A DNA stretch of 64,000 bases. It comes from Nitrosopumilus sp. Nsub (lineage in GTDB: Archaea; Thermoproteota; Nitrososphaeria; Nitrososphaerales; Nitrosopumilaceae). This document shows, one piece after another, positions 1 through 64,000 of this stretch. How positions within the stretch are numbered: position 1 is the stretch's first letter; each line of letters begins with the position of its first letter. The notes below the pieces were generated by a model that had not been told where the DNA came from, searched no databases, and worked only from the letters and a program-made list of their open reading frames with translations. The translations under genes were made by a program, and so were the position numbers. The DNA is taken from NCBI RefSeq assembly GCF_001541925.1, contig NZ_LQMW01000019.1:62001-126000 (forward strand), read 5' to 3'.

Positions 1-38
1 TTCAATTTGTGTTTTCGGTACTAACGTTTGGTCGATAA
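1..38 (+). CDS. C-terminal end of an upstream gene, possibly SecE/Sec61 gamma (partial)
   Basis: A reading frame entering from the left edge encodes about eleven residues ending FVFSVLTFGR and stops with TAA at 36-38, two bases before the Spt5 start. The hydrophobic tail and the position fit the translocon subunit SecE, which precedes Spt5 and L11 in many archaea. Too little is visible to identify it by sequence, so the name rests on gene order alone. Confidence 0.35.
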   Translation, partial: QFVFSVLTFGR

Positions 39-40
39 AA

Positions 41-499
41 TTGTCTGAAGAAATTAAATCACATTTATTTGCAATTAGAACCACAGGAGGTCAAGAAAAA
101 GTGGTAATGAGATTATTAGAAGCTAAAGCAAATGCCAATCAAATTAACATTCAATCAGTTTTACTAGTTGACAATCTTAAAGGATATGTAGTAATAGAAG
201 CAATCAATCCAAGTGATGCATATATGGCAGTAGAGGGAGTTAGACATATTCGTGGTCAATTAAGAGGAGAATTAGAATTCAAAGATATCGAAGGTTACCT
301 TGTCAAGAAATCAACGGTTTCAACATTAGCAGTAGATAACGTTATTGAAATTACCGGCGGACCATTCAAAGGAATGAAAGCAACAATTACTAGAATAGAT
401 GCAGATAAAGAAGAAGCAACAGTTGTGTTACTTGATGCATCTTATCAATTACCAGTAACTGTAGATGCAAATTATCTTAAACTCTCGAGTGGAGCTTAG
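41..499 (+). CDS. spt5: Transcription elongation factor Spt5 (NusG family)
   Basis: This is the archaeal Spt5, which binds the RNA polymerase clamp with Spt4 and promotes processive elongation. The 152-residue product has the usual archaeal layout: an NGN domain (about residues 7-90, beginning FAIRTTGGQE) followed by one KOW domain (about 95-145, with VIEITGGPFKGM). The start is TTG, two bases after the preceding stop, which implies cotranscription with the upstream gene. L11 follows 35 bases downstream, the conserved archaeal Spt5-L11 order. Length is normal for the family. Confidence 0.95.
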   Translation: MSEEIKSHLFAIRTTGGQEKVVMRLLEAKANANQINIQSVLLVDNLKGYVVIEAINPSDAYMAVEGVRHIRGQLRGELEFKDIEGYLVKKSTVSTLAVDNVIEITGGPFKGMKATITRIDADKEEATVVLLDASYQLPVTVDANYLKLSSGA

Positions 500-534
500 G
501 AAGGATTAAATTTTCGGGATTAAGCTGATTTAAC

Positions 535-1014
535 ATGGGAGAACAAAAAGTATCATCACTTGTAACTGGAGGAGGAGCATCAGCAGGTCCACCATTAGGT
601 CCAGCATTAGGCCCTCTAGGAGTTAACATCATGGAAGTTATCTCAGCAATTAATGAAAAAACTAAAGATTTCGAGGGAATGAAAGTTCCTGTAACTGTTG
701 TAGTAGATACAGATACAAAAAAATATGAAATTGAAATTGGCATTCCTTCTGCTGCTGCATTAATCATGAAAGAAGCAGGAATTCAAAAAGGCTCAGGTAC
801 TTCAGGTACAGAATGGGTAGGGGATGTTACAATGGATTCAATTGTCAAAGTAGCAAATACAAAACTCGAAAAATCTTATGCATCATCGTTAAAATCAGTT
901 GCAAAAACCATCATTGGTACATGTGTAGCTTTAGGAGTTAAAGTAGAAGGAAAGACTCCAAAAGAGATTACTGCAGAAATCAATGAAGGTAAATGGGATC
1001 AAAAATTCCAATAA
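535..1014 (+). CDS. rpl11: Large subunit ribosomal protein L11
   Basis: L11 binds the GTPase-associated centre of 23S rRNA at the base of the stalk. The N-terminal stretch GGGASAGPPLGPALGPLGVN (residues 12-31) is the L11 signature with its conserved prolines, and the C-terminal RNA-binding domain contains the SVAKTIIGTCVALGV helix region. Length, 159 residues, is normal. The ATG start lies 35 bases after Spt5. In many archaea L1 follows directly; here a regulator on the opposite strand separates them. Confidence 0.97.
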   Translation: MGEQKVSSLVTGGGASAGPPLGPALGPLGVNIMEVISAINEKTKDFEGMKVPVTVVVDTDTKKYEIEIGIPSAAALIMKEAGIQKGSGTSGTEWVGDVTMDSIVKVANTKLEKSYASSLKSVAKTIIGTCVALGVKVEGKTPKEITAEINEGKWDQKFQ

Positions 1015-1494
1015 TTATTCAATAAGATAAACAGGATCTTTATCGGTTTTTTGTAATTCTACAAAGGTTTCAGTATTTTGAACACCTTCTATTTTTCCAA
1101 TTTTTTCAATTACTACAGAGTGTAAGGTTTCAAGATTTTTGGCATATATCTCAATCATTATATCAAATCTACCTGTTACTTCAGAAATAGAAACAATTTC
1201 AACAATTTCCATAAATTTATCATGAATCTTTTCTTTTAATTTTGGATCACGATTAATTCCTACTGAAGCTTTAACTCCAAATCCCAACAAAGATTGATCA
1301 ATATCAACAGTGAATTTTTTGATGAGTTTCTTTTTCATTAACCGTTTAATCCTACTATACAAAACAGATGCATTGATTCCAAGTTTTTTTGATAAAATTG
1401 GAACAGAAATAGATCCATCTTTAGTTAGTTCATAGAGTAATTTCATGTCAAGGTCATCAAATCGATGCAATATGATGAAAAGATTGGTTCTCAT
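1015..1494 (-). CDS. Lrp/AsnC-family transcriptional regulator
   Basis: The product has an N-terminal winged helix (DLDMKLLYELTKDGSISVPILSKKLGINASVLYSRIKRL) and a C-terminal RAM/ligand domain with the VTGRFDIMIEIYAKNL strand region. This family senses amino acids or other small molecules and forms dimers or octamers. ATG at 1494 gives 159 residues, but a TATA-like gatatatta near 1505 would place the transcript start near 1478, so the in-frame TTG at 1470, which removes eight unusual residues, is a credible alternative. It converges on L11 with no gap and splits the L11-L1 pair. Confidence 0.88.
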   Translation of the reverse strand: MRTNLFIILHRFDDLDMKLLYELTKDGSISVPILSKKLGINASVLYSRIKRLMKKKLIKKFTVDIDQSLLGFGVKASVGINRDPKLKEKIHDKFMEIVEIVSISEVTGRFDIMIEIYAKNLETLHSVVIEKIGKIEGVQNTETFVELQKTDKDPVYLIE

Positions 1495-1637
1495 TTAATA
1501 TATCTATAATTTTTGTCAAAAATTGCTTTTAAATTGCAATTATTTCATGTAAAAAAAGGAAATTTTTTAAAATAAATGAGAGTCAGGAGGGTTAATCTCT
1601 AAACGATTTTAAGTAGGTTTTCTGGAATTTGTTCGTA

Positions 1638-2300
1638 ATGATTACAGAAGCACAATTGGCAGAAGTAGTAACAAAAGCAAAAGAGGAGACTAAAAAAATG
1701 AAATTTAAGCAATCAGTAGAGCTGATTATCAATTTCAAAGATATTGATGTTAAGAAAGGATTTGCAATTAATGAAGTAGTTCAACTTCCAAAAACCAATT
1801 CTCCTGCTACAGTTTGTGTAATTGCTACTGGTGACATGAGTCAAAAAGCAAAAGCAGCAAATGCAGATTCAGTAATCGGAAATGAAGAATTAGCAAAATT
1901 TGAAGCTAACAAAAGAGAATCTAGAAAATTCATTAACAAATATGATTTCTTTTTGGCAGATACAAAAATTATGCCAACAGTTGGTAAAGCACTTGGTCAA
2001 CTTTTAGGTCCAAGAGGAAAAATGCCAACACCAGTTCCATTTAACGCACCTATCGATGCATTTCTAGCAAGATTTAGAACATCAGTCAAAGTTAGAACAA
2101 GAGCATCATTATCAATCTCATGTAAAATTGGTGATGAGTCAATGGAAGATGCAGATTTAGCAACTAATGCACATACTGTTCTAAATGCAATTGAGAAAAA
2201 ATTACCAAACGGTGAAAAAAATATTAAAAAAGTTATGATAAAAACTACAATGGGTAAACCAGTAAAACAAGTACAGGAGATAAAGAAGAAGTATGCATGA
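1638..2300 (+). CDS. rpl1: Large subunit ribosomal protein L1
   Basis: L1 forms the mobile L1 stalk at the E site and in many archaea also represses its own mRNA. The 220-residue product carries the L1 signature around KIMPTVGKALGQLLGPRGKMP (about residues 115-135) and a C-terminal KKVMIKTTMGKPVK strand. I chose ATG 1638 (MITEAQ) over an in-frame TTG at 1629 because an A/T-rich attttaag box lies about 27 bases upstream. The stop overlaps the start of L10, so translation is probably coupled. Confidence 0.95.
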   Translation: MITEAQLAEVVTKAKEETKKMKFKQSVELIINFKDIDVKKGFAINEVVQLPKTNSPATVCVIATGDMSQKAKAANADSVIGNEELAKFEANKRESRKFINKYDFFLADTKIMPTVGKALGQLLGPRGKMPTPVPFNAPIDAFLARFRTSVKVRTRASLSISCKIGDESMEDADLATNAHTVLNAIEKKLPNGEKNIKKVMIKTTMGKPVKQVQEIKKKYA

Positions 2301-3159
2301 AAATAGAACTACATATCCAAAAAGAAAAACGGAAATGTATCAACAATTAGTAGAGTTACCAAAAAAATACAAAACCATTTCAATTATTCAAATGAACAAA
2401 GTTCGTTCAACGCAAATTTTACCATTAAGAAAAACTTTGAAAGGTGAAGTAGAATTTGTTTGTGTAAAAGATAAAGTTGCACGAAAAGCACTTGAATCAT
2501 CAGACATTCCAGGAATGAAAGAAATTTCTACAGAACTAAAAGGTCAGATTATGTTCATATTTACAAACATGTCACCATTCAAACTCAATGTGTTACTAGG
2601 TAAAAACAAAGTCATGATGGGTGCACGTAGTGGAGATATTGCAAGTATCGATATTGTTGTTCCAGAGAAGAATACAGGAATTGCACCAGGACCAATGCTC
2701 ACAGAATTCAAAGAGGCAGGAATTCCAACAAAGATTGATCAAGGAACAATTTGGATTGCAAAAGAAACAACACCAGCAAAGAAAGGCGATGCAATTAATG
2801 AAAAATTAGCAGCAATTTTAGGTAAATTAGATATCAAACCAGTAGAAGCAGGAATTTCACTCTATTCAGCAGTTGAAGGGGGTCTAAAATACACTGAAGA
2901 AGAAATGATAGTTGATGTTGAGAAAACTAGAGACTTGTTTGCACAATTCCATCAAGAAGCAGTTTCACTATCAATTGAAGCAGGCTATATTACTGCAGAT
3001 AATGTAACACAAATTCTTACAAAAGCAGCACAATCTGCACGCTCAGTATCTATTGAATCTGGTTTCATGACAGATGAAACAAAAGAACAAATCTTACAAA
3101 AAGCAGATGCACAAGCTAAAGGCTTAGCAGGTCAAGCAAAAGACTACACACCAGCCTAA
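2293..3159 (+). CDS. rpl10: Large subunit ribosomal protein L10 (P0 stalk base)
   Basis: This protein anchors the L12 dimers on 23S rRNA. The N-terminal rRNA-binding domain is clear (YQQLVELPKKYKTISIIQMNKVRSTQ), followed by the P0 insertion region and C-terminal helices with repeated SIEAGYITADNVTQILTKAA-like segments that bind L12. The gene overlaps L1 by eight bases. The 288-residue product ends KGLAGQAKDYTPA and lacks the acidic, glycine-phenylalanine tail found on many archaeal P0 proteins; L12 in this window does carry the GLSSLFG ending. It converges on, and overlaps by four bases, the next gene. Confidence 0.95.
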   Translation: MHENRTTYPKRKTEMYQQLVELPKKYKTISIIQMNKVRSTQILPLRKTLKGEVEFVCVKDKVARKALESSDIPGMKEISTELKGQIMFIFTNMSPFKLNVLLGKNKVMMGARSGDIASIDIVVPEKNTGIAPGPMLTEFKEAGIPTKIDQGTIWIAKETTPAKKGDAINEKLAAILGKLDIKPVEAGISLYSAVEGGLKYTEEEMIVDVEKTRDLFAQFHQEAVSLSIEAGYITADNVTQILTKAAQSARSVSIESGFMTDETKEQILQKADAQAKGLAGQAKDYTPA

Positions 3160-3794
3160 GAATCAGTATTTTTTACTTTAGGTAAATTCCAATTATACTT
3201 TATTGCAATTAGTCTCAATGCAGTAGTTAGAACAATTCCAAGAATTGTTGCAACATAGATTTCTTCTGTAAAATACAAAAGTACTGAAAAAATTACAATC
3301 CCAATGAAACTAGCAGATAGATAGAATTCTTTTACAAATACTATAGGGAATTGATTGACAAATACATCTCGCAATATACCACCACCAACAGCAGTCAAAA
3401 TACCTGCTAGTAAAATGGCCAAAAAATTCAATCCAAAAATATTGTATGCAAAAGTTGCTCCAATTATTGTAAAAACACCAAGACCGATTGCATCAAATTT
3501 CAAAAATAGATTCCAATGTTTTTTTAATTTAGAGTACAAAAAGAAAATTACAATTCCTGAAGCAATAGTAGCTATCACATATGCAGGATCAACAATAGAA
3601 TTTGGAACCCTGCCCAACACAACATCCCTTATTGTACCACCTGCTACTCCAGTAATAGTTGCAAGTAACAAAATTCCTACAACATCAAATTTTTTCTCAA
3701 TTGCCTTAAAGGCTCCAGTAATAGCAAAAGATACAGTACCAAATAGATCTAAAACATAGATAAAAAATTCAGTACTAAAAGAGAATTCTGTCAA
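3156..3794 (-). CDS. UPF0126/TRIC-type membrane protein
   Basis: The 212-residue protein has about seven hydrophobic segments in two repeated modules, each with a glycine-rich signature: GVAGGTIRDVVLGRVP (about residues 49-64) and TAVGGGILRDVFVNQFP (about 134-150). This is the duplicated UPF0126 fold, related to trimeric intracellular cation (TRIC) channels; some bacterial members have been linked to glycine transport. The substrate here is unknown. It is convergent with L10 and probably monocistronic. Confidence 0.85.
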   Translation of the reverse strand: MTEFSFSTEFFIYVLDLFGTVSFAITGAFKAIEKKFDVVGILLLATITGVAGGTIRDVVLGRVPNSIVDPAYVIATIASGIVIFFLYSKLKKHWNLFLKFDAIGLGVFTIIGATFAYNIFGLNFLAILLAGILTAVGGGILRDVFVNQFPIVFVKEFYLSASFIGIVIFSVLLYFTEEIYVATILGIVLTTALRLIAIKYNWNLPKVKNTDS

Positions 3795-3872
3795 CGAATA
3801 GAAAAATGGTAAACAGAGTAATTAAGATTAATTAAAAATAAGTATAAAATTAAGGTGAAAGAATAAAGTTGC

Positions 3873-4175
3873 TTAGCCGAATAAGGATGAGAGTCCTTCC
3901 ATGGCTGCTTCTTCGTTTTTAGGTTCTTCTTTCTTTTCTTCTTTTGCTGGTGCATCTGCTGCTGCTGCGTCTGCTGCCGGTGCGGCTGCTGCAACTGCTA
4001 CAGGTGCGGCTTTAACTGCCTCATTGATGTCAACATCAGCTAAGGCTGCAACTAGTGATTTAACTTGGGCTTCATTAACTTCAGCGCCAGATGCTTTAAC
4101 AACTGAACTGAGGTTTGCCTCGTTAACTTCTTTATCTAGTTTATGAAGAAGTAAAGCAGCGTAAACATATTCCAT
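3873..4175 (-). CDS. rpl12: Large subunit ribosomal protein L12 (P1 type)
   Basis: The archaeal stalk protein that recruits translation GTPases. The 100-residue product has the N-terminal dimerisation domain ([26 protein letters not shown]), an Ala-rich hinge, a charged [12 protein letters not shown] stretch and the terminal [10 protein letters not shown] factor-binding motif. It lies on the opposite strand from L10, separated by a membrane-protein gene, instead of directly downstream. An archaeal promoter is visible on the minus strand (gttttatatt near 4208), about 26 bases before the likely transcript start just upstream of ATG 4175. Confidence 0.95.
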
Positions 4176-4235
4176 TGTAACATGAATCTCTTAGGGCATA
4201 ATATAAAACTATGGCGAAGTGACGCCTGAAAAAAT

Positions 4236-4745
4236 CTAATTTAAAATTTTCAAACTTCTACAAACAGCGTATAAAGTTCTCTTCAAGTTTGGATCAGTTA
4301 AAGTATCCTTCCTATTTCTCAAAACTCTTTTTGCTTCATCTCTTTCACTACCTGGAGGTAAAGACAAAACAGTATTGATGAATTCTGGAATTGATTCACG
4401 AATCCAACCATCCAAGACTGCATAAATTTTTGGAGGAAGAATATCACATTTATCAACATCAAGATCTAAAACATCTGCAAAATTTTCAGACTCTACTCTA
4501 TAGACCAATGCCAAAACAACATTATCAGGAGTTGGATGATTGAGGATTTCTTGAGATCTTTCACCAGTTTTACCTTGTTCAATCTTATTTTTGAGACCAA
4601 TTGGATTTACAATTACACCATTAACTCCCACTTTTCGGCCATCTACCCCGCTAACTACAGCAAAAATAAAGTCATTATAATCACCATTTTTTTTAACTGA
4701 GAAAATATGAGTGCCCTCTTTGAGTTTAGGTTTGCTTCCAAACAT
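4236..4745 (-). CDS. Conserved hypothetical protein
   Basis: I do not recognise this family. From the ATG at 4745 the product is 169 residues, beginning MFGSKPKLKEGTHIF. An upstream in-frame ATG at 4793 would add 16 residues, but those run into the control region of the divergent alaS gene and look non-coding. It has no signal peptide or membrane segment. The first half looks beta-rich (HIFSVKKNGDYNDFIFAVVSGVDG) and the C-terminal 60 residues are helical and charged. It is probably cytoplasmic and shares a short divergent promoter region with alaS. Confidence 0.75.
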   Translation of the reverse strand: MFGSKPKLKEGTHIFSVKKNGDYNDFIFAVVSGVDGRKVGVNGVIVNPIGLKNKIEQGKTGERSQEILNHPTPDNVVLALVYRVESENFADVLDLDVDKCDILPPKIYAVLDGWIRESIPEFINTVLSLPPGSERDEAKRVLRNRKDTLTDPNLKRTLYAVCRSLKILN

Positions 4746-4824
4746 GATTAAGATAAAAGATTGATTGTATTTAATGTAATCATTAATCGACAATACTTAA
4801 TATCGGAAAGAGGCATGCACATCG

Positions 4825-7494
4825 TTGGATAAAAATCAGATTTTAAAAGAATTCTCCTCAGATCCAGACAAGTACTATAATGTCAAATTATTTCAAGAAC
4901 AAGGATTTATCAGAAAATCATGTTCCAAATGTGGGAGATTTTTTTGGACTTTAGATGCAGATAGAACACTTTGTCCAGATGATGGTACTGACACATATTC
5001 ATTCATTGGAGAACCACCAACATCTAAGAGATTTGATTATACACAATCTTGGAAACAAGTTGAAGAATTTTTTGTAAAAAATAATCATACATCAGTTAGC
5101 AGATATCCTGTAGTATGTAGATGGCGTGATGATTTGTATTTTACAATTGCATCGATTGTGGATTTTCAGAGAATTATGGGTTCAAAAGTTGTTTTTGAAT
5201 TTCCTGCAAACCCATTAGTAGTTCCACAAACATGTTTGAGATTCAAAGACTTGGAGAATGTAGGAGTTACTGGAAGACATTTTTCAAGTTTTTGTATGAT
5301 TGGACAACACAGTGTTCCAAACAATCAAGGATATTGGAAAGATGAATGTGTTGATTTGGATTATAGATTACTAACTGATCAATTTGGAATTAAGAAAGAA
5401 GAAGTGGTTTTTGTAGAAGATGTATGGGCCGGTGGGGGTTCTTTTGGTCCATCACTTGAATATTTTGTAAGAGGATTAGAATTAGGAAATGCAGTATTTA
5501 CGGAATTCCAAGGCGAACTAGGACAACATACAACACTAGATCAAAGAGTAATTGACATGGGAGCAGGACTAGAAAGATTTGCATGGATTACAATGGGCAC
5601 ACCTACAGCCTATGATTGTTGTTTTGGACCAATTAATGAAAAATTGTTTAACAAAATTGGAATAGATTCAGACTCAGAAATTTTACGAAAGTACTTTACA
5701 GAAATTGCAAAAGAAATTGATCACTACGATGATCTTAACGAAGTAAGACGTCTTGCAATAAAGAATGCAGGAATTACAGATTCACAATTAACAAAAATGA
5801 TTACACCAATGGAAGGAATGTATCTAATTGCAGATCATCTACGAACATTGATTTTTGCAATTACAGATGGGGCACTACCAAGTAATGTTGGTGGCGGATA
5901 TAATCTTAGAATGATGTTACGAAGAATAAATGCAACAGTGGGTAAATTAAATCTCAAACTAGACATTGATGACTTGATTGATACACATATTGATTATCTA
6001 AAAGACACCTATCCAGAACTCAACGAGAAAAGAGAAGATGTCAAACAAATTCTCAAAATAGAATCTGCCAGATATGAAGAATCAAAGGTACACATGAAGA
6101 AAAAAGCAGAGAAAATTCGTGAAAAAGGCACTCCAACAGTGGAGGAACTCATTACGTTTTACGAATCAGATGGAATTACTCCAGAATATCTAAAAGAAGT
6201 TGATGCAATTGCTGAAGTTCCATCATCATTTTACTCAAAATTATCAGATTTACACCAATCAGAAAAGAAAAAAGCAATTACAGAATTACCATTAGAAAAA
6301 CTTCCAGAGACTGAAACCCTATTTTACAAAGATGACCCAATGGAATTTGAGGCTAAAGTAATCAAAGTATTTGACGACCAAGTGGTATTAGACAAAACAT
6401 CATTTTATGCCAGAGGAGGAGGTCAAGAACCAGACCATGGAAGTATCGCAGAGTTTGAAGTAGTTGATGTAGATAAACATGCAGACATTATTGTTCATAA
6501 ATTAAAAGGTGGAATTCCAAACGAAGGAGATACTGTACAGTGTAAAGTAGATGCAACAAGACGTTCTAACATTACAAAGAACCACACAAGTACTCACATC
6601 ATCAATACATCAGCTAGAAGTGTTTTAGGATCCTGGGTTTGGCAACACTCTGCATTCAAAGATGATGATCACGCAAGATTAGACATTACACATCACTCTT
6701 CACTTAATGATCAACAAGTAAAACAAATCGAAGATGCAGCAAATAAAATGATTAAAGACAACTATCCTGTCAAAATTGAATACTTTGATAGAGGAACTGC
6801 AGAACAACAGTACGGATTTAGAATTTATCAAGGGGGAGTTGTTCCAGTAAAATCTGTAAGAATTGTGTCAATTGAAGATAAAGACATTGAAGCTTGTGGA
6901 GGAACTCATGTAAAAAATACAGGAGATATAGAATTAATCAAAATTACAAAAACAAAGAGAATTCAAGATGGAGTTGTTCGTTTAGAGTTTGTATCAGGAC
7001 CAAATGCATTTGAATATGTCAAAGAACAAGAAGAAGAATCAAAGAGAAAAGAACAACAAGCAATTGAAAAACAACAATTAGAAAAACAAAGAGAAGAAAA
7101 CAAAGACAAAGCAAGAGAGAAAATCCCAGTATTCATAGAGAAAATTTTAGCAGGAGAATCATTAGACTCTGAAGAAATCAACAGTAAAGGAAAACTTTGC
7201 TTTACAGCTAGTAATAATTATGATGATTATTTCAATCAAAACTTTGGCAAGAAACTAGTTGCTAAAGATGATACTGCAGCATTTTGTGGAATTTTTGAGG
7301 CCGGTCCAACTATACGAGTAATGATATTTGCAGGCAAGAAATCAGGCGTAAACGCAGGTGAAATTGCCAAAGAAATAGCCTCAATTTTAGGGGGTTCTGG
7401 TGGCGGTGATGCTAAATTTGCTCAAGGCGGAGGTAAAGACACATCTAAAAAAGACGAAGCAATACAAAAAGCAAAATCAATGATTTTAGGATAA
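4825..7494 (+). CDS. alaS: Alanyl-tRNA synthetase
   Basis: This enzyme charges tRNA-Ala and hydrolyses mischarged Ser/Gly-tRNA-Ala. The 889-residue product is of archaeal size. It has the archaeal N-terminal cysteine motif (CSKCGRFFWTLDADRTLCPDDG, near residues 33-54), a class II catalytic core, and an editing domain with NHTSTH (about 586-591) and CGGTHVKNTGD (about 691-701), which form the zinc/editing site, followed by a coiled-coil linker rich in E, K and Q and a Gly-rich C-Ala end. TTG 4825 is the start, consistent with neighbours that use TTG. leuS follows seven bases later. Confidence 0.97.
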   Translation: MDKNQILKEFSSDPDKYYNVKLFQEQGFIRKSCSKCGRFFWTLDADRTLCPDDGTDTYSFIGEPPTSKRFDYTQSWKQVEEFFVKNNHTSVSRYPVVCRWRDDLYFTIASIVDFQRIMGSKVVFEFPANPLVVPQTCLRFKDLENVGVTGRHFSSFCMIGQHSVPNNQGYWKDECVDLDYRLLTDQFGIKKEEVVFVEDVWAGGGSFGPSLEYFVRGLELGNAVFTEFQGELGQHTTLDQRVIDMGAGLERFAWITMGTPTAYDCCFGPINEKLFNKIGIDSDSEILRKYFTEIAKEIDHYDDLNEVRRLAIKNAGITDSQLTKMITPMEGMYLIADHLRTLIFAITDGALPSNVGGGYNLRMMLRRINATVGKLNLKLDIDDLIDTHIDYLKDTYPELNEKREDVKQILKIESARYEESKVHMKKKAEKIREKGTPTVEELITFYESDGITPEYLKEVDAIAEVPSSFYSKLSDLHQSEKKKAITELPLEKLPETETLFYKDDPMEFEAKVIKVFDDQVVLDKTSFYARGGGQEPDHGSIAEFEVVDVDKHADIIVHKLKGGIPNEGDTVQCKVDATRRSNITKNHTSTHIINTSARSVLGSWVWQHSAFKDDDHARLDITHHSSLNDQQVKQIEDAANKMIKDNYPVKIEYFDRGTAEQQYGFRIYQGGVVPVKSVRIVSIEDKDIEACGGTHVKNTGDIELIKITKTKRIQDGVVRLEFVSGPNAFEYVKEQEEESKRKEQQAIEKQQLEKQREENKDKAREKIPVFIEKILAGESLDSEEINSKGKLCFTASNNYDDYFNQNFGKKLVAKDDTAAFCGIFEAGPTIRVMIFAGKKSGVNAGEIAKEIASILGGSGGGDAKFAQGGGKDTSKKDEAIQKAKSMILG

Positions 7495-7501
7495 ATGAAA
7501 A

Positions 7502-10372
7502 ATGGAAATTAACTGGAACCAAATTGAAACTAAATGGCGAGCCAAATGGGATGAGTCAAAAGACTTTGAAACAAATCCAAATGACAAACCAAAAAAATTC
7601 ATTACAGTTGCATATCCATATCCAAATTCACCACAGCATATTGGACATGGAAGAACATACACACTAGCTGATGTACATTCAAGATTTTACCGAATGAGAG
7701 GATTCAACGTATTATTCCCAATGGGATTCCATTATACAGGTACTCCAGTTTTAGGAATGGCAAAAAGAATCCAATCACAAGAAAAAGAAATTCTTGATGG
7801 ATTACGAAACATCTATCATGTTCCAGAAGAAGACATCAAAACATTTGTTGAACCAATAAAGATTGCAGATTATTTCCATGAAGAAATTAAAGCTGGAATG
7901 ATTGAGATGGGTTACTCTATTGATTGGAGAAGAGAATTTACTACAATTGTTCCAGGATATCAAAAATTTATTGAATGGCAAATTACAACACTAAAAGAAA
8001 ATGGAAAAATAATTCAAGGATCACATCCAGTTGGATGGTGTCCACGTGATCAAAACCCAGTATCACAACACGATACAATGGGGGATGTTGAACCAAAAAT
8101 TGATGATAAAAATCATCTTGTAAAATTCAAGTTTGAAGAATATATTTTTCCAGTAACAACACTTCGCCCTGAAACAATTTTTGGAATTACTAATCTTTGG
8201 GTTAATCCAAATACCATTTATAAAAAAATTAAAGCTGATGATGAAAAATGGATTGTTTCAGAAGAATGTGCAAAGAAAATTGAATTCTTTGGAAAAGAAA
8301 TTACAATTGAAGGAGACATTGCAGGAAGTGAAATAATTGGAAAATATGCTACAGCATTACACAACAATCAAGAGATTCCAATTTTAGAAGCAGAATTTGT
8401 AGAGCCTGCAATTGGAACAGGTCTAGTCATGTCAGTTCCAGCCCACGCACCAAAGGATTACCAGGCATTAATGGACCTCAAGGCTAAAAATCACGAATTA
8501 GCCTCAAAAATTGAGCCTATTCCAATCATTTCTACAGAAGGGTATGGAGAAATTCCAGCAAAAGAGATTTGTGAGAAAATGGGAGTATCAGACCAATCAG
8601 ACCAAAAATTAGAGGAAGCAACAAACGAATTGTATCTCAAAGAATTCACAGATGGAAAATTAAATGACAAATGTGGAGATTTCCAAAATGAGAAGGTTCA
8701 GTTTGGACGAAACAAAGTCAGAGACTGGCTAATGGAAAATAAACATCTAGAAAAATTCCCAGTACTTGAAAATGCTCCAGTCAAATGTCGTTGTGGAACT
8801 GAATGTGTTGTTAAAGTTTTGAACAATCAATGGTTTTTGAATTATGGAGATGAAGAATGGAAAGAAACTGCTAGAAATTGTTTTGATGAAATGAATATTT
8901 TACCAAATAAGATTACAACAGAATTCAAAGAAGTAATTGATTGGTTACACGAAAGAGCATGTGCAAGACAACAAGGATTGGGAACAAATCTACCTTGGGA
9001 TAATGATTGGATTGTTGAGAGTTTATCTGATAGTGTAATTTACATGGCATACTATACCATGTCAAGATTTGTAAATGATGGAACACTAAAACCTAAAAAT
9101 CTTACAAAAGAATTCTTTGATTATATTTTACTAGATAAAGGAGACATGTCGCTAGCTGTTAGTACATCAAAATTATCTGAAGATGTAATTAGTATGGTCA
9201 AAAAAGAATTCCAATACTTTTATCCAGTTGACTCTAGACATTCAGGACGAGACCTAGTTCAAAACCACTTGTCATTTTTTGTCTTAAACCATGTTGCAAT
9301 ATTTGAGAAAAAATTATGGCCACAAGAAATTGTTGTAAACGGTTCAGTGATGATGGATGGTGCAAAAATGAGTAAGAGTATGGGAAATATCATTCCACTT
9401 CGAACTGCAATCAAAGATCATGGTGCAGATCCAATTAGATTAGCAATTATCTCATCAGCAGAACTACTTCAAGATGCAGATTTCAATATGGATAGTGTTA
9501 CAGGCATTCAAAGCAAGCTAGAGTCACTGCTAGAGGAGTGCAGCAGCCTCAAAGCATCAGATGTAGGCGATTTGGAGGCTGAAGATAAGTGGATTTTATC
9601 AAAAACTCAAGGCATGATTGCCCAAGTTACAGAAGCTGTAGAGAAAATGAGGCTAAGAGAGGGATTGCACGATATTTTATTTTCATTTGAATCGGATTTA
9701 GGCTGGTATGCAAAGAGAGTAGAGGCTAAAGGAAGAGACAATGTTTCAGGAATATTACATAAAATTTATTCATCAAGAGTTGCAATGTTGTCTCCATTTG
9801 CACCACATGTAGCTGAAGAGATGTGGGAAAAACTAGGATATACCGAACTTGTATCAAAATCAAAATGGCCAGAATTTTCAAAAGAAAGTGTTGATGCAAC
9901 ATCAATTCAATCTGAAGAATTACTAAAATCAACAGTTGATGATATTGCAAATATTTTAAAAGTTACAAAAATTACTCCACAAAAAATTGTAATTTATGTA
10001 AACTCTGATGAATTCAAATCTAAAGTTTATAGAAAAATTCTAGGAATTATGGTAGGAGGTCAAAACAATATGGGAGTAGTAATGAAAGAATTGATTGCTG
10101 ATCCTCAAACTACAGATGCTAAAAAGATGCCAGACTTTATCCAAAAAGTAATCAAAGATTTACATTCAGAATCTGAAGAAATTAAATCAACAAAATTAGA
10201 ATCTGAAGAATTTGATGAAAAACAATTCTTATCTGCAGAACTATCAAGTATTGGTAAAAAAGAATTTGGAGTAGATATTGAAGTGTTTGGAGCAACTGAT
10301 GAGAACATCTATGATCCAAAAGGCAAAGCTAGACACGCAAGACCATTCAAACCAGCAATCTTAATTGAATAA
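7502..10372 (+). CDS. leuS: Leucyl-tRNA synthetase (archaeal type)
   Basis: Class I synthetase for tRNA-Leu. The HIGH motif is intact at residues 46-49 (in PNSPQHIGHGRTY) and KMSKS at about 622-626. The CP1 editing region lies between them, with TTLRPETIFGITNLWVNP and GTGLVMSVPAHAPKDYQAL. At 956 residues it matches archaeal/eukaryotic LeuRS. It is seven bases downstream of alaS and surely cotranscribed. The ATG at 7502 has no competing start. The tRNA-Leu(GAG) found at 48.5 kb would be one of its substrates. Confidence 0.97.
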   Translation: MEINWNQIETKWRAKWDESKDFETNPNDKPKKFITVAYPYPNSPQHIGHGRTYTLADVHSRFYRMRGFNVLFPMGFHYTGTPVLGMAKRIQSQEKEILDGLRNIYHVPEEDIKTFVEPIKIADYFHEEIKAGMIEMGYSIDWRREFTTIVPGYQKFIEWQITTLKENGKIIQGSHPVGWCPRDQNPVSQHDTMGDVEPKIDDKNHLVKFKFEEYIFPVTTLRPETIFGITNLWVNPNTIYKKIKADDEKWIVSEECAKKIEFFGKEITIEGDIAGSEIIGKYATALHNNQEIPILEAEFVEPAIGTGLVMSVPAHAPKDYQALMDLKAKNHELASKIEPIPIISTEGYGEIPAKEICEKMGVSDQSDQKLEEATNELYLKEFTDGKLNDKCGDFQNEKVQFGRNKVRDWLMENKHLEKFPVLENAPVKCRCGTECVVKVLNNQWFLNYGDEEWKETARNCFDEMNILPNKITTEFKEVIDWLHERACARQQGLGTNLPWDNDWIVESLSDSVIYMAYYTMSRFVNDGTLKPKNLTKEFFDYILLDKGDMSLAVSTSKLSEDVISMVKKEFQYFYPVDSRHSGRDLVQNHLSFFVLNHVAIFEKKLWPQEIVVNGSVMMDGAKMSKSMGNIIPLRTAIKDHGADPIRLAIISSAELLQDADFNMDSVTGIQSKLESLLEECSSLKASDVGDLEAEDKWILSKTQGMIAQVTEAVEKMRLREGLHDILFSFESDLGWYAKRVEAKGRDNVSGILHKIYSSRVAMLSPFAPHVAEEMWEKLGYTELVSKSKWPEFSKESVDATSIQSEELLKSTVDDIANILKVTKITPQKIVIYVNSDEFKSKVYRKILGIMVGGQNNMGVVMKELIADPQTTDAKKMPDFIQKVIKDLHSESEEIKSTKLESEEFDEKQFLSAELSSIGKKEFGVDIEVFGATDENIYDPKGKARHARPFKPAILIE

Positions 10373-10495
10373 TTAATAGCGATTTTTACAAGTAGAGCAA
10401 ACATAAGCATACTTAATTTCTAAATCATAAGGAATGCTTACTTTAGTTAGTTGTAGTATGGTGAATCCTCTGCAAATCTTACAAATCCCTCGCAA
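10373..10495 (-). CDS. Small zinc-ribbon protein, about 40 residues
   Basis: A short minus-strand frame abuts the leuS stop and encodes 40 residues from TTG at 10495 (CTG at 10498 is an alternative; an upstream in-frame stop lies at 10514-10516). It has two CxxC pairs: C5-K-I-C8 near the N-terminus and C33-S-T-C36 near the C-terminus, with about 24 residues between them, the spacing of a rubredoxin-like or ribbon zinc knuckle. No ribosome binding site is visible. The paired cysteines are unlikely by chance in so short a frame, but the function is unknown. Confidence 0.55.
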   Translation of the reverse strand: MRGICKICRGFTILQLTKVSIPYDLEIKYAYVCSTCKNRY

Positions 10496-10672
10496 CAGTA
10501 CTGATTGTAAAATTTAGAGTTAATCAGATGTGTCAAAATCAGGTTCGATCAAGGTCATGCGTAATTTACCCACGAAATTAACTACTTTTTGGTAAATGTA
10601 CCATATGATTAAAGAAATAATTGGATTTGTATGGGATTTAATTTCAGGACAATAAAAGAAAATTTAAAAAAA
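10496..10672. other. Intergenic stretch; only a 16-codon frame seen
   Basis: Between the zinc-ribbon frame and the next gene I see no gene of ordinary size. The only clean frame is ATG 10605 to TAA 10655 on the plus strand, encoding MIKEIIGFVWDLISGQ, an amphipathic peptide without an obvious promoter. It is followed by an A/T-rich run. I do not call it as a gene. Confidence 0.3.
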
Positions 10673-11140
10673 TTAATTATCAACATCTAAATCAACATGA
10701 ACCTGTTGTATACATGAATTGAGTTGTTCCTCATCACCTAACCAGGTTTCACGACAATTTTGAATTTGTTCTTCATATGTATTCCAAAACTCATCGCTTT
10801 GAAGTAGAGAATTTTTTCCATCCTTTGCCATTTGATAAACTTCAAGACCTGTAAAGCCCTCATATCTTTGAATCATTTTTTCATGAGATGCTTCAAATCT
10901 TTTTAATTCTTCTTTACATGTATCTTGGGAATAACCAGATAGTTCCTCACATTGTTTAATTTTTTGTTGTAATTCATAGTATGATAGTTCCAGATTTCTT
11001 AACTCCCTTTCTTTAACAAAATCACCATAATCAGCAGTTGCAATTATTCCAATGAAAATCCCTACAACAACTACAATTGCAATTATACCAATTGTTCACA
11101 TTATTTTGAGATAATTTCCATAGACATTATCCCTTTTCAA
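10673..11140 (-). pseudogene. Membrane-anchored protein gene interrupted by an in-frame TGA
   Basis: Reading from TTG 11140, the frame gives KRDNVYGNYLKIM, then TGA at 11096-11098, then continues in the same frame through a clear membrane segment (TIGIIAIVVVVGIFIGIIAT), a charged helical region (DYGDFVKERELRNLELSYYELQQ) and a C-terminal part with four cysteines, ending VHVDLDVDN. Coding quality is continuous on both sides of the TGA, which could be a TGG (Trp) codon changed by one base. The only in-frame ATG after the stop, at 10876, would drop the membrane anchor and half the protein. So it is a recent nonsense mutation, a sequence error, or a gene read from an unusual start. Function unknown; it looks like a short membrane-tethered extracytoplasmic or cytoplasmic helical protein. 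Confidence 0.65.
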
Positions 11141-11185
11141 AAATAAAGTAAAAAAAAGAAGTTTTTGGACTTAAGATCATTACCG

Positions 11186-11302
11186 CTAGGTATACGATGA
11201 GAGCCCATGCCACTTAAGACCAGCAAGTGTTCCTTTTCTGGTGACAGTGTTCGTCTTAAGATCCCAAACGATTGTTTGTAGATGACAGACTTGTTCTTGT
11301 AA
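11186..11302 (-). other. GC-richer island: start-less 38-codon frame or structured small RNA
   Basis: A minus-strand TATA box (gttatatacc, 11321-11330) predicts a transcript start near 11298-11302. An open frame of 38 codons begins exactly there with TTA, not a start codon, and ends at TAG 11186-11188; it includes WDLKTNTVTRKGTLAGLKWHG. Its codons end in G or C far more often than those of neighbouring genes. The same segment holds a perfect 8-bp inverted repeat (CTTAAGAC 11213-11220, GTCTTAAG 11253-11260) and is followed by a T-rich run after 11165 on the minus strand. It may be a tiny gene that lost its start or a structured non-coding RNA; I cannot decide. Confidence 0.45.
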
Positions 11303-11433
11303 CTATCCTAAGCTGATTTTGGTATATAACCAAGACTACACAATCCTACTAGTGCCAAAAATCGATCAAACTAGTGTCACAGAATTGGATTTCAGATAGT
11401 CTATTTATTAGAGATAGAAAGTTGCAAAGTATC

Positions 11434-12447
11434 TTGAAAATAGCAGTAATGGGAATGGGTGTAGCTGGAAGTTATCTAATGGCCAGACTAAAGGACTCTG
11501 AACATGATGTTACAGGATATGAATTAAAATCTGAAGAAGCACATGACTCAATTTGTGCATGGGGGACAATCAAACCAGTTTTACGTGAATTTTGTAAAAA
11601 GACTGGAAGAAATTTTGATGACTTTTTGATTCATGAAGGAAAAAATATGCATGTCAAAATGAATGACGATGTAAAATTCGATATAGGATTACATGGAATG
11701 TGTACATATGACAAATTAGCTTTAATCAAAGATTTCATCAAAGATTCAAAAATAATTTACGGTAACCCACCAAAAAAAGAAGAACTTGAAAAAGAATACG
11801 ACATGATAGTTGATTGTACTGGATTCCATAGAGTATATTTGCCAAAAATGAAAGAAGATTTCTTTTTACCAACTTATGAATACAAAGTAGAATATGAAAA
11901 CGGAGTTCCATATGATGACTTTTACATTGAACCTTTCCCAGGAATGTCTGGATACTTTTGGTATTTCCCACTAGGTGAGAAATGGGCACACATTGGAGCA
12001 GGAGATTATAATAAAAACCACATTAAAGCAACAGATGCATTTCTTAAAAAACACGGCGGTAAAGTTCTAAAAACTAAAGGACGTCCAATCAGACTTGCAA
12101 CACCAGATAGATGCAAACCATACTACTCAGGTAAAGTTGTAGGTGTTGGTGAATCAATTGGAACAGTTTATGCTCTACTTGGTGAAGGAATTATTCCATC
12201 AATGCAATGTGTAGATATCTTTGTTGAAAATATGCATGACTTTGCAGCATATGAAAAAGCTGTAGAAAAACACTACAAAGTTTATGCCAAAGTTTTCAAT
12301 TTTGTCAGAGCAAAGATTCACAAAGATTTCAACTTTTTGAAAGCATTGCCTGACTTTTTGGCAATTTTCAGATACATGAAAAAGAACGAAGATAGATTTG
12401 GGATGGATATTAGAATTGCAGATTTACTAAAAGTTGCTAAAGCATAA
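11434..12447 (+). CDS. FAD-dependent geranylgeranyl-reductase family oxidoreductase
   Basis: The product begins KIAVMGMGVAGSYLMARLK, a Rossmann FAD-binding motif (GxGxxG) starting within ten residues of the N-terminus, and has a second FAD site typical of the geranylgeranyl reductase family (VVGVGESIGTVYALLGEGIIPSM). Members saturate the isoprenoid chains of archaeal lipids or menaquinone-type quinones. I chose TTG 11434 (337 residues) because the flavin motif then starts at the usual distance and a TATA-like ctatttatta lies about 27 bases upstream; a GTG at 11374 would add 20 non-conserved residues. Exact substrate is not determinable. Confidence 0.85.
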   Translation: MKIAVMGMGVAGSYLMARLKDSEHDVTGYELKSEEAHDSICAWGTIKPVLREFCKKTGRNFDDFLIHEGKNMHVKMNDDVKFDIGLHGMCTYDKLALIKDFIKDSKIIYGNPPKKEELEKEYDMIVDCTGFHRVYLPKMKEDFFLPTYEYKVEYENGVPYDDFYIEPFPGMSGYFWYFPLGEKWAHIGAGDYNKNHIKATDAFLKKHGGKVLKTKGRPIRLATPDRCKPYYSGKVVGVGESIGTVYALLGEGIIPSMQCVDIFVENMHDFAAYEKAVEKHYKVYAKVFNFVRAKIHKDFNFLKALPDFLAIFRYMKKNEDRFGMDIRIADLLKVAKA

Positions 12448-12449
12448 TC

Positions 12450-12899
12450 TTAAAGATTTTTTGTAAAAAACATACTAGAATTTTCAAACCCCAAATGCTC
12501 GTAAAATTTGTGAGACTCAACACGTTGATTACCAGATTCCAGTCTTATTCTATGACATTTTTTTTCTTTTCCAAGTTCAATTGATGAATTTAACAATTTT
12601 TTCCCAATTCCTTGATTGTGATACTGTTGTGAAATAATCAATTCAGGCACATACAATTCTAATGTTTTTTGGTTTAACCGTGATAAAAATACCAAACTTA
12701 TCAAGCCAATAATTTCGGAATCATTAATTTCAGCAACTAGAATTTTTTTATCATTATCATCGATGTAATTTTTTAACAGTTTAGTAAAAGATTCAATTTC
12801 ATTTTCGTTTTGTGGTTTTGGTCTTCCAAGTTCGTATAGTAATTCTAAAAGTAATGGAATGTCATCATAAATAGATTCTCTAATGTTTAAATTTTCCAT
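12450..12899 (-). CDS. GNAT-family N-acetyltransferase
   Basis: The 149-residue protein has the GNAT core: the acetyl-CoA-binding segment YHNQGIGKKLLNSSIELGKEKKCHRIRLES (about residues 92-121; R/QxxGxG motif) and the C-terminal VESHKFYEHLGFENSSMFF, characteristic of motif B. Substrate unknown. It is on the opposite strand two bases from the end of the reductase gene and is the downstream neighbour of the cysteine-cluster protein on the same strand, 44 bases away. Confidence 0.88.
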   Translation of the reverse strand: MENLNIRESIYDDIPLLLELLYELGRPKPQNENEIESFTKLLKNYIDDNDKKILVAEINDSEIIGLISLVFLSRLNQKTLELYVPELIISQQYHNQGIGKKLLNSSIELGKEKKCHRIRLESGNQRVESHKFYEHLGFENSSMFFTKNL

Positions 12900-12943
12900 G
12901 GTTATGTTGAGTAATTGTTTCTTTTAACAAGTATGGTTTTTTT

Positions 12944-13648
12944 CTAAGAAAAACTAACAGAACTAAATCCTTCTCGGTTTGTTCTATTACTTGCCATGTT
13001 GTAATCATAGATAGTTGTAGAATATGCTTGTAGTTCTTCTTTCATTTGATCCAAATTGTCTGCAAGATAAAATCCAGGACAATCACCTGTAAATTGATAA
13101 GTTGCATGTACACGTGCTTTGCCTCCCTCATTTTCTAGCCAACTAGCAAATGGGTATAGATAACATACTCCCGGTCTGTCAGGATGCATGCTACAGCCTC
13201 CCTTATCATCTAAGAATCTACATGAAATGTGAGTTCCATCTTCTTCTGGAGTCTCATCAGTTTTTCTTTTGAGATTAATGGTAGTCATTGTTGTCATTTG
13301 ACCAGATGGTCCAGGTTCATCATAAGTGACAGTTAGTGTTTCATTTTTGATAAATTCAGCAGTGTTTTTGTATTTCAATCCCTTCCCAATTGTAATTAAA
13401 TCATCAGAAGTTAATGGCAATCTACCTTGTCTATCACAGCAATTATGGCAATCAGGCCAAAAGCATTTCCATAAAATATATTTTTTTTCTGAATTAAGAA
13501 ATGGGACATGAAAAACTACATCTTTGACTTTGATAGTATAGTCAGATACATCAGTAATTTGACCAAGTACAAATTTTCTTAAGATAGGATCAAAATCCCA
13601 ATCCTTTTCTAGTAAATCTAATGATTCTTGAATTTCTTTTTGAGACAA
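12944..13648 (-). CDS. YkgJ-type cysteine-cluster protein (putative Fe-S/zinc protein)
   Basis: The 234-residue product shows the YkgJ/Fe-S oxidoreductase pattern: CFWPDCHNCCDRQGRLPLT near residues 59-77 and CRFLDDKGGCSMHPDRPGVCYLYPF near 142-166, supplying about eight cysteines for metal coordination. Proteins of this group are thought to bind a metal cluster; the reaction is not established for archaeal members. No signal peptide. The start ATG 13648 faces a divergent small gene, and the intervening 35 bases hold the promoters of both. Confidence 0.8.
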   Translation of the reverse strand: MSQKEIQESLDLLEKDWDFDPILRKFVLGQITDVSDYTIKVKDVVFHVPFLNSEKKYILWKCFWPDCHNCCDRQGRLPLTSDDLITIGKGLKYKNTAEFIKNETLTVTYDEPGPSGQMTTMTTINLKRKTDETPEEDGTHISCRFLDDKGGCSMHPDRPGVCYLYPFASWLENEGGKARVHATYQFTGDCPGFYLADNLDQMKEELQAYSTTIYDYNMASNRTNREGFSSVSFS

Positions 13649-13683
13649 GTATTCAGTTATAACCGCTTTTGCAGATCTTATTA

Positions 13684-14004
13684 ATGTTGAGTGAAAAAGG
13701 AAAATATGCAGCAGCTACAGAAAACAGAAGATTTGTTTGGGCTGAAATAATTTGGCCACTAGTTTTAGAAATTAACGACATTACATTTTCATTAAAACAA
13801 TTTCAAGAAAAACGCGAAAAAGTTTGTAAGGAAAAAAATACAACAATCACAATTGCTTCAAGAGGATTAGTTTCACTTGTTCTCAAAGGAATTTTACTAA
13901 AAGAAAATGATACGTATTCAATTCATTACAAATTGATTCCATACATGCGATTAAAAGCAAAATGTGATTATGCAACTGCGATTCACGAAGTAAGAATAAA
14001 ATAA
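13684..14004 (+). CDS. Hypothetical protein, possible winged-helix fold
   Basis: Starting at ATG 13684 the product is 106 residues, beginning MLSEKGKYAAATENRRFVW. I prefer this to the TTG at 13669 because ttataacc at 13656-13663 is a TATA box about 26 bases upstream. It is basic, with helical segments and a possible recognition-helix/wing region (TITIASRGLVSLVLKGILLKENDTYSIHYKL), compatible with a DNA-binding winged helix, but no family is recognised. tRNA-Gln lies directly downstream on the other strand. Confidence 0.65.
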   Translation: MLSEKGKYAAATENRRFVWAEIIWPLVLEINDITFSLKQFQEKREKVCKEKNTTITIASRGLVSLVLKGILLKENDTYSIHYKLIPYMRLKAKCDYATAIHEVRIK

Positions 14005-14011
14005 TTACCAG

Positions 14012-14099
14012 TAGCCCGAGGCAGATTCGAACTGCCGTCTCCGCCTATCCACTCTTGAGATCCAGAGGGCAGAATCCTTGACCGCTAGACTATCGGGCT
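14012..14099 (-). tRNA. tRNA-Gln(CUG) with a probable 15-nt intron
   Basis: Acceptor arms AGCCCGA/TCGGGCT pair perfectly with U8-A9 following; the D arm (GTCT/GGAT), and the T arm GGCAG-TTCGAAT-CTGCC are canonical. The anticodon stem CTGCC/GGCGG encloses 22 bases, 15 more than a normal loop. Reading the first six bases as positions 32-37 gives anticodon CTG (Gln), with an intron at the canonical archaeal position 37/38; the intron can form a CTCT/AGAG hairpin. CCA is not encoded. The amino-acid assignment depends on the splice site; a CTC (Glu) reading would need a non-canonical site. Confidence 0.9.
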
Positions 14100-14163
14100 A
14101 CTTGATAGAAATTCAAGTAATTTAGAATATAATGATTTGGTGAAAAATTATTTTGTAAAATAT

Positions 14164-14763
14164 CTATCGTGATGCTTGTGCAATACGTTCTAACTCATGT
14201 TTTTTCTTAACAGAAGGAGCATTGGTATCGTTAGATGCTGCAAGCATTAATTGTTCAGCCATGTGTTCCTCAATTGGTTTTGGATTTGAGAATGTAGCCT
14301 CTTTAATTGCATCAGCAATGAATTTCAAAGCCAAGTCAACTCTTCGAATTGGAGCAACATCAACTGATACGTGATAAACAGTACCACCGTAAACAATTCT
14401 AGTTGTGTCCTCGTTTGGAGCAGAGTATTCTACTGCTCTAACTAAAACCTCAACAGGATTTTGTCCAGTTTTTAATTCAATAATTTCAAAAGCAGTTTTT
14501 ACAGTATTGATTAATTTAGCTTTTTTACCAGTCATTCTACCAGTATTCTTTGCATATTTTTTTCCGAAATGCATTGTCTTGTTGATCAATCTTTCAACAA
14601 TGTTAACATCGGCTTTGTTAAATCGTTTAAGTGCTGAACGACCATAAGTGTAAGGTAAGATTTGTTTTCTTAATGAAATAGCAGTTTTTAATCCAGGATC
14701 TTTTACTTCAATGTCTGATAAATCCCATTTTCTAAATAGTAACAAATTTTTTGTTTCAGCCAT
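14164..14763 (-). CDS. rps7: Small subunit ribosomal protein S7
   Basis: S7 organises the 3' major domain of 16S rRNA. From ATG 14763 the product is 199 residues, starting MAETKNLLLFRKWD. An in-frame ATG at 14796 would extend into S12 and add a non-conserved sequence. Recognisable features include NIVERLINKTMHFGKKYAKNTGRMTGKK and VEVLVRAVEYSAPNEDTTRIVYGGTVYHVSVDVAPIRRVD-type core regions and the C-terminal KKHELERIAQASR. It is the last gene of the rpo-S12-S7 transcription unit, four bases after S12. Confidence 0.96.
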   Translation of the reverse strand: MAETKNLLLFRKWDLSDIEVKDPGLKTAISLRKQILPYTYGRSALKRFNKADVNIVERLINKTMHFGKKYAKNTGRMTGKKAKLINTVKTAFEIIELKTGQNPVEVLVRAVEYSAPNEDTTRIVYGGTVYHVSVDVAPIRRVDLALKFIADAIKEATFSNPKPIEEHMAEQLMLAASNDTNAPSVKKKHELERIAQASR

Positions 14764-14767
14764 TTCT

Positions 14768-15205
14768 CTATCTCCTTGGTTTCTCCTTCTTTCCAATAAC
14801 TAATTCATGTAATGATGTACCGTTAACTTTTGAAACTTTGAATCTAACACCAGGAATATCTCCCATTGCACCGCCTTGTGTTGCACCCATTCCTTCAATT
14901 GTAACCTCGTCGTGTTCATCAATGAAGTTCATTGCACCGTCTCTTGGCAAGAATGCTGTAACTGATTTACCATTTCTAATTAATTGAACTCTAACACATT
15001 TTCTGATAGCAGAGTTTGGTTGTTTTGCGGCAATACCAACTTTCTCTAAAACAATTCCACGTCCTTGTGGTGCACCTCCAAGAGGATCTGCTTTTTTATC
15101 AATACCGAGTTTTCTTCTTTTGAAAGTAGAAATTGCCCAACGTTGTTTTTTCTTTTTAGTTGTTAGTACTCTACCTGCAAATAATCCAAGTGGTGATTTT
15201 CTCAT
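14768..15205 (-). CDS. rps12: Small subunit ribosomal protein S12
   Basis: S12 is the decoding-centre protein. The 145-residue product has the conserved [35 protein letters not shown] stretch including the PNSA loop, and [14 protein letters not shown] near the C-terminus, as in archaeal/eukaryal S12 (uS12). It starts at ATG 15205, two bases after the NusA stop, and is followed by S7, the universal S12-S7 order. Confidence 0.97.
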
Positions 15206-15207
15206 AT

Positions 15208-15672
15208 CTATAACTCCATGGTTGCCCTTTCAGGACTGTTAATCAATACACTTCCAATATCAAAATATCGTTTAGCTAATAATCTTGCTTTCTCAGCATT
15301 TCTTCCTTCTCTACCAACTACAATTCCTTTCTTTCTTGGGTCTACCATAACAATTGCCTGTTTTGTTCCATCAGCTCGTGTATTTATTTTTACTTCAGAA
15401 ATTAGTTTATTATTCAATAAATTAGATAAGAATTTTGCCGGATCTTCATCAAATTCAACAAGTTCAACATTGCGTTTAACCATATTTTGTAAGGATTTGA
15501 TATGCATACCACCTTTACCAATGGCTAATCCCATTTTTCCAGTGTTTACTACAAAAATTACTCTATTTTGTTTTTCGTCTTCAATACAATCTCTTGCAAC
15601 AGCACCAGTGACATTTTGAAATAGCGACATCATTCGCATTTGATCTGTTGAAAGTTTGATTGATTGTGCCAT
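15208..15672 (-). CDS. nusA: NusA-like KH-domain transcription factor
   Basis: Archaeal NusA is a short protein made only of two KH RNA-binding domains, as here (154 residues). The first KH motif is [21 protein letters not shown] (GxxG at IGKGG) and the second is [25 protein letters not shown] (VGREG). The bacterial N-terminal polymerase-binding and S1 domains are absent, which is normal in archaea. It lies between L30e and S12, a conserved archaeal position downstream of the polymerase genes. Confidence 0.93.
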
Positions 15673-15736
15673 AAGAATTCCTTTTTATCTCCAGACCAAA
15701 AATGTCTCATTTAAACTTAGGTTAGTCAAAAAACAA

Positions 15737-16060
15737 CTAGTCATTTTTTTCCTCAGTTTTTGTATCGTTCAAAATTGATTTGATGTTTGCCTCATCAATG
15801 GATGTAAATGAAATTGTTGAAATTCTAAATTGTAAGCCGCACAATCTACCTAGTGCAACTGAAGTTCCTTGAAAGTTTACGAGGGGGACTTTTTGTTTTT
15901 TTGCATCAGATTCAATTTTCTCAAGCATTTTTTTGTCTACGGATTGAGATAATACAATTAACTTGGAATTATTTACAGAGTTCAAAACTTCTTTACTGCC
16001 CATAGTTAATCTATTCTCTTTACGGGCATCCTTCAATGATTTCTCAAGTATTTTACTCAT
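15737..16060 (-). CDS. rpl30e: Large subunit ribosomal protein L30e
   Basis: The 107-residue product belongs to the L7Ae/L30e RNA-binding fold (NRLTMGSKEVLNSVNNSKLIVLSQSVDKKML and VPLVNFQGTSVALGRLCGLQFRISTISF). L30e usually sits between rpoA and nusA in archaea, as here, apart from two inserted genes. A minus-strand TATA box (cctataaagg near 16096) about 26 bases before the likely transcript start indicates its own promoter after the inserted secreted-protein gene. Confidence 0.92.
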   Translation of the reverse strand: MSKILEKSLKDARKENRLTMGSKEVLNSVNNSKLIVLSQSVDKKMLEKIESDAKKQKVPLVNFQGTSVALGRLCGLQFRISTISFTSIDEANIKSILNDTKTEEKND

Positions 16061-16164
16061 GTAGTTTCCTTATCACGATCGTCTTGAGAGTCCTTTATAG
16101 GTTTATTGAAAAATATTTCTAAGTATAAAAAATCAATTAAAAATTATTTTTGAATTTAATTAAA

Positions 16165-17343
16165 TCAATTAATTATTATCGAAGTTATCATAGGAGGACT
16201 CAAAGGAATTGAATCATTTAGCGAATTCCACACATAAGTTTCTAAAACATAATTTTCAGATTTTTCAGGAATCCAAGATTGAGAAATATCTAAAAGTTGA
16301 TTAGGAGATAGTTTTCCCTGAATCCAAGATAAAGAAATTACAGAATTATCAGAATTTTTAATTTGGAAAAAATAAATAAATTCCTGATCATAGTTTAGTT
16401 GATTTTCAACTTTTCCTACAACTTGTATTTGTATTTCTGAGATAAGGGAATCCAATGTATTACCAAAACTGTCAGAGAAAGAAATTGGTGAAACATGGAT
16501 TCGATTAATTGATGATACAGAGTAATCAACAGTAGCAGAAGTTTCAACGGATATTTCATCAGATTTTGAAAATGGTTTTGGTAAAGTATGATCATCGTAT
16601 TTTGCAAAAATACTATCTCCAGGTACTGCATAAAGTCTATTTCCACTAGAAGTATTTGTTGACAAACTAATGTTTGCTAAAAAATCACCAGAACGTTCAG
16701 AAGTTTCTGTTGCAACAACTTGAATTCCACCATTATCAGAATCTGAAAAGACATCAATTGTAATTGTGTCAATTGCTTCAGGATTCAAGTTCATATCTTG
16801 ATCAATTACACGAATTTCAACTAAATCACTTGTGAGAAAAATATCTTTTGAAAATTGTATTACGCCCATGTTCCATGTTATTGGAATTGATTTAGTTAAC
16901 ACAATACCATCTGCAAATTCAAAGGAGATTGTTATTGAATCATCATTTTCAACTTGTAAAAATCCATTTGTAGGTCCACTGCCAGAAGTTTTAGGATTTG
17001 TATCAAAAATTCCATCACCATCTACATCATGTAAAAAACCTGTGAGAATTATTTCACCTGAAAAAATTCCAGAACCAGATGAAGTTTCAGTTAATCGGTA
17101 TGGTTTTAAAAAATTTTCACCTGATGAAATTTTAATTGGATGTGAAGTACTTTCACCAATCGAATCGATTTGATTTGAATTACTATTCCAACTAGGTGCA
17201 TTGATAGAAATTATGATTTTATCAGTCCAAGAATATTCAGGCTTATTTGTATAAATTGGTGCAAAAGGTTTTTCATAATCAGGAATAGATTCGGCATAAA
17301 CAGGAGCTAAAATTAGAAAAAATCCCAGTAAAAATTCGTACAC
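16165..17343 (-). CDS. Secreted beta-sandwich protein, function unknown
   Basis: The product (392 residues from GTG 17343; no other start codon is available upstream before the LSm gene) begins with a hydrophobic segment, EFLLGFFLILAPVYAES, compatible with a signal peptide cleaved near residue 19. The rest is Ser/Thr/Asn/Asp-rich and beta-strand-like, with Ig-like or cadherin-like repeats such as TNKPEYSWTDKIIISINAPSWN and ETSERSGDFLANISLST. No PEFG motif or C-terminal membrane helix is present. It is embedded in the polymerase-ribosomal operon, 44 bases after LSm. I do not recognise a named family. Confidence 0.78.
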   Translation of the reverse strand: MYEFLLGFFLILAPVYAESIPDYEKPFAPIYTNKPEYSWTDKIIISINAPSWNSNSNQIDSIGESTSHPIKISSGENFLKPYRLTETSSGSGIFSGEIILTGFLHDVDGDGIFDTNPKTSGSGPTNGFLQVENDDSITISFEFADGIVLTKSIPITWNMGVIQFSKDIFLTSDLVEIRVIDQDMNLNPEAIDTITIDVFSDSDNGGIQVVATETSERSGDFLANISLSTNTSSGNRLYAVPGDSIFAKYDDHTLPKPFSKSDEISVETSATVDYSVSSINRIHVSPISFSDSFGNTLDSLISEIQIQVVGKVENQLNYDQEFIYFFQIKNSDNSVISLSWIQGKLSPNQLLDISQSWIPEKSENYVLETYVWNSLNDSIPLSPPMITSIIIN

Positions 17344-17387
17344 AGATTAAATTGATTAAAATCAGATTTAATGTTTGATGATAAATT

Positions 17388-17618
17388 TTAGGATTTATCA
17401 GTAGGTAAAGAAATTGCCAAAATATTATCTCCACGCAACAAGACTTTTCCAAGACTCAAATGTTTTTCTTCAGAAATGTCTTCAGCATTATCTAATGTCA
17501 AATTCATGTGGATGTCAAAGTCAATCAGGTTACCTTGAACAGTTTTATTATTTCTTAAACGAAGTAAAACACTCTTTCCTTGGCAACTAGTCATTAATGT
17601 AGAAATTTCATCAGCCAT
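17388..17618 (-). CDS. Sm-like RNA-binding protein (LSm/SmAP)
   Basis: Archaeal Sm-like proteins form homoheptameric rings on U-rich RNA. The 76-residue product (from ATG 17618; a GTG nine bases upstream is possible) has the Sm1 motif KSVLLRLRNNKTVQGNLIDFDIHMNLTLDNAED and the Sm2 motif LGKVLLRGDNILAIS. It lies 15 bases downstream of rpoA on the same strand and is probably cotranscribed, linking RNA handling with transcription. Confidence 0.93.
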   Translation of the reverse strand: MADEISTLMTSCQGKSVLLRLRNNKTVQGNLIDFDIHMNLTLDNAEDISEEKHLSLGKVLLRGDNILAISLPTDKS

Positions 17619-17633
17619 AACTATCACTTAATT

Positions 17634-20600
17634 TTATTTCTTTTTGCTCACTTGCATGTACAAATCAACAGTACCACTTCCAATTGGAATGTTACTTCCA
17701 ACAATTACATTTTCAGTAATACCTCTTAGTTGTTCAATTTCTCCTCCAAGTGCAGCATGAGCAATTGTTGGTACAGTAATTTCGAATGCAGCTCTTGCAA
17801 GTACACTATCTTTGGTTCCAGCAATTCCGTGTCTACCAATTTGTTGCATGTAACCACGTGAACACATTAAGTCTGATACTAACATAATGTATCTACTATC
17901 AACTTCCAATCCTTGGTCTCCCAATGTATGATTAAGTTCATCAATTAATGCAAATCTTGCTGCTTCAATTCCCAAAGTACCTGCAATTTCAAAGACATTG
18001 TTTGTTCTAACATTTGTTTTATCAATTCCTTTAACTTCTAAGACTTTGGCAATGTTTGAACCAGTTGTTTGAATAACCCATTCATCATCTTTTTGAACTA
18101 ATGTTACACGTTCAATATCTGGAACACCTTTCACAGTTGTGTTAAGTACTTTATTTCTAATTGCAATTGCAGTTGCAGTATCAACTTCTTCAACTAAATT
18201 CAAAGTGATTAATTCACCAGTAACTTCCATCTTGAATTTTTTATTAGAAGAGAGTGCGGCTTCAACTTCTGCAACAGAACAACCTCTTTCACGAAGTCTG
18301 TTCTCACTTAAAATCAATTTAATGTTTGTAGAATAATCAGTTTCAGTATCTGCAATCAAAGCACTTACTTTAGTTTGCAAAACATTTCTTGCAATTTCAA
18401 TTGCTTTTTCTCTATTTCCTTTATTCTCTTTTTCTAAGTAAATATCCATAGTTGGAGTAACAGGTTTCTTTCTGGCATCAACTAATTCAATTAATCTTGG
18501 AAGACCTAATGTTACGTTTCTTTCTTTAATTCCTGCAAAGTGGAATGTTCTCAAAGTCATCTGAGTACCTGGTTCACCAATTGATTGTGCAGTAACAATT
18601 CCTACTGCTTGTCCTGGTTCTACACGTGCTTTATCATAAAGTGAAAGACCTTTTTTACATACTGCTTCAATTCCGGATTTACTAAGACCGGATTTGTTTA
18701 GTGCGTCAGTAACAAGTTTAGTTAATCTTGGACTAAATGTTTTGGTGTATTTTTTAGTTAATGTTTCAATTTCATCTTTTGTTGCCTTTGCTCCAGAATC
18801 AATCATAGCTTGTGATGCAGCTAATCTACTTGGATTAAATGCCTCACCATGGTCACTTTTCTGCACATCAATACCATCTTCACCATAAAGGAATTGAACA
18901 ATGTGTCCGTGAGGATCTCTTACAGTTCCATCATATTCTAATCTGATGTGTTCTAATGCATTAATCAATCTACGTTGCATGTAACCACTTTGTTGTGTTC
19001 TGACTGCAGTATCTACAAGTCCTTCTCTACCACCCATTGCGTGGAAGAAGAATTCTAATGCAGATAATCCAGTTCGATAATTTGATTTTACAAATCCGTG
19101 AGCATCAGGATTACTATCATGTTCTTTGTAGTGAGTTAATGCACGATTTGCATATCCTTCATTCATTCTATTACCTCTTCTTGATTGTTGACCTAATGCT
19201 CCAGCCATCTGACCTACGTTAAGTGCTGAACCTCTTGCACCAGTTGTAGCCATAATTTTTCCAGCATTTCCGTCATCAAGTGAATCATTTGCAGTATCAC
19301 CTGCTTTAACTCTGGCTTTACCTAATTCATTAACAATGTAGGCCTCTAATGCTTCTTCAGCTTTCATACCTCTAGTAAGTTTCAATGTTCCTTTTTCATA
19401 TTGATCAGTTAAGTCTGCTACAACATCATATGTTTCACTAATGTCATCTAAAATTTGTTGTTCATCTTTTTCTGGAACTTCCAAGTCACCATAACCATAA
19501 CTAAATCCATAGTGAGTAATGAATTGTTTTACCATAATTAAGATAGAATTCAAAAAGTTCTTTCCAACTGCGTTACCATAATCTTTAGTAATTCTGTGTA
19601 AGACACTTTCTGGTTCCTCTGCACCAATTGATGTCTTGTCAATAACACCACTGATTAATTCACCATTTTTAATTACAACATCATTTGCTTTTCCACCAGT
19701 ACCTTTTGACCATTTTGATGTTAGAGTATAATTGAAATCAGATGGTAAGAATAATGAGAATAATTGTTTTCCAGTGTATGCAGGGCTACCGTCTTTTGCT
19801 TTAGTAGATGGTTTTGGAAGTGCATCAGTGTATCCTCCAAGCATTGCATAGTTTGAGAATTCTTGAACAGATAAGATAGTGTCATCTTTTGTTAACAGAT
19901 ATGCACCAGTTACAAAGTCTCTTAGTGCTCCAATAATTGGACCACCATATCTTGGTGAAATTAATTGGTCTTGAACTCTCATCAAAAGAATTGCTTCTGC
20001 TCTTGCTTCTTCACTTTGAGGAACGTGAAGATTCATTTCATCACCATCAAAGTCTGCGTTGTATGGTGGACATACTGATGGATGTAATCTGAAAGTTTTT
20101 CCAGGGAGTACTCTTACATAGTGAGCCATAATTGACATTTGATGGAGTGAAGGTTGTCTGTTAAACATTACAATATCTCTATCAGCAAGATGTCTTTCAA
20201 TCAAATATCCAATTTCAATTGTTTCTGCAATTGTTGAACGATCTTCAACAAAGTCTAATCTAATTTTTACACCATCTGGTCTTACAATATAATTAACTCC
20301 TGGAAATTTTTCAGGTCCATTAATAACTAATTTTCGCATTCTTTCAATATTCCATTCTGTAACAATTTCAGGAATGGTTAGTTTCATTGCAACTGCTTCA
20401 GGTACACCTACTTCAGACAAATCCAAGTTTGGATCTGGAGAAATTACAGTTCTACTTGAAAAGTCAACTCTTTTTCCAGAAAGGGAACCTCTGAATCTTC
20501 CTTCTTTTCCTTTCAGTCTTTGAGTTAAAGTCTTTAGAGGACGTCCAGAACGATGATGAGCTTGAGGAATTCCAGAAACTTCATTATCAAAATATGTTGT

Positions 20601-21428
20601 AGAGTGATATTGTAACAAATCAACTAAGTCTTGAACAATTAACGGAGGAGTTCCTGCTTCTTTACTTTCTTTTAGTCTTTGATTAACTCTAATGATATCT
20701 ACCATTTTGTGAGTTAGATCATCTTCAGATCTAATTCCAGTTTCAAGAATAATTGAAGGTCTGACAGTAACTGGTGGAACAGGTAATGCTTGAAGAATAA
20801 ACCATTCAGGTCTTGCAGTTACAGGATCATATGATAATAGTGACAAATCATCGTCAATGATTTGTGAAAATCTTTCTCTAATTGTAATTGGCAATAATCT
20901 GTGTTCACCAATTTCAGTTTTTTCAACAAAGATAGTTGGTTTTGTAAAAACTAATTCGTATTGAGTTTTTCCACAATGAGGACATTCTTTTGCTTTCTTT
21001 GCTTTGTCAATAATTTGTTCAGGAATACGTTTTTGTGAAACTGTGGTATATGCAGCTTGTTTATCTTTAATATTTTGGAATGCGTTAAGATCTTCTTGTG
21101 GTACCTTTAATCTATTACAAGAACGACATGTTGATTGTAATAATTTGTAAATATTATCAATAAATGCAATGTGTAAAATTGGTTCTGCAAGTTCAATATG
21201 ACCAAAGTGTCCTGGGCATCTAGCTGCAGTGTTACCACAAGTTAGACATTTTTGTCCAGGCTCAAGTGTTCCGAGTCTTCCATCCATAAGACCTCCTTGA
21301 ACTGGCATTCCATCTTCATCATAAGTTTCTGGGGCAGTGATTTCAGCAACAGAGTATTTCCTAATTTCAGTTGGAGACCAAACAGAGAATCTAATTCCAT
21401 CAATTGCTTTAATTGCTTGAATAGACAT
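17634..21428 (-). CDS. rpoA: DNA-directed RNA polymerase subunit A (A' and A'' in one gene)
   Basis: This is the largest polymerase subunit. At 1264 residues it contains both the A' region (N-terminal zinc motifs CLTCGNTAARCPGHFGHIELAEP and CRSCNRL; catalytic NADFDGDEMNLHVP near 455) and the A'' region (GEPGTQMTLRTFHFAG in the trigger-loop/bridge region; C-terminal SNIPIGSGTVDLYM) with no stop between. In most archaea these are two genes; an unsplit gene is a known hallmark of Thaumarchaeota. ATG 21428 is two bases after the rpoB stop. Confidence 0.98.
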   Translation of the reverse strand: MSIQAIKAIDGIRFSVWSPTEIRKYSVAEITAPETYDEDGMPVQGGLMDGRLGTLEPGQKCLTCGNTAARCPGHFGHIELAEPILHIAFIDNIYKLLQSTCRSCNRLKVPQEDLNAFQNIKDKQAAYTTVSQKRIPEQIIDKAKKAKECPHCGKTQYELVFTKPTIFVEKTEIGEHRLLPITIRERFSQIIDDDLSLLSYDPVTARPEWFILQALPVPPVTVRPSIILETGIRSEDDLTHKMVDIIRVNQRLKESKEAGTPPLIVQDLVDLLQYHSTTYFDNEVSGIPQAHHRSGRPLKTLTQRLKGKEGRFRGSLSGKRVDFSSRTVISPDPNLDLSEVGVPEAVAMKLTIPEIVTEWNIERMRKLVINGPEKFPGVNYIVRPDGVKIRLDFVEDRSTIAETIEIGYLIERHLADRDIVMFNRQPSLHQMSIMAHYVRVLPGKTFRLHPSVCPPYNADFDGDEMNLHVPQSEEARAEAILLMRVQDQLISPRYGGPIIGALRDFVTGAYLLTKDDTILSVQEFSNYAMLGGYTDALPKPSTKAKDGSPAYTGKQLFSLFLPSDFNYTLTSKWSKGTGGKANDVVIKNGELISGVIDKTSIGAEEPESVLHRITKDYGNAVGKNFLNSILIMVKQFITHYGFSYGYGDLEVPEKDEQQILDDISETYDVVADLTDQYEKGTLKLTRGMKAEEALEAYIVNELGKARVKAGDTANDSLDDGNAGKIMATTGARGSALNVGQMAGALGQQSRRGNRMNEGYANRALTHYKEHDSNPDAHGFVKSNYRTGLSALEFFFHAMGGREGLVDTAVRTQQSGYMQRRLINALEHIRLEYDGTVRDPHGHIVQFLYGEDGIDVQKSDHGEAFNPSRLAASQAMIDSGAKATKDEIETLTKKYTKTFSPRLTKLVTDALNKSGLSKSGIEAVCKKGLSLYDKARVEPGQAVGIVTAQSIGEPGTQMTLRTFHFAGIKERNVTLGLPRLIELVDARKKPVTPTMDIYLEKENKGNREKAIEIARNVLQTKVSALIADTETDYSTNIKLILSENRLRERGCSVAEVEAALSSNKKFKMEVTGELITLNLVEEVDTATAIAIRNKVLNTTVKGVPDIERVTLVQKDDEWVIQTTGSNIAKVLEVKGIDKTNVRTNNVFEIAGTLGIEAARFALIDELNHTLGDQGLEVDSRYIMLVSDLMCSRGYMQQIGRHGIAGTKDSVLARAAFEITVPTIAHAALGGEIEQLRGITENVIVGSNIPIGSGTVDLYMQVSKKK

Positions 21429-21429
21429 C

Positions 21430-24400
21430 TTAGAGTTTCTCCTTTATGAGCAATCTTGGTGCAACGTTTAGACTTTGCATTTCTTGCAATAATAATTTGA
21501 ATGCATATGCTACAGATACTGAAGATACTTTAGCTTTATCCCCACAAACTCTGCAAACATATTTTCTTTGTTTAACATCATGATAAGCAACTAGACCACA
21601 TCTTTCACAAACAAATACATCAGATTTATCAGATTCATCTAACAATCTATCTTTTAGAATCATTGAAGCACCATAAGCAATCAAACAATCTCTCTCCATC
21701 TCACCAAATCTTAATCCACCACCTCTTGCTCTACCTTCTGTTGGTTGTTTGGTTAACATCTGAACTTGTCCACGTGCTCTTGCATGTATTTTATCAGCAA
21801 CCATATGATGAAGTTTTTGATAATATACTACACCAATAAAGACATCAACTGGGAATGCTTTACCAGTTCTTCCATCATACATTATTTCTTTACCAGAATA
21901 TTTGAAATTGTGTGCATCCATGACTTCTTTAACTTCATCCATTTTTTCTCCAACAAATGCTGAGCCATCAAATCTCTTTCCACGGAATGATGCAGCTTTT
22001 CCACAAATGGATTCCATCATCATACCAACAGTCATTCTTGATGGGAATGCATGAGGATTAATCAAGACGTCAGGAGACATTCCTTCAGCAGTGTAAGGTA
22101 AATCTTCTGCTTTTGCTAAAATTCCAAGTACACCTTTTTGTCCATGTCTTGAAGCAAATTTATCACCAATTTCTGGAATTCTCATATCTCTTGCTCTAAT
22201 TTTATACATTTTTCCACCTTCGTTTGATTGAGTCATTACAACTGTATCAATAACACCGGCTTCAGAAGGTCTTACACCAATTGATGTATCTCTTCGATAA
22301 GGTCCAGAGGATTCAAACTCTCGGTATTCTTCCATAAATCTTGGAGGACTAGTTTTTCCAATCAAAATATCTCCACCTTTAACTTGGGATTCAGATGCTA
22401 CAACACCATCTTCTTCAAGTAATCTATATGCTCTTTCACCTTTGTAACCTCTAACATTATCTTCAGCATTTGGAATTTCAAATGTATCTCTCATTCCACC
22501 AGGATATTGTTTTGCTTCAGCATCATAAATTCTAAAGAAGAAAGTTCTACCCAATCCCCTATCAACAGAAGCCTTACTGAGAACAATTGCATCTTCAATG
22601 TTGTAACCATCAAATGGTAATACTGCAACTACACAGTTTTGACCTGCCGGTCTATCTTCTAATCCCAATAGTTTCATTGCTTTTGTATTAACAGCTGGAA
22701 CTTGTGGGTATAACATAAGGTGTTGTCTAACATAGGTACTAGTATTCATCATAGGTGTTGAAAATCCTAAACTTTGTTTTGCCATTGCAGATTCGTATGT
22801 ATTTCTTGGAGATTGATTATGTTCTGGATATGGGATAATAGATGCACCTGCTCCCAAAATTGCTGGTGGGAATACTTCAAGGTGTGTATGTTTTTTTGAA
22901 TCTTTTTCATCTAATGTAATGTAACAATTCTCTTCTTCATTTGCGTCAATCATTTCTAAAACACCCATTCTTAACAAATCATTCCAAGATAGTAATTTCT
23001 TGGAAATTTTGTCTAAGAGATCTTGAGTAAGTAAGGGTTTGTTATCTTTGATAATTATTAATGGTCTTAAAACTCGTCCAGCATTACAATTAACATATAA
23101 TCTTCTAGTAGAACCTTCAATGTCAGATTTATGGAATGAAACTCCAACATGTGGATGAATTTTTGAATTTCTTCTAAGGTCTCTAAGGGATTCTGCTAAT
23201 TCAAGTCCATCTTTATAATATCCAATTAATCTACCGTCAACAAATATTCTAGTTCCATCTTGTTTCAAATCATCTTTTGCATCAAAGAAATGTACAGTTC
23301 CAAGATCATATAGTTTCTCAACAATTTCTTCAGAAGGAACGTGTACTGAAATGATTCCAGATAATGCAAGGTTCTTTACTAAACCACAGTTTGAGCCCTC
23401 TGGTGTTTCACTAGGACAAATTCTTCCAAAGTGTGTTGCATGCAAATCTCTTGCTTCAAAGTTTGGTTGAGTTCTACTAAGAGGGGATTGAATTCTTCTA
23501 AGATGACTAATTGTTGATAGATAGTTTGTTCTGTCAAGTAATTGTGTAACTCCAACTCTACCACGTCCCCAGTTTCCTGTTGCAATAGCATTGTTTAGTT
23601 TATCAGTAATAATTCCAGGACGAATTGATGCAGCAACTGCATTAATTCCACGTTTTTGACCTGAACGCTCTAATTGATATTTCATATCTCTTACTAGGTT
23701 TCTAAATGCAGTTCTAAACAAGTCTGCAAGCATTTGACCAGCAAATTTGATTACTTTGTTTCCATAATGATCTTTGTCATCAGGAGTAATCCAATTGAGT
23801 TTTAATTCTAATAATTTACAAGCTGCTTCACCTAAGAATTGTGCTTTTTCTTTTCTATTTTCAGGGTGTTTTCCTAAATGAGGTAAGAGACCCCAATCAA
23901 GTAAAGTTTCAGCACGTTTAATTTGGAACTCTTCTAACATTCCAGGTGCAATTCTTTTACTGATGTAAACAATGGCATCTTTAGATGTAGGAACATCTCC
24001 TGCTTTTTCAAATGAACCTTCTAATTCATCTTGAAGATCATCTACTAGTGAAACTACTGAAGCAATTTCTTTATCAGATTCTAATCCAAGTGCTCTCATT
24101 AAAGTGACAACTGGAATATCTACTGGAGAACCAGGAATTCTTGCAACTATCAACCCATCATTTTTCATTACAAGTTCTAATTTTGCACGGTAACCAACAA
24201 TTGAAGAATAAACTTTTGCTTTGAAAACAGTGTTTCCACCAACAAGTTCTCTGTCAACAATTATTTTATTGTAAGAAAGATCTTCCAATCCAACAATTAC
24301 TCTTTCTGAACCATTAATGATAAAGTAGCCACCAGGATCATTTGGATCTTCACCATGTTCAATTAATTTTTGATTAGAGAAATTATTCAAGATACATGCA

Positions 24401-24777
24401 TTTGATTTTGCCATAACTGGTACGTCACCAATGTGAACAAATCTTGATTCCAAAATTTTACCATCTTCAACAACACTAGCTTCCATCATTACAGGTGCAG
24501 AATAAGAAACATTTCGTAATCTTGCTTCAGCTGGAGTAATGTGAGTAATAGAACCATCAAGTTCCATCATTCTTGGTTGTTGAAGTTTTACTTTTCCTAA
24601 TTGAATTTTATATGGATATTCGGCATTTTCAATATCAATTTGTCCAACTTCATTAATGATACTTTGAAGTCCTCTTTCTAAAAATTCATCAAAAGAATTA
24701 AGGTGTTGACGTGCAATACCTTCACGTTTTAAAATATCCTGAATTACTGGCCAACGTTTGTTTGAAGGATCAGCCAA
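21430..24777 (-). CDS. rpoB: DNA-directed RNA polymerase subunit B
   Basis: Second-largest polymerase subunit, 1115 residues, unsplit (many euryarchaea have B'/B''). Visible landmarks are CPSETPEGSNCGLVKNLALSG, GDKFASRHGQKGVLGILAKAEDLP (active-centre lysine region), PTEGRARGGGLRFGEMERDCLIAYGAS and a C-terminal zinc ribbon CERCGLVAYHDVKQRKYVCRVCG. It starts at ATG 24777, directly after rpoH, and is followed by rpoA with one base between, a single tightly packed operon. Confidence 0.98.
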   Translation of the reverse strand: MADPSNKRWPVIQDILKREGIARQHLNSFDEFLERGLQSIINEVGQIDIENAEYPYKIQLGKVKLQQPRMMELDGSITHITPAEARLRNVSYSAPVMMEASVVEDGKILESRFVHIGDVPVMAKSNACILNNFSNQKLIEHGEDPNDPGGYFIINGSERVIVGLEDLSYNKIIVDRELVGGNTVFKAKVYSSIVGYRAKLELVMKNDGLIVARIPGSPVDIPVVTLMRALGLESDKEIASVVSLVDDLQDELEGSFEKAGDVPTSKDAIVYISKRIAPGMLEEFQIKRAETLLDWGLLPHLGKHPENRKEKAQFLGEAACKLLELKLNWITPDDKDHYGNKVIKFAGQMLADLFRTAFRNLVRDMKYQLERSGQKRGINAVAASIRPGIITDKLNNAIATGNWGRGRVGVTQLLDRTNYLSTISHLRRIQSPLSRTQPNFEARDLHATHFGRICPSETPEGSNCGLVKNLALSGIISVHVPSEEIVEKLYDLGTVHFFDAKDDLKQDGTRIFVDGRLIGYYKDGLELAESLRDLRRNSKIHPHVGVSFHKSDIEGSTRRLYVNCNAGRVLRPLIIIKDNKPLLTQDLLDKISKKLLSWNDLLRMGVLEMIDANEEENCYITLDEKDSKKHTHLEVFPPAILGAGASIIPYPEHNQSPRNTYESAMAKQSLGFSTPMMNTSTYVRQHLMLYPQVPAVNTKAMKLLGLEDRPAGQNCVVAVLPFDGYNIEDAIVLSKASVDRGLGRTFFFRIYDAEAKQYPGGMRDTFEIPNAEDNVRGYKGERAYRLLEEDGVVASESQVKGGDILIGKTSPPRFMEEYREFESSGPYRRDTSIGVRPSEAGVIDTVVMTQSNEGGKMYKIRARDMRIPEIGDKFASRHGQKGVLGILAKAEDLPYTAEGMSPDVLINPHAFPSRMTVGMMMESICGKAASFRGKRFDGSAFVGEKMDEVKEVMDAHNFKYSGKEIMYDGRTGKAFPVDVFIGVVYYQKLHHMVADKIHARARGQVQMLTKQPTEGRARGGGLRFGEMERDCLIAYGASMILKDRLLDESDKSDVFVCERCGLVAYHDVKQRKYVCRVCGDKAKVSSVSVAYAFKLLLQEMQSLNVAPRLLIKEKL

Positions 24778-24779
24778 AT

Positions 24780-25031
24780 CTAAATCTCCACCACATATCG
24801 ATAATAGAGACTTTCACCTGCTGTTGGACTGTTTCTAGTGATTTTAATCATATCACCTGGTTTTACACCAAGTCCCAAAATTGCAGGATCATTTACAAAA
24901 ATTAATGGTAATTCTGTTGGTTTACAATTGTATTTTTTTAAAACTTCCTCAGCTTCTGATTTAGGAATAATTTCGTGTTTTGGAACATAAACATGATCCG
25001 GAACTAAAATTTGGTTTTTCTTAGTTGCCAT
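24780..25031 (-). CDS. rpoH: DNA-directed RNA polymerase subunit H
   Basis: The 83-residue protein corresponds to archaeal RpoH, the homologue of the C-terminal domain of eukaryotic Rpb5, with DHVYVPKHEIIPKSEAEEVLKKYNCKPTELPLIFVNDPAILGLGVKPGDMIKITRNSPTAGESLYYRYVV arranged as in the family. It heads the rpoH-rpoB-rpoA operon. Upstream on the minus strand is an agatatatattaacc box near 25108, giving a leader of about 50 bases; a G-rich gggggc lies about 13 bases before the ATG. Confidence 0.96.
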   Translation of the reverse strand: MATKKNQILVPDHVYVPKHEIIPKSEAEEVLKKYNCKPTELPLIFVNDPAILGLGVKPGDMIKITRNSPTAGESLYYRYVVEI

Positions 25032-25134
25032 TTAAGAAGCCCCCAGATCGAACATCAAATGTAATAGTAAATAATACACACAAACTGAAAAAAATCACGT
25101 TCGGGTTAATATATATCTAATCTGAAACTTCAAA

Positions 25135-25914
25135 TCAAGAGATAATTTTCTTATTGACTCTATTTGCAATATTTGCAGCAATTCCACCAGCAGCAATTCC
25201 ATTGTCAATATTTACAACAGATAATCCCAATGAACAGCTTTGTAGCATAGATGCTAAAGCTGCAATTCCCTTTTCGCCATAGCCATATCCTACAGATGTT
25301 GGAATTCCAATAATTGGAATATCTACAAGTGTAGAAACTAAAGTAGCCAAGGCTCCCTCCATCCCAGCTGCAACAACAATACAATCAACATCATCCTCAA
25401 CCATTTTTTTTAAAATTGGAAATATCCTTTGAATGCCAGCAACACCAACATCATAACTTGTAATACATTTACAATTCATTGCTTCACACATTAATCTAGA
25501 TTCTTCAGCTACTCCAATATCAGATGTACCAGCAGTCAAAATACCAACAGTTCCTCCATGGAATTTAATGGGTTTTTTAAATATCAAAATAGTTGAAGAA
25601 TTTTTCCCAGTCTTGATTTGGACTTTTAATTTCTTGACAAATAACAGTATTTTTTTGTAATCATCTTTTTTGATTCTTGAAACAAGAACAGAATTTGTTT
25701 TTTCCAAAGTTTTTTTAATAATTTTTTTAATATCATCTAATTCTTTTGTTTCTGCAAAAATTACTTCTGGAACTCCTCTGCGTTTACTTCTATTGACATC
25801 AATTTTTGCAAAGTTTTCTACCTCTTCAATTGAATATAATGTTAGAAGTTTTTTTGCATCTTTAGTAGAAATTTTTCCAGATTTTACGGATTCTAAAACT
25901 TCATGGATTTTCAA
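25135..25914 (-). CDS. larB: LarB: pyridinium-3,5-biscarboxylate mononucleotide synthase
   Basis: LarB carboxylates and hydrolyses nicotinate adenine dinucleotide, the first step in nickel-pincer nucleotide (NPN) cofactor synthesis. The 259-residue product has an N-terminal helical domain and a C-terminal AIR-carboxylase (PurE-like) domain: VGILTAGTSDIGVAEES, VAAGMEGALATLVSTLVDIPIIGIPTSVGYGYG and SCSLGLSVVNIDNG with Cys227 at the position of the family's active-site cysteine. It lies 33 bases downstream of mdh on the same strand and back to back with the larC-larE unit. Confidence 0.9.
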   Translation of the reverse strand: MKIHEVLESVKSGKISTKDAKKLLTLYSIEEVENFAKIDVNRSKRRGVPEVIFAETKELDDIKKIIKKTLEKTNSVLVSRIKKDDYKKILLFVKKLKVQIKTGKNSSTILIFKKPIKFHGGTVGILTAGTSDIGVAEESRLMCEAMNCKCITSYDVGVAGIQRIFPILKKMVEDDVDCIVVAAGMEGALATLVSTLVDIPIIGIPTSVGYGYGEKGIAALASMLQSCSLGLSVVNIDNGIAAGGIAANIANRVNKKIIS

Positions 25915-25947
25915 TAATTATAATAATTGATATCTATACTAAAATGC

Positions 25948-26862
25948 TTAGATTTCAATTCCAGAAATTGCATCTTTGACATTAGCAACTCCTTTATCAA
26001 ACATGGATCTTTCTTCATCATTAAGATCTAACTCAATGATTTTCTCTACACCATTTTTACCAATTACTGCAGGTACACCGATTGTAACATCAGAATGACC
26101 ATACTCACCATCAAGGTAAGTTGCTACTGGAATGACTTGTTTTCTATCTCTAACTACTGTTTCAATAATTGCAGATATTGCATTTCCTGGTGCATGTACT
26201 GTAGCACCTTTTAGTTCAATTACTTTAGCTGCAACTTGTTTTGTGTTTTGAACAATTTCATCTAATTTTTCTTTTGGTAAGAATGATGAAAGTGGAACTC
26301 CAGAAACGGATGAAAATCTTGGTAAAGGAAGCATGTTTTCTCCATGTTCACCAATTACTAATCCTCTAATAGAATCCCTAGAATAACCAGTTGATTCATG
26401 AATAAATTGTCTAAATCTGGATAAATCCAACATTCCACCCATACCAAATACTCTACTTCTATCAAATCCAGATACTTTTTGAGTAATGTATGCCATTGGG
26501 TCTAATGGATTGGTTACTGGAATTATCATAGAGTCATCAGCATATTTTTTTACATTTTCAACTACACTTTTTACAATTGAAGCATTAATTTTGAGTAAAT
26601 CCATTCTTGTCATACCAGGTTTTCTACCAGAACCTGCAACAACAACTACAACGTTAGAACCTTTCATGTCTTCATAATCATTTGAGCCTTTTACTTCTAC
26701 ATCAATACCTTGCTCAGATAACATGTGGTTGATATCCATGGCTTCACCTTGTGGCAATCCCTTTGCAACATCTAGTAACAAAATTTGATCATCTAATTTC
26801 TTTAATGCTGAAAATAAGGCGGCATCTCCACCAACTTTACCAGATCCAATTATTGTAATCAT
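25948..26862 (-). CDS. mdh: Malate (lactate/malate family) dehydrogenase
   Basis: NAD(P)-dependent oxidoreductase of the LDH/MDH family, 304 residues. The Rossmann motif [16 protein letters not shown] is at the N-terminus, followed by [28 protein letters not shown] and the catalytic [18 protein letters not shown] with its histidine. The [10 protein letters not shown] loop carries Arg residues at the substrate-specificity position, consistent with malate. It likely serves the central carbon cycle. It is the first gene of an mdh-larB pair; the divergent promoter is shared with larC. Confidence 0.92.
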
Positions 26863-26951
26863 GAAAATCAGTGTTAATTTTGAAATTATAAATCTAATGA
26901 AATGGACAAAATATTAGGCGAATTTATAAGCATTTTTGATAATTTTTAATC
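26863..26951. promoter_or_regulatory. Divergent promoter region of mdh-larB and larC-larE
   Basis: Two archaeal TATA boxes face outward. On the plus strand aatttataagc, centred near 26925, lies 26 bases before larC ATG 26952, so larC should be leaderless. On the minus strand gatttataattt, centred near 26889, lies about 26 bases before mdh ATG 26862, also leaderless. The shared 89-base region would let one regulator act on both arms. Confidence 0.7.
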
Positions 26952-28175
26952 ATGGTTATTGTCATTGATCCCCAAATAGCAGGGATTTCAGGAGATATGA
27001 TTTTGTGTTCTTTAATAGATTTAGGAGTAGATAAAAACGAGATTATTAATGGAATAAAAAAAATAGAAAAGTTTCTTCCAAATTCAAAGATTAACAAAAT
27101 AGATTTCCAAAAAATTCAAAAACATGGAATTGAATCAACTGAATTAATTTTAGAAGTTGATGAAAATGTTTCTGAAAGAAAAGGAATTGAGGTTAAAGAT
27201 GCAATAATTAATTCGGTAAAGGAATTACAACTTTCAGATAAAGCAAAATCATTTGCAGAATCATGCATTAATTCTTTAATTTCATCAGAATCTAAAATTC
27301 ATGGCACATCGGAGGATTCAGTTCATTTTCACGAAGCGTCAAGTATTGATACACTGATAGATATTGTCGGAGTAACTCTTGCATGTGATAAATTGAGATT
27401 TTTTGATGAAAAAATTGTTTGTTTGCCAGTATCAGTTGGAAGTGGAACTGTTAGTTTTTCTCATGGGACAATGTCCAATCCTGCAAGTGCGGTTCTCCAA
27501 ATTTTTAAAAATTCTAATTTAATGATTAAGGGAAATAATGCAAATGAAGAATTAACAACACCTACAGGAGCTTGTATTTTGGTAAATTTGACAAATGATT
27601 CGGTGGAATATTATCCTTCACTGAATATCAATTCAGTTGGTTATGGTGCAGGTCAGAAAAATTTTGAATTATTTTCAAATGTGTTAAAAATTGTTCAAGG
27701 TAGTCAAGAAAAATCTCATATGGATTCAGTGAAAATTCTTGAGACAAATGTTGATGATGTTTCGGGGGAGATTTTAGGATATTTGATTGAAAAAATTATG
27801 AAAGTCGGAGCAAAAGATATTTCAATTTATCCAGGAATTACAAAAAAGGGAAGACCAACTAACTTGATTAGTGTAATTTGTGACGATGAAAAAATTGATG
27901 TCATCACAGATATTTTGGTATTAGAGACAGGTACTTTGGGAATCAGAATATCAGACTCAAATCGCCTTATTGTTTCTAGAACAAATCATAGTTTCTCATT
28001 AACCTTTGAAGGTAAATCTTTTGAAATAAATTATAAAAAATCAATTTACAGGCAAAAAACTCATTTTAAAATAGAATTTGAAGATTTGAAAAATATCGCA
28101 GAAACACTAGATAAGCCAATTAGAGATGTTGAAGTATTTTTGAGAAAAGAAATCGAAAAAATAGAGGACCCGTAA
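26952..28175 (+). CDS. larC: LarC: nickel insertion protein for the nickel-pincer cofactor
   Basis: LarC (DUF111 family) uses CTP to insert nickel into the pincer nucleotide. The 407-residue product begins DPQIAGISGDMILCSLIDLG, has the His-rich motif VHFHEASSIDTLIDIVG (near residues 120-137), SVGSGTVSFSHGTMSNPASAVLQ and the C-terminal ETNVDDVSGEILGYLIEKI segment typical of LarC. In some bacteria LarC is made by ribosomal frameshifting between two frames; here it is one uninterrupted frame. Its stop overlaps the larE start (ATGA), so the two are translationally coupled. Confidence 0.92.
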   Translation: MVIVIDPQIAGISGDMILCSLIDLGVDKNEIINGIKKIEKFLPNSKINKIDFQKIQKHGIESTELILEVDENVSERKGIEVKDAIINSVKELQLSDKAKSFAESCINSLISSESKIHGTSEDSVHFHEASSIDTLIDIVGVTLACDKLRFFDEKIVCLPVSVGSGTVSFSHGTMSNPASAVLQIFKNSNLMIKGNNANEELTTPTGACILVNLTNDSVEYYPSLNINSVGYGAGQKNFELFSNVLKIVQGSQEKSHMDSVKILETNVDDVSGEILGYLIEKIMKVGAKDISIYPGITKKGRPTNLISVICDDEKIDVITDILVLETGTLGIRISDSNRLIVSRTNHSFSLTFEGKSFEINYKKSIYRQKTHFKIEFEDLKNIAETLDKPIRDVEVFLRKEIEKIEDP

Positions 28176-28972
28176 TGAGCAAATTAAATGACTTAGTAGA
28201 TTGGTTTGCAGACAAAAGTAAAGTTATGATAGCATTGTCAGGGGGAGTAGATAGCGCAGTTGTTGCATATGCTGCTTTTCAAGCACTAGGAAGTTCTGCA
28301 ATTGCAGTTACTGCAGATTACAAAACTTTGTCTCAAGAAGAACTTCAATCAGCAAAACAAGTTTGTTCAGAAATAGGTATTGAACAAATGATTTTAGATT
28401 ATAGTGAACTAGAAAATGAAGAATTTGTCAAAAATGACTCAAACCGATGTTTTCATTGTAGAATGGAACTAGGGGACCATTTAATCAAATTGGCTAAAAC
28501 TCACAACGTGGAAATTATAGTGGATGGAACCAACCTTGATGATCTAGGAGATTATCGCCCAGGAATTCAAGCATTAAAAGAAAACGGGATTAGAAGTCCA
28601 CTGGTGGAAACTAAATTTGTTAAATCAGAGATTCGAGATATTACTAAATTGGTGGGATTAACTGTACATGACAGACCAGCAAATTCATGTTTAGCATCAA
28701 GAATTCCTTGGGGCCAAAGGGTAACAGCAGAAAGACTAGTACGAATTGAATTAGGAGAGATTCTAGTAAAACAACTCACCAATCTAAAACAAGTTAGAGT
28801 AAGAGATATGCAAGGTTGTGCAAAAATTGAAGTGGATAAAGAAAAAGTTTCTATTTTTGATGAGAATACAATAGATCAATTAAGTGAAAAATTAAAGATG
28901 ATTGGATTTACTTCAATTGAAATTGATAAAGACGGATATAAACCTGGAAAAATTAATGTGATTTCAAATTGA
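28175..28972 (+). CDS. larE: LarE: ATP-dependent sulfur transferase for the nickel-pincer cofactor
   Basis: LarE adenylates the carboxylates of the precursor and replaces oxygen with sulfur. The 265-residue product has the PP-loop SGGVDSAVV (residues 22-30). Three cysteines are placed as in the iron-sulfur type of LarE: C92 and C95 in RCFHC, and C172 in NSCLASRIPWG. In the best known bacterial LarE only the C172 equivalent is present and is sacrificed; the three-cysteine form is held to bind a [4Fe-4S] cluster and act catalytically. The neighbouring cysteine desulfurase could supply sulfur. Overlaps both neighbours. Confidence 0.92.
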   Translation: MSKLNDLVDWFADKSKVMIALSGGVDSAVVAYAAFQALGSSAIAVTADYKTLSQEELQSAKQVCSEIGIEQMILDYSELENEEFVKNDSNRCFHCRMELGDHLIKLAKTHNVEIIVDGTNLDDLGDYRPGIQALKENGIRSPLVETKFVKSEIRDITKLVGLTVHDRPANSCLASRIPWGQRVTAERLVRIELGEILVKQLTNLKQVRVRDMQGCAKIEVDKEKVSIFDENTIDQLSEKLKMIGFTSIEIDKDGYKPGKINVISN

Positions 28973-30138
28973 TTTATTTAGATAATGCTGCATCAACACG
29001 AATTCATGATGATGTATTAAATTCAATGTTGCCATATCTTAAAGAGCAGTATGGAAATCCGTCATCCATACACAGACAAGGAAGATTAACTCGTAAAGCT
29101 GTCAACAAAGCTCGAAAACAAATTGCATCAATAATTAATGCAGATCCTGCAGAAGTTTTGATAACTTCGGGAGGAACAGAGTCTAACAATACTGCACTAA
29201 ATGGAATAGCATCACGATTTCCGTCTAGTCATATAATTACAACATCTATTGAACATGATGCAGTTTTAGAACCTTGTAAAAAATTGAATTCAAAAGGATT
29301 CAAAGTGGATTATCTACCAGTAGACAAATTTGGCATGATCAAACTATCAGATTTAAAAGACATTATTTCTGAAAAAACAAGTCTTGTTTCAGTGATGTTT
29401 GGAAATAATGAAGTAGGCACAATTCAACCAATTCAAGAAATTGGTAAAATTTGTCATGAAAATCAGATTGTTTTTCATACGGATGCTGTTCAGGCAGTAG
29501 GGAAAATTCCCGTAGATGTTAAAGAATTAGGTGTAGATTTACTATCAATTTCATCTCATAAACTTCATGGACCTAAAGGAATTGGTGCATTATACATCAA
29601 AGATGGAGTAAAGGTAGATCCTATGATTTTAGGAGGAGGACAAGAATTCAGACTAAGATCTGGAACTGAAAATGTTGCAAATATTGTGGGATTTGGTCAA
29701 GCATGTGAAATTGTACAAAATCATTTAAATAAAAATATGTCATTTATAAAAAAACTTCAATCTCAACTGATCAAAAAAGTTTTAGATGAAATTCCAGAAG
29801 TCACTTTTAACGGTCATGTAGAATCTAGATTAGACAATAATGCACATTTTACTTTTCTTGGAGTTAATGGCGAAGATCTCATTATCAAACTAGATGAATA
29901 TGGAATTGCTGCATCCACTGGTTCAGCATGTTCAGTAAATACGCAAAAAGAATCACATGTTTTAAAATCAATGGGATTTTCTTTAGAACAAATTACAGGT
30001 TCATTACGATTAACTGTAGGAATTTTTAATACAGAAAATGAAATTAATGAGACTGTAGAAATTCTCAAAAAAATAATTGAAGAACTTCGTGCAGTTTCAC
30101 CATTCAAAGAAAAATATTCTTTTGAATCTAAAAATTAA
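28969..30138 (+). CDS. Cysteine desulfurase (NifS/IscS family)
   Basis: This PLP enzyme releases sulfur from cysteine as a persulfide. The 389-residue product has IYLDNAASTRIHDD at the N-terminus, SGGTESNNTALNG, the PLP lysine K198 in SSHKLHGPKGIG, and the persulfide cysteine C321 in STGSACSVNT. The TTG start overlaps the larE stop by four bases, so it is in the lar transcription unit. It may serve LarE, general Fe-S assembly, or both; the sequence cannot tell. The 3' end converges on a surface-protein gene. Confidence 0.93.
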   Translation: MIYLDNAASTRIHDDVLNSMLPYLKEQYGNPSSIHRQGRLTRKAVNKARKQIASIINADPAEVLITSGGTESNNTALNGIASRFPSSHIITTSIEHDAVLEPCKKLNSKGFKVDYLPVDKFGMIKLSDLKDIISEKTSLVSVMFGNNEVGTIQPIQEIGKICHENQIVFHTDAVQAVGKIPVDVKELGVDLLSISSHKLHGPKGIGALYIKDGVKVDPMILGGGQEFRLRSGTENVANIVGFGQACEIVQNHLNKNMSFIKKLQSQLIKKVLDEIPEVTFNGHVESRLDNNAHFTFLGVNGEDLIIKLDEYGIAASTGSACSVNTQKESHVLKSMGFSLEQITGSLRLTVGIFNTENEINETVEILKKIIEELRAVSPFKEKYSFESKN

Positions 30139-30953
30139 ATTTTAATTTGAAATCTGTTTCTAGTTAATAGAACCGAGGCCATAATTCCTACTGTCAAAAT
30201 GATCATGACAATTGTGCCAAATTCGGGAATAACATAAGTTCCAATAACCTGTATTTTTGAATCATTTGGTTCAAAATCAATTGTTATTGTTCTGATTTCT
30301 GAATGAGATGTTTCTTCTTGATATGTTGTTTCAATAACATCTCCATTTTGTTTTTCAATCAAGATTATAAAGACCTCATCTTTTCCATTTTGTTTTTCAG
30401 CATCTATGTATTTTCTAGGCAAATCTAAAACAATTTTTCCTTCATCAGAGGCATCAATATTCACTATCAATCCAAAAATATTTTCATCAACAGATATGTC
30501 AGATAATGTTCCACCTCTAATGGTATAAGATAAGTCAAATGTTCCACTACTTCCTGCATCTACTTCAAAGATATCAGTAGTTGTTAAAACTTCAGAGTTA
30601 GGAGTATACAAAAAAGTGGTTTCTGCGATATTTCCCTCACCGTAAGTCACTTTAACAACATATTCACCTTGACTTTGCCACATACTACCTTCAGCAAGAA
30701 TAGTGTAAGAATAATTTCCATCCTTAGAAACTATTATTTGTGCAATTTCAACCATATTTCCATCTTTAAACAGTTGTAATGTTACAGGAGTTTGTCCTAT
30801 GATTGTTTCAATTTGTCCAAAAATTGCAATTGTGTCACCTTCATCATAAGTGGTATCATCGGTTTGAACAGAAATCAAAGAACCAGATGCTAAAACAGTT
30901 CCCACTGGAATCAATATTAAAATAATTAAAACAAAAAATATTCTTAAATCCAT
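30135..30953 (-). CDS. PEFG-CTERM surface protein
   Basis: The 272-residue protein has a signal peptide (FFVLIILILIPVGTVLASG), a beta-sandwich domain (VQTDDTTYDEGDTIAIFGQIE...PVTLQLFKDGNMV) and a second beta-rich region (DIFEVDAGSSGTFDLSYTIRGGTLSDI), then the PEFG sorting signal VIPEFGTIVMIILTVGIMASV followed by basic RNRFQIKI. PEFG-CTERM is a thaumarchaeal variant of the archaeosortase-processed signals, so the mature protein is probably attached to the cell envelope. It is the third of three such genes in tandem on this strand. Confidence 0.88.
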   Translation of the reverse strand: MDLRIFFVLIILILIPVGTVLASGSLISVQTDDTTYDEGDTIAIFGQIETIIGQTPVTLQLFKDGNMVEIAQIIVSKDGNYSYTILAEGSMWQSQGEYVVKVTYGEGNIAETTFLYTPNSEVLTTTDIFEVDAGSSGTFDLSYTIRGGTLSDISVDENIFGLIVNIDASDEGKIVLDLPRKYIDAEKQNGKDEVFIILIEKQNGDVIETTYQEETSHSEIRTITIDFEPNDSKIQVIGTYVIPEFGTIVMIILTVGIMASVLLTRNRFQIKI

Positions 30954-31022
30954 AATCTTAGAAATACAAATTTCTATATCTCTTTTACTATGAAAAATAA
31001 AAAATGAAAAAAAGTTGTAATT

Positions 31023-31889
31023 TTAGTATCTTGGAACGATGCTAAGTCTTGATTTTGCAGAGATTGCAACTATTGAGATAATTGCGACTGCTAGAATCAT
31101 GGCTGCAATTGTACCAAACTCTGGAACTACTAGTCCATCTGCCACTTCAACTTCTACTGAATCAGTAAATGCTGAACCGCTTCCTTGTTGAGCAGTTACT
31201 GTATATGCTCCATCTTGGGACCACAACGGACCGCCAACTAGAATATCAGTAGCAAAGTCACCACTGGATTCTGGAGATATTTGATCAACACTGACTAAAT
31301 TACCATTTGGAGATGTTACAGTAAATGTGACATCTTGATTGGTTTTACTGGTTTGGCCAGTAATTTCAATAGTATCTGATCCTTCCACAGCATTGGCTGA
31401 AATAGTTAGTCCACCAACATCTTCAGTTGATGTAGTAGTTACTTCTAATGCTTCAGAACTTGCATAGTTATCAACCATACTAGATTGGGTCGCAGAGGTT
31501 TCTGCAGTCATTCCACCATTTACATCAACACTAACTGTGATGCTGTAAAGTAGAGAAGTTCCCTGATTGGCTTTAATTTGATACATTCCATCTTGGCTCC
31601 AGTTGGAAACATTGAATTGCGTACTAAATTCTCCGTTTGCATCTGGTGCTACTTGATCAACAGCAACAACATTTTGTCCGTTTGGAGAAATTACTCTAAA
31701 AGTTACATCAGTTATGTTAGATGTAGTTTCTCCAGAAACAGAAATTATTGCGCCATCTTCTTCAGCAACAGCTGTTAATGACATACCAGCGTCTTTTGCA
31801 AAGGCGTCTTGGTGAACCGAGGTTACTGACATTATAGCTACTGCCATAAGAACTAGGCTAATTGATCTGGTTGAATTTTTGAAATTCAT
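31023..31889 (-). CDS. PEFG-CTERM surface protein with two sandwich repeats
   Basis: A 288-residue secreted protein: signal peptide (ISLVLMAVAIMSVTSVHQDAFA), two homologous beta-sandwich repeats (ISVSGETTSNITDVTFRVISPNGQNVVAVDQVAPDANGEF and ITGQTSKTNQDVTFTVTSPNGNLVSVDQISPESSGDF), and the PEFG tail VVPEFGTIAAMILAVAIISIVAISAKSRL. The tail-coding DNA is identical over 82 bases to that of the next gene. The likely role is a cell-surface or S-layer-associated protein; no enzymatic motif is visible. Confidence 0.88.
   Translation of the reverse strand: MNFKNSTRSISLVLMAVAIMSVTSVHQDAFAKDAGMSLTAVAEEDGAIISVSGETTSNITDVTFRVISPNGQNVVAVDQVAPDANGEFSTQFNVSNWSQDGMYQIKANQGTSLLYSITVSVDVNGGMTAETSATQSSMVDNYASSEALEVTTTSTEDVGGLTISANAVEGSDTIEITGQTSKTNQDVTFTVTSPNGNLVSVDQISPESSGDFATDILVGGPLWSQDGAYTVTAQQGSGSAFTDSVEVEVADGLVVPEFGTIAAMILAVAIISIVAISAKSRLSIVPRY
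31045..31126. repeat. 82-bp direct repeat, copy 1 (PEFG tail coding)
   Basis: This segment is identical base for base to 31975-32056. It encodes the membrane helix and sorting motif of the surface protein. Flanking codons differ at once, so the repeat reflects recent duplication or gene conversion, including silent positions. Confidence 0.9.
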
Positions 31890-31952
31890 CTAGTTGCAGT
31901 CATGTATTCTCGGTATTTATGTATATATACCAAATGAAAAAAAGTAATTATT

Positions 31953-32864
31953 TTAATATTTTGACAACATGTTTAGTCTTGATTTTGCAGAGATTGCAAC
32001 TATTGAGATAATTGCGACTGCTAGAATCATGGCTGCAATTGTACCAAACTCTGGAATTACAAAGGTACCGATAATTTCAATTTGTTCAGTTCCTGCAAGA
32101 AAATCAATTGTCAAAGTTCTATCCTCAGATGTCGTAATTTCCTCAAAGTCTACTTCCTCACCATCAACTAATACAAAAAATTCATCATCGCCTCCATTAA
32201 TTGATGCATCCAAAACAGACCTTGGAATTGTTAATGTTATTGAACCTTCATCTGTTGTTTCAATGTAAATCAACAATGAAACGGCATCCAAATCAGGAAC
32301 AACATTAAGTAATTTTGCATTTGTAATTTCGTATGAAATTAAATCATTAGAATCTTGAACTGTGACATTAGTTGCAGTAACTACAGAATCAACAATTACA
32401 ACATCGACAAATGAATCTTCAATCATTACACCTTCTACAACAGTGTCTTCAATTACAGTATCTTCAACAACATCTAATTCATTTGTGGATGAACTTACCA
32501 TTCCACCAAAATCAAATGAAGTAGTTGCAGATTGTTCTCTATATTGAACTTTAATTGTGTAAGTACCTTCTGTTTTCATTAATTTTCCACCAAGTTTAAT
32601 TTCAGTACTAAATTGATTATCGGAACTAACTGTTAATTGATCAAGGGCAACTAAATTTCCATTTGGAGATTGAATAAGTATACTTAGTTGATCACCAGGA
32701 ACCATATTTTTTATTTCACCAGAAATTATCATAACATCACCATCAGAATAATTTGGTTTATCAGTAGAAACATCAATAATTCCATTTTCTGCAAATACCT
32801 GAAAAGCACCAACACCTGTAATTAAAATTCCAAATAGTGCAAAAATCAGTAATGGAGTTTTCAC
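31953..32864 (-). CDS. PEFG-CTERM surface protein
   Basis: The 303-residue protein has a signal peptide (LLIFALFGILITGVGAFQVFAENG), one N-terminal sandwich domain (STDKPNYSDGDVMIISGEIKNMVPGDQLSILIQSPNGNLVALDQ), a linker with repeated Val/Glu/Asp (VEDTVIEDTVVEGVMIEDSFVDVVIVDSVV), a second domain resembling that of the PEFG protein at 30135-30953 (DEGSITLTIPRSVLDASINGGDDEFFVLVDGEEVDF), and VIPEFGTIAAMILAVAIISIVAISAKSRL. It is first of the three in transcription order. Confidence 0.88.
   Translation of the reverse strand: MKTPLLIFALFGILITGVGAFQVFAENGIIDVSTDKPNYSDGDVMIISGEIKNMVPGDQLSILIQSPNGNLVALDQLTVSSDNQFSTEIKLGGKLMKTEGTYTIKVQYREQSATTSFDFGGMVSSSTNELDVVEDTVIEDTVVEGVMIEDSFVDVVIVDSVVTATNVTVQDSNDLISYEITNAKLLNVVPDLDAVSLLIYIETTDEGSITLTIPRSVLDASINGGDDEFFVLVDGEEVDFEEITTSEDRTLTIDFLAGTEQIEIIGTFVIPEFGTIAAMILAVAIISIVAISAKSRLNMLSKY
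31975..32056. repeat. 82-bp direct repeat, copy 2 (PEFG tail coding)
   Basis: Identical to 31045-31126 and exactly 930 bases away. It encodes the same PEFG/transmembrane tail in the neighbouring gene. Confidence 0.9.
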
Positions 32865-32965
32865 TGACGATAAAACTCAATATTAGATATTTAAGGTTGT
32901 GAAAATATTTTTTGACAATTTGAGAAAAATGATAAAGTAACAAAAATCTAGGTTTGTCGTGCTCG

Positions 32966-33002
32966 TAAATGATATATAACATAATGAGAGGGTTTGAAAT
33001 AG
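32966..33002 (+). promoter_or_regulatory. Promoter of the radical SAM gene
   Basis: A TATA box, gatatataac (about 32969-32978), lies about 30 bases before TTG 33003, giving a predicted transcript start at or just before the start codon, the leaderless pattern also seen at larC and rpoN. Confidence 0.6.
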
Positions 33003-34583
33003 TTGGCTGGCAAACGTGTTGTTTTAACTGCAGACCGTAGTTTGATGACAAATTACAGAGGAAATTTCTTGTATGGATTTATCGCATGTGGTCCTTACGA
33101 AGTTTTACCAGAATGGGTATTTGACAAAGTGTTTTGTCCATCTGTAGAAACTGACCCAGTTACAGGCGAAGTAAAAGTAGCTCAAGTGGGGTTAAGAAGA
33201 ATTGAAAGTTCACTAATCCAAGGAGGCTACAAAAAAGAAGAAGTTTTTATGGCACATCCAGAGATGCTTCAAAAATCAATTGGACCAGATACTAAAGTTG
33301 TAGGAATCAATGTAATGGATCCTCTTGGAATGGCACCAGTTACCACAACAATGTCACCTGAAAAATTATCTTATGTAGCAATGAAATTTAAAAAAATGTG
33401 TGCAAGTATTATTCAACTCAAAAAGAAATATGATTTCAAAGTTGTAGTTGGAGGTAATGGTGCATGGGAATTAGCAAAATCAGATAGAATGAAAATTCAC
33501 GGAATTGATACAGTAGTTGTTGGAGAAGCAGATGAATTAGCAGTTGATTTGTTTCAAGATTTAGAACAAAATGATGCGCCAGAATTAATGCATTGTTTTG
33601 TAAGAAATTTAGAAAACATCCCAGTAATTGAAGGCCCTACAATTAACTCATTGATTGAAGCAATGAGAGGTTGTGGAAGAGGATGTGACTTTTGTGATGT
33701 CAATAAAAGATCAAAAAAAGATTTACCATTAGAGAGACTTCAACACGAAGCAAAAACTAACTTAGATTATGGATTTGATTCTGTTTGGTTGCATTCTGAT
33801 GAGATGTTACTTTACGGATGTGATAGTAGAGACTTTGTTCCAAACAGAGATGCAATTGTAGATTTGTGGAAAGGTCTCAAAGGATTAGGAGCTAATTTCA
33901 TTGGAACTACACATATGACATTTTCAGCAGTTGCAGCAGATCCTACATTAATGCAACAAATTTCTCAAGTCAATGAACAAGATAAAACAGGTAGATGGCT
34001 TGCAACAAACCTAGGAATTGAAACAGTTGCACCAGATATGGTCAAAAAGCACTTGGGAGTAAAAACAAAACCATTTGCACCTGAAGAATGGGGCAGTGTA
34101 GTTAGAGAAGGGGCAAAGATTCTCAATGAGAACCACTGGTTCCCAGCAGCAACCATCATTATTGGATGGCCAGATGAAACCCCAGATGATATTCAATACA
34201 CTATTGACATGATGAGCGACTTTAGAGAGATGGACTTTAGAGGATTAGTAGCACCATTACTTTATCAAGACTTTAGTGAGAAAAATTCGATGCACTTTGG
34301 AAATCTTAACGAAGCCCAATTCACCCTATTTTGGAAATGTTGGGAAAATAACTTACGTGTAATTAACGACATTATTCCAATCATTCTAAGAAACAAAACA
34401 TACGGACCACCAATGAAGGTATTCATGTATGGTATTCTCAAAGCAGGTACTTGGGCAATTATGAGATATCTCAGAGGGTTATGTAAAGATCTATTCAATG
34501 GGAAGACACCTGATCAAATCATTGATAAATATGCAAGAGCTAAATCAGTATCCGAACCAAAATTCCTAACAAAAAAACTATAG
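33003..34583 (+). CDS. B12-binding-domain-like radical SAM protein, lipid-modifying candidate
   Basis: The 526-residue protein has an N-terminal region resembling the cobalamin-binding/Rossmann part of class B radical SAM enzymes (VVGINVMDPLGMAP; VVVGGNGAWELA; IDTVVVGEADELAVDLF), then the cluster motif C224-x3-C228-x2-C231 (RGCGRGCDFCDV) and a radical SAM barrel with IIIGWPDETPDDIQYTIDMM. The C-terminal 110 residues are distinctive (RNKTYGPPMKVFMYGILKAGTWAIMRYLRGL). The overall plan is like archaeal GDGT ring synthases and related lipid enzymes, and these organisms make cyclised lipids, but I cannot confirm the subfamily. No signal peptide. TTG start follows a TATA box. Confidence 0.8.
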   Translation: MAGKRVVLTADRSLMTNYRGNFLYGFIACGPYEVLPEWVFDKVFCPSVETDPVTGEVKVAQVGLRRIESSLIQGGYKKEEVFMAHPEMLQKSIGPDTKVVGINVMDPLGMAPVTTTMSPEKLSYVAMKFKKMCASIIQLKKKYDFKVVVGGNGAWELAKSDRMKIHGIDTVVVGEADELAVDLFQDLEQNDAPELMHCFVRNLENIPVIEGPTINSLIEAMRGCGRGCDFCDVNKRSKKDLPLERLQHEAKTNLDYGFDSVWLHSDEMLLYGCDSRDFVPNRDAIVDLWKGLKGLGANFIGTTHMTFSAVAADPTLMQQISQVNEQDKTGRWLATNLGIETVAPDMVKKHLGVKTKPFAPEEWGSVVREGAKILNENHWFPAATIIIGWPDETPDDIQYTIDMMSDFREMDFRGLVAPLLYQDFSEKNSMHFGNLNEAQFTLFWKCWENNLRVINDIIPIILRNKTYGPPMKVFMYGILKAGTWAIMRYLRGLCKDLFNGKTPDQIIDKYARAKSVSEPKFLTKKL

Positions 34584-34588
34584 AGAAA

Positions 34589-34987
34589 TTACTTTAGACG
34601 TTTGTAAATCTCTTTGAATTCTGTTGAAAGATTGTACGACATGTTAAGCAAATGTACCAACTGATTCATAGACGTCTTTCCATGGCCTAATCTTCTCAAA
34701 ATAGTTAAAGCCTTTTGAGGCGAATTTTGTGCCAATGGGATTTGGTCAGACCATGCTTCAAAAGCACATTCAACATCCAAGCTAAAGTTTAGTACAAACT
34801 CTCTCCAAGTAGACATTGTACTAGTAGCGTTTTCAGGCAACAGTACCTCAGCTAATTCACGGAACTCGTTTTTTCTGTCCAGGTATAACATTTCTAAGGC
34901 TTCATGAATTTTTTCTTGTTTGTACTCTTCAGAGTTTAACATGTACATTCCAGATATGCTCATGAATTCATTATGAGAATATTGCAC
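34589..34987 (-). CDS. Hypothetical helical protein
   Basis: A 132-residue protein of unknown function, almost wholly alpha-helical by composition (EYKQEKIHEALEMLYLDRKNEFRELAEVLLPE; LTILRRLGHGKTSMNQLVHLLNMSYNLSTEFKEIYKRLK). It has no signal peptide or metal motif. The start may be ATG 34987 or the internal ATG at 34963. It converges on the radical SAM gene, leaving only five bases between stops, and is upstream of no obvious operon partner. Confidence 0.65.
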   Translation of the reverse strand: MQYSHNEFMSISGMYMLNSEEYKQEKIHEALEMLYLDRKNEFRELAEVLLPENATSTMSTWREFVLNFSLDVECAFEAWSDQIPLAQNSPQKALTILRRLGHGKTSMNQLVHLLNMSYNLSTEFKEIYKRLK

Positions 34988-35079
34988 ATAAAGGGAATAG
35001 ATGATTCTCTAAAAAGATGTTAAAAAAAATCAAATAAAATGAACAAATGTAAAATCATATGCCAAATAAAATGAATAAA

Positions 35080-35403
35080 CTATAGACTTTGTAATGCCTT
35101 ATCAGCTATAGTATTTCGTTTTGGGGTCAATGAGACAAAGTAGACTTTATCTGCTCTTTCAACGGATTCTACTTTTTTGTATAATTTTGAAGATATATCA
35201 AATTCATAAATTCCTGCTTCAAGTTCACCTTTTGCATAAAGCATTAGATATGATTCTCCAGTTGATGGGCTAAGTGGAATAAATGACATGACATTGCCTT
35301 TGTAAGAATTAATTGGAATTGTGTTTTTCATTGGAGGTGCTGCTGCTGACATGTACATAAAGAGGTCTTCAATATTTTCAAATTCTTCATATTCAGTATT
35401 CAT
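35080..35403 (-). CDS. Hypothetical protein
   Basis: The 107-residue product begins MNTEYEEFENIEDLFMYMSAAAPPMKNT and is mixed alpha/beta (GNVMSFIPLSPSTGESYLMLYAKGELEAGIYEFDI). I recognise no family. It is acidic in the first 15 residues and basic near the end (LTPKRNTIADKALQSL). It lies between the CFI-box surface protein and the helical protein, all on the minus strand, with gaps of 54 and 92 bases, so each may have its own promoter. Confidence 0.6.
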   Translation of the reverse strand: MNTEYEEFENIEDLFMYMSAAAPPMKNTIPINSYKGNVMSFIPLSPSTGESYLMLYAKGELEAGIYEFDISSKLYKKVESVERADKVYFVSLTPKRNTIADKALQSL

Positions 35404-35457
35404 AATACTGAATAATTTGTTTCAGTATAAGAACCTATTATGTTAAATTAAGAAGTT

Positions 35458-36432
35458 CTAAATTCTGGATCTTAGTTGTTGATTAACTTTCATTGCAATT
35501 AATGCTGGTGCTGCAATGTACATTCCAAGGTTTAATGCAATTACTGAAAGACCTAATCCGAGAACTTCACTTTCAGTTTCAGCACTTTCCATGATTGACA
35601 AAGTGCTAATCATTGGAGTCAAGCCAGCTTTTACAATTTCTTTGAACATTGGACTTTGTCGTTCCATGTCTGCAATTGTTGGACTGAATGTGTAATACAA
35701 CTCATTAAATCCAGACATAAATGCTGAACCTGATTCGGTATTCATTAATTGGTTATCACGAATTTCTCTAAGCATTTGGACTTGTGGTGCAAGTTCTGAG
35801 CCATATGCTGCTGTTGCAATTAAACATCCACCACCTTCTTTCTCTTCAGGTTCTTCTGTTTTGATTACTTGACAAACACCATTTACAGATTCAGTACCAG
35901 GTCCACAGTTTACAACTTGTTCAACAACTGGTTCTGGCTCAGGTGTTGGTTCTGGCTCAGGTGTTGGTTCTGGCTCAGGTGTTGGTTCTGGCTCAGGTGT
36001 TGGTTCTGGCTCAGGTGTTGGTTCTGGTTGAACAGATACGGGTGCAGAATCAGATGAAATGAAATCAAACGTACCAGTAATTTTTTGTGCCCCATATTGT
36101 GCACGAATTTCAAATTCACCACTGGAGTTCATTGTACCTCCAGCCTTTACAGTTGCAGAATAATATCCATCAGAATTAGGCATTACTTGTTGAACAGTAA
36201 CAATGCTTCCTTCAGGACTTACAATCATCAAAACTACAGGTTGTTCAAATTCAGATAAAGTTTTGACCATACCAGAAATTTCAATAGTGTTACCAGTTGT
36301 ATAGCTTGAAGAATCAGTATTTACAGATAATGGGAGGTTTGACTGTGCATTTACTGCACCAGTTAAACCAAAAGATAGAATGGAGATAGATAATAATGCA
36401 AATGCTAAGAATCCAGATACTTTCATTTCCAT
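35458..36432 (-). CDS. Secreted CFI-box protein with Pro-Glu repeat linker
   Basis: The 324-residue protein has a signal peptide (FLAFALLSISILSFGLTGAVNAQS), the same beta-sandwich domain as the PEFG proteins (VNTDSSSYTTGNTIEISGMVKTLSEFEQPVVLMIVSPEGSIVTVQQ), a (TPEPEP)n linker near residues 135-165, a short Cys-bearing segment (NCGPGTESVNGVCQV) and a CFI-box domain: GGGCLIATAAYGSELAPQVQMLREIRDNQL, ending in a hydrophobic stretch. CFI-box domains are envelope-associated with no known activity. The linker probably spans the surface layer. It is separated from the PEFG cluster by the radical SAM gene. Confidence 0.85.
   Translation of the reverse strand: MEMKVSGFLAFALLSISILSFGLTGAVNAQSNLPLSVNTDSSSYTTGNTIEISGMVKTLSEFEQPVVLMIVSPEGSIVTVQQVMPNSDGYYSATVKAGGTMNSSGEFEIRAQYGAQKITGTFDFISSDSAPVSVQPEPTPEPEPTPEPEPTPEPEPTPEPEPTPEPEPVVEQVVNCGPGTESVNGVCQVIKTEEPEEKEGGGCLIATAAYGSELAPQVQMLREIRDNQLMNTESGSAFMSGFNELYYTFSPTIADMERQSPMFKEIVKAGLTPMISTLSIMESAETESEVLGLGLSVIALNLGMYIAAPALIAMKVNQQLRSRI
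35930..36019 (-). repeat. Five perfect 18-bp tandem repeats
   Basis: The unit GGTTCTGGCTCAGGTGTT (plus strand) is repeated five times without a mismatch and a partial sixth follows to about 36028. On the minus strand it encodes the TPEPEP linker of the CFI-box protein. Its perfection suggests copy number varies by slippage. Confidence 0.95.
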
Positions 36433-36611
36433 CTTAAATCGAGCCTCAGAGTATTTATGTTTTCAATCGAATTAAAATTGACTAATTTATGGTGTAAATT
36501 CCATTTTTTGACAAGATATTAGAAGACGATGAAAAAGTTGTAAATTAGATTTGCTATCAAATTATCAATTCTTTGAAAAACCTGTAATACAAGATAAAGA
36601 ATCTAAATGCA

Positions 36612-37970
36612 ATGGAAATATTTGCTCAAAGAACTAAAGTTTTACAAATTTCACTAATTGCAATATTTTCTGCATTTGTAGTAGAATTAATTTTTGGTTT
36701 AGTCTCAAACAGTCTGGCACTAATTACAGATAGTATTCATGCATTGTTGGATGCTGTCGTTACACTAGTTTTACTATTAGCAGCAAGATGGGCAATAAAG
36801 CCACCAGATGCAGAGCACACTTACGGACATGGAAAAATTGAATCATTGGGAGGATTAATTGGTGGAATAGCAATTTTTCTAATTGCTTGCTTTTTTATTT
36901 ATGAATCAATTAATAGATTGCAAAGTCCACCACCAAGTGTTTTACCAGGATTATTTGCAATTATTGGAGGACTCTATACAATAGGAATTGATTTTTTCAG
37001 AATAATACTTCTTAGAAAAAGTATCAAAGCAATTGGAGGAACTACACTCAAAGCAGATTTCTATCATGCATTTATGGATCTAGGTTCTACGACAGTTGCA
37101 ATAATTGGAATTATTTTGGTAACATATGGAATCTATTTTGGAGATTTTGTTGCAGCCTTAATTCTAGGAGGATTATTAGCAATACTTAGCATAAAATTGA
37201 TTCACAGAACAGCTCTAGATTTGACAGATGTGATATCACCAGAACTTGTAAAAAATGTTCGAGAGATTACAAATTCAACAAATGGAGTAATGGATACAGG
37301 TTCGGTTCTCATGAGAAGATCAGGCGACATAATTTTTGCAGATATAACAATTTCATTAAGGGGGGATACCAGTTTTGAAAAAGCTCATGAAATTAGCGAT
37401 AGTGTTGAAAACAATATTAAAAATCAAATTTCTAATGCAAAAACAACAATTCATTTTGAACCTAATTGGAAAGATGTTCCACTTGATGGGAAAATTTTTG
37501 AAATTGCAAAAAGTGTAAAAGGAGTCAAAGAAGTTCACAACGTCAATACAAATAAAACAAAAGGAAATACATATTGTAATTTACACGTAATGGTAGACAA
37601 AGAAAGCAATTTATTATCAGCACATAAAATTTCAGAAATTATTGAAGAGCGAATTCAAAAGGAGATTCCAGAAATCACACATGCAACAATTCACCTTGAA
37701 CCATTTATCACAGTTCCAAAGAATATCAATATAGAAGATATTGCAACAGAAGAAGAAATCAAAAAAATTGTTGAAAATTATTCAGAAGTAAAAAAAGTGG
37801 GAAGAATCGTATCATTAAAGTTTGAAAATATTTTCAAAATAGATATTGATTGTTCATTTGAAAAAGAATTGTCAATTGAAAAAGTTCATGATCTAACTTC
37901 AGAAATTGAACATGCGATTAGATTAGAAATTAAAAATTCAGTAATAACAATTCATCCAGAACCAAATTAG
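36612..37970 (+). CDS. Cation diffusion facilitator (CDF) with three C-terminal domains
   Basis: A proton-coupled exporter of divalent metals such as Zn, Co, Ni or Mn. The first 215 residues give six membrane helices with the CDF signature DSIHALLDAVVTLVLLLAARWAIKPPDAEHTYGHGKIESLGGL and the metal-binding HAFMDLGSTT (the HxxxD of helix V). The cytoplasmic part is unusually long, about 240 residues, with three repeats of the ferredoxin-like CTD ending TTIHFEPN, ATIHLEPF and ITIHPEPN. A usual CDF has one. The gene overlaps the end of the convergent ZIP gene by four bases. Confidence 0.9.
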   Translation: MEIFAQRTKVLQISLIAIFSAFVVELIFGLVSNSLALITDSIHALLDAVVTLVLLLAARWAIKPPDAEHTYGHGKIESLGGLIGGIAIFLIACFFIYESINRLQSPPPSVLPGLFAIIGGLYTIGIDFFRIILLRKSIKAIGGTTLKADFYHAFMDLGSTTVAIIGIILVTYGIYFGDFVAALILGGLLAILSIKLIHRTALDLTDVISPELVKNVREITNSTNGVMDTGSVLMRRSGDIIFADITISLRGDTSFEKAHEISDSVENNIKNQISNAKTTIHFEPNWKDVPLDGKIFEIAKSVKGVKEVHNVNTNKTKGNTYCNLHVMVDKESNLLSAHKISEIIEERIQKEIPEITHATIHLEPFITVPKNINIEDIATEEEIKKIVENYSEVKKVGRIVSLKFENIFKIDIDCSFEKELSIEKVHDLTSEIEHAIRLEIKNSVITIHPEPN

Positions 37971-39142
37971 ACCAAAATACTAGTAAGATACATGACTAAC
38001 ATTCCTATTGCAAATCCAGATACAACAGAAAGAGTAGAGAGATTACCATCATTTTCTTTTTGAATCCATTGTAACAAGATCAAAATTACTTGAAAAATAG
38101 CTCCTGCTCCAATTGCTAGAAAAATTACTGAAGTAAAGGGAGAATAAGCAAATCCACCAATCCAGGCACCAAAAATAGCAGGTGAGCCTGCAATTATACC
38201 CATAATAGCTAATTTACCAATCATCAATTTTCCTCTAGACATAGGTGCTGCAATTGCAATACCTTCAGTAGTATTGTGTAAGGCAAAACCAACAATCAAA
38301 AAGGTACTAAATGCAATTGAACCAATTCCAACTGCAGCACCAATAGCTAAACCTTCACCAAAATTATGTAGTCCAATTCCAATAGAAATCATCAATCCAA
38401 TTGCAACAGGTTTTGAAAAATTGAGTGAATCAGATTTTGAGACAATCTTATTTCCAACATAATACAGTGCTAAAAAGGACAACACAACAACTGTAGCAAC
38501 AAGTAATGCACCATTGAAACTATTTGCCAAATTTTCATTAGAAACTTCAATGGACTCTTCTATAGAATCAATGGCTAGAAATAACAATAATCCAGCAGTC
38601 AATGCCAAAAAGAAATGATATTTTTGTTTACTGATTTTTTTAATAAATGGTAACCACAATAGTCCAATCATTACAGGAATTATTCCAACATATGTTCCAA
38701 TAATTGCAAAAAAGATAGCAAGATCGGGAGTAAATTCTAATGCAAAAGCAGCAGATTCAATTTCTTTTTCAAAACGGGTTCCATCATCAACAGTTATTCC
38801 AATTCTATATGGTTCAGCCTCATTCCATTCAAAGGGAATTCTAACTAAAGTTGTTTCAAATCTTTCTAAATATCCATCAGGTTCTACTGCAGATGGTTGA
38901 ATTCTATCATTTACATCTGCAACAACAACTTGAACAGGAATTGGACCAGTATTTCTAACAGTGGCCTGAATTTCTGAATCGATAAAATCTACTTTTTCAA
39001 TAGTTATTTCAGGAAGTGCAACTCCAAAATCCAACAAATCCCCTCCAGGACCAAAAATATACAACATCAAAATTATGATAAATGTAAACGGAATTACACC
39101 GCTTGCTGCAACCTTAAATTTTGAAGTATTATTAACTGCCAT
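37967..39142 (-). CDS. ZIP-family metal transporter with extracytoplasmic N-terminal domain
   Basis: Importer of divalent metal ions. The C-terminal part has the ZIP helices IV and V: GIGLHNFGEGLAIGAAVGIG and GFALHNTTEGIAIAAP, whose His/Asn/Glu residues form the binuclear site. Before it, after one N-terminal helix, lies a 100-residue beta-sandwich (IEKVDFIDSEIQATVRNTGPIPVQVVVADVNDRIQ). From ATG 39142 the protein is 391 residues; this start overlaps the multicopper oxidase stop by eleven bases, so translation is coupled and the oxidase and transporter probably work together. Confidence 0.88.
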   Translation of the reverse strand: MAVNNTSKFKVAASGVIPFTFIIILMLYIFGPGGDLLDFGVALPEITIEKVDFIDSEIQATVRNTGPIPVQVVVADVNDRIQPSAVEPDGYLERFETTLVRIPFEWNEAEPYRIGITVDDGTRFEKEIESAAFALEFTPDLAIFFAIIGTYVGIIPVMIGLLWLPFIKKISKQKYHFFLALTAGLLLFLAIDSIEESIEVSNENLANSFNGALLVATVVVLSFLALYYVGNKIVSKSDSLNFSKPVAIGLMISIGIGLHNFGEGLAIGAAVGIGSIAFSTFLIVGFALHNTTEGIAIAAPMSRGKLMIGKLAIMGIIAGSPAIFGAWIGGFAYSPFTSVIFLAIGAGAIFQVILILLQWIQKENDGNLSTLSVVSGFAIGMLVMYLTSILV

Positions 39143-40187
39143 ATTCCATTCCATTCTCATCAGATTCAGCCTTATCATTTACAAGAAACATTCCAACCCA
39201 GCCTTTTTCTGAAAATTCTACTTTGTGGGCATGGAAAAGATATTTTCCTGGATAAGTATACTCAAATTCCATTATCCCACGCTCAGTTTGAGACAAAGTT
39301 ATCATGTCAGTGTAAAAGGAAGGAATCAAATCAGTTCCAGTTGGATAATAATTGTACAAATTGCCATGAAGATGGAAATTGTTTATTGGATCAAATTCCA
39401 CCATATTGACAACATAAACTCGAATTAATTCATGAGTGTTAATTTGAATTGGATGATGTTGGTAATAAAATGGAATTGTATTTGCAGCATAGAAATTATT
39501 TTCAGTATCAAAATCAGTATCTAATCCATTTAGAACCATAACCATTTCATCAGCTGGCTCACGTCCTTCTTTAGGATCAACTATGAAGACACCATAAAGA
39601 CCATGAACAATATGTTCTTCCAAAGGCATCACATGACAGTGATACGGATGAACTCCAACGGGACCAGCTTCAAATTCATAAATGAATTTTCCACCATTAG
39701 GGCCCACTATTTCAAAAACACCATCCATTTCAGCAGGATGAATTCCATGAAAATGGATAGTATGTTCTTTTGAACCGTTATTGATGAAATTTATTTTAAG
39801 TAAATCTCCTTCAGTAGCTCTTATTGTAGGACCAGGAACAGTACCATTGTAAGTCCAGACATTATAAAAAACACCAGGTGAAACTTCCATTACTTTATCA
39901 TCTTCAGCAATAATAGTATATTCTCGAACAGTTGTACCATCTTCAAGTTTTGAAACATTACCGTAATTGAATTCACGTAAATATTCCATAGGATCAAATT
40001 CTACTTCAGATACTGTATAGAGAGGATCAATGACTTCTCCAGTGGTTCGAATAACTTTTCCTGAATGAGTTACAAATGTTTTCAGTTCAGATTCAGCTTC
40101 AGAGAGATTTGGAAATAGGATTACAGCAGATAAACCAATTGTTGTGGCAAGTAATATGATCATAAGAGTTGAACGAGTAGTTTTCAA
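39132..40187 (-). CDS. Two-domain multicopper oxidase, secreted
   Basis: Copper enzyme of the two-domain laccase or nitrite-reductase-like group. The 351-residue product starts at TTG 40187 with a signal peptide (LMIILLATTIGLSAVILF). Copper ligand motifs: HTIHFHGIH and HPYHCHVMPLEEHIVHGLYG in domain 1 (with the type 1 Cys), NNFHLHGNL and GKYLFHAHKVEF in domain 2. The pattern of HxH pairs suggests a trinuclear-type cluster, not a true NirK. A TATA box, aaatatatt, is centred near 40212, matching a leaderless start. Coupled to the ZIP gene, it probably oxidises a metal (Cu, Fe, Mn) or acts in copper handling. Confidence 0.87.
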   Translation of the reverse strand: MKTTRSTLMIILLATTIGLSAVILFPNLSEAESELKTFVTHSGKVIRTTGEVIDPLYTVSEVEFDPMEYLREFNYGNVSKLEDGTTVREYTIIAEDDKVMEVSPGVFYNVWTYNGTVPGPTIRATEGDLLKINFINNGSKEHTIHFHGIHPAEMDGVFEIVGPNGGKFIYEFEAGPVGVHPYHCHVMPLEEHIVHGLYGVFIVDPKEGREPADEMVMVLNGLDTDFDTENNFYAANTIPFYYQHHPIQINTHELIRVYVVNMVEFDPINNFHLHGNLYNYYPTGTDLIPSFYTDMITLSQTERGIMEFEYTYPGKYLFHAHKVEFSEKGWVGMFLVNDKAESDENGMEYGS

Positions 40188-40218
40188 TATACTGACAAAA
40201 TCAGAAATAATATATTTA

Positions 40219-40254
40219 AAGTTAACACAAGCTAACTTTTTTAGCCTAATCTAA
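40219..40254. promoter_or_regulatory. Putative metal-regulator operator upstream of the oxidase-ZIP operon
   Basis: A perfect inverted repeat AAGTTA-N8-TAACTT (40219-40238) abuts the minus-strand TATA box, and the adjoining cttttttagcctaatctaa (40236-40254) matches 14 of 19 positions of the DtxR/IdeR consensus, 11 of 12 in its right half (TTAGCCTAA-x-CTAA, allowing one mismatch). DtxR-family regulators are widespread in archaea. A partial half-site ttaggttta lies at 40276-40284 by the plus-strand TATA box. No binding has been shown. Confidence 0.45.
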
Positions 40255-40309
40255 GTTATTCATAAGAATCAAAAATTAGGTTTAAAATAAAGAAAATTAA
40301 ACAAAATCT

Positions 40310-40816
40310 GTGCAAAAAGGAGGACTACTAATTGTTATTTTTGGGATTTTAATTGTTGCAGGTCTTGCAACATCCGTACTTGAAAATCAAACCACATTAG
40401 AAGGAATTACTCAAGGTAATGGAAAAGTGAGCACGTCTGATATTGTAACAATTTCAGTGGATTTAGATAAAGATAAAACAGCAACAGGAATTTTTGCCGT
40501 CCAAATAATGGAATTTAAAGAAAATACATTTTCAGCAAAAATTTTGGACCCTTCAGGAATTGAAATAATTTCAGAAAGAATTAACGAAGATACAATTGAA
40601 CAAGAATTCAGAGTATTAGATTCTGGGAATTATGAATTAATAATACAGAGTTCAGATGATAAAGAAAGATATGTAGCAGGTGCAATTGGTCCACTTCCAA
40701 ATGCAGATAACAAAGTCATATTTTCAATAATTTCAACAGTTTGTATAATTTTAGGAATGATAGGATTAGTAATTTTCGCAATTGTTGAAATTAGAAATAA
40801 AAAAAGATCAATTTAG
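40310..40816 (+). CDS. Hypothetical membrane protein with two transmembrane helices
   Basis: The 168-residue product (GTG 40310) has an N-terminal membrane helix (GGLLIVIFGILIVAGLATSVL) and a C-terminal helix (VIFSIISTVCIILGMIGLVIFAIVEI) followed by basic RNKKRSI. The 110 residues between are beta-rich (VTISVDLDKDKTATGIFAVQIMEFKENTFSAKILDPSGIEII) and would be extracytoplasmic. No family recognised. A ttaaaataaag box near 40283 lies about 26 bases upstream. Divergent from the multicopper oxidase, sharing the control region with the DtxR-like site. Confidence 0.75.
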   Translation: MQKGGLLIVIFGILIVAGLATSVLENQTTLEGITQGNGKVSTSDIVTISVDLDKDKTATGIFAVQIMEFKENTFSAKILDPSGIEIISERINEDTIEQEFRVLDSGNYELIIQSSDDKERYVAGAIGPLPNADNKVIFSIISTVCIILGMIGLVIFAIVEIRNKKRSI

Positions 40817-41119
40817 ATAACTATCCATTTTTTCCAAACCATTAATTGCTCCATCAAATGTATCATTATTCTCAAGTAATGAACTAAGTTTTTCATTATT
40901 TGCAGAGACAAAATATTTTTGATTTTCACTAGTTTTAAAAATAAATTCATACTCTATCAAATAATCAAGTCTTTGTAAAATATCAGATTCAGACATTGAA
41001 AATTCTTGAGATAAAACAGAACATTCTTTTTTCCCATCTTCTAATTTTGCTAAAATTTCAGATGTGATTGGATCAAACATACAATCAATTATTTTTTCTC
41101 GATCAAATGATTCATCCAT
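40808..41119 (-). CDS. Winged-helix protein, ArsR-like fold
   Basis: From ATG 41119 the product is 103 residues, MDESFDREKIIDCMFDPITSEILAKLEDG, with a winged-helix pattern (CSVLSQEFSMSESDILQRLDYLIEYEFIFKTSENQKYFVSAN) and an acidic C-terminus. A distant in-frame ATG at 41227 would add 36 hydrophobic, non-conserved residues and overlap the Cys-rich gene on the other strand. I infer a transcription regulator of the thaumarchaeal expanded type; the target is unknown. It converges on the preceding membrane protein with a nine-base overlap. Confidence 0.75.
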   Translation of the reverse strand: MDESFDREKIIDCMFDPITSEILAKLEDGKKECSVLSQEFSMSESDILQRLDYLIEYEFIFKTSENQKYFVSANNEKLSSLLENNDTFDGAINGLEKMDSYLN

Positions 41120-41199
41120 AAGATAAATTGAAAAATTAGAATGTAATAACTTTTTGAAAAAGTCAATAGAATAATTAAGAAATAGAGATATCACAAAGT

Positions 41200-41352
41200 A
41201 TGCAAAAACTCTGTAGAAATGATCCATCTGGTAAAGGTGAGCACTGCTATTGCATAGATATTGATTCCCAGAGAGGAGTTAAAAAATGCTGTAAATGCAA
41301 CGAATGGAACGTTCAAGGTAATGATTGGACAAATGATGAGGACTTTAGATAA
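41200..41352 (+). CDS. Small Cys-rich protein, 50 residues
   Basis: ATG 41200 to TAA 41352 encodes 50 residues with six cysteines: C5, C16 and C18 (CYC), C30 and C31, C33 (CCKC). The order GEHCYCID...GVKKCCKCNEWN suggests one zinc- or iron-binding knuckle. A taattaag box near 41174 lies about 26 bases upstream. The long open frame on the opposite strand is its shadow. It sits between the winged-helix gene and the S13 promoter. Function unknown; the fold would be a metal-bound micro-domain. Confidence 0.7.
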   Translation: MQKLCRNDPSGKGEHCYCIDIDSQRGVKKCCKCNEWNVQGNDWTNDEDFR

Positions 41353-41470
41353 TTTCAAGTAAAAATTTAGTAAAATCGGCCACTTGTTAGTAGTGATCGC
41401 TGAAAAAAGCAGTAATTTCAACAAAATGATTGACGCCTAGCAATGGTTTTTATCGGGGTTTCTTAGAATT

Positions 41471-42037
41471 TTGGAATACTTGAGTAGCCAAGAATATAGA
41501 CACATTGTAAGAATAATTGGAAACGATATTCCAGGAGAAAGAAAACTTCTCGTAGGTTTAACCCAAATCAAAGGCATAGGTCATAATTTTGCAACAGCAA
41601 TTGCAACTACATTAAAAATTGATACAAATTCAAACATAGGTAATCTTACAGATGCAAATGTTCAAGAAATTGAAAAATTAATTACAAATCCAAGTGAAGC
41701 AAATTTTCCATCATGGTTCCTGAACAGACAAAGAGATATTGAAACTGGAAAAGATTTACACTTGTTAACATCAGACATTCCATTTACTTTAAGAAATGAT
41801 ATTGAAAGAGAAAGAATCACTGCCAGTTGGAGAGGTTATCGTCATCTAAGTGGTCTAAAAGTTAGAGGACAGAGAACCAGAACATCTGGTAGAAAAGGTG
41901 GAGCAGTAGGAGTTGCAAAAGGTGGATTAGCAGCACCAGTTAAGAAAGCAAGTTCAGGTGCACCTGCAGCAGCAGCCCCAGCAGCACCATCAGGGGATGC
42001 AGCAGCAGAAGCAGCCCCAGCGGAGAAAAAAGAATAG
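41471..42037 (+). CDS. rps13: Small subunit ribosomal protein S13
   Basis: S13 contacts the P-site tRNA and the head of the 30S subunit. Features: [35 protein letters not shown] (the GIG helix-hairpin-helix), [39 protein letters not shown]. The core is about 150 residues; after it comes an Ala/Pro-rich tail ([16 protein letters not shown]...EAAPAEKKE) of about 35 residues not found on most S13. TTG 41471 or TTG 41480 may be the start; a tttttatcgg box is near 41450. S4 follows nine bases later. Confidence 0.95.
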
Positions 42038-42046
42038 GTGTTTTGA

Positions 42047-42658
42047 ATGGGAGATCCAAAATATCCACGTAAAGTTTGGCGTAAACCAAAGCGACCTCTT
42101 AATTATGAATTAAAAATGGATGAGTTGCAAACTCTCGGTACATTTGGATTAAGAACTAAAAGAGAATTATGGAAAGCACATACTGAACTATCACGTGTTA
42201 GACAACAAGCAAGATCATTACTTGCTTTAACACAAGAAGCTAGAGCAGAAAAAGAACCAATTTTACTAAAATCATTAGTAAGAATCGGACTAGTATCAGA
42301 AAACGCATCATTAGATGATGTGCTAAATCTTAAACCAACTGATTTACTTGCAAGAAGATTACAAACAATTGTTTCAAAGAAATTAGGATTTAAAACACCA
42401 TATCAAGCAAGACAAGCTGTTATTCATGGTCACATCATGGTTGGAGATAGAAAAGTCGACATACCATCATACACAGTCACAGTAGCAGAAGAAGATAGTG
42501 TTCATTTTAGTCCTGAATCTAAAATTCCAGAAATGTTAGAAAAAGCAAAGGCTGAAGAACCAAAAGTTGAAGCACCTACTGAAGGTGAAGAAGCAACTCC
42601 TGCTGAAGCAACTCCTGCTGAAGCAACTCCTGCTGAAGATAGTCCTAAAGCAGACTAA
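42047..42658 (+). CDS. rps4: Small subunit ribosomal protein S4
   Basis: S4 nucleates 30S assembly. The N-terminal KYPRKVWRKPKRPLNYELKMDELQTLGTFGLRTKRELWK and the S4 RNA-binding domain DLLARRLQTIVSKKLGFKTPYQARQAVIHGHIMVGDRKVDIPSYTV are typical of archaeal uS4. The 203-residue protein ends with an unusual repeat tail, (EATPA)n, encoded by three perfect 15-bp repeats. Many archaea continue with S11 and rpoD; here a GlmS gene follows instead. Confidence 0.95.
   Translation: MGDPKYPRKVWRKPKRPLNYELKMDELQTLGTFGLRTKRELWKAHTELSRVRQQARSLLALTQEARAEKEPILLKSLVRIGLVSENASLDDVLNLKPTDLLARRLQTIVSKKLGFKTPYQARQAVIHGHIMVGDRKVDIPSYTVTVAEEDSVHFSPESKIPEMLEKAKAEEPKVEAPTEGEEATPAEATPAEATPAEDSPKAD
42593..42637 (+). 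repeat. Three perfect 15-bp tandem repeats in the S4 tail
   Basis: Unit GCAACTCCTGCTGAA, three copies, in frame, encoding ATPAE. Low-complexity acidic tail outside the conserved S4 fold. Confidence 0.93.
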
Positions 42659-42706
42659 TCATAGCATCATTATCAGTAAATACCCCCAATTATCAGATAA
42701 AATAAG

Positions 42707-44464
42707 ATGTGTTCAATTATTGGTTATTCTGGAAATGAAATTGCAGCTCCAATTATTGTGAAAGGACTAAAACGAATGGAGTATAGAGGATACGATAGTG
42801 TAGGAGTAGCAACTGAATCAGACAATGTAATTGAATTAAAAAAAGGAACAGGAAAAGTTAATGAAGTAAATTCCAAAGTGCAATTAGACAGATTACCAGG
42901 AAAAATAGGGATTGGTCATACAAGATGGGCAACTCATGGAAAAGTAACGGATCTAAATGCACATCCACATCCAAGTAATTCTGGAAAAATTGCAATCGTA
43001 CATAATGGAATAATAGAAAATTTTGAAGAATTAAAAAAACAATTAGAGGAAGAAGGATATAATTTCAAAAGTGAAACAGATAGTGAAATAATTGCAAACT
43101 TGTTACAAAAAAATTATGAAGTAACAAAAAATGTAAAAGAAACAATCATGAAAACAGTTTCTGTAATCAAAGGACATTATGCATTTGTTGCAATGTTTGA
43201 AAATGGTCAAATTGCAGCAGCAAGATTTCACGAACCATTAATTGTCGGAATTGGGCAAGAAAATATTTTCTTATCAAGCGATGTTCTAGGTTTCATTGAA
43301 TATACAGATAATGCAATTTACATGAAAAGTGGAAATTTTATTATTTTAGAAAATAAAGAATTTGAAATTTTAGATTTTAATGGTGAAAAAGTAAAACATG
43401 AAATTACAAAAGTTTCAAAAGAATTTGGAGATGCATACAAAGGCGATTATGCACATTTTACATTAAAAGAAATTTACGAGCAACCAGACGTAATTTTAAA
43501 AGCAGGAGAAACTACAACAGAAGGAACTGAAAAAGCTGCAGAACTCATTAGAAATGCTAAAAACATCTACATTACAGGCAGTGGAACTAGTTATAATTCA
43601 GCATTAATTGCAAAACAAATTTTATCAAAATATGTCAAAATTAAGACAGAGCCAATAATAGCAAGTGAGCTGCAATTTGCACCAGAAGCAATTGAAGAAG
43701 ATTCAGTTTTAATTGCAATTTCTCAAAGTGGGGAAAGTGCAGATGTATTGGAAGCAGTAAGAATAACAAAAAAACTAAATTGTAAAATCATCTCCATAGT
43801 TAATTTACTAACATCATCTCTTACACGCAAAGGTGATGTAGTATTAGGAATGAATTGTGGACCAGAAATAGGAGTAGCTGCAACGAAAAGCTTTACGGCA
43901 CAATTAATTCTACTATACAAAATTGTACAAAAATTAAACGGTACAATAACAATTAATTTTGAAGAGTTCTCAAATTCAATTTCAAAAATATTAGAGAATA
44001 CAAATAAAATTCAAGAGATTGCAAAAGAATTGAAAGAAGTATCAGATATCTACATTTTAGGTAGAGGAATTAATTATCCAATTGCAATTGAATCAGCATT
44101 AAAATTAAAAGAATTGACATATATTCATGCAGAAGGAATTCCAGGAGGGGAATTAAAACATGGTCCACTTGCATTAATGGATACAGATGTTTTTGTAATC
44201 ATAATTAATCCAAATGATTCAACCTATTCTGACACATTAACAAGTGCACGAGAAATTAAAGCTCGTGGAGCAAAAATTATTGGAGTATCAGATATCGAAA
44301 GTGATGTTTATGATTTCTGGATAGAAATTCCAAAAATTAATGAAATTTTATATCCGATTTCAGAAATTATTCCAATTCAACTTTTGGCATATTATTCTGC
44401 ATTAGAAAAAGATACAGATCCAGATTATCCAAGAAATTTAGCAAAATCTGTTACTGTAAAATAA
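42707..44464 (+). CDS. glmS: Glutamine-fructose-6-phosphate aminotransferase (isomerising)
   Basis: GlmS makes glucosamine-6-phosphate, the first step towards UDP-GlcNAc for surface glycans. The 585-residue protein begins MCSIIGYSG with the catalytic N-terminal cysteine (Cys2), followed by the glutaminase motifs GIGHTRWATHG and HNGIIENFEELKK, then two SIS sugar-isomerase domains (TGSGTSYNSALIAKQIL, ISQSGESADVLEAVR and LKLKELTYIHAEGIPGGELKHGPLAL). Ends with YPRNLAKSVTV, a canonical GlmS C-terminus. No riboswitch is visible upstream. Confidence 0.97.
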   Translation: MCSIIGYSGNEIAAPIIVKGLKRMEYRGYDSVGVATESDNVIELKKGTGKVNEVNSKVQLDRLPGKIGIGHTRWATHGKVTDLNAHPHPSNSGKIAIVHNGIIENFEELKKQLEEEGYNFKSETDSEIIANLLQKNYEVTKNVKETIMKTVSVIKGHYAFVAMFENGQIAAARFHEPLIVGIGQENIFLSSDVLGFIEYTDNAIYMKSGNFIILENKEFEILDFNGEKVKHEITKVSKEFGDAYKGDYAHFTLKEIYEQPDVILKAGETTTEGTEKAAELIRNAKNIYITGSGTSYNSALIAKQILSKYVKIKTEPIIASELQFAPEAIEEDSVLIAISQSGESADVLEAVRITKKLNCKIISIVNLLTSSLTRKGDVVLGMNCGPEIGVAATKSFTAQLILLYKIVQKLNGTITINFEEFSNSISKILENTNKIQEIAKELKEVSDIYILGRGINYPIAIESALKLKELTYIHAEGIPGGELKHGPLALMDTDVFVIIINPNDSTYSDTLTSAREIKARGAKIIGVSDIESDVYDFWIEIPKINEILYPISEIIPIQLLAYYSALEKDTDPDYPRNLAKSVTVK

Positions 44465-44550
44465 TAAAATTTGGATATCTAGGCACCTGAAATGGTTTCA
44501 GAGATATCATGAACTTTTACTTCATTGAGAATTTTTTCCATTATCTGCTG

Positions 44551-44874
44551 TTATCCTCCGGCATTATCTATTGTCACCAAAAGCAAATTTCCACGGGATA
44601 ATGGAATTGTTGCACGTTGAAGTTTTTCATATCCTGCTAGAGCGTATAGACCATGACCAATTTTGTAATAGTATTTTTCTCTAGAACTCCATGCATTAAT
44701 TGCATGATGTGTTGTTTCTTGAGTTTCCTCAGGAAACAAGAAAAGTTTGGCGTCAGGTTTTGAACCCTTTGCAAAAATATCTCCAGACTTGTTTGTTACT
44801 GCAGTGAATCGTATGCAATGATCCAAATCAAAGAGTCTGTTTAACAGTATTCCGTATTGTATTGTTTGACTCAT
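44551..44874 (-). CDS. Roadblock/LC7-like hypothetical protein, probably truncated by a stop
   Basis: The 107-residue product (FDLDHCIRFTAVTNKSGDIFAKGSKPDAKLFLFPEETQETTHHAINAWSSREKYYYKIGHGLYALAGYEKLQRATIPLSRGNLLLVTIDNAGG) has an alpha/beta layout like thaumarchaeal roadblock-type proteins; that assignment is by eye. It stops at TAA 44551-44553, but the same frame runs on for 23 codons, starting QQIMEKILNEVKV, before a second stop at 44479-44481. The continuation has the look of the C-terminal helix that would complete such a fold, so the gene may carry a premature stop. Confidence 0.7.
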   Translation of the reverse strand: MSQTIQYGILLNRLFDLDHCIRFTAVTNKSGDIFAKGSKPDAKLFLFPEETQETTHHAINAWSSREKYYYKIGHGLYALAGYEKLQRATIPLSRGNLLLVTIDNAGG

Positions 44875-44986
44875 GGGAGATTATTCTAAAAAAGAAGATA
44901 ACTAGGATGAAACAGATTCAAAAAGAATGTTTAGTTTTTATCGATAATCTAAAAAATTATTTAAATTTTGTAATTAATTTTAAAAA

Positions 44987-45388
44987 TCATTCAACAATAA
45001 TTTGACCAGTCATCCAAGTGTGTAATGTACAGTAGTAATCATATGTTCCTTTTTGAGAAAATTTACGTTCATAAAAATCTCCAGACATCAATACTTTTGA
45101 ATCAAACATTCCATCAGGTTGTGGAGTAAATCCATCAACAGTTCCTGATGTAAAGGTGTGAATTCCAAAAGAATCTGTATTTGTCATTGTAACAACAGTA
45201 CCAGATTTTACGGTCAATACACTAGGAGTATAACATCCAGAATCAACACATGCTTGTGAAGAACCAGATTCACTTACTGTTTCAATTTTAGGAATTTGAT
45301 TGTTAACATCTTCACCCACTATAGATACTGCAATCAATACAACAGCAAGGGCTGCAATTAATCCAAGAATACTGGATTTAGTAACCAT
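44987..45388 (-). CDS. Membrane-anchored cupredoxin (plastocyanin-like)
   Basis: A 133-residue blue copper protein. N-terminal hydrophobic anchor (SSILGLIAALAVVLIAVSIVG), then a cupredoxin domain with the copper ligands H (near FGIHTF) and C-x2-H-x2-M (YYCTLHTWMTG) in the C-terminal loop. A disulfide is possible between the two cysteines of QACVDSGCY. Small extracytoplasmic copper proteins are the expected electron carriers of ammonia-oxidising archaea. Stand-alone gene; a gtttatctt box near 45420 lies about 26 bases before the likely transcript start. Confidence 0.9.
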   Translation of the reverse strand: MVTKSSILGLIAALAVVLIAVSIVGEDVNNQIPKIETVSESGSSQACVDSGCYTPSVLTVKSGTVVTMTNTDSFGIHTFTSGTVDGFTPQPDGMFDSKVLMSGDFYERKFSQKGTYDYYCTLHTWMTGQIIVE

Positions 45389-45453
45389 ATCAAAACTTGT
45401 AAAATTTCATTAAGATAAACATTTTCGTGCCTAATTTTCTACTTTTTTAGATT

Positions 45454-46524
45454 TTAAGAATCAGATAATGAAGATAATCTATCATATTCTTTTTCTGCAA
45501 GATTCAAGAATTTTGCGGAATCATTACCAGTTTTGAGCATTGATGAAATAATACTACCACCAGCACCAGCACCTTCTTTTCCAAATCCTTCTGAAAACGC
45601 CTTTAATCCAGAATGTTTTGAATTACTTAATCCAGGATTTACAGAAATTGCAGGAATATCTGCAATCTGTTTTACAAGATTTGTAAAATTTGCATTTTCA
45701 TCATTTGTGATATATGACGTAGTTCCAATTGCAGTATTTTCTTCATTAAATCCAATTTTAGATGCAAATGCCAAAACTGCAGTCATCTGGGTACCACCTG
45801 CCAACATAACTTTAGAAACAGCAGAAGCAGAACTTAACATTCCAGCAACAAAAGCAATCATAGGATCACCAACTTTTGCAAGTATGGTATATGGATGATC
45901 AGAATCAATTCGTTTTATTGCAGAATCTACAATTTCATTTTTTAATTTAATTGGATTAGTAGGAATACTGGAACTTGTTTTTGCATCAAAATCAAAAGCT
46001 CGTAATACAGCTAAAGCAGTGGTTGTTCCACCAGGAATTGATTCGCCAATAACTAAGCAATCAGTTAATGAAGCCATATTTCTTCCAACAATTCTACCAA
46101 ATTCAACTGCACTAGAAACTTCTGAATCAGTCATTGCAGGTTCAACAGAAATATTTTTTCCAAAAGATAAACCAGTTTCAATGAAAGGTAATTGAGGAGC
46201 AATCTTACTTCCAGCATTAATTGTCAAATGAGGAATGCTGGCAGATTCTAAAGCTGTTTTAGTTAATAGAGCAGGAGTGGGTTTTCCATCAGGGGTCATT
46301 GGAATATTATCAATAGTCTTACAATATCCATAGTGGAGATATTCTGCATCAGCAGGAGGAGTATATTTCATAGAATCACTATCAGCACCTGCAATAGTAA
46401 TTCCAGGGATCTCACATGTTTGAGTATATGATATGACAAAGGAGAGTAAAAATCGGCCAGATTTTACAGAATCAAGGAAATTTTGTGCCTGATCAACATT
46501 ACCAAATAACTCAAAATCTTTCAA
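45454..46524 (-). CDS. cobT: Nicotinate-nucleotide:base phosphoribosyltransferase-like protein (CobT-like, archaeal)
   Basis: Cobalamin lower-ligand activation: transfers ribose phosphate to dimethylbenzimidazole. The 356-residue protein shows CLVIGESIPGGTTTALAVLRAF, AKVGDPMIAFVAGMLSSASAVSKVMLAGGTQMTAVLAFASKIG and KAFSEGFGKEGAGAGG, as in the archaeal family related to CobT. Thaumarchaeota make cobalamin, so this fits. It is the last of three minus-strand genes with short gaps (7 and overlapping bases). Confidence 0.88.
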   Translation of the reverse strand: MKDFELFGNVDQAQNFLDSVKSGRFLLSFVISYTQTCEIPGITIAGADSDSMKYTPPADAEYLHYGYCKTIDNIPMTPDGKPTPALLTKTALESASIPHLTINAGSKIAPQLPFIETGLSFGKNISVEPAMTDSEVSSAVEFGRIVGRNMASLTDCLVIGESIPGGTTTALAVLRAFDFDAKTSSSIPTNPIKLKNEIVDSAIKRIDSDHPYTILAKVGDPMIAFVAGMLSSASAVSKVMLAGGTQMTAVLAFASKIGFNEENTAIGTTSYITNDENANFTNLVKQIADIPAISVNPGLSNSKHSGLKAFSEGFGKEGAGAGGSIISSMLKTGNDSAKFLNLAEKEYDRLSSLSDS

Positions 46525-46531
46525 AATATCA

Positions 46532-47140
46532 CTAACCCATCATATCTAAGAACTGTTGTTCTGTTCGTTTTTGCATTATCATGTTAGTCATTTTTTCTTT
46601 TCCGATAGTAGATGTTTCAGTAGGACCATAATTATGACCAGGATACAATACTAAATCATCATCCAAAGAATAAAGTACATCAAAAAGACTGTGATAAAGT
46701 TTAGATGCACTACCTCCAGGTAAATCAATTCTACCACAATTTCCAACAAATAACGTATCACCAGAAAAAATTTTTCCATCACCAACTAGACAAATACTAT
46801 CATTAGAATGTCCAGGAGTATGAAGAACCATTAGTTTTGAATTACCAAATTCAATGAAATCTCCATCTTTTACAGTAATATCATTTTTCAATGTTGATGA
46901 TTCATGTTGAACGATAGGAGCTTTTGTTGATGTAACCATTTCTTCATTGCCTCTTGTATGATCATCGTGATAGTGTGTATTAACAATGTATTTGATTTTT
47001 AAATTATTTTCTTTAATTATTAATTCCAATTCCATCAAATTCCAAGAAGGATCAACAATTAAGGATTCGCTAGTATCCTCATCAACAATAATGTAAGAAA
47101 AATTTTGCATTGGTCCAACAGGTATTTGATGTACTATCAT
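46532..47140 (-). CDS. Metallo-beta-lactamase-fold hydrolase, glyoxalase II-like
   Basis: The 202-residue protein has the HxHxDH motif THYHDDHTRGNEEM (residues near 57-70), LHTPGHSNDSICL with a second ligand histidine, FSGDTLFVGNCGRIDLPGG and YPGHNYGPTET, the full zinc site of glyoxalase II-type hydrolases. It may cleave a thioester such as a mycothiol- or coenzyme-linked hydroxyacid; the substrate is not clear. Its ATG overlaps the NnrE stop by four bases (ATGA). Confidence 0.9.
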   Translation of the reverse strand: MIVHQIPVGPMQNFSYIIVDEDTSESLIVDPSWNLMELELIIKENNLKIKYIVNTHYHDDHTRGNEEMVTSTKAPIVQHESSTLKNDITVKDGDFIEFGNSKLMVLHTPGHSNDSICLVGDGKIFSGDTLFVGNCGRIDLPGGSASKLYHSLFDVLYSLDDDLVLYPGHNYGPTETSTIGKEKMTNMIMQKRTEQQFLDMMG

Positions 47141-47784
47141 ACAATTCCCTCTTCAGCTTCAACAGGAATACCAATTTTTTCTGCATATAGTTCACCAGTC
47201 AAATCTTTTCTTTTTGGAATTCCTTCCTTCATTTTATGAAATGTTACTGTCATGTCACATTTTGTGAAAATGTTTGCAGTGTTTCCGGTTTGAGGATCTA
47301 GTCCAGATGGAACATCTACAGCAAATTTGTAGCAATCAGTGTCATTGATGAAATTAATTGCTGATGCATATGGTTCTCTAATTTCACCTGAAATTCCAGT
47401 ACCTAAAATTCCATCAATAACGATATCTGGTTTGAAATCAAAATTCAAAGAGTTTCCAGACATCAAAGTAACAGAAGGCATTTTTTGTAAAATTGACCAA
47501 TTCCAATTACTTTCTTCAGTTTTAATTTTTTCAGGTTCGCCAAGAAGCATTACGGTGACATTTGAACCATAACCAGCTAAATGCCTAGCCATAACTAAAC
47601 CATCACCACCATTATTTCCCAAGCCTACAAAAATTAAGATATTTTTTGAGGCTACGTCATCGAATTTTGTAAGTAAACGTCTAACTGCTGCTGCTCCAGC
47701 ATTTTCCATCATGAACTTTTTTAAAAAACCCATATCATGACCTTTATTTTCAATTTGATACATTTGATCTACTGTTATTTCCAT
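47137..47784 (-). CDS. nnrE: NAD(P)H-hydrate epimerase
   Basis: Repairs hydrated NAD(P)H with the dehydratase NnrD. The 215-residue product is the YjeF_N domain alone: ENAGAAAVRRLL, ILIFVGLGNNGGDGLVMARHLAGYGSNVTV, DIVIDGILGTGISGEIREPYASAINFIN and FAVDVPSGLDPQTGNTANIF, with the catalytic Asp in the GTG region. The C-terminal kinase domain found in the bifunctional E. coli protein is missing, which is common. First gene of the NnrE-hydrolase-CobT unit. Confidence 0.92.
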   Translation of the reverse strand: MEITVDQMYQIENKGHDMGFLKKFMMENAGAAAVRRLLTKFDDVASKNILIFVGLGNNGGDGLVMARHLAGYGSNVTVMLLGEPEKIKTEESNWNWSILQKMPSVTLMSGNSLNFDFKPDIVIDGILGTGISGEIREPYASAINFINDTDCYKFAVDVPSGLDPQTGNTANIFTKCDMTVTFHKMKEGIPKRKDLTGELYAEKIGIPVEAEEGIV

Positions 47785-47856
47785 ACCTTACTTCAAAATT
47801 ATTACCAAAATAAGAGTTTAGCAAACGGCTTTATCCTAGTTTTAAAATATTGTTAC

Positions 47857-48471
47857 ATGACATTAAAAAACGTTAAACCATCATTAAATAAAATTACAAA
47901 GTCTTTAGCTGTTACACAAGATTCAAGAGAATTTTTATTAAAAAACACCAGAGAAATAATTAGTCTATGCAGTAAATCAATTATTGCTGTTCACAAAGGA
48001 GAATTAGTAACAGCAAAAAATAATTTGAAGCAAGCTGAAAAATTATTAAAAAAATATAAGAAAAAAGCAACGGGTCAATTAAGGAGATATCTTATTACTC
48101 CAGAACAAGAATATGTTGAAGCAGCATGTTTAATTGCAGTGGTTAAAAAAAAAGATATTCCTTCAGATAAAAAATTAGCAGTGATGCCAGAATCATATGT
48201 TTTAGGATTACTGGATTGTGTTGGCGAATTAAAAAGAAGGGTTTTTGATGAAATGAGAAAAGGAAACATAGATGAAGCTATAAGATTTTTTGAAATAATG
48301 GAAAATCTATATCTTCAACTTTATACATTCTCGTTATACGATAAAGTGATTAAAGAAGCTAGGAGAAAAATTGACGTAAATAGAATTTTAGTTGATGATG
48401 TTAGATCGGCAATTACAGAAGAAAAAAGACGAATTGAATTAATTAAAGCATTAGAAAAGTTAGAAAAATAA
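47857..48471 (+). CDS. Translin-family RNA-binding protein
   Basis: The 204-residue all-helical protein (ATG 47857, MTLKNVKPSLNK) has the translin pattern: basic helices ending LLKKYKKKATGQLRRYLITPEQEYVEAACLIAV, and the family-defining SYVLGLLDCVGELKRRVFDEMRKGNIDEAIRFFEIMENLYLQL. Translins form ring-shaped octamers that bind single-stranded nucleic acid, with a role in RNA turnover in other organisms. The upstream in-frame ATG at 47737 is inside the nnrE gene and is rejected. It points toward tRNA-Leu. Confidence 0.82.
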   Translation: MTLKNVKPSLNKITKSLAVTQDSREFLLKNTREIISLCSKSIIAVHKGELVTAKNNLKQAEKLLKKYKKKATGQLRRYLITPEQEYVEAACLIAVVKKKDIPSDKKLAVMPESYVLGLLDCVGELKRRVFDEMRKGNIDEAIRFFEIMENLYLQLYTFSLYDKVIKEARRKIDVNRILVDDVRSAITEEKRRIELIKALEKLEK

Positions 48472-48478
48472 ATTTTAG

Positions 48479-48563
48479 TGCGGGCGATGGGATTTGAACC
48501 CACGAACTCCTGAGAGACTAGCCCCTCAAGCTAGCGCCTTTGGCCAGGCTGGGCGACGCCCGC
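48479..48563 (-). tRNA. tRNA-Leu(GAG)
   Basis: Acceptor arm GCGGGCG/CGCCCGC plus discriminator A; anticodon stem-loop CTAGC-TTGAGGG-GCTAG gives anticodon GAG (Leu); long variable arm (TCTCTCAGGAGTTC) typical of class II tRNA; T arm GTGGG-TTCAAAT-CCCAT. No CCA is encoded and no intron is seen. Confidence 0.97.
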
Positions 48564-48613
48564 AACGAAATAATCTTGTATGGTTTTTATAATCCTTGAC
48601 GACTTTTTTCATC

Positions 48614-48850
48614 GTGTTAATTCCTGTTAGATGTTTTACCTGTGGAAACTTAATTGCAGATAAATTCGATGATTATCAAACTAAATTAAAAGCAGGAGAA
48701 GATCCTGAAAAAGTTCTAAATGATTTGCAAATCAACAGATACTGTTGTAGAAGAATGCTTTTGACTACTGTAGAGACAATTCAACAAGTAATTCCATTCT
48801 ATGAATCAATTCAGAAAAGAAAACAAGAAGTTCAATCTGAATTAGATTAA
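48614..48850 (+). CDS. rpoN: DNA-directed RNA polymerase subunit N
   Basis: Rpb10 homologue. The 78-residue product from GTG 48614 begins MLIPVRCFTCGNLIADKF and has the zinc motif CFTCG...CCRRMLLT (two CxxC-type pairs, C-x2-C and CC). A TATA box tttttataatcc near 48585 is 26 bases before GTG, so a leaderless start is chosen over the upstream ATG at 48596. In archaea RpoN is typically followed by enolase and S2, as here. Confidence 0.94.
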   Translation: MLIPVRCFTCGNLIADKFDDYQTKLKAGEDPEKVLNDLQINRYCCRRMLLTTVETIQQVIPFYESIQKRKQEVQSELD

Positions 48851-48851
48851 T

Positions 48852-50090
48852 TTGTCTAAAATTACTTCTATTGAAGGACGCATTTTATTCAATAGTAGAG
48901 GCAGTAAAACAATTGAAGTTGATGTAAAATCAGACAATAAATTCCTTGGAAGAGTTTGTGCACCATCAGGTGCAAGTGTAGGAAAATATGAAGCAACAAG
49001 CTTTCCTAGTGGAGGTCCCCAAGAAAGTCTAAAAATCCTAAAAGAAAATTCACAAAAGTTTATCGGATTAGATTCATCAGATTTGAAAACAATTCATGAC
49101 ACATTAAGAAGTTTAGACAATACTAACAATTATTCAATCATTGGTGGTGCACTTGCTTTTGCTGTAACAATTGCTTCAATGGAATCAGCATCACAATCAT
49201 TAGAACAACCATTATTCAAAACATTATCTCCAAATTCAGAAGCTAAATGTCCATTCCCATTAGGAAATATTTTAGGAGGAGGAGCACATGCAGGGCCTGG
49301 AACTCCAGACATACAAGAAATTTTAATTTGTGCAACAGGTTCAAAAACTATTGAAGATGCAATTGAAACAAATCTAGCAGTACATAAAGAACTAAGAAAA
49401 GTTTTGGAAAAGGAAGATCCTAATTTTACTAACGGAAGAGGAGACGAAGGAGGATGGGCACCAAAATTAGAAAATCAAAAAGCATTAGAAGTTTCAGCAA
49501 AAGCTTGTGAGAATTTAGGTTTCACTTTAGGTAAAGAAGTATCATTGGGAGTAGATTTTGCATCATCAACACAATGGAATGAAGAAAAAGAAAAATATCT
49601 GTATGACAGAGCTGGATTTGAAAACACGACAGGTGAACAAATTGATTTTGCAGCTGACATTATTGATAAATTCAAATTAATTTATGCTGAAGATGCAGTT
49701 CATGAAGAGGCATTTGAAGACATGGCAGAATTGACTGCAAAATTCCCAAATACATTAGTTACAGGGGATGATTTGACGGTAACCAGTAAAGACATCCTAA
49801 CAAAGGCAATTGGCATTAAAGCATGTAATGCAGCAATCTTGAAAGTAAACCAAGCAGGCAGTCTCCATGATGCATTAGAATTTGCAAGTGTTGCAAATCA
49901 AAACAATATCAGATTAATCACATCACATAGATCTGGAGAATCTACAGACTCACAAATTTCACATATAGGAATTGCAACAAAATCAAAAATGCTCAAAGTA
50001 GGTGTGGTAGGAGGTGAAAGAGTAGCTAAATTGAACGAATTATTACGTTTATCAGGGCATGATTTTATATGTGGCATGGAGGAGATTTAA
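48852..50090 (+). CDS. eno: Enolase
   Basis: Interconverts 2-phosphoglycerate and phosphoenolpyruvate. The 412-residue protein has ILFNSRGSKTIEVDV, CAPSGASVGKYEA, GILGGGAHAGPGTPDIQE-like substrate loop (GNILGGGAHAG), GDEGGWAPKLENQ, YAEDAVHEEAFEDM, GDDLTVTSKDIL and KVNQAGSLHDALEFA. The terminal region ISHRSGESTDSQISHIGIATKSKMLKVG contains the catalytic lysine/His region. TTG start at 48852, one base after the rpoN stop. Confidence 0.95.
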   Translation: MSKITSIEGRILFNSRGSKTIEVDVKSDNKFLGRVCAPSGASVGKYEATSFPSGGPQESLKILKENSQKFIGLDSSDLKTIHDTLRSLDNTNNYSIIGGALAFAVTIASMESASQSLEQPLFKTLSPNSEAKCPFPLGNILGGGAHAGPGTPDIQEILICATGSKTIEDAIETNLAVHKELRKVLEKEDPNFTNGRGDEGGWAPKLENQKALEVSAKACENLGFTLGKEVSLGVDFASSTQWNEEKEKYLYDRAGFENTTGEQIDFAADIIDKFKLIYAEDAVHEEAFEDMAELTAKFPNTLVTGDDLTVTSKDILTKAIGIKACNAAILKVNQAGSLHDALEFASVANQNNIRLITSHRSGESTDSQISHIGIATKSKMLKVGVVGGERVAKLNELLRLSGHDFICGMEEI

Positions 50091-50097
50091 AATCGGC

Positions 50098-50721
50098 ATG
50101 AGTGAACAAACAGAAGTAATAGACATTAAGAAAAAAGTCATTTCAACTGGGATCAGAGTTGGAACACAAGTTAAGACCAAATTCATGAAACCTTTCATTA
50201 CAAAAGCTAGTCCAGAAGGACTCTATATGCTAGATATTGATATGACTCTAGCAAAAATAGAAACATCAGCTAAATTCATCAATAGATTAGGGGCAGAAAA
50301 TATCATTGTTTGTTCTAGTAGACGATACGCAGAAGTTCCTATTGAAAAATTCTGTGAGATGACAGGAGCCAAACACCATCTTGGAAGATTTATGCCAGGA
50401 ACATTGACAAATCCATCATTACCATATTACATTGAACCAAAGTTAGTTGTTATTTCAGATCCTGAAGTAGACGAACAAGCATTAATTGAAGCAACTAATG
50501 CAGGAATTCCAGTAGTTGGAATTGCAAACACTGACAACATTACATCAAAATTAGATATTATCATTCCAGCAAATAATAGAGGAAGAAAATCACTAGCTAC
50601 AATTTACTGGTTACTAGTTAGACAGATTCTCATTGAGAAAGGTGAGTTGAAAGAAAATGAATCAATGAAATATGAAATTGATGATTTTGAAGCAAAGATT
50701 ACCGAAGAGGAAATCGAATAG
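50098..50721 (+). CDS. rps2: Small subunit ribosomal protein S2
   Basis: From ATG 50098 (MSEQTEVID) the product is 207 residues; an earlier ATG at 50059 overlaps enolase and adds no conserved sequence. Motifs: FMKPFITKASPEGLYMLDIDMTLAKIETSAKFINRL, RRYAEVPIEKFCEMTGAKHHLGRFMPGTLTNP and VVISDPEVDEQALIEATNAGIPVVGIANTDN, the S2 core (uS2). Part of the archaeal enolase-S2-mevalonate kinase cluster. Confidence 0.96.
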   Translation: MSEQTEVIDIKKKVISTGIRVGTQVKTKFMKPFITKASPEGLYMLDIDMTLAKIETSAKFINRLGAENIIVCSSRRYAEVPIEKFCEMTGAKHHLGRFMPGTLTNPSLPYYIEPKLVVISDPEVDEQALIEATNAGIPVVGIANTDNITSKLDIIIPANNRGRKSLATIYWLLVRQILIEKGELKENESMKYEIDDFEAKITEEEIE

Positions 50722-50739
50722 AAAATTTCAAGTGTTTAA

Positions 50740-51681
50740 TTGAAATCTAAAGCATCAGCTCCAGGAAAGGTTATTCTGTTTGGTGAACACTTTGTTGTTT
50801 ATGGAATTAAATCAATTTTATGTTCTATCAACAAAAGAGTTACAGTAACTGCAGAAAAAACTAATGAAAGAAAAATTTCAATTAATTCAGAGATTGGAAC
50901 GTTAGTTTTAGATCCAGATGAATCAATTACAAAAATTAATTCTCCACTAAAACCATTTTATTATTTAGCAAACAAAGCACTCAAAGATCAAAATGAAGGA
51001 TTAAAAATTCAAATTGAATCAGAGATTCCATTAGGGGCTGGATTAGGTTCATCATCAGCATGTTGCGTAGCAGGTGCGGCAGCAATTTTTAAAGTATTTG
51101 GAGAAATTTCAAAGGAGAAAATATTAGAACTTGCTATTGAGGCTGAAAAAACAATTTATCAAAATACATCAGGAGCAGATTGCACAGTTTCCACGTATGG
51201 AGGGTTAATGGAATATGATAAAAATAATGGATTTAGAAAAATTGAAGACGAGCCTAATTTTCAATTAATAATTGTAAATTCAAACATTAAACATTCAACT
51301 GAAACAATGGTTTCAAAAGTAAAAGAGTTTGAAAATAAAAATAAAGAAAAATTCCACGAATTGTCAAATTTGGAATCAAAATTAGTCAATGATGTTTTAA
51401 AATTAATTAAAGAAAATAAGATTGAAGAAATTGGAGAAAAATTAAATTTAAATCAAAAATTTTTAGAGGAAATCGGTATCTCTAATGAACAATTAGAAAC
51501 TATGATCAAAATTGGACAAAAATCATCATATGGTGCAAAGATAACAGGTTCCGGTGGTGGCGGATGTATTTTTGCATTAACAAATAATTCAAATTTAGAA
51601 TATACCTTAAAGGAATTTACCAATAAGGAATACGAATGTTTTGCAGCAAAGATAGATTTCAAAGGACTGAACACTTTTTAA
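50740..51681 (+). CDS. mvk: Mevalonate kinase
   Basis: Phosphorylates mevalonate, the first committed step to isoprenoid lipid precursors. The 313-residue GHMP kinase (TTG 50740) has the N-terminal SAPGKVILFGEHFVVYG, the phosphate loop PLGAGLGSSSACCVAGAAAI (residues near 96-115), and the C-terminal motif KITGSGGGGCIFAL. Its product feeds, through other enzymes, isopentenyl phosphate kinase just downstream. Confidence 0.95.
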   Translation: MKSKASAPGKVILFGEHFVVYGIKSILCSINKRVTVTAEKTNERKISINSEIGTLVLDPDESITKINSPLKPFYYLANKALKDQNEGLKIQIESEIPLGAGLGSSSACCVAGAAAIFKVFGEISKEKILELAIEAEKTIYQNTSGADCTVSTYGGLMEYDKNNGFRKIEDEPNFQLIIVNSNIKHSTETMVSKVKEFENKNKEKFHELSNLESKLVNDVLKLIKENKIEEIGEKLNLNQKFLEEIGISNEQLETMIKIGQKSSYGAKITGSGGGGCIFALTNNSNLEYTLKEFTNKEYECFAAKIDFKGLNTF

Positions 51682-51704
51682 TTGATTAATTAGTTTGGTA
51701 CAAC

Positions 51705-52457
51705 ATGATTCTAATAAAATTAGGCGGTTCAATAATTACAAATAAAGAAAAACCATTATCAGCAAGAAGAAAGACAATTGACAATTTAACAAAAAGTTTG
51801 AAAAAAATTAAAGAACCAATCATAATTGTTCACGGCGGAGGATCATATGGGCATTATTGGTCAGTAAAATATGATATGCATACCAAAGAAAGAAAATACG
51901 ATATCAGAGGGGTTTCAATTATTAAAAATTCAATGATAGATTTGAATAAAATAATTTTAGATTCATGTTTGAAAAATAAATTAAATCCATATTCTTTACC
52001 CCCAACTGATTTTATGTCAGGTAACAAACCAATTTCAAAAAAAATTAAAGAAGTTGAAAAAATAGCAAAATCAGGCTTAATTCCAGTTACATATGGAGAT
52101 GCATTATGGTTTGGTCAAAATAAAACATACATTTTATCAGGGGATAAAATTATGACTCATTTTGCAAAAGTTCTAAAACCAAGATTGTGTATTTTTGCAT
52201 TAAATGAAGATGGGCTATATTCAGATCTTAAATCAAAAAAATTAATTTCAGAATTAAAAGGAACCATGCCATCAATATCAGAAAATAAAATGGATGTTAC
52301 GGGAGGAATGACTAGGAAAGTAGAAGAAGCAATTAAAATTTCTAAAATGGGTATGAATGTGTTTTTTGTTAATGGAAAAAAACCAGAAAGAATTGTAAAA
52401 GCTATTCAAAATAGAGAGTTTAAAGGAACCATGTTTAAAGGAAAAAGAAATGCCTGA
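51705..52457 (+). CDS. ipk: Isopentenyl phosphate kinase
   Basis: Converts isopentenyl phosphate to isopentenyl diphosphate in the archaeal mevalonate variant. The 250-residue amino-acid-kinase-fold protein has LIKLGGSIITNKEKPLSARRK, IIVHGGGSYGHYWSVKYDMHTK (with the phosphate-binding glycines and catalytic His), LIPVTYGDALW and a C-terminal DVTGGMTRKVEEAIKISKMGMNVFFVNGKKPERI. Overlaps the next gene by eight bases, so translation is coupled. Confidence 0.94.
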   Translation: MILIKLGGSIITNKEKPLSARRKTIDNLTKSLKKIKEPIIIVHGGGSYGHYWSVKYDMHTKERKYDIRGVSIIKNSMIDLNKIILDSCLKNKLNPYSLPPTDFMSGNKPISKKIKEVEKIAKSGLIPVTYGDALWFGQNKTYILSGDKIMTHFAKVLKPRLCIFALNEDGLYSDLKSKKLISELKGTMPSISENKMDVTGGMTRKVEEAIKISKMGMNVFFVNGKKPERIVKAIQNREFKGTMFKGKRNA

Positions 52458-53100
52458 AGAATTTGTGATATTAGTAGATGAAAATGACAACCCCATAGGA
52501 TTAGAAGAGAAAGTAAAATGTCATTTACCAAATGGGAAATTGCATAGAGCATTTACTGCATTATTATTTGATGAAGATGGAAGACTGGTACTAACTAAAA
52601 GAGCAAAAGAAAAAATGCTGTGGCCAGGGGATTGGGATGGAACATTTGCAAGCCATCCAAGAGAATCAGAAGGATATGTCTCATCAGGAGAAAGAAGAAT
52701 GCCTGAAGAATTAGGAATTAATGGAAAACTAGATTATTTTCATAAATTTGAATATCATGTACCTTACAAAGACGTTGGTTCAGAAAATGAAATTTGTGGA
52801 ACATTAGTTGGAGTAATTGATAAAAATACAAAATTAAAAGAAATTGAAGGAGAAATTGATGAAATCAAATGGATTTCAGCCAAAGAATTAATCAAAGAAA
52901 TAAAAATAAATCCTGAGATTTATTGTCCCTGGATGTTAATTGCATTAGAATTTCTTGATAAATCAGACAAAGACATGCTCAAAAAACACGAAAATGTATT
53001 ATCTACGTGGATAAATACTGAAATTCATGAGGGATTACAAGAAGCAATTAAGACCCACTTACCTAAAGAAAAATGGAGATTATTAGATGAAGAAAAATAA
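52450..53100 (+). CDS. idi: Isopentenyl-diphosphate isomerase, type I fold, catalytic Cys replaced
   Basis: Nudix-fold enzyme expected to interconvert IPP and DMAPP. The 216-residue product aligns to E. coli Idi with conserved metal ligands (H25, H32 in CHLPNGKLHRAF; H69; Glu in SENEICG) and the Nudix-like RRMPEELGI helix. The catalytic cysteine of Idi, in the Trp-x4-Cys-Gly-His-Pro motif (C67 in E. coli), is here Ala67 (WDGTFASHP). About 30 extra C-terminal residues follow the usual end. It may be inactive, use another acid/base, or have a different substrate. Confidence 0.85.
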   Translation: MPEEFVILVDENDNPIGLEEKVKCHLPNGKLHRAFTALLFDEDGRLVLTKRAKEKMLWPGDWDGTFASHPRESEGYVSSGERRMPEELGINGKLDYFHKFEYHVPYKDVGSENEICGTLVGVIDKNTKLKEIEGEIDEIKWISAKELIKEIKINPEIYCPWMLIALEFLDKSDKDMLKKHENVLSTWINTEIHEGLQEAIKTHLPKEKWRLLDEEK

Positions 53101-54067
53101 ACAAATTGAGAAAAATGCTAAAATCGTTAACAGATTTTTAAATTCTAAATTAAATGGAAATCCAAAAAAGCTATATGATGCAGCAGGACATCTAATTGTA
53201 AATGGTGGAAAAAGACTTCGACCATACATGGTAATCAAAAGTTGTCAGATTTTAGGTGGTAAATCATCAAATGCAATGATAGCTGCTAGTGCTGTAGAAA
53301 TGGTACACAACTTTACTCTTGTGCATGATGACATTATGGATAATGATGAAATGCGCCACGGTGTACCAACAGTACATAAAAAATTTGGAATGCCAATTGC
53401 AATTTTAGCAGGAGATGTATTATTTTCCAAAGCATTTCAGATTATTTCAGAATCAAAATTATCACCAAAAGCTACAACGCATCTAATTTCTAGACTTGCA
53501 AAAGCTTGCGTAGATGTTTGTGAAGGACAATTATTAGATATTAAAATGGCAGATGAAAAAAGAATCCCAACAGAAAAAGAATACATCACAATGATAGGGA
53601 AAAAAACTGCAGCGTTGTTTGATGTTTCATGTGCAATGGGAGCAATTTCTGCAACAAACAAACCTAAAGATATTTCAAATCTTTCAACATTTGGAAAAAA
53701 CTTAGGAATTGCATTTCAAATTACAGATGACTTGATAGGAGTAATGGGGGATCCCAAGATTACTGGAAAAGCAGTAGGTAATGATTTGAGAGAAGGTAAA
53801 AAATCACTGCCAATTTTAATGGCAATAAAATTAGCAAAGGGTAATGAAAAAAAGATAATTCTAAAAGCATTTGGAAATCCAAAGATTTCAAAAAAAGATT
53901 TGAATAAAGCCGTTGAAATCATTCGTTCACTAGGAATTGAAGAAAAAGTAAGAAATCAGGCTCTAAAATATGCAGAAAAGTCTGAAAAATCACTTACAAA
54001 ATACAAGGGAACTGCAAAAATAGAGTTAATTGCATTATTAGATTTTGTAGTTAAACGAAGCGTTTAG
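53087..54067 (+). CDS. idsA: Isoprenyl diphosphate synthase (GGPP/FPP synthase)
   Basis: Makes the C15-C20 chains used for archaeal ether lipids. The 326-residue protein has GGKRLRPYMV near residue 45, the first Asp-rich motif LVHDDIMDNDEMRHGVPTVHKKFG (DDxxD), and the second, FQITDDLIGVMGDPKITGKAVGNDLREGKKSLPI (DDxxD). It overlaps idi by 14 bases and ends next to the GluRS start. Product length cannot be set from the sequence alone. Confidence 0.95.
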   Translation: MKKNKQIEKNAKIVNRFLNSKLNGNPKKLYDAAGHLIVNGGKRLRPYMVIKSCQILGGKSSNAMIAASAVEMVHNFTLVHDDIMDNDEMRHGVPTVHKKFGMPIAILAGDVLFSKAFQIISESKLSPKATTHLISRLAKACVDVCEGQLLDIKMADEKRIPTEKEYITMIGKKTAALFDVSCAMGAISATNKPKDISNLSTFGKNLGIAFQITDDLIGVMGDPKITGKAVGNDLREGKKSLPILMAIKLAKGNEKKIILKAFGNPKISKKDLNKAVEIIRSLGIEEKVRNQALKYAEKSEKSLTKYKGTAKIELIALLDFVVKRSV

Positions 54068-54088
54068 TTGAAAAAAGGTAGTATCAAC

Positions 54089-55798
54089 ATGGATGAAGAA
54101 ATTAAAAAAGAGATTAGAAAACTTACTCTTCAAAACGCGTTTGAGCACGGAGGCGAAACTAGAGATAAAATAATTTTAGGAAAGATTCTTGGAACAAAAC
54201 CAGAATTTAGAACTAAGGTTAAAGAAATTTCGATTGAGATTTCTGAAATTGTTTCAAATGTAAATAAATTATCAATAGATGATCAAAAAAAAGAGATTGA
54301 AGAAAATTTTCCAGAAATATTAGCTCCTAAAGAAAAGATTAAGGAAAAAGAAGGTTTACCAGAGTTAAAAAATGCACAACAAGGAAATGTCATTACAAGA
54401 TTCCCACCAGAACCAAACGGATATCCACACATAGGTCATGCAAAAGCAGCTATCATCAATTCAGAATATGCAAAAATGTATGGAGGGAAATTCATTCTAA
54501 GAATGGATGATACAAATCCTGAAGCTGAAAGAATGGAATATCATGCTGCAATTAAAGTGGGATTAGAATGGTTAGGAATAGAATTTGACATTGTCAAAAG
54601 TACTTCTGATGATATGAAAATATTTTATGAAAAAGGAATGGAGTTAATCAATTCTGGAAAAGCATACATTTGCAAATGTAAAAGAGACGACATCAGTAAA
54701 AATAGACGGGAAAGAAAAGCATGTAAATGCAGTCAAGAGGACGTGGATAAAAATATCAGTAATTGGGGGAAAATGGAAACTAAATTCAAACCAGGGGAAG
54801 CAATAGTTAGATTTCGAGGAGACATGCAAGCTGATAATGCAGTGATGAGAGATCCGGTCTTATTCAGAATTATTGAAGGCAAACATTACACAGTAGGCGA
54901 AAAATACAGAATTTGGCCAAGTTATGATTTTGCAGTTGCAATTGAAGATAGTATTGATGGAATTACGCACGCTTTTCGTTCAAAAGAATTTGAATTGAGA
55001 GAAGAATTAACAGAAGCAATTTTAGATTCGCTAAATATGAGAAAACCACAACAAGGATTTTTCTCAAGATTGGAATTCAAAGGTATGCCAATTTCAAAAA
55101 GAATCATCAAACCATTGATTGAGGAACGTAAAGTTTCATGGTATGACGATCCTAGGTTACCAACTTTAGAAGCATTAAAGAAAAGAGGAATCAAACCGGA
55201 GGCAATTAGAAAATTCATTATGTCATTAGGTTTAACCAAAGCAAATACTCTAGCACCCTTTGATTCTCTAGAGGCATTTAACAGAAAATTTGTTGATGAA
55301 AGTAGCATTAGATTGTATATGGTTATTAATCCAAAAAAATTATCAGTAAAAAATTTAACAATCACATCAGTTGAGGTTTCAAATCACCCAGTAAATGATT
55401 TGGGTAAACGTAAAATTGATGTTGATGAAAATTTTTACATTTCTGGAGAAGATGCAGAGAATCTCAAAGAGGGAGAACAAGTACGACTTTTAGGATTAGG
55501 AAATATTTTGATTACAAAACAAGGAGAGGAGTTAGAAGGAGAATATGTAAAAGATGGAGATATTACAAATATTCCAAAAATACAATGGGTTGCACAAAAA
55601 ACAGGACATAAAATTAAAGTGATTATTCCCAAAGTATTGTTTATTGATGAAAAGTTTAACGAAGATAGTCTAGAAGAACTTGATGCTTATTGTGAACCAC
55701 ATTACTTACAATTAAAAGAAGGTGAAGAAATACAATTTATTAGATTTGGATATTGTAGAAAAGATTCACAAAACCAAACAATTTTCACACACAAGTGA
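54089..55798 (+). CDS. gltX: Glutamyl-tRNA synthetase (archaeal type)
   Basis: Class I synthetase. The product begins MDEEIKKEIRK (ATG 54089; TTG 54068, directly after the previous stop, would add seven residues). HIGH motif in FPPEPNGYPHIGHAKAA, KMSKS-type GMPISKRIIK, and the archaeal/eukaryal beta-barrel anticodon domain (LSVKNLTITSVEVSNHPVNDLGKR...). It has an N-terminal about 110-residue extension typical of archaeal GluRS. It probably also charges tRNA-Gln, with amidation by GatDE or GatCAB, as no GlnRS is seen here. Confidence 0.95.
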   Translation: MDEEIKKEIRKLTLQNAFEHGGETRDKIILGKILGTKPEFRTKVKEISIEISEIVSNVNKLSIDDQKKEIEENFPEILAPKEKIKEKEGLPELKNAQQGNVITRFPPEPNGYPHIGHAKAAIINSEYAKMYGGKFILRMDDTNPEAERMEYHAAIKVGLEWLGIEFDIVKSTSDDMKIFYEKGMELINSGKAYICKCKRDDISKNRRERKACKCSQEDVDKNISNWGKMETKFKPGEAIVRFRGDMQADNAVMRDPVLFRIIEGKHYTVGEKYRIWPSYDFAVAIEDSIDGITHAFRSKEFELREELTEAILDSLNMRKPQQGFFSRLEFKGMPISKRIIKPLIEERKVSWYDDPRLPTLEALKKRGIKPEAIRKFIMSLGLTKANTLAPFDSLEAFNRKFVDESSIRLYMVINPKKLSVKNLTITSVEVSNHPVNDLGKRKIDVDENFYISGEDAENLKEGEQVRLLGLGNILITKQGEELEGEYVKDGDITNIPKIQWVAQKTGHKIKVIIPKVLFIDEKFNEDSLEELDAYCEPHYLQLKEGEEIQFIRFGYCRKDSQNQTIFTHK

Positions 55799-55804
55799 TG
55801 TCAC

Positions 55805-56674
55805 ATGAGAATAGTTAGAGTAACAGATGGGATAAATGAAACATATGGTTTTGTTAAAGGGGATAAAATAGCAATTAAAAGTGAAATTACAGAATTAACA
55901 GGCGTGCCAATTCCCATTAATGTAAAAGATTTCTTGTTTGATGGATGGTATGAAGAAATTAAGAATAAAACAAATGAATTAGAATATAGAGAAGAACTTT
56001 CAAAATACAAATTATTAGCACCTATTCCAAATCCAAATAAAATAATCTGTTTAGCATTTAATTATGTGGATCATGCAAAAGAACAAGGATTACAAGCACC
56101 TGATGATCCAGCATTGGTGATTAAACCCAGAACAGCATTAAATCATACAAAATCAGATATTATTTGTCCAGATTTTGTTACCCAACTAGATTATGAAATA
56201 GAATTAGCATTAATAATTAGAAAAGATTGTAAAAATGTAAGTGTTGAAAATGCTTCAGAAATGATTTTTGGTTATATGATTTTTAACGATGTATCAGCAA
56301 GAGACATTCAAAATAAAGATAAACAATTTACCAGAGGAAAAGGATTTGATTCATTTGCACCATGTGGACCGTGGATAACAACTGCTGATGAAATAGAAAA
56401 TCCTCAAAATCTAAAAATGACAACTAAAGTTAATGGAGAAATTAGACAGAATTCTTCAACAAGTAATATGTTTATTAAAATTCCAGAAATTATTTCAAAA
56501 ATTACAAAAGTAATGACATTACAAAAAGGAGATATTATTTCAACAGGAACGCCTGCAGGTGTAATGCTAAACAAACCCAATGCAGTATATCTAAAAGATG
56601 GTGATCAAATTGAAATGGAAATTGAAGGTTTAGGAATTCTAAACAATACAATTAAAGTCATAAAATCAAATTAG
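55805..56674 (+). CDS. Fumarylacetoacetate hydrolase family protein
   Basis: The 289-residue product has the FAH fold, with an N-terminal domain (IVRVTDGINETYGFVKGDKIAIKS) and KIICLAFNYVDHAKEQGL, TQLDYEIELALIIRK (metal ligands E/E/D), FGYMIFNDVSARDIQ, TRGKGFDSFAPCGPWITTADE and GDIISTGTPAGVMLN. The family holds hydrolases, decarboxylases and isomerases of 2-oxo acids; the substrate is unknown. The gene is convergent with the GNAT gene, overlapping it by four bases. Confidence 0.9.
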   Translation: MRIVRVTDGINETYGFVKGDKIAIKSEITELTGVPIPINVKDFLFDGWYEEIKNKTNELEYREELSKYKLLAPIPNPNKIICLAFNYVDHAKEQGLQAPDDPALVIKPRTALNHTKSDIICPDFVTQLDYEIELALIIRKDCKNVSVENASEMIFGYMIFNDVSARDIQNKDKQFTRGKGFDSFAPCGPWITTADEIENPQNLKMTTKVNGEIRQNSSTSNMFIKIPEIISKITKVMTLQKGDIISTGTPAGVMLNKPNAVYLKDGDQIEMEIEGLGILNNTIKVIKSN

Positions 56675-57450
56675 TGTAAAGATTTTTTCATTAAATAAAA
56701 TGAAATTTTGTATTCTAAGGAATCAAAAAAGTCTAATTTTTTATTAGTTAGAATTTGAATTCGTTCATAGTTATTTTCAAATCCAAAATTTTGTAAATAA
56801 GATAAAATATTAGATAAGGTATCAAATGAGCCTGGAGATAGAGTAACAATTAACGTATTATCAATGTGTTTGTAATTTCCAATTATGGCAGCAGTAATTT
56901 TACCATTTAAATTTGATTTAATAATTTTATTTTGTGCAGACAGATTAGTCAAAATGTGTTCATTGGTTTTAATCCACCTCCATGAATCTACATAAAAATG
57001 AAAAATATCAGGAGGTATAGATTTTTCAAATTCAATTTTAAAATTTGAATTTTTTTTAGGAGTCAATGAATAATAATTCCATGTTTCAAATGTGTCATAA
57101 TTTAATGAGGTAGCCATGGAAATGGAATTTTTATTTTCAACATCTATCAACATGTAAGAAAACAATTTTTGATTTTTTTTCCCAATTGATTCTGCATGAG
57201 TAACAAGTTTTGATGCAATTAATTCTCTACGATGATTTGGATCAATTCGAATACCTTCTATCCATATTTGATCTTCAAAATAAAATGCATGACATATTCC
57301 CACTGGAAATTTTTTTCCAAATAAAAACAGATTTCCTTCATCTAACCATGATGACCAGACTTTTTCAATATAATCACCCCAAGAAAATGTATTTTTACAA
57401 AATTTTAATACAGAATTTTTATCAGAAATATTTGCTTCTCTAATTTTCAT
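56671..57450 (-). CDS. GNAT-family acetyltransferase, two-domain
   Basis: From ATG 57450 the product is 259 residues. The N-terminal half is a GNAT domain (KIREANISDKNSVLKFCKNTF...GICHAFYFEDQIWIEGIRIDPNHRRELIASKLVTHAESIGKKNQ); motif A is degenerate (RRELIASKL). The C-terminal half resembles a second GNAT-like domain (LIVTLSPGSFDTLSNILSYLQNFGFENNYERIQILTNKKL). An ATG at 57477 is possible but lies in the control region of the divergent Rieske gene. Substrate unknown. Confidence 0.75.
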   Translation of the reverse strand: MKIREANISDKNSVLKFCKNTFSWGDYIEKVWSSWLDEGNLFLFGKKFPVGICHAFYFEDQIWIEGIRIDPNHRRELIASKLVTHAESIGKKNQKLFSYMLIDVENKNSISMATSLNYDTFETWNYYSLTPKKNSNFKIEFEKSIPPDIFHFYVDSWRWIKTNEHILTNLSAQNKIIKSNLNGKITAAIIGNYKHIDNTLIVTLSPGSFDTLSNILSYLQNFGFENNYERIQILTNKKLDFFDSLEYKISFYLMKKSLH

Positions 57451-57489
57451 ATACGAAAAAATATTAATAATTATCAAATAAAAATTATC

Positions 57490-57798
57490 ATGGGAAAAAT
57501 AATTGCAGGAAAAACATCAGACATATCTCCTGGAAAAATGATAAAATTTTCAATTGATGGCAGAGATATCTTAGTTGCAAATATTGATGGAGAATATTTT
57601 GCTACAGATGATTCATGTACACATTCAGGTTCTAGTTTATCAGAGGGCAAGTTAGATGGATGTGTAATTACTTGTGGATGGCATGCAGCAGAATTTGATT
57701 GTAAAAATGGTAAATTCTTAAAATTTCCAATGAAATTAAGAGATGTGACATCATACAAGGTAGTAGTTGAATCAGAAAATGTGTTTGTAGAGCTGTAA
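57490..57798 (+). CDS. Rieske-type [2Fe-2S] protein, soluble
   Basis: The 102-residue protein is a stand-alone Rieske domain: CTHSG (residues near 43-47) and CGWHAAEFD (near 62-70) give the Cys-x-His...Cys-x2-His cluster ligands. The segment FSIDGRDILVANIDGEYFATDDSC and the tail MKLRDVTSYKVVVESENVFVEL fit Rieske ferredoxins of the oxygenase/NirD type. No signal peptide or anchor, so it is a cytoplasmic electron carrier. The next gene follows 26 bases later. Confidence 0.93.
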   Translation: MGKIIAGKTSDISPGKMIKFSIDGRDILVANIDGEYFATDDSCTHSGSSLSEGKLDGCVITCGWHAAEFDCKNGKFLKFPMKLRDVTSYKVVVESENVFVEL

Positions 57799-57833
57799 CT
57801 ATATATGCGAATTTTTAACAAAATATGTTAAAG

Positions 57834-58103
57834 ATGGCTGATGATACTCAAAATAAACAAGCAATGAAAGAAGCTGTTGACACACTAAATCTTATCATAT
57901 CAACAAATTCAACCCCAAAAACAATAAAGAAATCAATTACAGATCTTGTTGCAGATTTGGTAAAGGAAGAGTATTCGTTATCAGTTAGAGCTGCAAATAC
58001 AATTAGTCTATTAGATGATGTAACACAAGACCCAAACATGCCATCATATGTAAGAACTCAATTATGGCAAGCAGTTTCAAAATTAGAAAGCATAAGAGAA
58101 TAA
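57834..58103 (+). CDS. UPF0147 family protein
   Basis: A 89-residue helical protein with the UPF0147 pattern: AVDTLNLIISTNSTPKTIKKSITDLVADLVKEEYSLSVRAANTISLLDDVTQDPNMPSYVRTQLWQAVSKLESIRE. This archaeal family has no known function. ATG 57834 follows a TATA box (ctatatatgcga near 57802) at about 30 bases; an ATG nine bases earlier is also possible. The methyltransferase-like gene follows after 25 bases. Confidence 0.88.
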   Translation: MADDTQNKQAMKEAVDTLNLIISTNSTPKTIKKSITDLVADLVKEEYSLSVRAANTISLLDDVTQDPNMPSYVRTQLWQAVSKLESIRE

Positions 58104-58128
58104 ATTCCAGTTGAAAATAGCCTAAGTA

Positions 58129-58890
58129 TTGAAATTTGAAGAATATTTAGAAACACTTCCAAAAAATGTTCTCAGTGGAGAAGATGTTCAATTACCTGAA
58201 AAAACATTTAGAGAAATTTTCAAATTTGTGGATTTAGGAAAGGATGACGTATTTTATCATCTAGGTTGTCATGATGAAAGAGGCTTACAAATAGCAAAGG
58301 AGGAATTCAAAGTAAAAACAGCAACAGGTATTGATAATAATATTGAAAAAATTAAAAATGCACAAAATATCATAAATGAAAAAGACATTGATGTAAAAAT
58401 CATTCATCAGAATATTCAAGAATCAAATTTGTCAGATGCAACTGTAATATTATTTTGGTTTACAGATGAAGAAATCATTAATGAAATGACAAAAAAATTT
58501 GAAAAACTAAAACCAGAAGCAAGGATTATTACAATTTGGGGACCACTGCCAAACTATCTTCCAAATAAAGTGAATTTTCCATATATCATTAACAAAATCC
58601 CATTTCAAAAAGCAAAAAATTTGCAAGAGCAATTATTAGCAATTTTTGGCGTTAAATGCATTGATTTTGTTACAGCATGGGAATTTGCAGAAAGATATAC
58701 TAAATCAATGTCAGGATCAGAAATAAAAAATGACAGATTTCTTACAATTCTTCAAACATTGATAATTTGGATTAATGCTAAGGAATTAGGTGTAACGTGT
58801 ACAGAAGAGATTCCAGAGTCAATTCGAACATATATCGGAATTATGAAAATGCATTTTGATATAGATTTTGAATATTTACTTAAGAAATGA
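58129..58890 (+). CDS. Class I SAM-dependent methyltransferase-like protein
   Basis: The 253-residue product (TTG 58129) has a Rossmann-like N-terminal half: DDVFYHLGCHDERGLQIAKEEFKVKTATGIDNNIEKIKNAQNI, in which the first glycine-rich loop (LGCHDERG) and Asp after beta-2 (GID) fit a SAM site, then ATVILFWFTDEEIINEMTKKF. The motif I loop (YHLGCHD) resembles histone-methyltransferase-like DOT1 and other archaeal methyltransferases. The C-terminal 100 residues are helical and unique. Substrate unknown. Confidence 0.7.
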   Translation: MKFEEYLETLPKNVLSGEDVQLPEKTFREIFKFVDLGKDDVFYHLGCHDERGLQIAKEEFKVKTATGIDNNIEKIKNAQNIINEKDIDVKIIHQNIQESNLSDATVILFWFTDEEIINEMTKKFEKLKPEARIITIWGPLPNYLPNKVNFPYIINKIPFQKAKNLQEQLLAIFGVKCIDFVTAWEFAERYTKSMSGSEIKNDRFLTILQTLIIWINAKELGVTCTEEIPESIRTYIGIMKMHFDIDFEYLLKK

Positions 58891-58927
58891 GTGCAATCCT
58901 TTTATCTTGTAAATCCATAAAAAAATT

Positions 58928-59275
58928 ATGGAAAGCAGATTAAACATCAATGTATCTGCAATAGATTATGACAAAACAAGTAAAGCATTAACACAACAAC
59001 TTACATTTTTAGAAGAAATGGTTCACGGAGAAGATGATTTTGTGATGACAGATTCAGAATTTGCTTTTGGTTGGCATTTTTTTGTACTAAGTGTTAATAG
59101 AACATTAATTCAAAAACTAGAATCTATTATGGCACAGGATTTTCAAAAATTAAAGGGTAAAACAACTGACAAAAAGTTTCTTACATGGTTAACAAAAAAT
59201 GTTGAAAAAAAATCACCCAGATTTAAAGTGGCCATCAAAGAAGAGATGGAATCAAGTAAATTCGGAATATTTTAA
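58928..59275 (+). CDS. Hypothetical protein
   Basis: A 115-residue protein of unknown function, mostly helical (NVSAIDYDKTSKALTQQLTFLEEMVHGEDDFVMTDSEFAFGWHFFVLSVNRTLIQKLESIMAQDFQKLKG), with a basic C-terminal half. No cysteines, no signal peptide, no recognised domain. ATG start after a short A/T-rich leader. It is followed directly by tRNA-His on the other strand. Confidence 0.65.
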   Translation: MESRLNINVSAIDYDKTSKALTQQLTFLEEMVHGEDDFVMTDSEFAFGWHFFVLSVNRTLIQKLESIMAQDFQKLKGKTTDKKFLTWLTKNVEKKSPRFKVAIKEEMESSKFGIF

Positions 59276-59285
59276 AAATAAAAAG

Positions 59286-59358
59286 GGCCCTCGAGGGGAA
59301 TCGAACTCCTGTCCGAGGATCCACAATCCTCTATACTAACCACTGTACTACGAAGGCC
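59286..59358 (-). tRNA. tRNA-His(GTG) with encoded G-1
   Basis: Acceptor GCCTTCG/CGAGGGC (one G-T pair), T8-A9, D arm GTAC/GTAT, anticodon stem-loop GAGGA-TTGTGGA-TCCTC with anticodon GTG (His), and T arm AGGAG-TTCGATT-CCCCT (one A-C mismatch). The base before the acceptor is G and pairs with discriminator C73, so G-1 is encoded. No CCA, no intron. Confidence 0.96.
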
Positions 59359-59519
59359 ACAAAAAAATTAATTTTTTAATCCTGTAATAATCTTTAACAT
59401 TGAATGAAGAGGAAAATAATCAAAATTTAATAAAAAATTAGCCTCAAATTCAAGTTATAGATTATTTGTGAATAGCAGAACGATCGCTTTAAATTTGAAG
59501 AATCTGGGTATTTTTCACC

Positions 59520-60542
59520 ATGAAACGAGGATTCATTACTAACAGACTACGTTCTGGGAAGAAAGCACTAGAGATACCTATAGAAAAAAAAATAGAAACA
59601 ATTCAAGGTAATGGTTTTACATGGATAGATTTACAAAATCCAGACAGAGAAGATGTTGAAAAATTAGCTACAGACTACAATTTCAATGAATTAAACATAG
59701 AAGACTGTATGACAAAATTTGAGCTTCCAAAACTAGATAGTTATAATGATCATTTCTTTGTAATTTTACAATTTCCACCACTTGCACAGAAGATTGGAAT
59801 TTCTAAAAATAGTCAATTGTCTATTTTTGTAGGAAAAAATTTTCTAGTAACAGTACATCAAGGAGATCTAAAACCATTAGTACAATTAGTACAAACATGC
59901 ATTCTAGATTCTGATACAGAATTAAAAAATAGATTAGTAGGGGAGTCATCGGGGGATTTACTTCACGAAATTATAGATGCGTTAGTAGACGATCTTTTAC
60001 ACACATCCAGAAAAATTATTGCAAATCTAGATGAAATGGAAGATAATGTATTTGATGAATCAAAACCAGTTGCCAGAAATATTGCATTACTTAGAAGAGA
60101 AATCAACAGGTTAAGAAGAATATCAGTACCGCTAAAGAGATTTGTACTAGAAATTGCAAAAAATGTTAAAAGATTTTCAGATAATTCAGATAATGAACTT
60201 ACACTGTATTTTGATGATGTAATTGATCACATTGACAAAGTTATAGAAACATTAGAAGAATCAAGAGAAACTATGGAAATTTACAAAGACACAGATTTTG
60301 TATTAAGTAATGAAAAAACAAACAAAGTGTTAGCTGTTCTAACTATGATTTTCACATTAGCTATTCCATCAACAGTAATTGGAACATTTTATGGAATGAA
60401 TGTAAATCTACCAGGAGGAATTGGAGAAAATTTAATGATTTTAGGACCATTTACCACGTTCATAGTCATAATTCTAGCATCTGCAATACCTGCAATTTTG
60501 ATGTTCATTTATTTCAAAAAATTAGGCTGGATAAACAGTTGA
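59520..60542 (+). CDS. corA: CorA-family magnesium/divalent cation transporter
   Basis: The 340-residue protein has the CorA layout: a large N-terminal cytoplasmic funnel domain with helical linker (EEIDALVDDLLHTSRKIIANLDEMED; RREINRLRRISVPLKRF) and two C-terminal membrane helices. The signature Y291-G-M-N294 (FYGMNVNLPGG) lies between them. Homopentamer import of Mg2+ (also Co2+/Ni2+) is known for the family. ATG 59520 follows a ctttaaattt box near 59490. Monocistronic. Confidence 0.93.
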   Translation: MKRGFITNRLRSGKKALEIPIEKKIETIQGNGFTWIDLQNPDREDVEKLATDYNFNELNIEDCMTKFELPKLDSYNDHFFVILQFPPLAQKIGISKNSQLSIFVGKNFLVTVHQGDLKPLVQLVQTCILDSDTELKNRLVGESSGDLLHEIIDALVDDLLHTSRKIIANLDEMEDNVFDESKPVARNIALLRREINRLRRISVPLKRFVLEIAKNVKRFSDNSDNELTLYFDDVIDHIDKVIETLEESRETMEIYKDTDFVLSNEKTNKVLAVLTMIFTLAIPSTVIGTFYGMNVNLPGGIGENLMILGPFTTFIVIILASAIPAILMFIYFKKLGWINS

Positions 60543-60552
60543 TAAATAAATT

Positions 60553-61335
60553 CTAAATTTTTTCATGAAGATTTACTGTTATTTTTGTTAAAGAACGACT
60601 CAGAGTATCAGGAATTAGAATCAATAATCCAGATTCTCCACGTATATTTTCACAAACTCCACTAAAACTAGTATAACCTTTTCCAAAGCAACTATCACTT
60701 GTATAAAAATTGAATTTTTCAGATTTTAAATAATTATCAAATTGTTTTTTGGAATCAACAAAATATACATCAAACCAAGAATTTTGATCATCAATTGAAA
60801 TAGAATATTCATAAGAAGTTATTTTTTTATCAGAACAAATTGGAATAAATTGAATATAATAATTTGATTCAATTGAATTTTGAGATTTGATATTAGGCAA
60901 AATGGAAACATAAGTATCATTATTCAATTCAGAACCTTGAATTAATTCAATTTGATTCCTAACAGTATCAATTACATAACGATATGTCATAGGTTTCCAG
61001 CTTGAATTACAATCACTGAATTGATGTTTTAATTCAACATAACCACGATTGTCTTGAAATTGTAGATTGTTGGAATTATAATTATCAAAATTGGTGACAT
61101 CAGAAAAATCAGTAGAATAAACATGGTTATTTTGATTTGAATTAGACCAGACATTTGTAATTTCAAATAAAACATTCACAGGAAAACTATTCCATTCTTC
61201 TTGAAAATGTACATAAATTGAATATTTGTTAATGTCTTGATCATACGGAGATGTGTATAGTAAATGACCATAAAATCCATTCAAAATAAGTATGGTAAAT
61301 GCGATAATAGGTAAAATTAGAAATATTTTCTTCAT
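60553..61335 (-). CDS. Hypothetical secreted or membrane-anchored protein
   Basis: From ATG 61335 the product is 260 residues: KKIFLILPIIAFTILILNGFYGHLLYTSPYD, a membrane anchor or signal peptide, then an Asn/Ser/Tyr-rich beta-like domain (FPVNVLFEITNVWSNSNQNNHVYSTDFSDVTNF; CNSSWKPMTYRYVIDTVRNQIELIQG). Four cysteines in the second half may form disulfides (CSDKK; CFGKGYTSFSGVCENIRGESG). A longer start at 61410 is possible but adds non-conserved residues. No family recognised; convergent with corA. Confidence 0.68.
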   Translation of the reverse strand: MKKIFLILPIIAFTILILNGFYGHLLYTSPYDQDINKYSIYVHFQEEWNSFPVNVLFEITNVWSNSNQNNHVYSTDFSDVTNFDNYNSNNLQFQDNRGYVELKHQFSDCNSSWKPMTYRYVIDTVRNQIELIQGSELNNDTYVSILPNIKSQNSIESNYYIQFIPICSDKKITSYEYSISIDDQNSWFDVYFVDSKKQFDNYLKSEKFNFYTSDSCFGKGYTSFSGVCENIRGESGLLILIPDTLSRSLTKITVNLHEKI

Positions 61336-61495
61336 ATAGAATTTCTTAAAATTAGATAATTTTACGTTAATGGCATATATCAGAAATGAGAAAAGACTCA
61401 ATCGTATCATAAAAAATTAAAATTATGATAATTTGTTTTTAGGTTAAAAATATAGACATATCTTATAAAAGCCCGTAGATGATTTTAGTAAAAAC

Positions 61496-61723
61496 ATGGT
61501 TAAAGTTAAAATCCGAACAGGCAGAGGAACTGGAACAATAGAAGTGGATGTAGAGGATCTTAAATTCTCAGGTGAAGAATTTAAAAAAATTCAAGCTGAA
61601 AGAAAGAAAGCCGGAGGTAGTAGAACAGTTTCAACAGGTAGAGGTACTGGTAGAAGAAAACTTTCAGACACCCCTGAACCAAAATCTAGACCTACTGCAA
61701 AAAGAACAAAACACATCAGATAG
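61496..61723 (+). CDS. Small basic protein with TGRGTG repeats
   Basis: A 75-residue lysine/arginine-rich protein with the motif TGRGTG twice (residues near 8-13 and 47-52), an amphipathic helix (LKFSGEEFKKIQAERKKAGGS) and a disordered, highly basic tail (RKLSDTPEPKSRPTAKRTKHIR). The composition suggests nucleic-acid or chromatin binding, but no family is recognised. ATG 61496 lies about 25 bases after a cttataaaag box. Upstream of the convergent transaldolase operon. Confidence 0.7.
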   Translation: MVKVKIRTGRGTGTIEVDVEDLKFSGEEFKKIQAERKKAGGSRTVSTGRGTGRRKLSDTPEPKSRPTAKRTKHIR

Positions 61724-61798
61724 AAGCATGGGTTCTAGAAAAGGTACAACAAAAACTCCTTTTTGTATTTTATTTTTATTAATTTTTTCTGAAATTTC

Positions 61799-62464
61799 TT
61801 ATATTTTAGTATCTGGATTTTTTTGTTTTAATTTTTCCCAATCAGCAAGAAAATTATCTAAACCAATTTTTGTTAAAGGATGTTGAAGCATTTTATCTAA
61901 AACCCCAGGAGGTAATGTAACTACATCTGCACCAATCTTTGCGGCATCAATTACATGTAATGGATGACGAACACTTGCAACAAGAATTTGTGTGTCAAAA
62001 GTGTAATTTGAAAAGATTTCTTTAATTTCTTTAATCAAAGTCATTCCATCTTGACCAATATCATCTAATCTTCCAATAAATGGACTTACATATTTTGCAC
62101 CAGATTTTGCTGCAAGTAAAGCTTGATTTGCAGAAAATATCAAAGTAACATTAACAGGAATTCCCTGTGATGAAAATGATTTACATGCTTTTAGACCATC
62201 AGGAGTCATTGGAACTTTAACAACAACATTATCGCCGTATTCACGAAGACGTTTACCTTCTTCAAGCATTCCAGAATAATCAGTACTAACAACTTCTAAA
62301 CTAACGTCACCTTGAATAATTTTTGTAATTTCTTCCATTGCATCTTTAGGATTACCACCTTCTTTTGACATTAAAGAGGGATTAGTTGTAATCCCATCTA
62401 ACAAACCCATATCATTAAATTTTTTTATAGATTCCAAGTTAGCAGTATCAAGAAAAATTTTCAT
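61799..62464 (-). CDS. tal: Transaldolase (fructose-6-phosphate aldolase family)
   Basis: The 221-residue enzyme has KIFLDTANLESIKKFNDMGLLDGITTNPSLMSKEG at the N-terminus, the Schiff-base lysine in NVVVKVPMTPDG, GIPVNVTLIFSANQALLAAKSGAKYVSPFIGRLDDIGQDG and VASVRHPLHVIDAAKIGADVVTLPPGVLDKM, all typical of the short transaldolase/FSA group. It overlaps the transketolase gene by four bases (ATGA), giving a non-oxidative pentose phosphate unit. Confidence 0.94.
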   Translation of the reverse strand: MKIFLDTANLESIKKFNDMGLLDGITTNPSLMSKEGGNPKDAMEEITKIIQGDVSLEVVSTDYSGMLEEGKRLREYGDNVVVKVPMTPDGLKACKSFSSQGIPVNVTLIFSANQALLAAKSGAKYVSPFIGRLDDIGQDGMTLIKEIKEIFSNYTFDTQILVASVRHPLHVIDAAKIGADVVTLPPGVLDKMLQHPLTKIGLDNFLADWEKLKQKNPDTKI

Positions 62465-63435
62465 ATTTTTTTACTCCTTAGTTCTTTTGCTTGTTTTGCC
62501 ATATTAAAAGATGTAATTCCATGCTTTTCTAAAAGTAAAGGAATTTCAGCATCACGTGCAGATTCACCGAACATATCCTGGGCTCCAATTCTCTTAATTG
62601 GAACAGGATATGATTCAGAAACAGATTCTGCTACGGCTGAGCCCATTCCACCAAAGATATTATGCTCCTCAGTTGTGACAATACATCCAGTTTCCCTTGC
62701 AGCCTTTTCTAAAATTTCGTTATCGATAGGCTTGATTGAAAACATATCTAAAACTCTACAAGAAATTCCATCTTTTTGTAACATTTCTGCAGCCTCTAAT
62801 GCCATTCTGACAGTTATTCCACATGCAGCAATTGTACAATCAGAACCATCTCGAACAGTAATTCCTTTTCCAATTTTAAATTCTTGAGATTCTGAATGAA
62901 CAAGAGGTGTTTTTGATCTTGCCATTCTCATGTAAAATGGTCCATATTCAGATGCCATCAAGTTAGTTAATTTTGAAACAGCAATTGTATCAGCTGGAAT
63001 AAAAACACGAAAGTTTGGGATAACTCTCATTATTGCAATGTCTTCAATTTGTTGATGTGATCCTCCATCAGGTCCAACAGATAAACCTCCATGTGATGTA
63101 ACCAATTTTACATTTAGTCCTTTTTTTCCTGGAGGTGAAGGATATGCAATATTATTTCTAATTTGATCAACAGCTCTTCCAGGTAAAAAAATTGCATAAG
63201 TACTTGCAAAAGAAACTTTTCCGGACACGGCCAATCCTGCAGATACAGTAACTAAATTTGCTTCAGCAATGCCAACATTGAAAAATCTATCAGGAAATTG
63301 TTTTCCAAATCCAGAAGTTTTTAATGAATCAGTTGTATCAGCACCTAAAACAACGACATTAGGATTATCATGTCCAACTTGAATTAATGATTTTGAATAT
63401 TCTGAACGCATGTCAGTCATTATTGGGTCATTCAT
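62461..63435 (-). CDS. Transketolase, C-terminal subunit
   Basis: The 324-residue protein is the pyrimidine-binding and C-terminal part of a split transketolase: NVGIAEANLVTVSAGLAVSG (glutamate for thiamine diphosphate), STYAIFLPGRAVDQIRN, GLSVGPDGGSHQQIEDIAIMRVIPN (Gly-Pro-Asp loop), YMRMARSKTPLV and the domain with RVLDMFSIKPIDNEILEKAA. The N-terminal subunit should lie beyond the right edge of this window. Overlaps tal and rpe by four bases each. Confidence 0.93.
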   Translation of the reverse strand: MNDPIMTDMRSEYSKSLIQVGHDNPNVVVLGADTTDSLKTSGFGKQFPDRFFNVGIAEANLVTVSAGLAVSGKVSFASTYAIFLPGRAVDQIRNNIAYPSPPGKKGLNVKLVTSHGGLSVGPDGGSHQQIEDIAIMRVIPNFRVFIPADTIAVSKLTNLMASEYGPFYMRMARSKTPLVHSESQEFKIGKGITVRDGSDCTIAACGITVRMALEAAEMLQKDGISCRVLDMFSIKPIDNEILEKAARETGCIVTTEEHNIFGGMGSAVAESVSESYPVPIKRIGAQDMFGESARDAEIPLLLEKHGITSFNMAKQAKELRSKKI

Positions 63436-64000
63436 AGATATCCTGCCTCCTGAGCAATTTTTTTAATTTCTTCTTGTTTAGCACCAATAACATGCAATCC
63501 AATCCATTTATTCATTAAATCAGAACCACCTAATTGATTTGCTTTATCAAGTAACATTCGTCTTCTTGATTTTAAAACTGCATTTCTAAAATCTATGATT
63601 GCAGCCCTAACGTCTTGCTGCCCAATAATTGCACCACCTCCAACAAAAGCACGTGCACCATCTGCAAATACAGAGCCTATATTTTCAATATTTACACCAC
63701 CATCAGCCTCAATACAGCCTGAGAAATTATGTTCGTTGAGAATAGAATTCAATCTAGCCATTTTGGAATGAGTTTCTTCGATGTATTTTTGACCAGATTT
63801 TCCAGGAACAACAGACATTACAATTAGCTGATCCAATGTTGACAAAAATTTGTAAGACCATTCTGGTAATTCAGTATCAGGATTAATAGCAAAACCAACA
63901 CCAACATGATTTTGTTTTAAAATATCATGAATCTCTCCAAAACTAGATTCATCAGTTACTTCAGCATGAACTGTGACAATATCACTGCCTGCACCTATGT
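63432..64000 (-). CDS. rpe: Ribulose-phosphate 3-epimerase (5' end beyond window)
   Basis: The frame runs from the right edge without a stop: GSDIVTVHAEVTDESSFG, GVGFAINPDTELPEW, LDQLIVMSVVPGKSGQKYI and IEADGGVNIENIGSVFADGARAFVGGGAIIG, the epimerase barrel with the His and Asp ligands. So the true start is outside. It ends with about 45 residues (DFRNAVLKSRRRMLLDKANQLGGSDLMNKWIGLHVIGAKQEEIKKIAQEAGYL) beyond the usual barrel end, an unusual tail. Overlaps the transketolase by four bases. Confidence 0.88.
   Translation of the reverse strand, partial: IGAGSDIVTVHAEVTDESSFGEIHDILKQNHVGVGFAINPDTELPEWSYKFLSTLDQLIVMSVVPGKSGQKYIEETHSKMARLNSILNEHNFSGCIEADGGVNIENIGSVFADGARAFVGGGAIIGQQDVRAAIIDFRNAVLKSRRRMLLDKANQLGGSDLMNKWIGLHVIGAKQEEIKKIAQEAGYL

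What the first reader, a model, noticed from the sequence alone, without database searches (positions are those of the whole stretch)
52450..53100. Isopentenyl-diphosphate isomerase with its catalytic cysteine replaced by alanine
By alignment from memory to E. coli Idi, the metal ligands H25, H32, H69 and the ENE(I/V)C segment are conserved, but the catalytic cysteine (C67 in WTNSVCGHP) is Ala67 (WDGTFASHP). Mutation of this Cys cripples the bacterial enzyme. The gene sits between isopentenyl phosphate kinase and the prenyl synthase, so selection for function is expected. Either another residue does the acid-base work, another isomerase (type II) acts and this protein has moved to a new substrate, or the reaction differs.
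Basis: partly seen in the sequence, partly recalled or inferred. Interest (0 to 1): 0.6.

Follow-up and report, generated by a model that had tools for sequence, protein, structure and literature searches.

The report
IPP isomerase lacking its catalytic cysteine
An abundant group of marine ammonia-oxidising archaea seems to make an essential membrane-lipid building block with a relative of a textbook enzyme that lacks the amino acid held to be part of its catalytic core, so the accepted mechanism cannot apply to it unchanged.

Summary
The 216-aa ORF at 52450-53100 (+) is homologous to type I (Nudix-fold) IPP isomerase and keeps the metal ligands, Tyr104, Glu116, Trp161 and the diphosphate-binding residues, but has Ala at catalytic Cys67. 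It is no error: all 99 readable distinct proteins of the window's family (Nitrosopumilaceae by named records) have Ala67. The 99.6%-complete genome has no type II isomerase (fni), no ispH and no other IDI-like protein. In 13 relatives that have fni, it sits between IPK and the prenyl synthase, exactly where this gene sits here. Two other archaeal families without fni have Cys67-less homologues (Thr67, Ala67) elsewhere and an empty operon slot; one further genome (Thr67) also lacks fni. So this is very probably the cell's only IPP isomerase, working without Cys67. Every Cys67-less protein examined, human IDI2 included, has an acidic residue at position 63/64 and a Cys at E. coli position 118; of 22 Cys67-containing isomerases, 0 have that acid and 6 that Cys. 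I propose that Asp63, or water it holds, or less likely Cys116, takes over from Cys67. Activity and geometry are untested, and the co-variation rests on few independent events.

The parts
52450..53100 (+). Cys67-less type I (Nudix-fold) IPP isomerase homologue, 216 aa (P0001)
   Evidence: NCBIfam NF002995 130.6 bits (cut-off 127) and TIGR02150 108.6 (cut-off 105.8); best PDB sequence hits are Idi; AF2 model best matches E. coli Idi
52648..52650 (+). Ala67 codon, at the position of catalytic Cys67 of E. coli Idi
   Evidence: Ala in 99 of 99 readable distinct family proteins
52636..52638 (+). Asp63, candidate replacement acid/base (or water holder)
   Evidence: invariant in the family; acid at 63/64 in 25/25 Cys67-less rows and 0/22 Cys67 rows
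52795..52797 (+). Cys116 (= E. coli C118), second candidate; same strand as Glu112/Glu114
   Evidence: 100/100 family proteins; 25/25 Cys67-less rows, 6/22 Cys67 rows
52783..52791 (+). Glu112-Asn113-Glu114 (= E. coli E114/N/E116): metal ligands and the other acid/base
   Evidence: invariant
52753..52755 (+). Tyr102 (= E. coli Y104)
   Evidence: invariant
52522..52545 (+). His25 to His32, metal ligands (the third is His69, 52654-52656)
   Evidence: invariant where readable
52924..52932 (+). Cys159-Pro160-Trp161; Trp161 = E. coli W161; Cys159 invariant in this family, Ser/Thr in the other IDIs examined
   Evidence: 100/100
52945..53097 (+). C-terminal extension of about 50 aa, largely absent from the f4 homologues; holds invariant W187, W209, R210
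50740..51681 (+). mevalonate kinase (GHMP kinase)
   Evidence: Pfam GHMP_kinases_N/C; operon position
51705..52457 (+). isopentenyl phosphate kinase (amino-acid-kinase fold); overlaps the isomerase gene by 8 nt
   Evidence: Pfam AA_kinase; IPK assignment from operon context
53087..54067 (+). polyprenyl (probably geranylgeranyl) diphosphate synthase; overlaps the isomerase gene by 14 nt
   Evidence: Pfam polyprenyl_synt 2e-74
54068..55798 (+). glutamyl-tRNA synthetase, conserved downstream neighbour
   Evidence: name from reading the sequence, no family search run on it

Best explanation
The protein is the organism's IPP:DMAPP isomerase. It stands in the mevalonate operon of this archaeal family in the place of the flavin-dependent type II isomerase (fni) and works on the type I scaffold (His25/His32/His69/Glu112/Glu114 metal site; Lys21/Arg51/Lys55/Arg83/Glu87 diphosphate site; Tyr102-Glu114 on one face of the substrate; Trp161 stabilising the cation) without Cys67. 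Shown: homology, conservation, absence of other known isomerases, exchange of genes in the same operon slot. Inferred: that it isomerises IPP. Proposed: the second acid/base is Asp63 or a water held by it in the space left by the Cys (my probability about 0.4, given that it is an isomerase), else Glu114 alone on one face (about 0.25) or Cys116 (about 0.2).
For: Passes two NCBIfam IDI-1 equivalog cut-offs; best PDB sequence and fold matches are Idi (E. coli Idi TM 0.82 by target length). Own genome: no fni, no ispH, one IDI-like protein, four other Nudix proteins without the IDI active site. Class survey of 300 genomes: IDI-1-like in 165 of 171 genomes of the window's family and in 15 of family f4, none with fni over cut-off; fni over cut-off in 105 genomes of other families. 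Phylum: 311 of 397 have fni, none listed from the window's family. Slot: in all 13 fni genomes examined, fni lies between IPK and the prenyl synthase; here the Cys67-less gene does. Families f4 and f66 lack fni, IPK abuts the synthase, and a Cys67-less homologue lies elsewhere. Other catalytic residues invariant. Acid at 63/64: 25/25 Cys67-less vs 0/22 Cys67; Cys at Ec118: 25/25 vs 6/22 (human IDI2 has S67, D64, C118, IDI1 has C67, N64, D118).
Against: No activity data. Cys67 is regarded as a catalytic residue of E. coli and human type I enzymes (PMC11415240), and a C67A mutant was crystallised with an inhibitor (paper title; PDB 1ow2/1q54 carry Ala there). The co-variation rests on 2-3 independent changes, so no significance can be claimed (sign test p 0.5). 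Asp63 also occurs in two hydrolase-like Nudix proteins, so it may be an ancestral feature. Distances of Asp63 or Cys116 from the substrate could not be measured: the model tool gives no coordinates.
Confidence: 0.85

Rival explanations
1. IPP isomerase in which Glu114 (with Tyr102) does both proton transfers on one face; the vacated Cys67 side is only a wall.
For: Glu114/Tyr102/Trp161 invariant; position 67 is Ala, Thr or Ser in different Cys67-less groups, so no single side chain is selected there.
Against: An acid at 63/64 accompanies absence of Cys67 in 25/25 rows against 0/22, which suggests compensation.
Confidence: 0.22
2. Relocated thiol: Cys116 (E. coli 118), two residues after the catalytic Glu on the same strand, acts as the acid/base.
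For: Invariant in all Cys67-less groups, present in only 6/22 Cys67 enzymes.
Against: Also present in E. coli Idi, which nevertheless uses Cys67; a strand position beside Glu116 would put it on the Glu face, not the Cys67 face (inference from strand pairing).
Confidence: 0.17
3. A Nudix pyrophosphohydrolase (for example IPP/DMAPP to monophosphates, cycling with the adjacent IPK), not an isomerase.
For: Nudix fold; lacks the isomerase Cys; lies next to IPK; plants are reported to have an IPK-Nudix cycle (own knowledge).
Against: The catalytic Glu of the Nudix box (RExxEE) is Arg83 as in isomerases; hydrolase-like relatives have Glu83 and mostly lack Tyr104 and Trp161; the genome would then have no known isomerase; it sits in fni's slot.
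Confidence: 0.07
4. Isomerase acting one step earlier, on isopentenyl phosphate, before IPK.
For: Adjacent to IPK.
Against: Diphosphate-site residues are kept (K21, R51, K55, R83, E87), and fni, whose place it takes, acts on IPP.
Confidence: 0.03
5. Sequencing error or pseudogene.
For: None found.
Against: Ala67 in 99 of 99 readable distinct proteins; other catalytic residues invariant.
Confidence: 0.005

Closest known systems
Type I IPP isomerase (E. coli Idi, human IDI1)
   Same: Nudix fold, H25/H32/H69/E114/E116 metal site, Y104, W161, R83 in place of the hydrolase Glu, diphosphate site; both NCBIfam equivalog cut-offs passed
   Different: Cys67 is Ala; Asn64, found in all 22 Cys67 rows, is Gly (Ala in 2); Thr/Ser/Ala63 is Asp; about 50-aa C-terminal extension with invariant W187, W209, R210
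Human IDI2 (PDB 2pny)
   Same: natural paralogue without Cys67 (Ser), with an acid at 64 and Cys at 118
   Different: close paralogue of human IDI1, beside that intact enzyme; here the Cys67-less protein is the only candidate isomerase
Type II IPP isomerase (fni/IDI2, flavin-dependent TIM barrel)
   Same: same operon slot between IPK and the prenyl synthase; same proposed reaction
   Different: unrelated fold; absent from this genome
YfcD-like Nudix hydrolases (PDB 2fkb)
   Same: fold, some metal ligands; WD at 62-63 in two hydrolase-like relatives
   Different: RExxEE box; most relatives examined lack Y104 and W161

Membership tests
Canonical type I IPP isomerase | sequence over curated equivalog cut-offs (TIGR02150, NF002995) | tested here: met
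   108.6 vs 105.8; 130.6 vs 127 bits
Canonical type I IPP isomerase | Nudix/IDI fold | tested here: met
   AF2 pLDDT 89.4; top Foldseek hits are Idi
Canonical type I IPP isomerase | metal ligands H25, H32, H69, E114, E116 | tested here: met
   invariant
Canonical type I IPP isomerase | Tyr104 and Trp161 | tested here: met
Canonical type I IPP isomerase | catalytic Cys67 | tested here: not met
   Ala67 in 99 of 99 readable distinct proteins; so described as a Cys67-less variant, not a canonical member
Canonical type I IPP isomerase | IPP/DMAPP isomerisation in vitro | not testable with these tools
   needs expression and assay
Type II IPP isomerase (fni) | TIGR02151 match | tested here: not met
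   none in the genome; this protein has a Nudix fold
Nudix pyrophosphohydrolase | Nudix box GX5EX7REUXEEXGU with catalytic Glu | tested here: not met
   RRMPEELG: Arg83 in place of the Glu; Ser68 in place of the Gly (motif as given in PMC5389931)

The most novel reading that the evidence does not exclude
The Cys67-less proteins form a separate, possibly older mechanistic class of IPP isomerase in which a carboxylate at position 63 (or water bound to it) does the work of the thiol. The Cys of textbook type I enzymes would then be a later acquisition, and several archaeal lineages independently exchanged flavin-dependent type II isomerase for this class.
Probability: 0.35. Interest if true: 0.75.

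Novelty: new variant of a known kind. Interest (0 to 1): 0.55.

Why it matters
Cys67 is taken as one of the two acid/base residues of type I IPP isomerase. A whole family of ammonia-oxidising archaea that depends on a version without it would show that the residue is dispensable and would offer a natural system for testing the mechanism, including its stereochemistry (antarafacial or suprafacial). It also warns annotators: the curated models call this protein an ordinary isomerase and do not show the change. The exchange of fni for an unrelated enzyme in the same operon slot is a clear case of non-orthologous gene displacement.

Tried and rejected
Type II isomerase elsewhere in the genome: none. 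ispH/MEP pathway as a DMAPP source: none. Another Cys-containing IDI among the genome's Nudix proteins: none. Internal TGA codons flagged in some relatives: they appear only where the match runs one residue further (to 214-216), so I read them as the genes' own stop codons; not checked further. Viral relatives: none found. One clade of all archaeal Cys67-less proteins: not in the best tree, not rejected (p-AU 0.094). Literature: a type I gene in Thaumarchaeota and Haloarchaea is already known and ascribed to transfer from bacteria (PMC3533463); no paper found on absence of the Cys, but the library lacks most subscription journals. Haloarchaeal type I sequences could not be fetched. The structure tool gave no coordinates, so active-site distances were not measured.

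Full report
Observation. The ORF at 52450-53100 (+) encodes 216 aa. It aligns to E. coli and Salmonella Idi in the PDB (E 9e-24 for the best) with no gap up to about residue 91, so the numbering coincides; WTNSVCGHP is WDGTFASHP, so Cys67 is Ala. It passes two curated NCBIfam cut-offs for type I IPP isomerase, and its AlphaFold model (pLDDT 89.4) finds Idi structures first, ahead of the Nudix hydrolase YfcD. By named records its nearest relatives are Nitrosopumilus and other Nitrosopumilaceae.

Not an error. Among 100 distinct family proteins, all that can be read at the site have Ala67 (99; one is truncated), while H25, H32, R51, K55, H69, R82, R83 and E87 are invariant where readable and Y102, E112, E114, C116, C159 and W161 are 100/100. 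Selection has kept the rest of the active site.

Context. The gene overlaps IPK upstream and the prenyl synthase downstream in an operon eno-rpsB-MVK-IPK-IDI-GGPS-GluRS, seen in full in 69 fetched loci and in others as far as their contigs reach. The genome (99.6% complete) has no TIGR02151 (type II isomerase), no ispH, and four other Nudix proteins without the IDI active site.

Complementarity. In 300 genomes of the class, the type I-like protein is found in 165 of 171 genomes of the window's family and in 15 of family f4 (one more f4 genome shows only a hydrolase-like paralogue), none with type II over cut-off; 105 genomes of other families have type II over cut-off (my counts from the listings). 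Of the six family members without a match most are fragmented assemblies; one, G089, is listed as 99% complete in 120 contigs and is unexplained. In the phylum, 311 of 397 sampled genomes have type II.

Displacement in place. In all 13 type II genomes examined, fni lies between IPK and the prenyl synthase (L146-L153, L204, L205, L212 and L217 of one genome, L213, L214). The window's family has the Cys67-less gene in exactly that slot. Families f4 and f66 have no fni, IPK abuts the synthase, and a Cys67-less homologue lies elsewhere (L202; L195, L197). The two f62 genomes in f66's order keep fni and have no such homologue. One genome of family f12 (G246) also lacks fni over cut-off and has a divergent homologue with Thr67. 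By contrast f77 and f69 have canonical Cys67 enzymes; no fni over cut-off was found in three f77 genomes, nor in the single f69 genome, which is only 62% complete.

Compensation. Cys67-less rows: Nitrosopumilaceae (A67), f4 (T67), f66 (A67), f12 (T67), human IDI2 (S67). All 25 have Asp or Glu at 63 or 64 and Cys at E. coli position 118. Of 22 Cys67 rows, none has an acid at 63/64 (Asn64 in all) and 6 have Cys118. On a tree built without these columns Cys67 changes at least three times, but only two to three independent pairs exist, so the test cannot reach significance. The Fisher values ignore relatedness and are not used. Two hydrolase-like proteins also have Asp63, so the acid may be ancestral.

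Direction of change. In both trees f4/f66(/f12) branch outside a group that holds the Cys67 enzymes and the window's family. With hydrolase-like proteins as outgroup this allows a Cys gained in the canonical branch, or lost in the window's family. One clade of all archaeal Cys67-less proteins is not rejected (p-AU 0.094). Apart from E. coli Idi, bacterial rows came from plasmid records only, and several branches are long.

Mechanism. Shown: everything examined of the type I site but Cys67 (and its strand neighbours 63-64) is kept. Inferred: IPP isomerisation, from pathway need and displacement. Proposed: Asp63 or a bound water supplies the second acid/base; alternatives are a one-face Glu114 mechanism or Cys116. 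That Cys67 and its human equivalent are key residues is taken from PMC11415240 and paper titles; that human IDI2 is an active if weaker isomerase is my recollection and was not checked.

Known and new. Type I isomerase in Thaumarchaeota is known (PMC3533463). I found no report of its missing Cys, of the exact slot exchange with fni, or of the co-varying acid, in a library that lacks most subscription journals.

Noticed in passing
L134:1405-1995 (G246, family f12): Very divergent Cys67-less IDI homologue (LDVSATTHI, ENEFC, ITKWL) in a genome without type II isomerase over cut-off; possibly a further replacement of fni.
   Followed up: partly
L195:2682-3224 and L197:2584-3096 (family f66): IDI-like proteins with W-E-F-P-A-S-H and Thr83, beside an SDR-like gene and an ORF that looks like elongation factor 2, in genomes without type II isomerase; there MVK is transcribed divergently from IPK-GGPS-GluRS (L218, L219).
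   Followed up: partly
L191:3502-4029 and 6084-6650 (G619, family f77): A canonical Cys67 IDI and a second IDI-like Nudix protein with a hydrolase box (WDSSSSFH, with Tyr102 and Trp161) lie near each other next to MVK.
   Followed up: no
52945-53097: Family-specific C-terminal extension of about 50 aa with invariant Trp187, Trp209, Arg210; role unknown, possibly a lid over the active site or a dimer contact.
   Followed up: no
L158:995-1504 (Pseudomonas syringae plasmid): The annotated plasmid idi gene ends at a stop codon before the end of the tblastn match.
   Followed up: no
G089 (family f1, 99% complete, 120 contigs): Neither an IDI-like match nor type II isomerase over cut-off; probably an assembly gap, not checked.
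   Followed up: no
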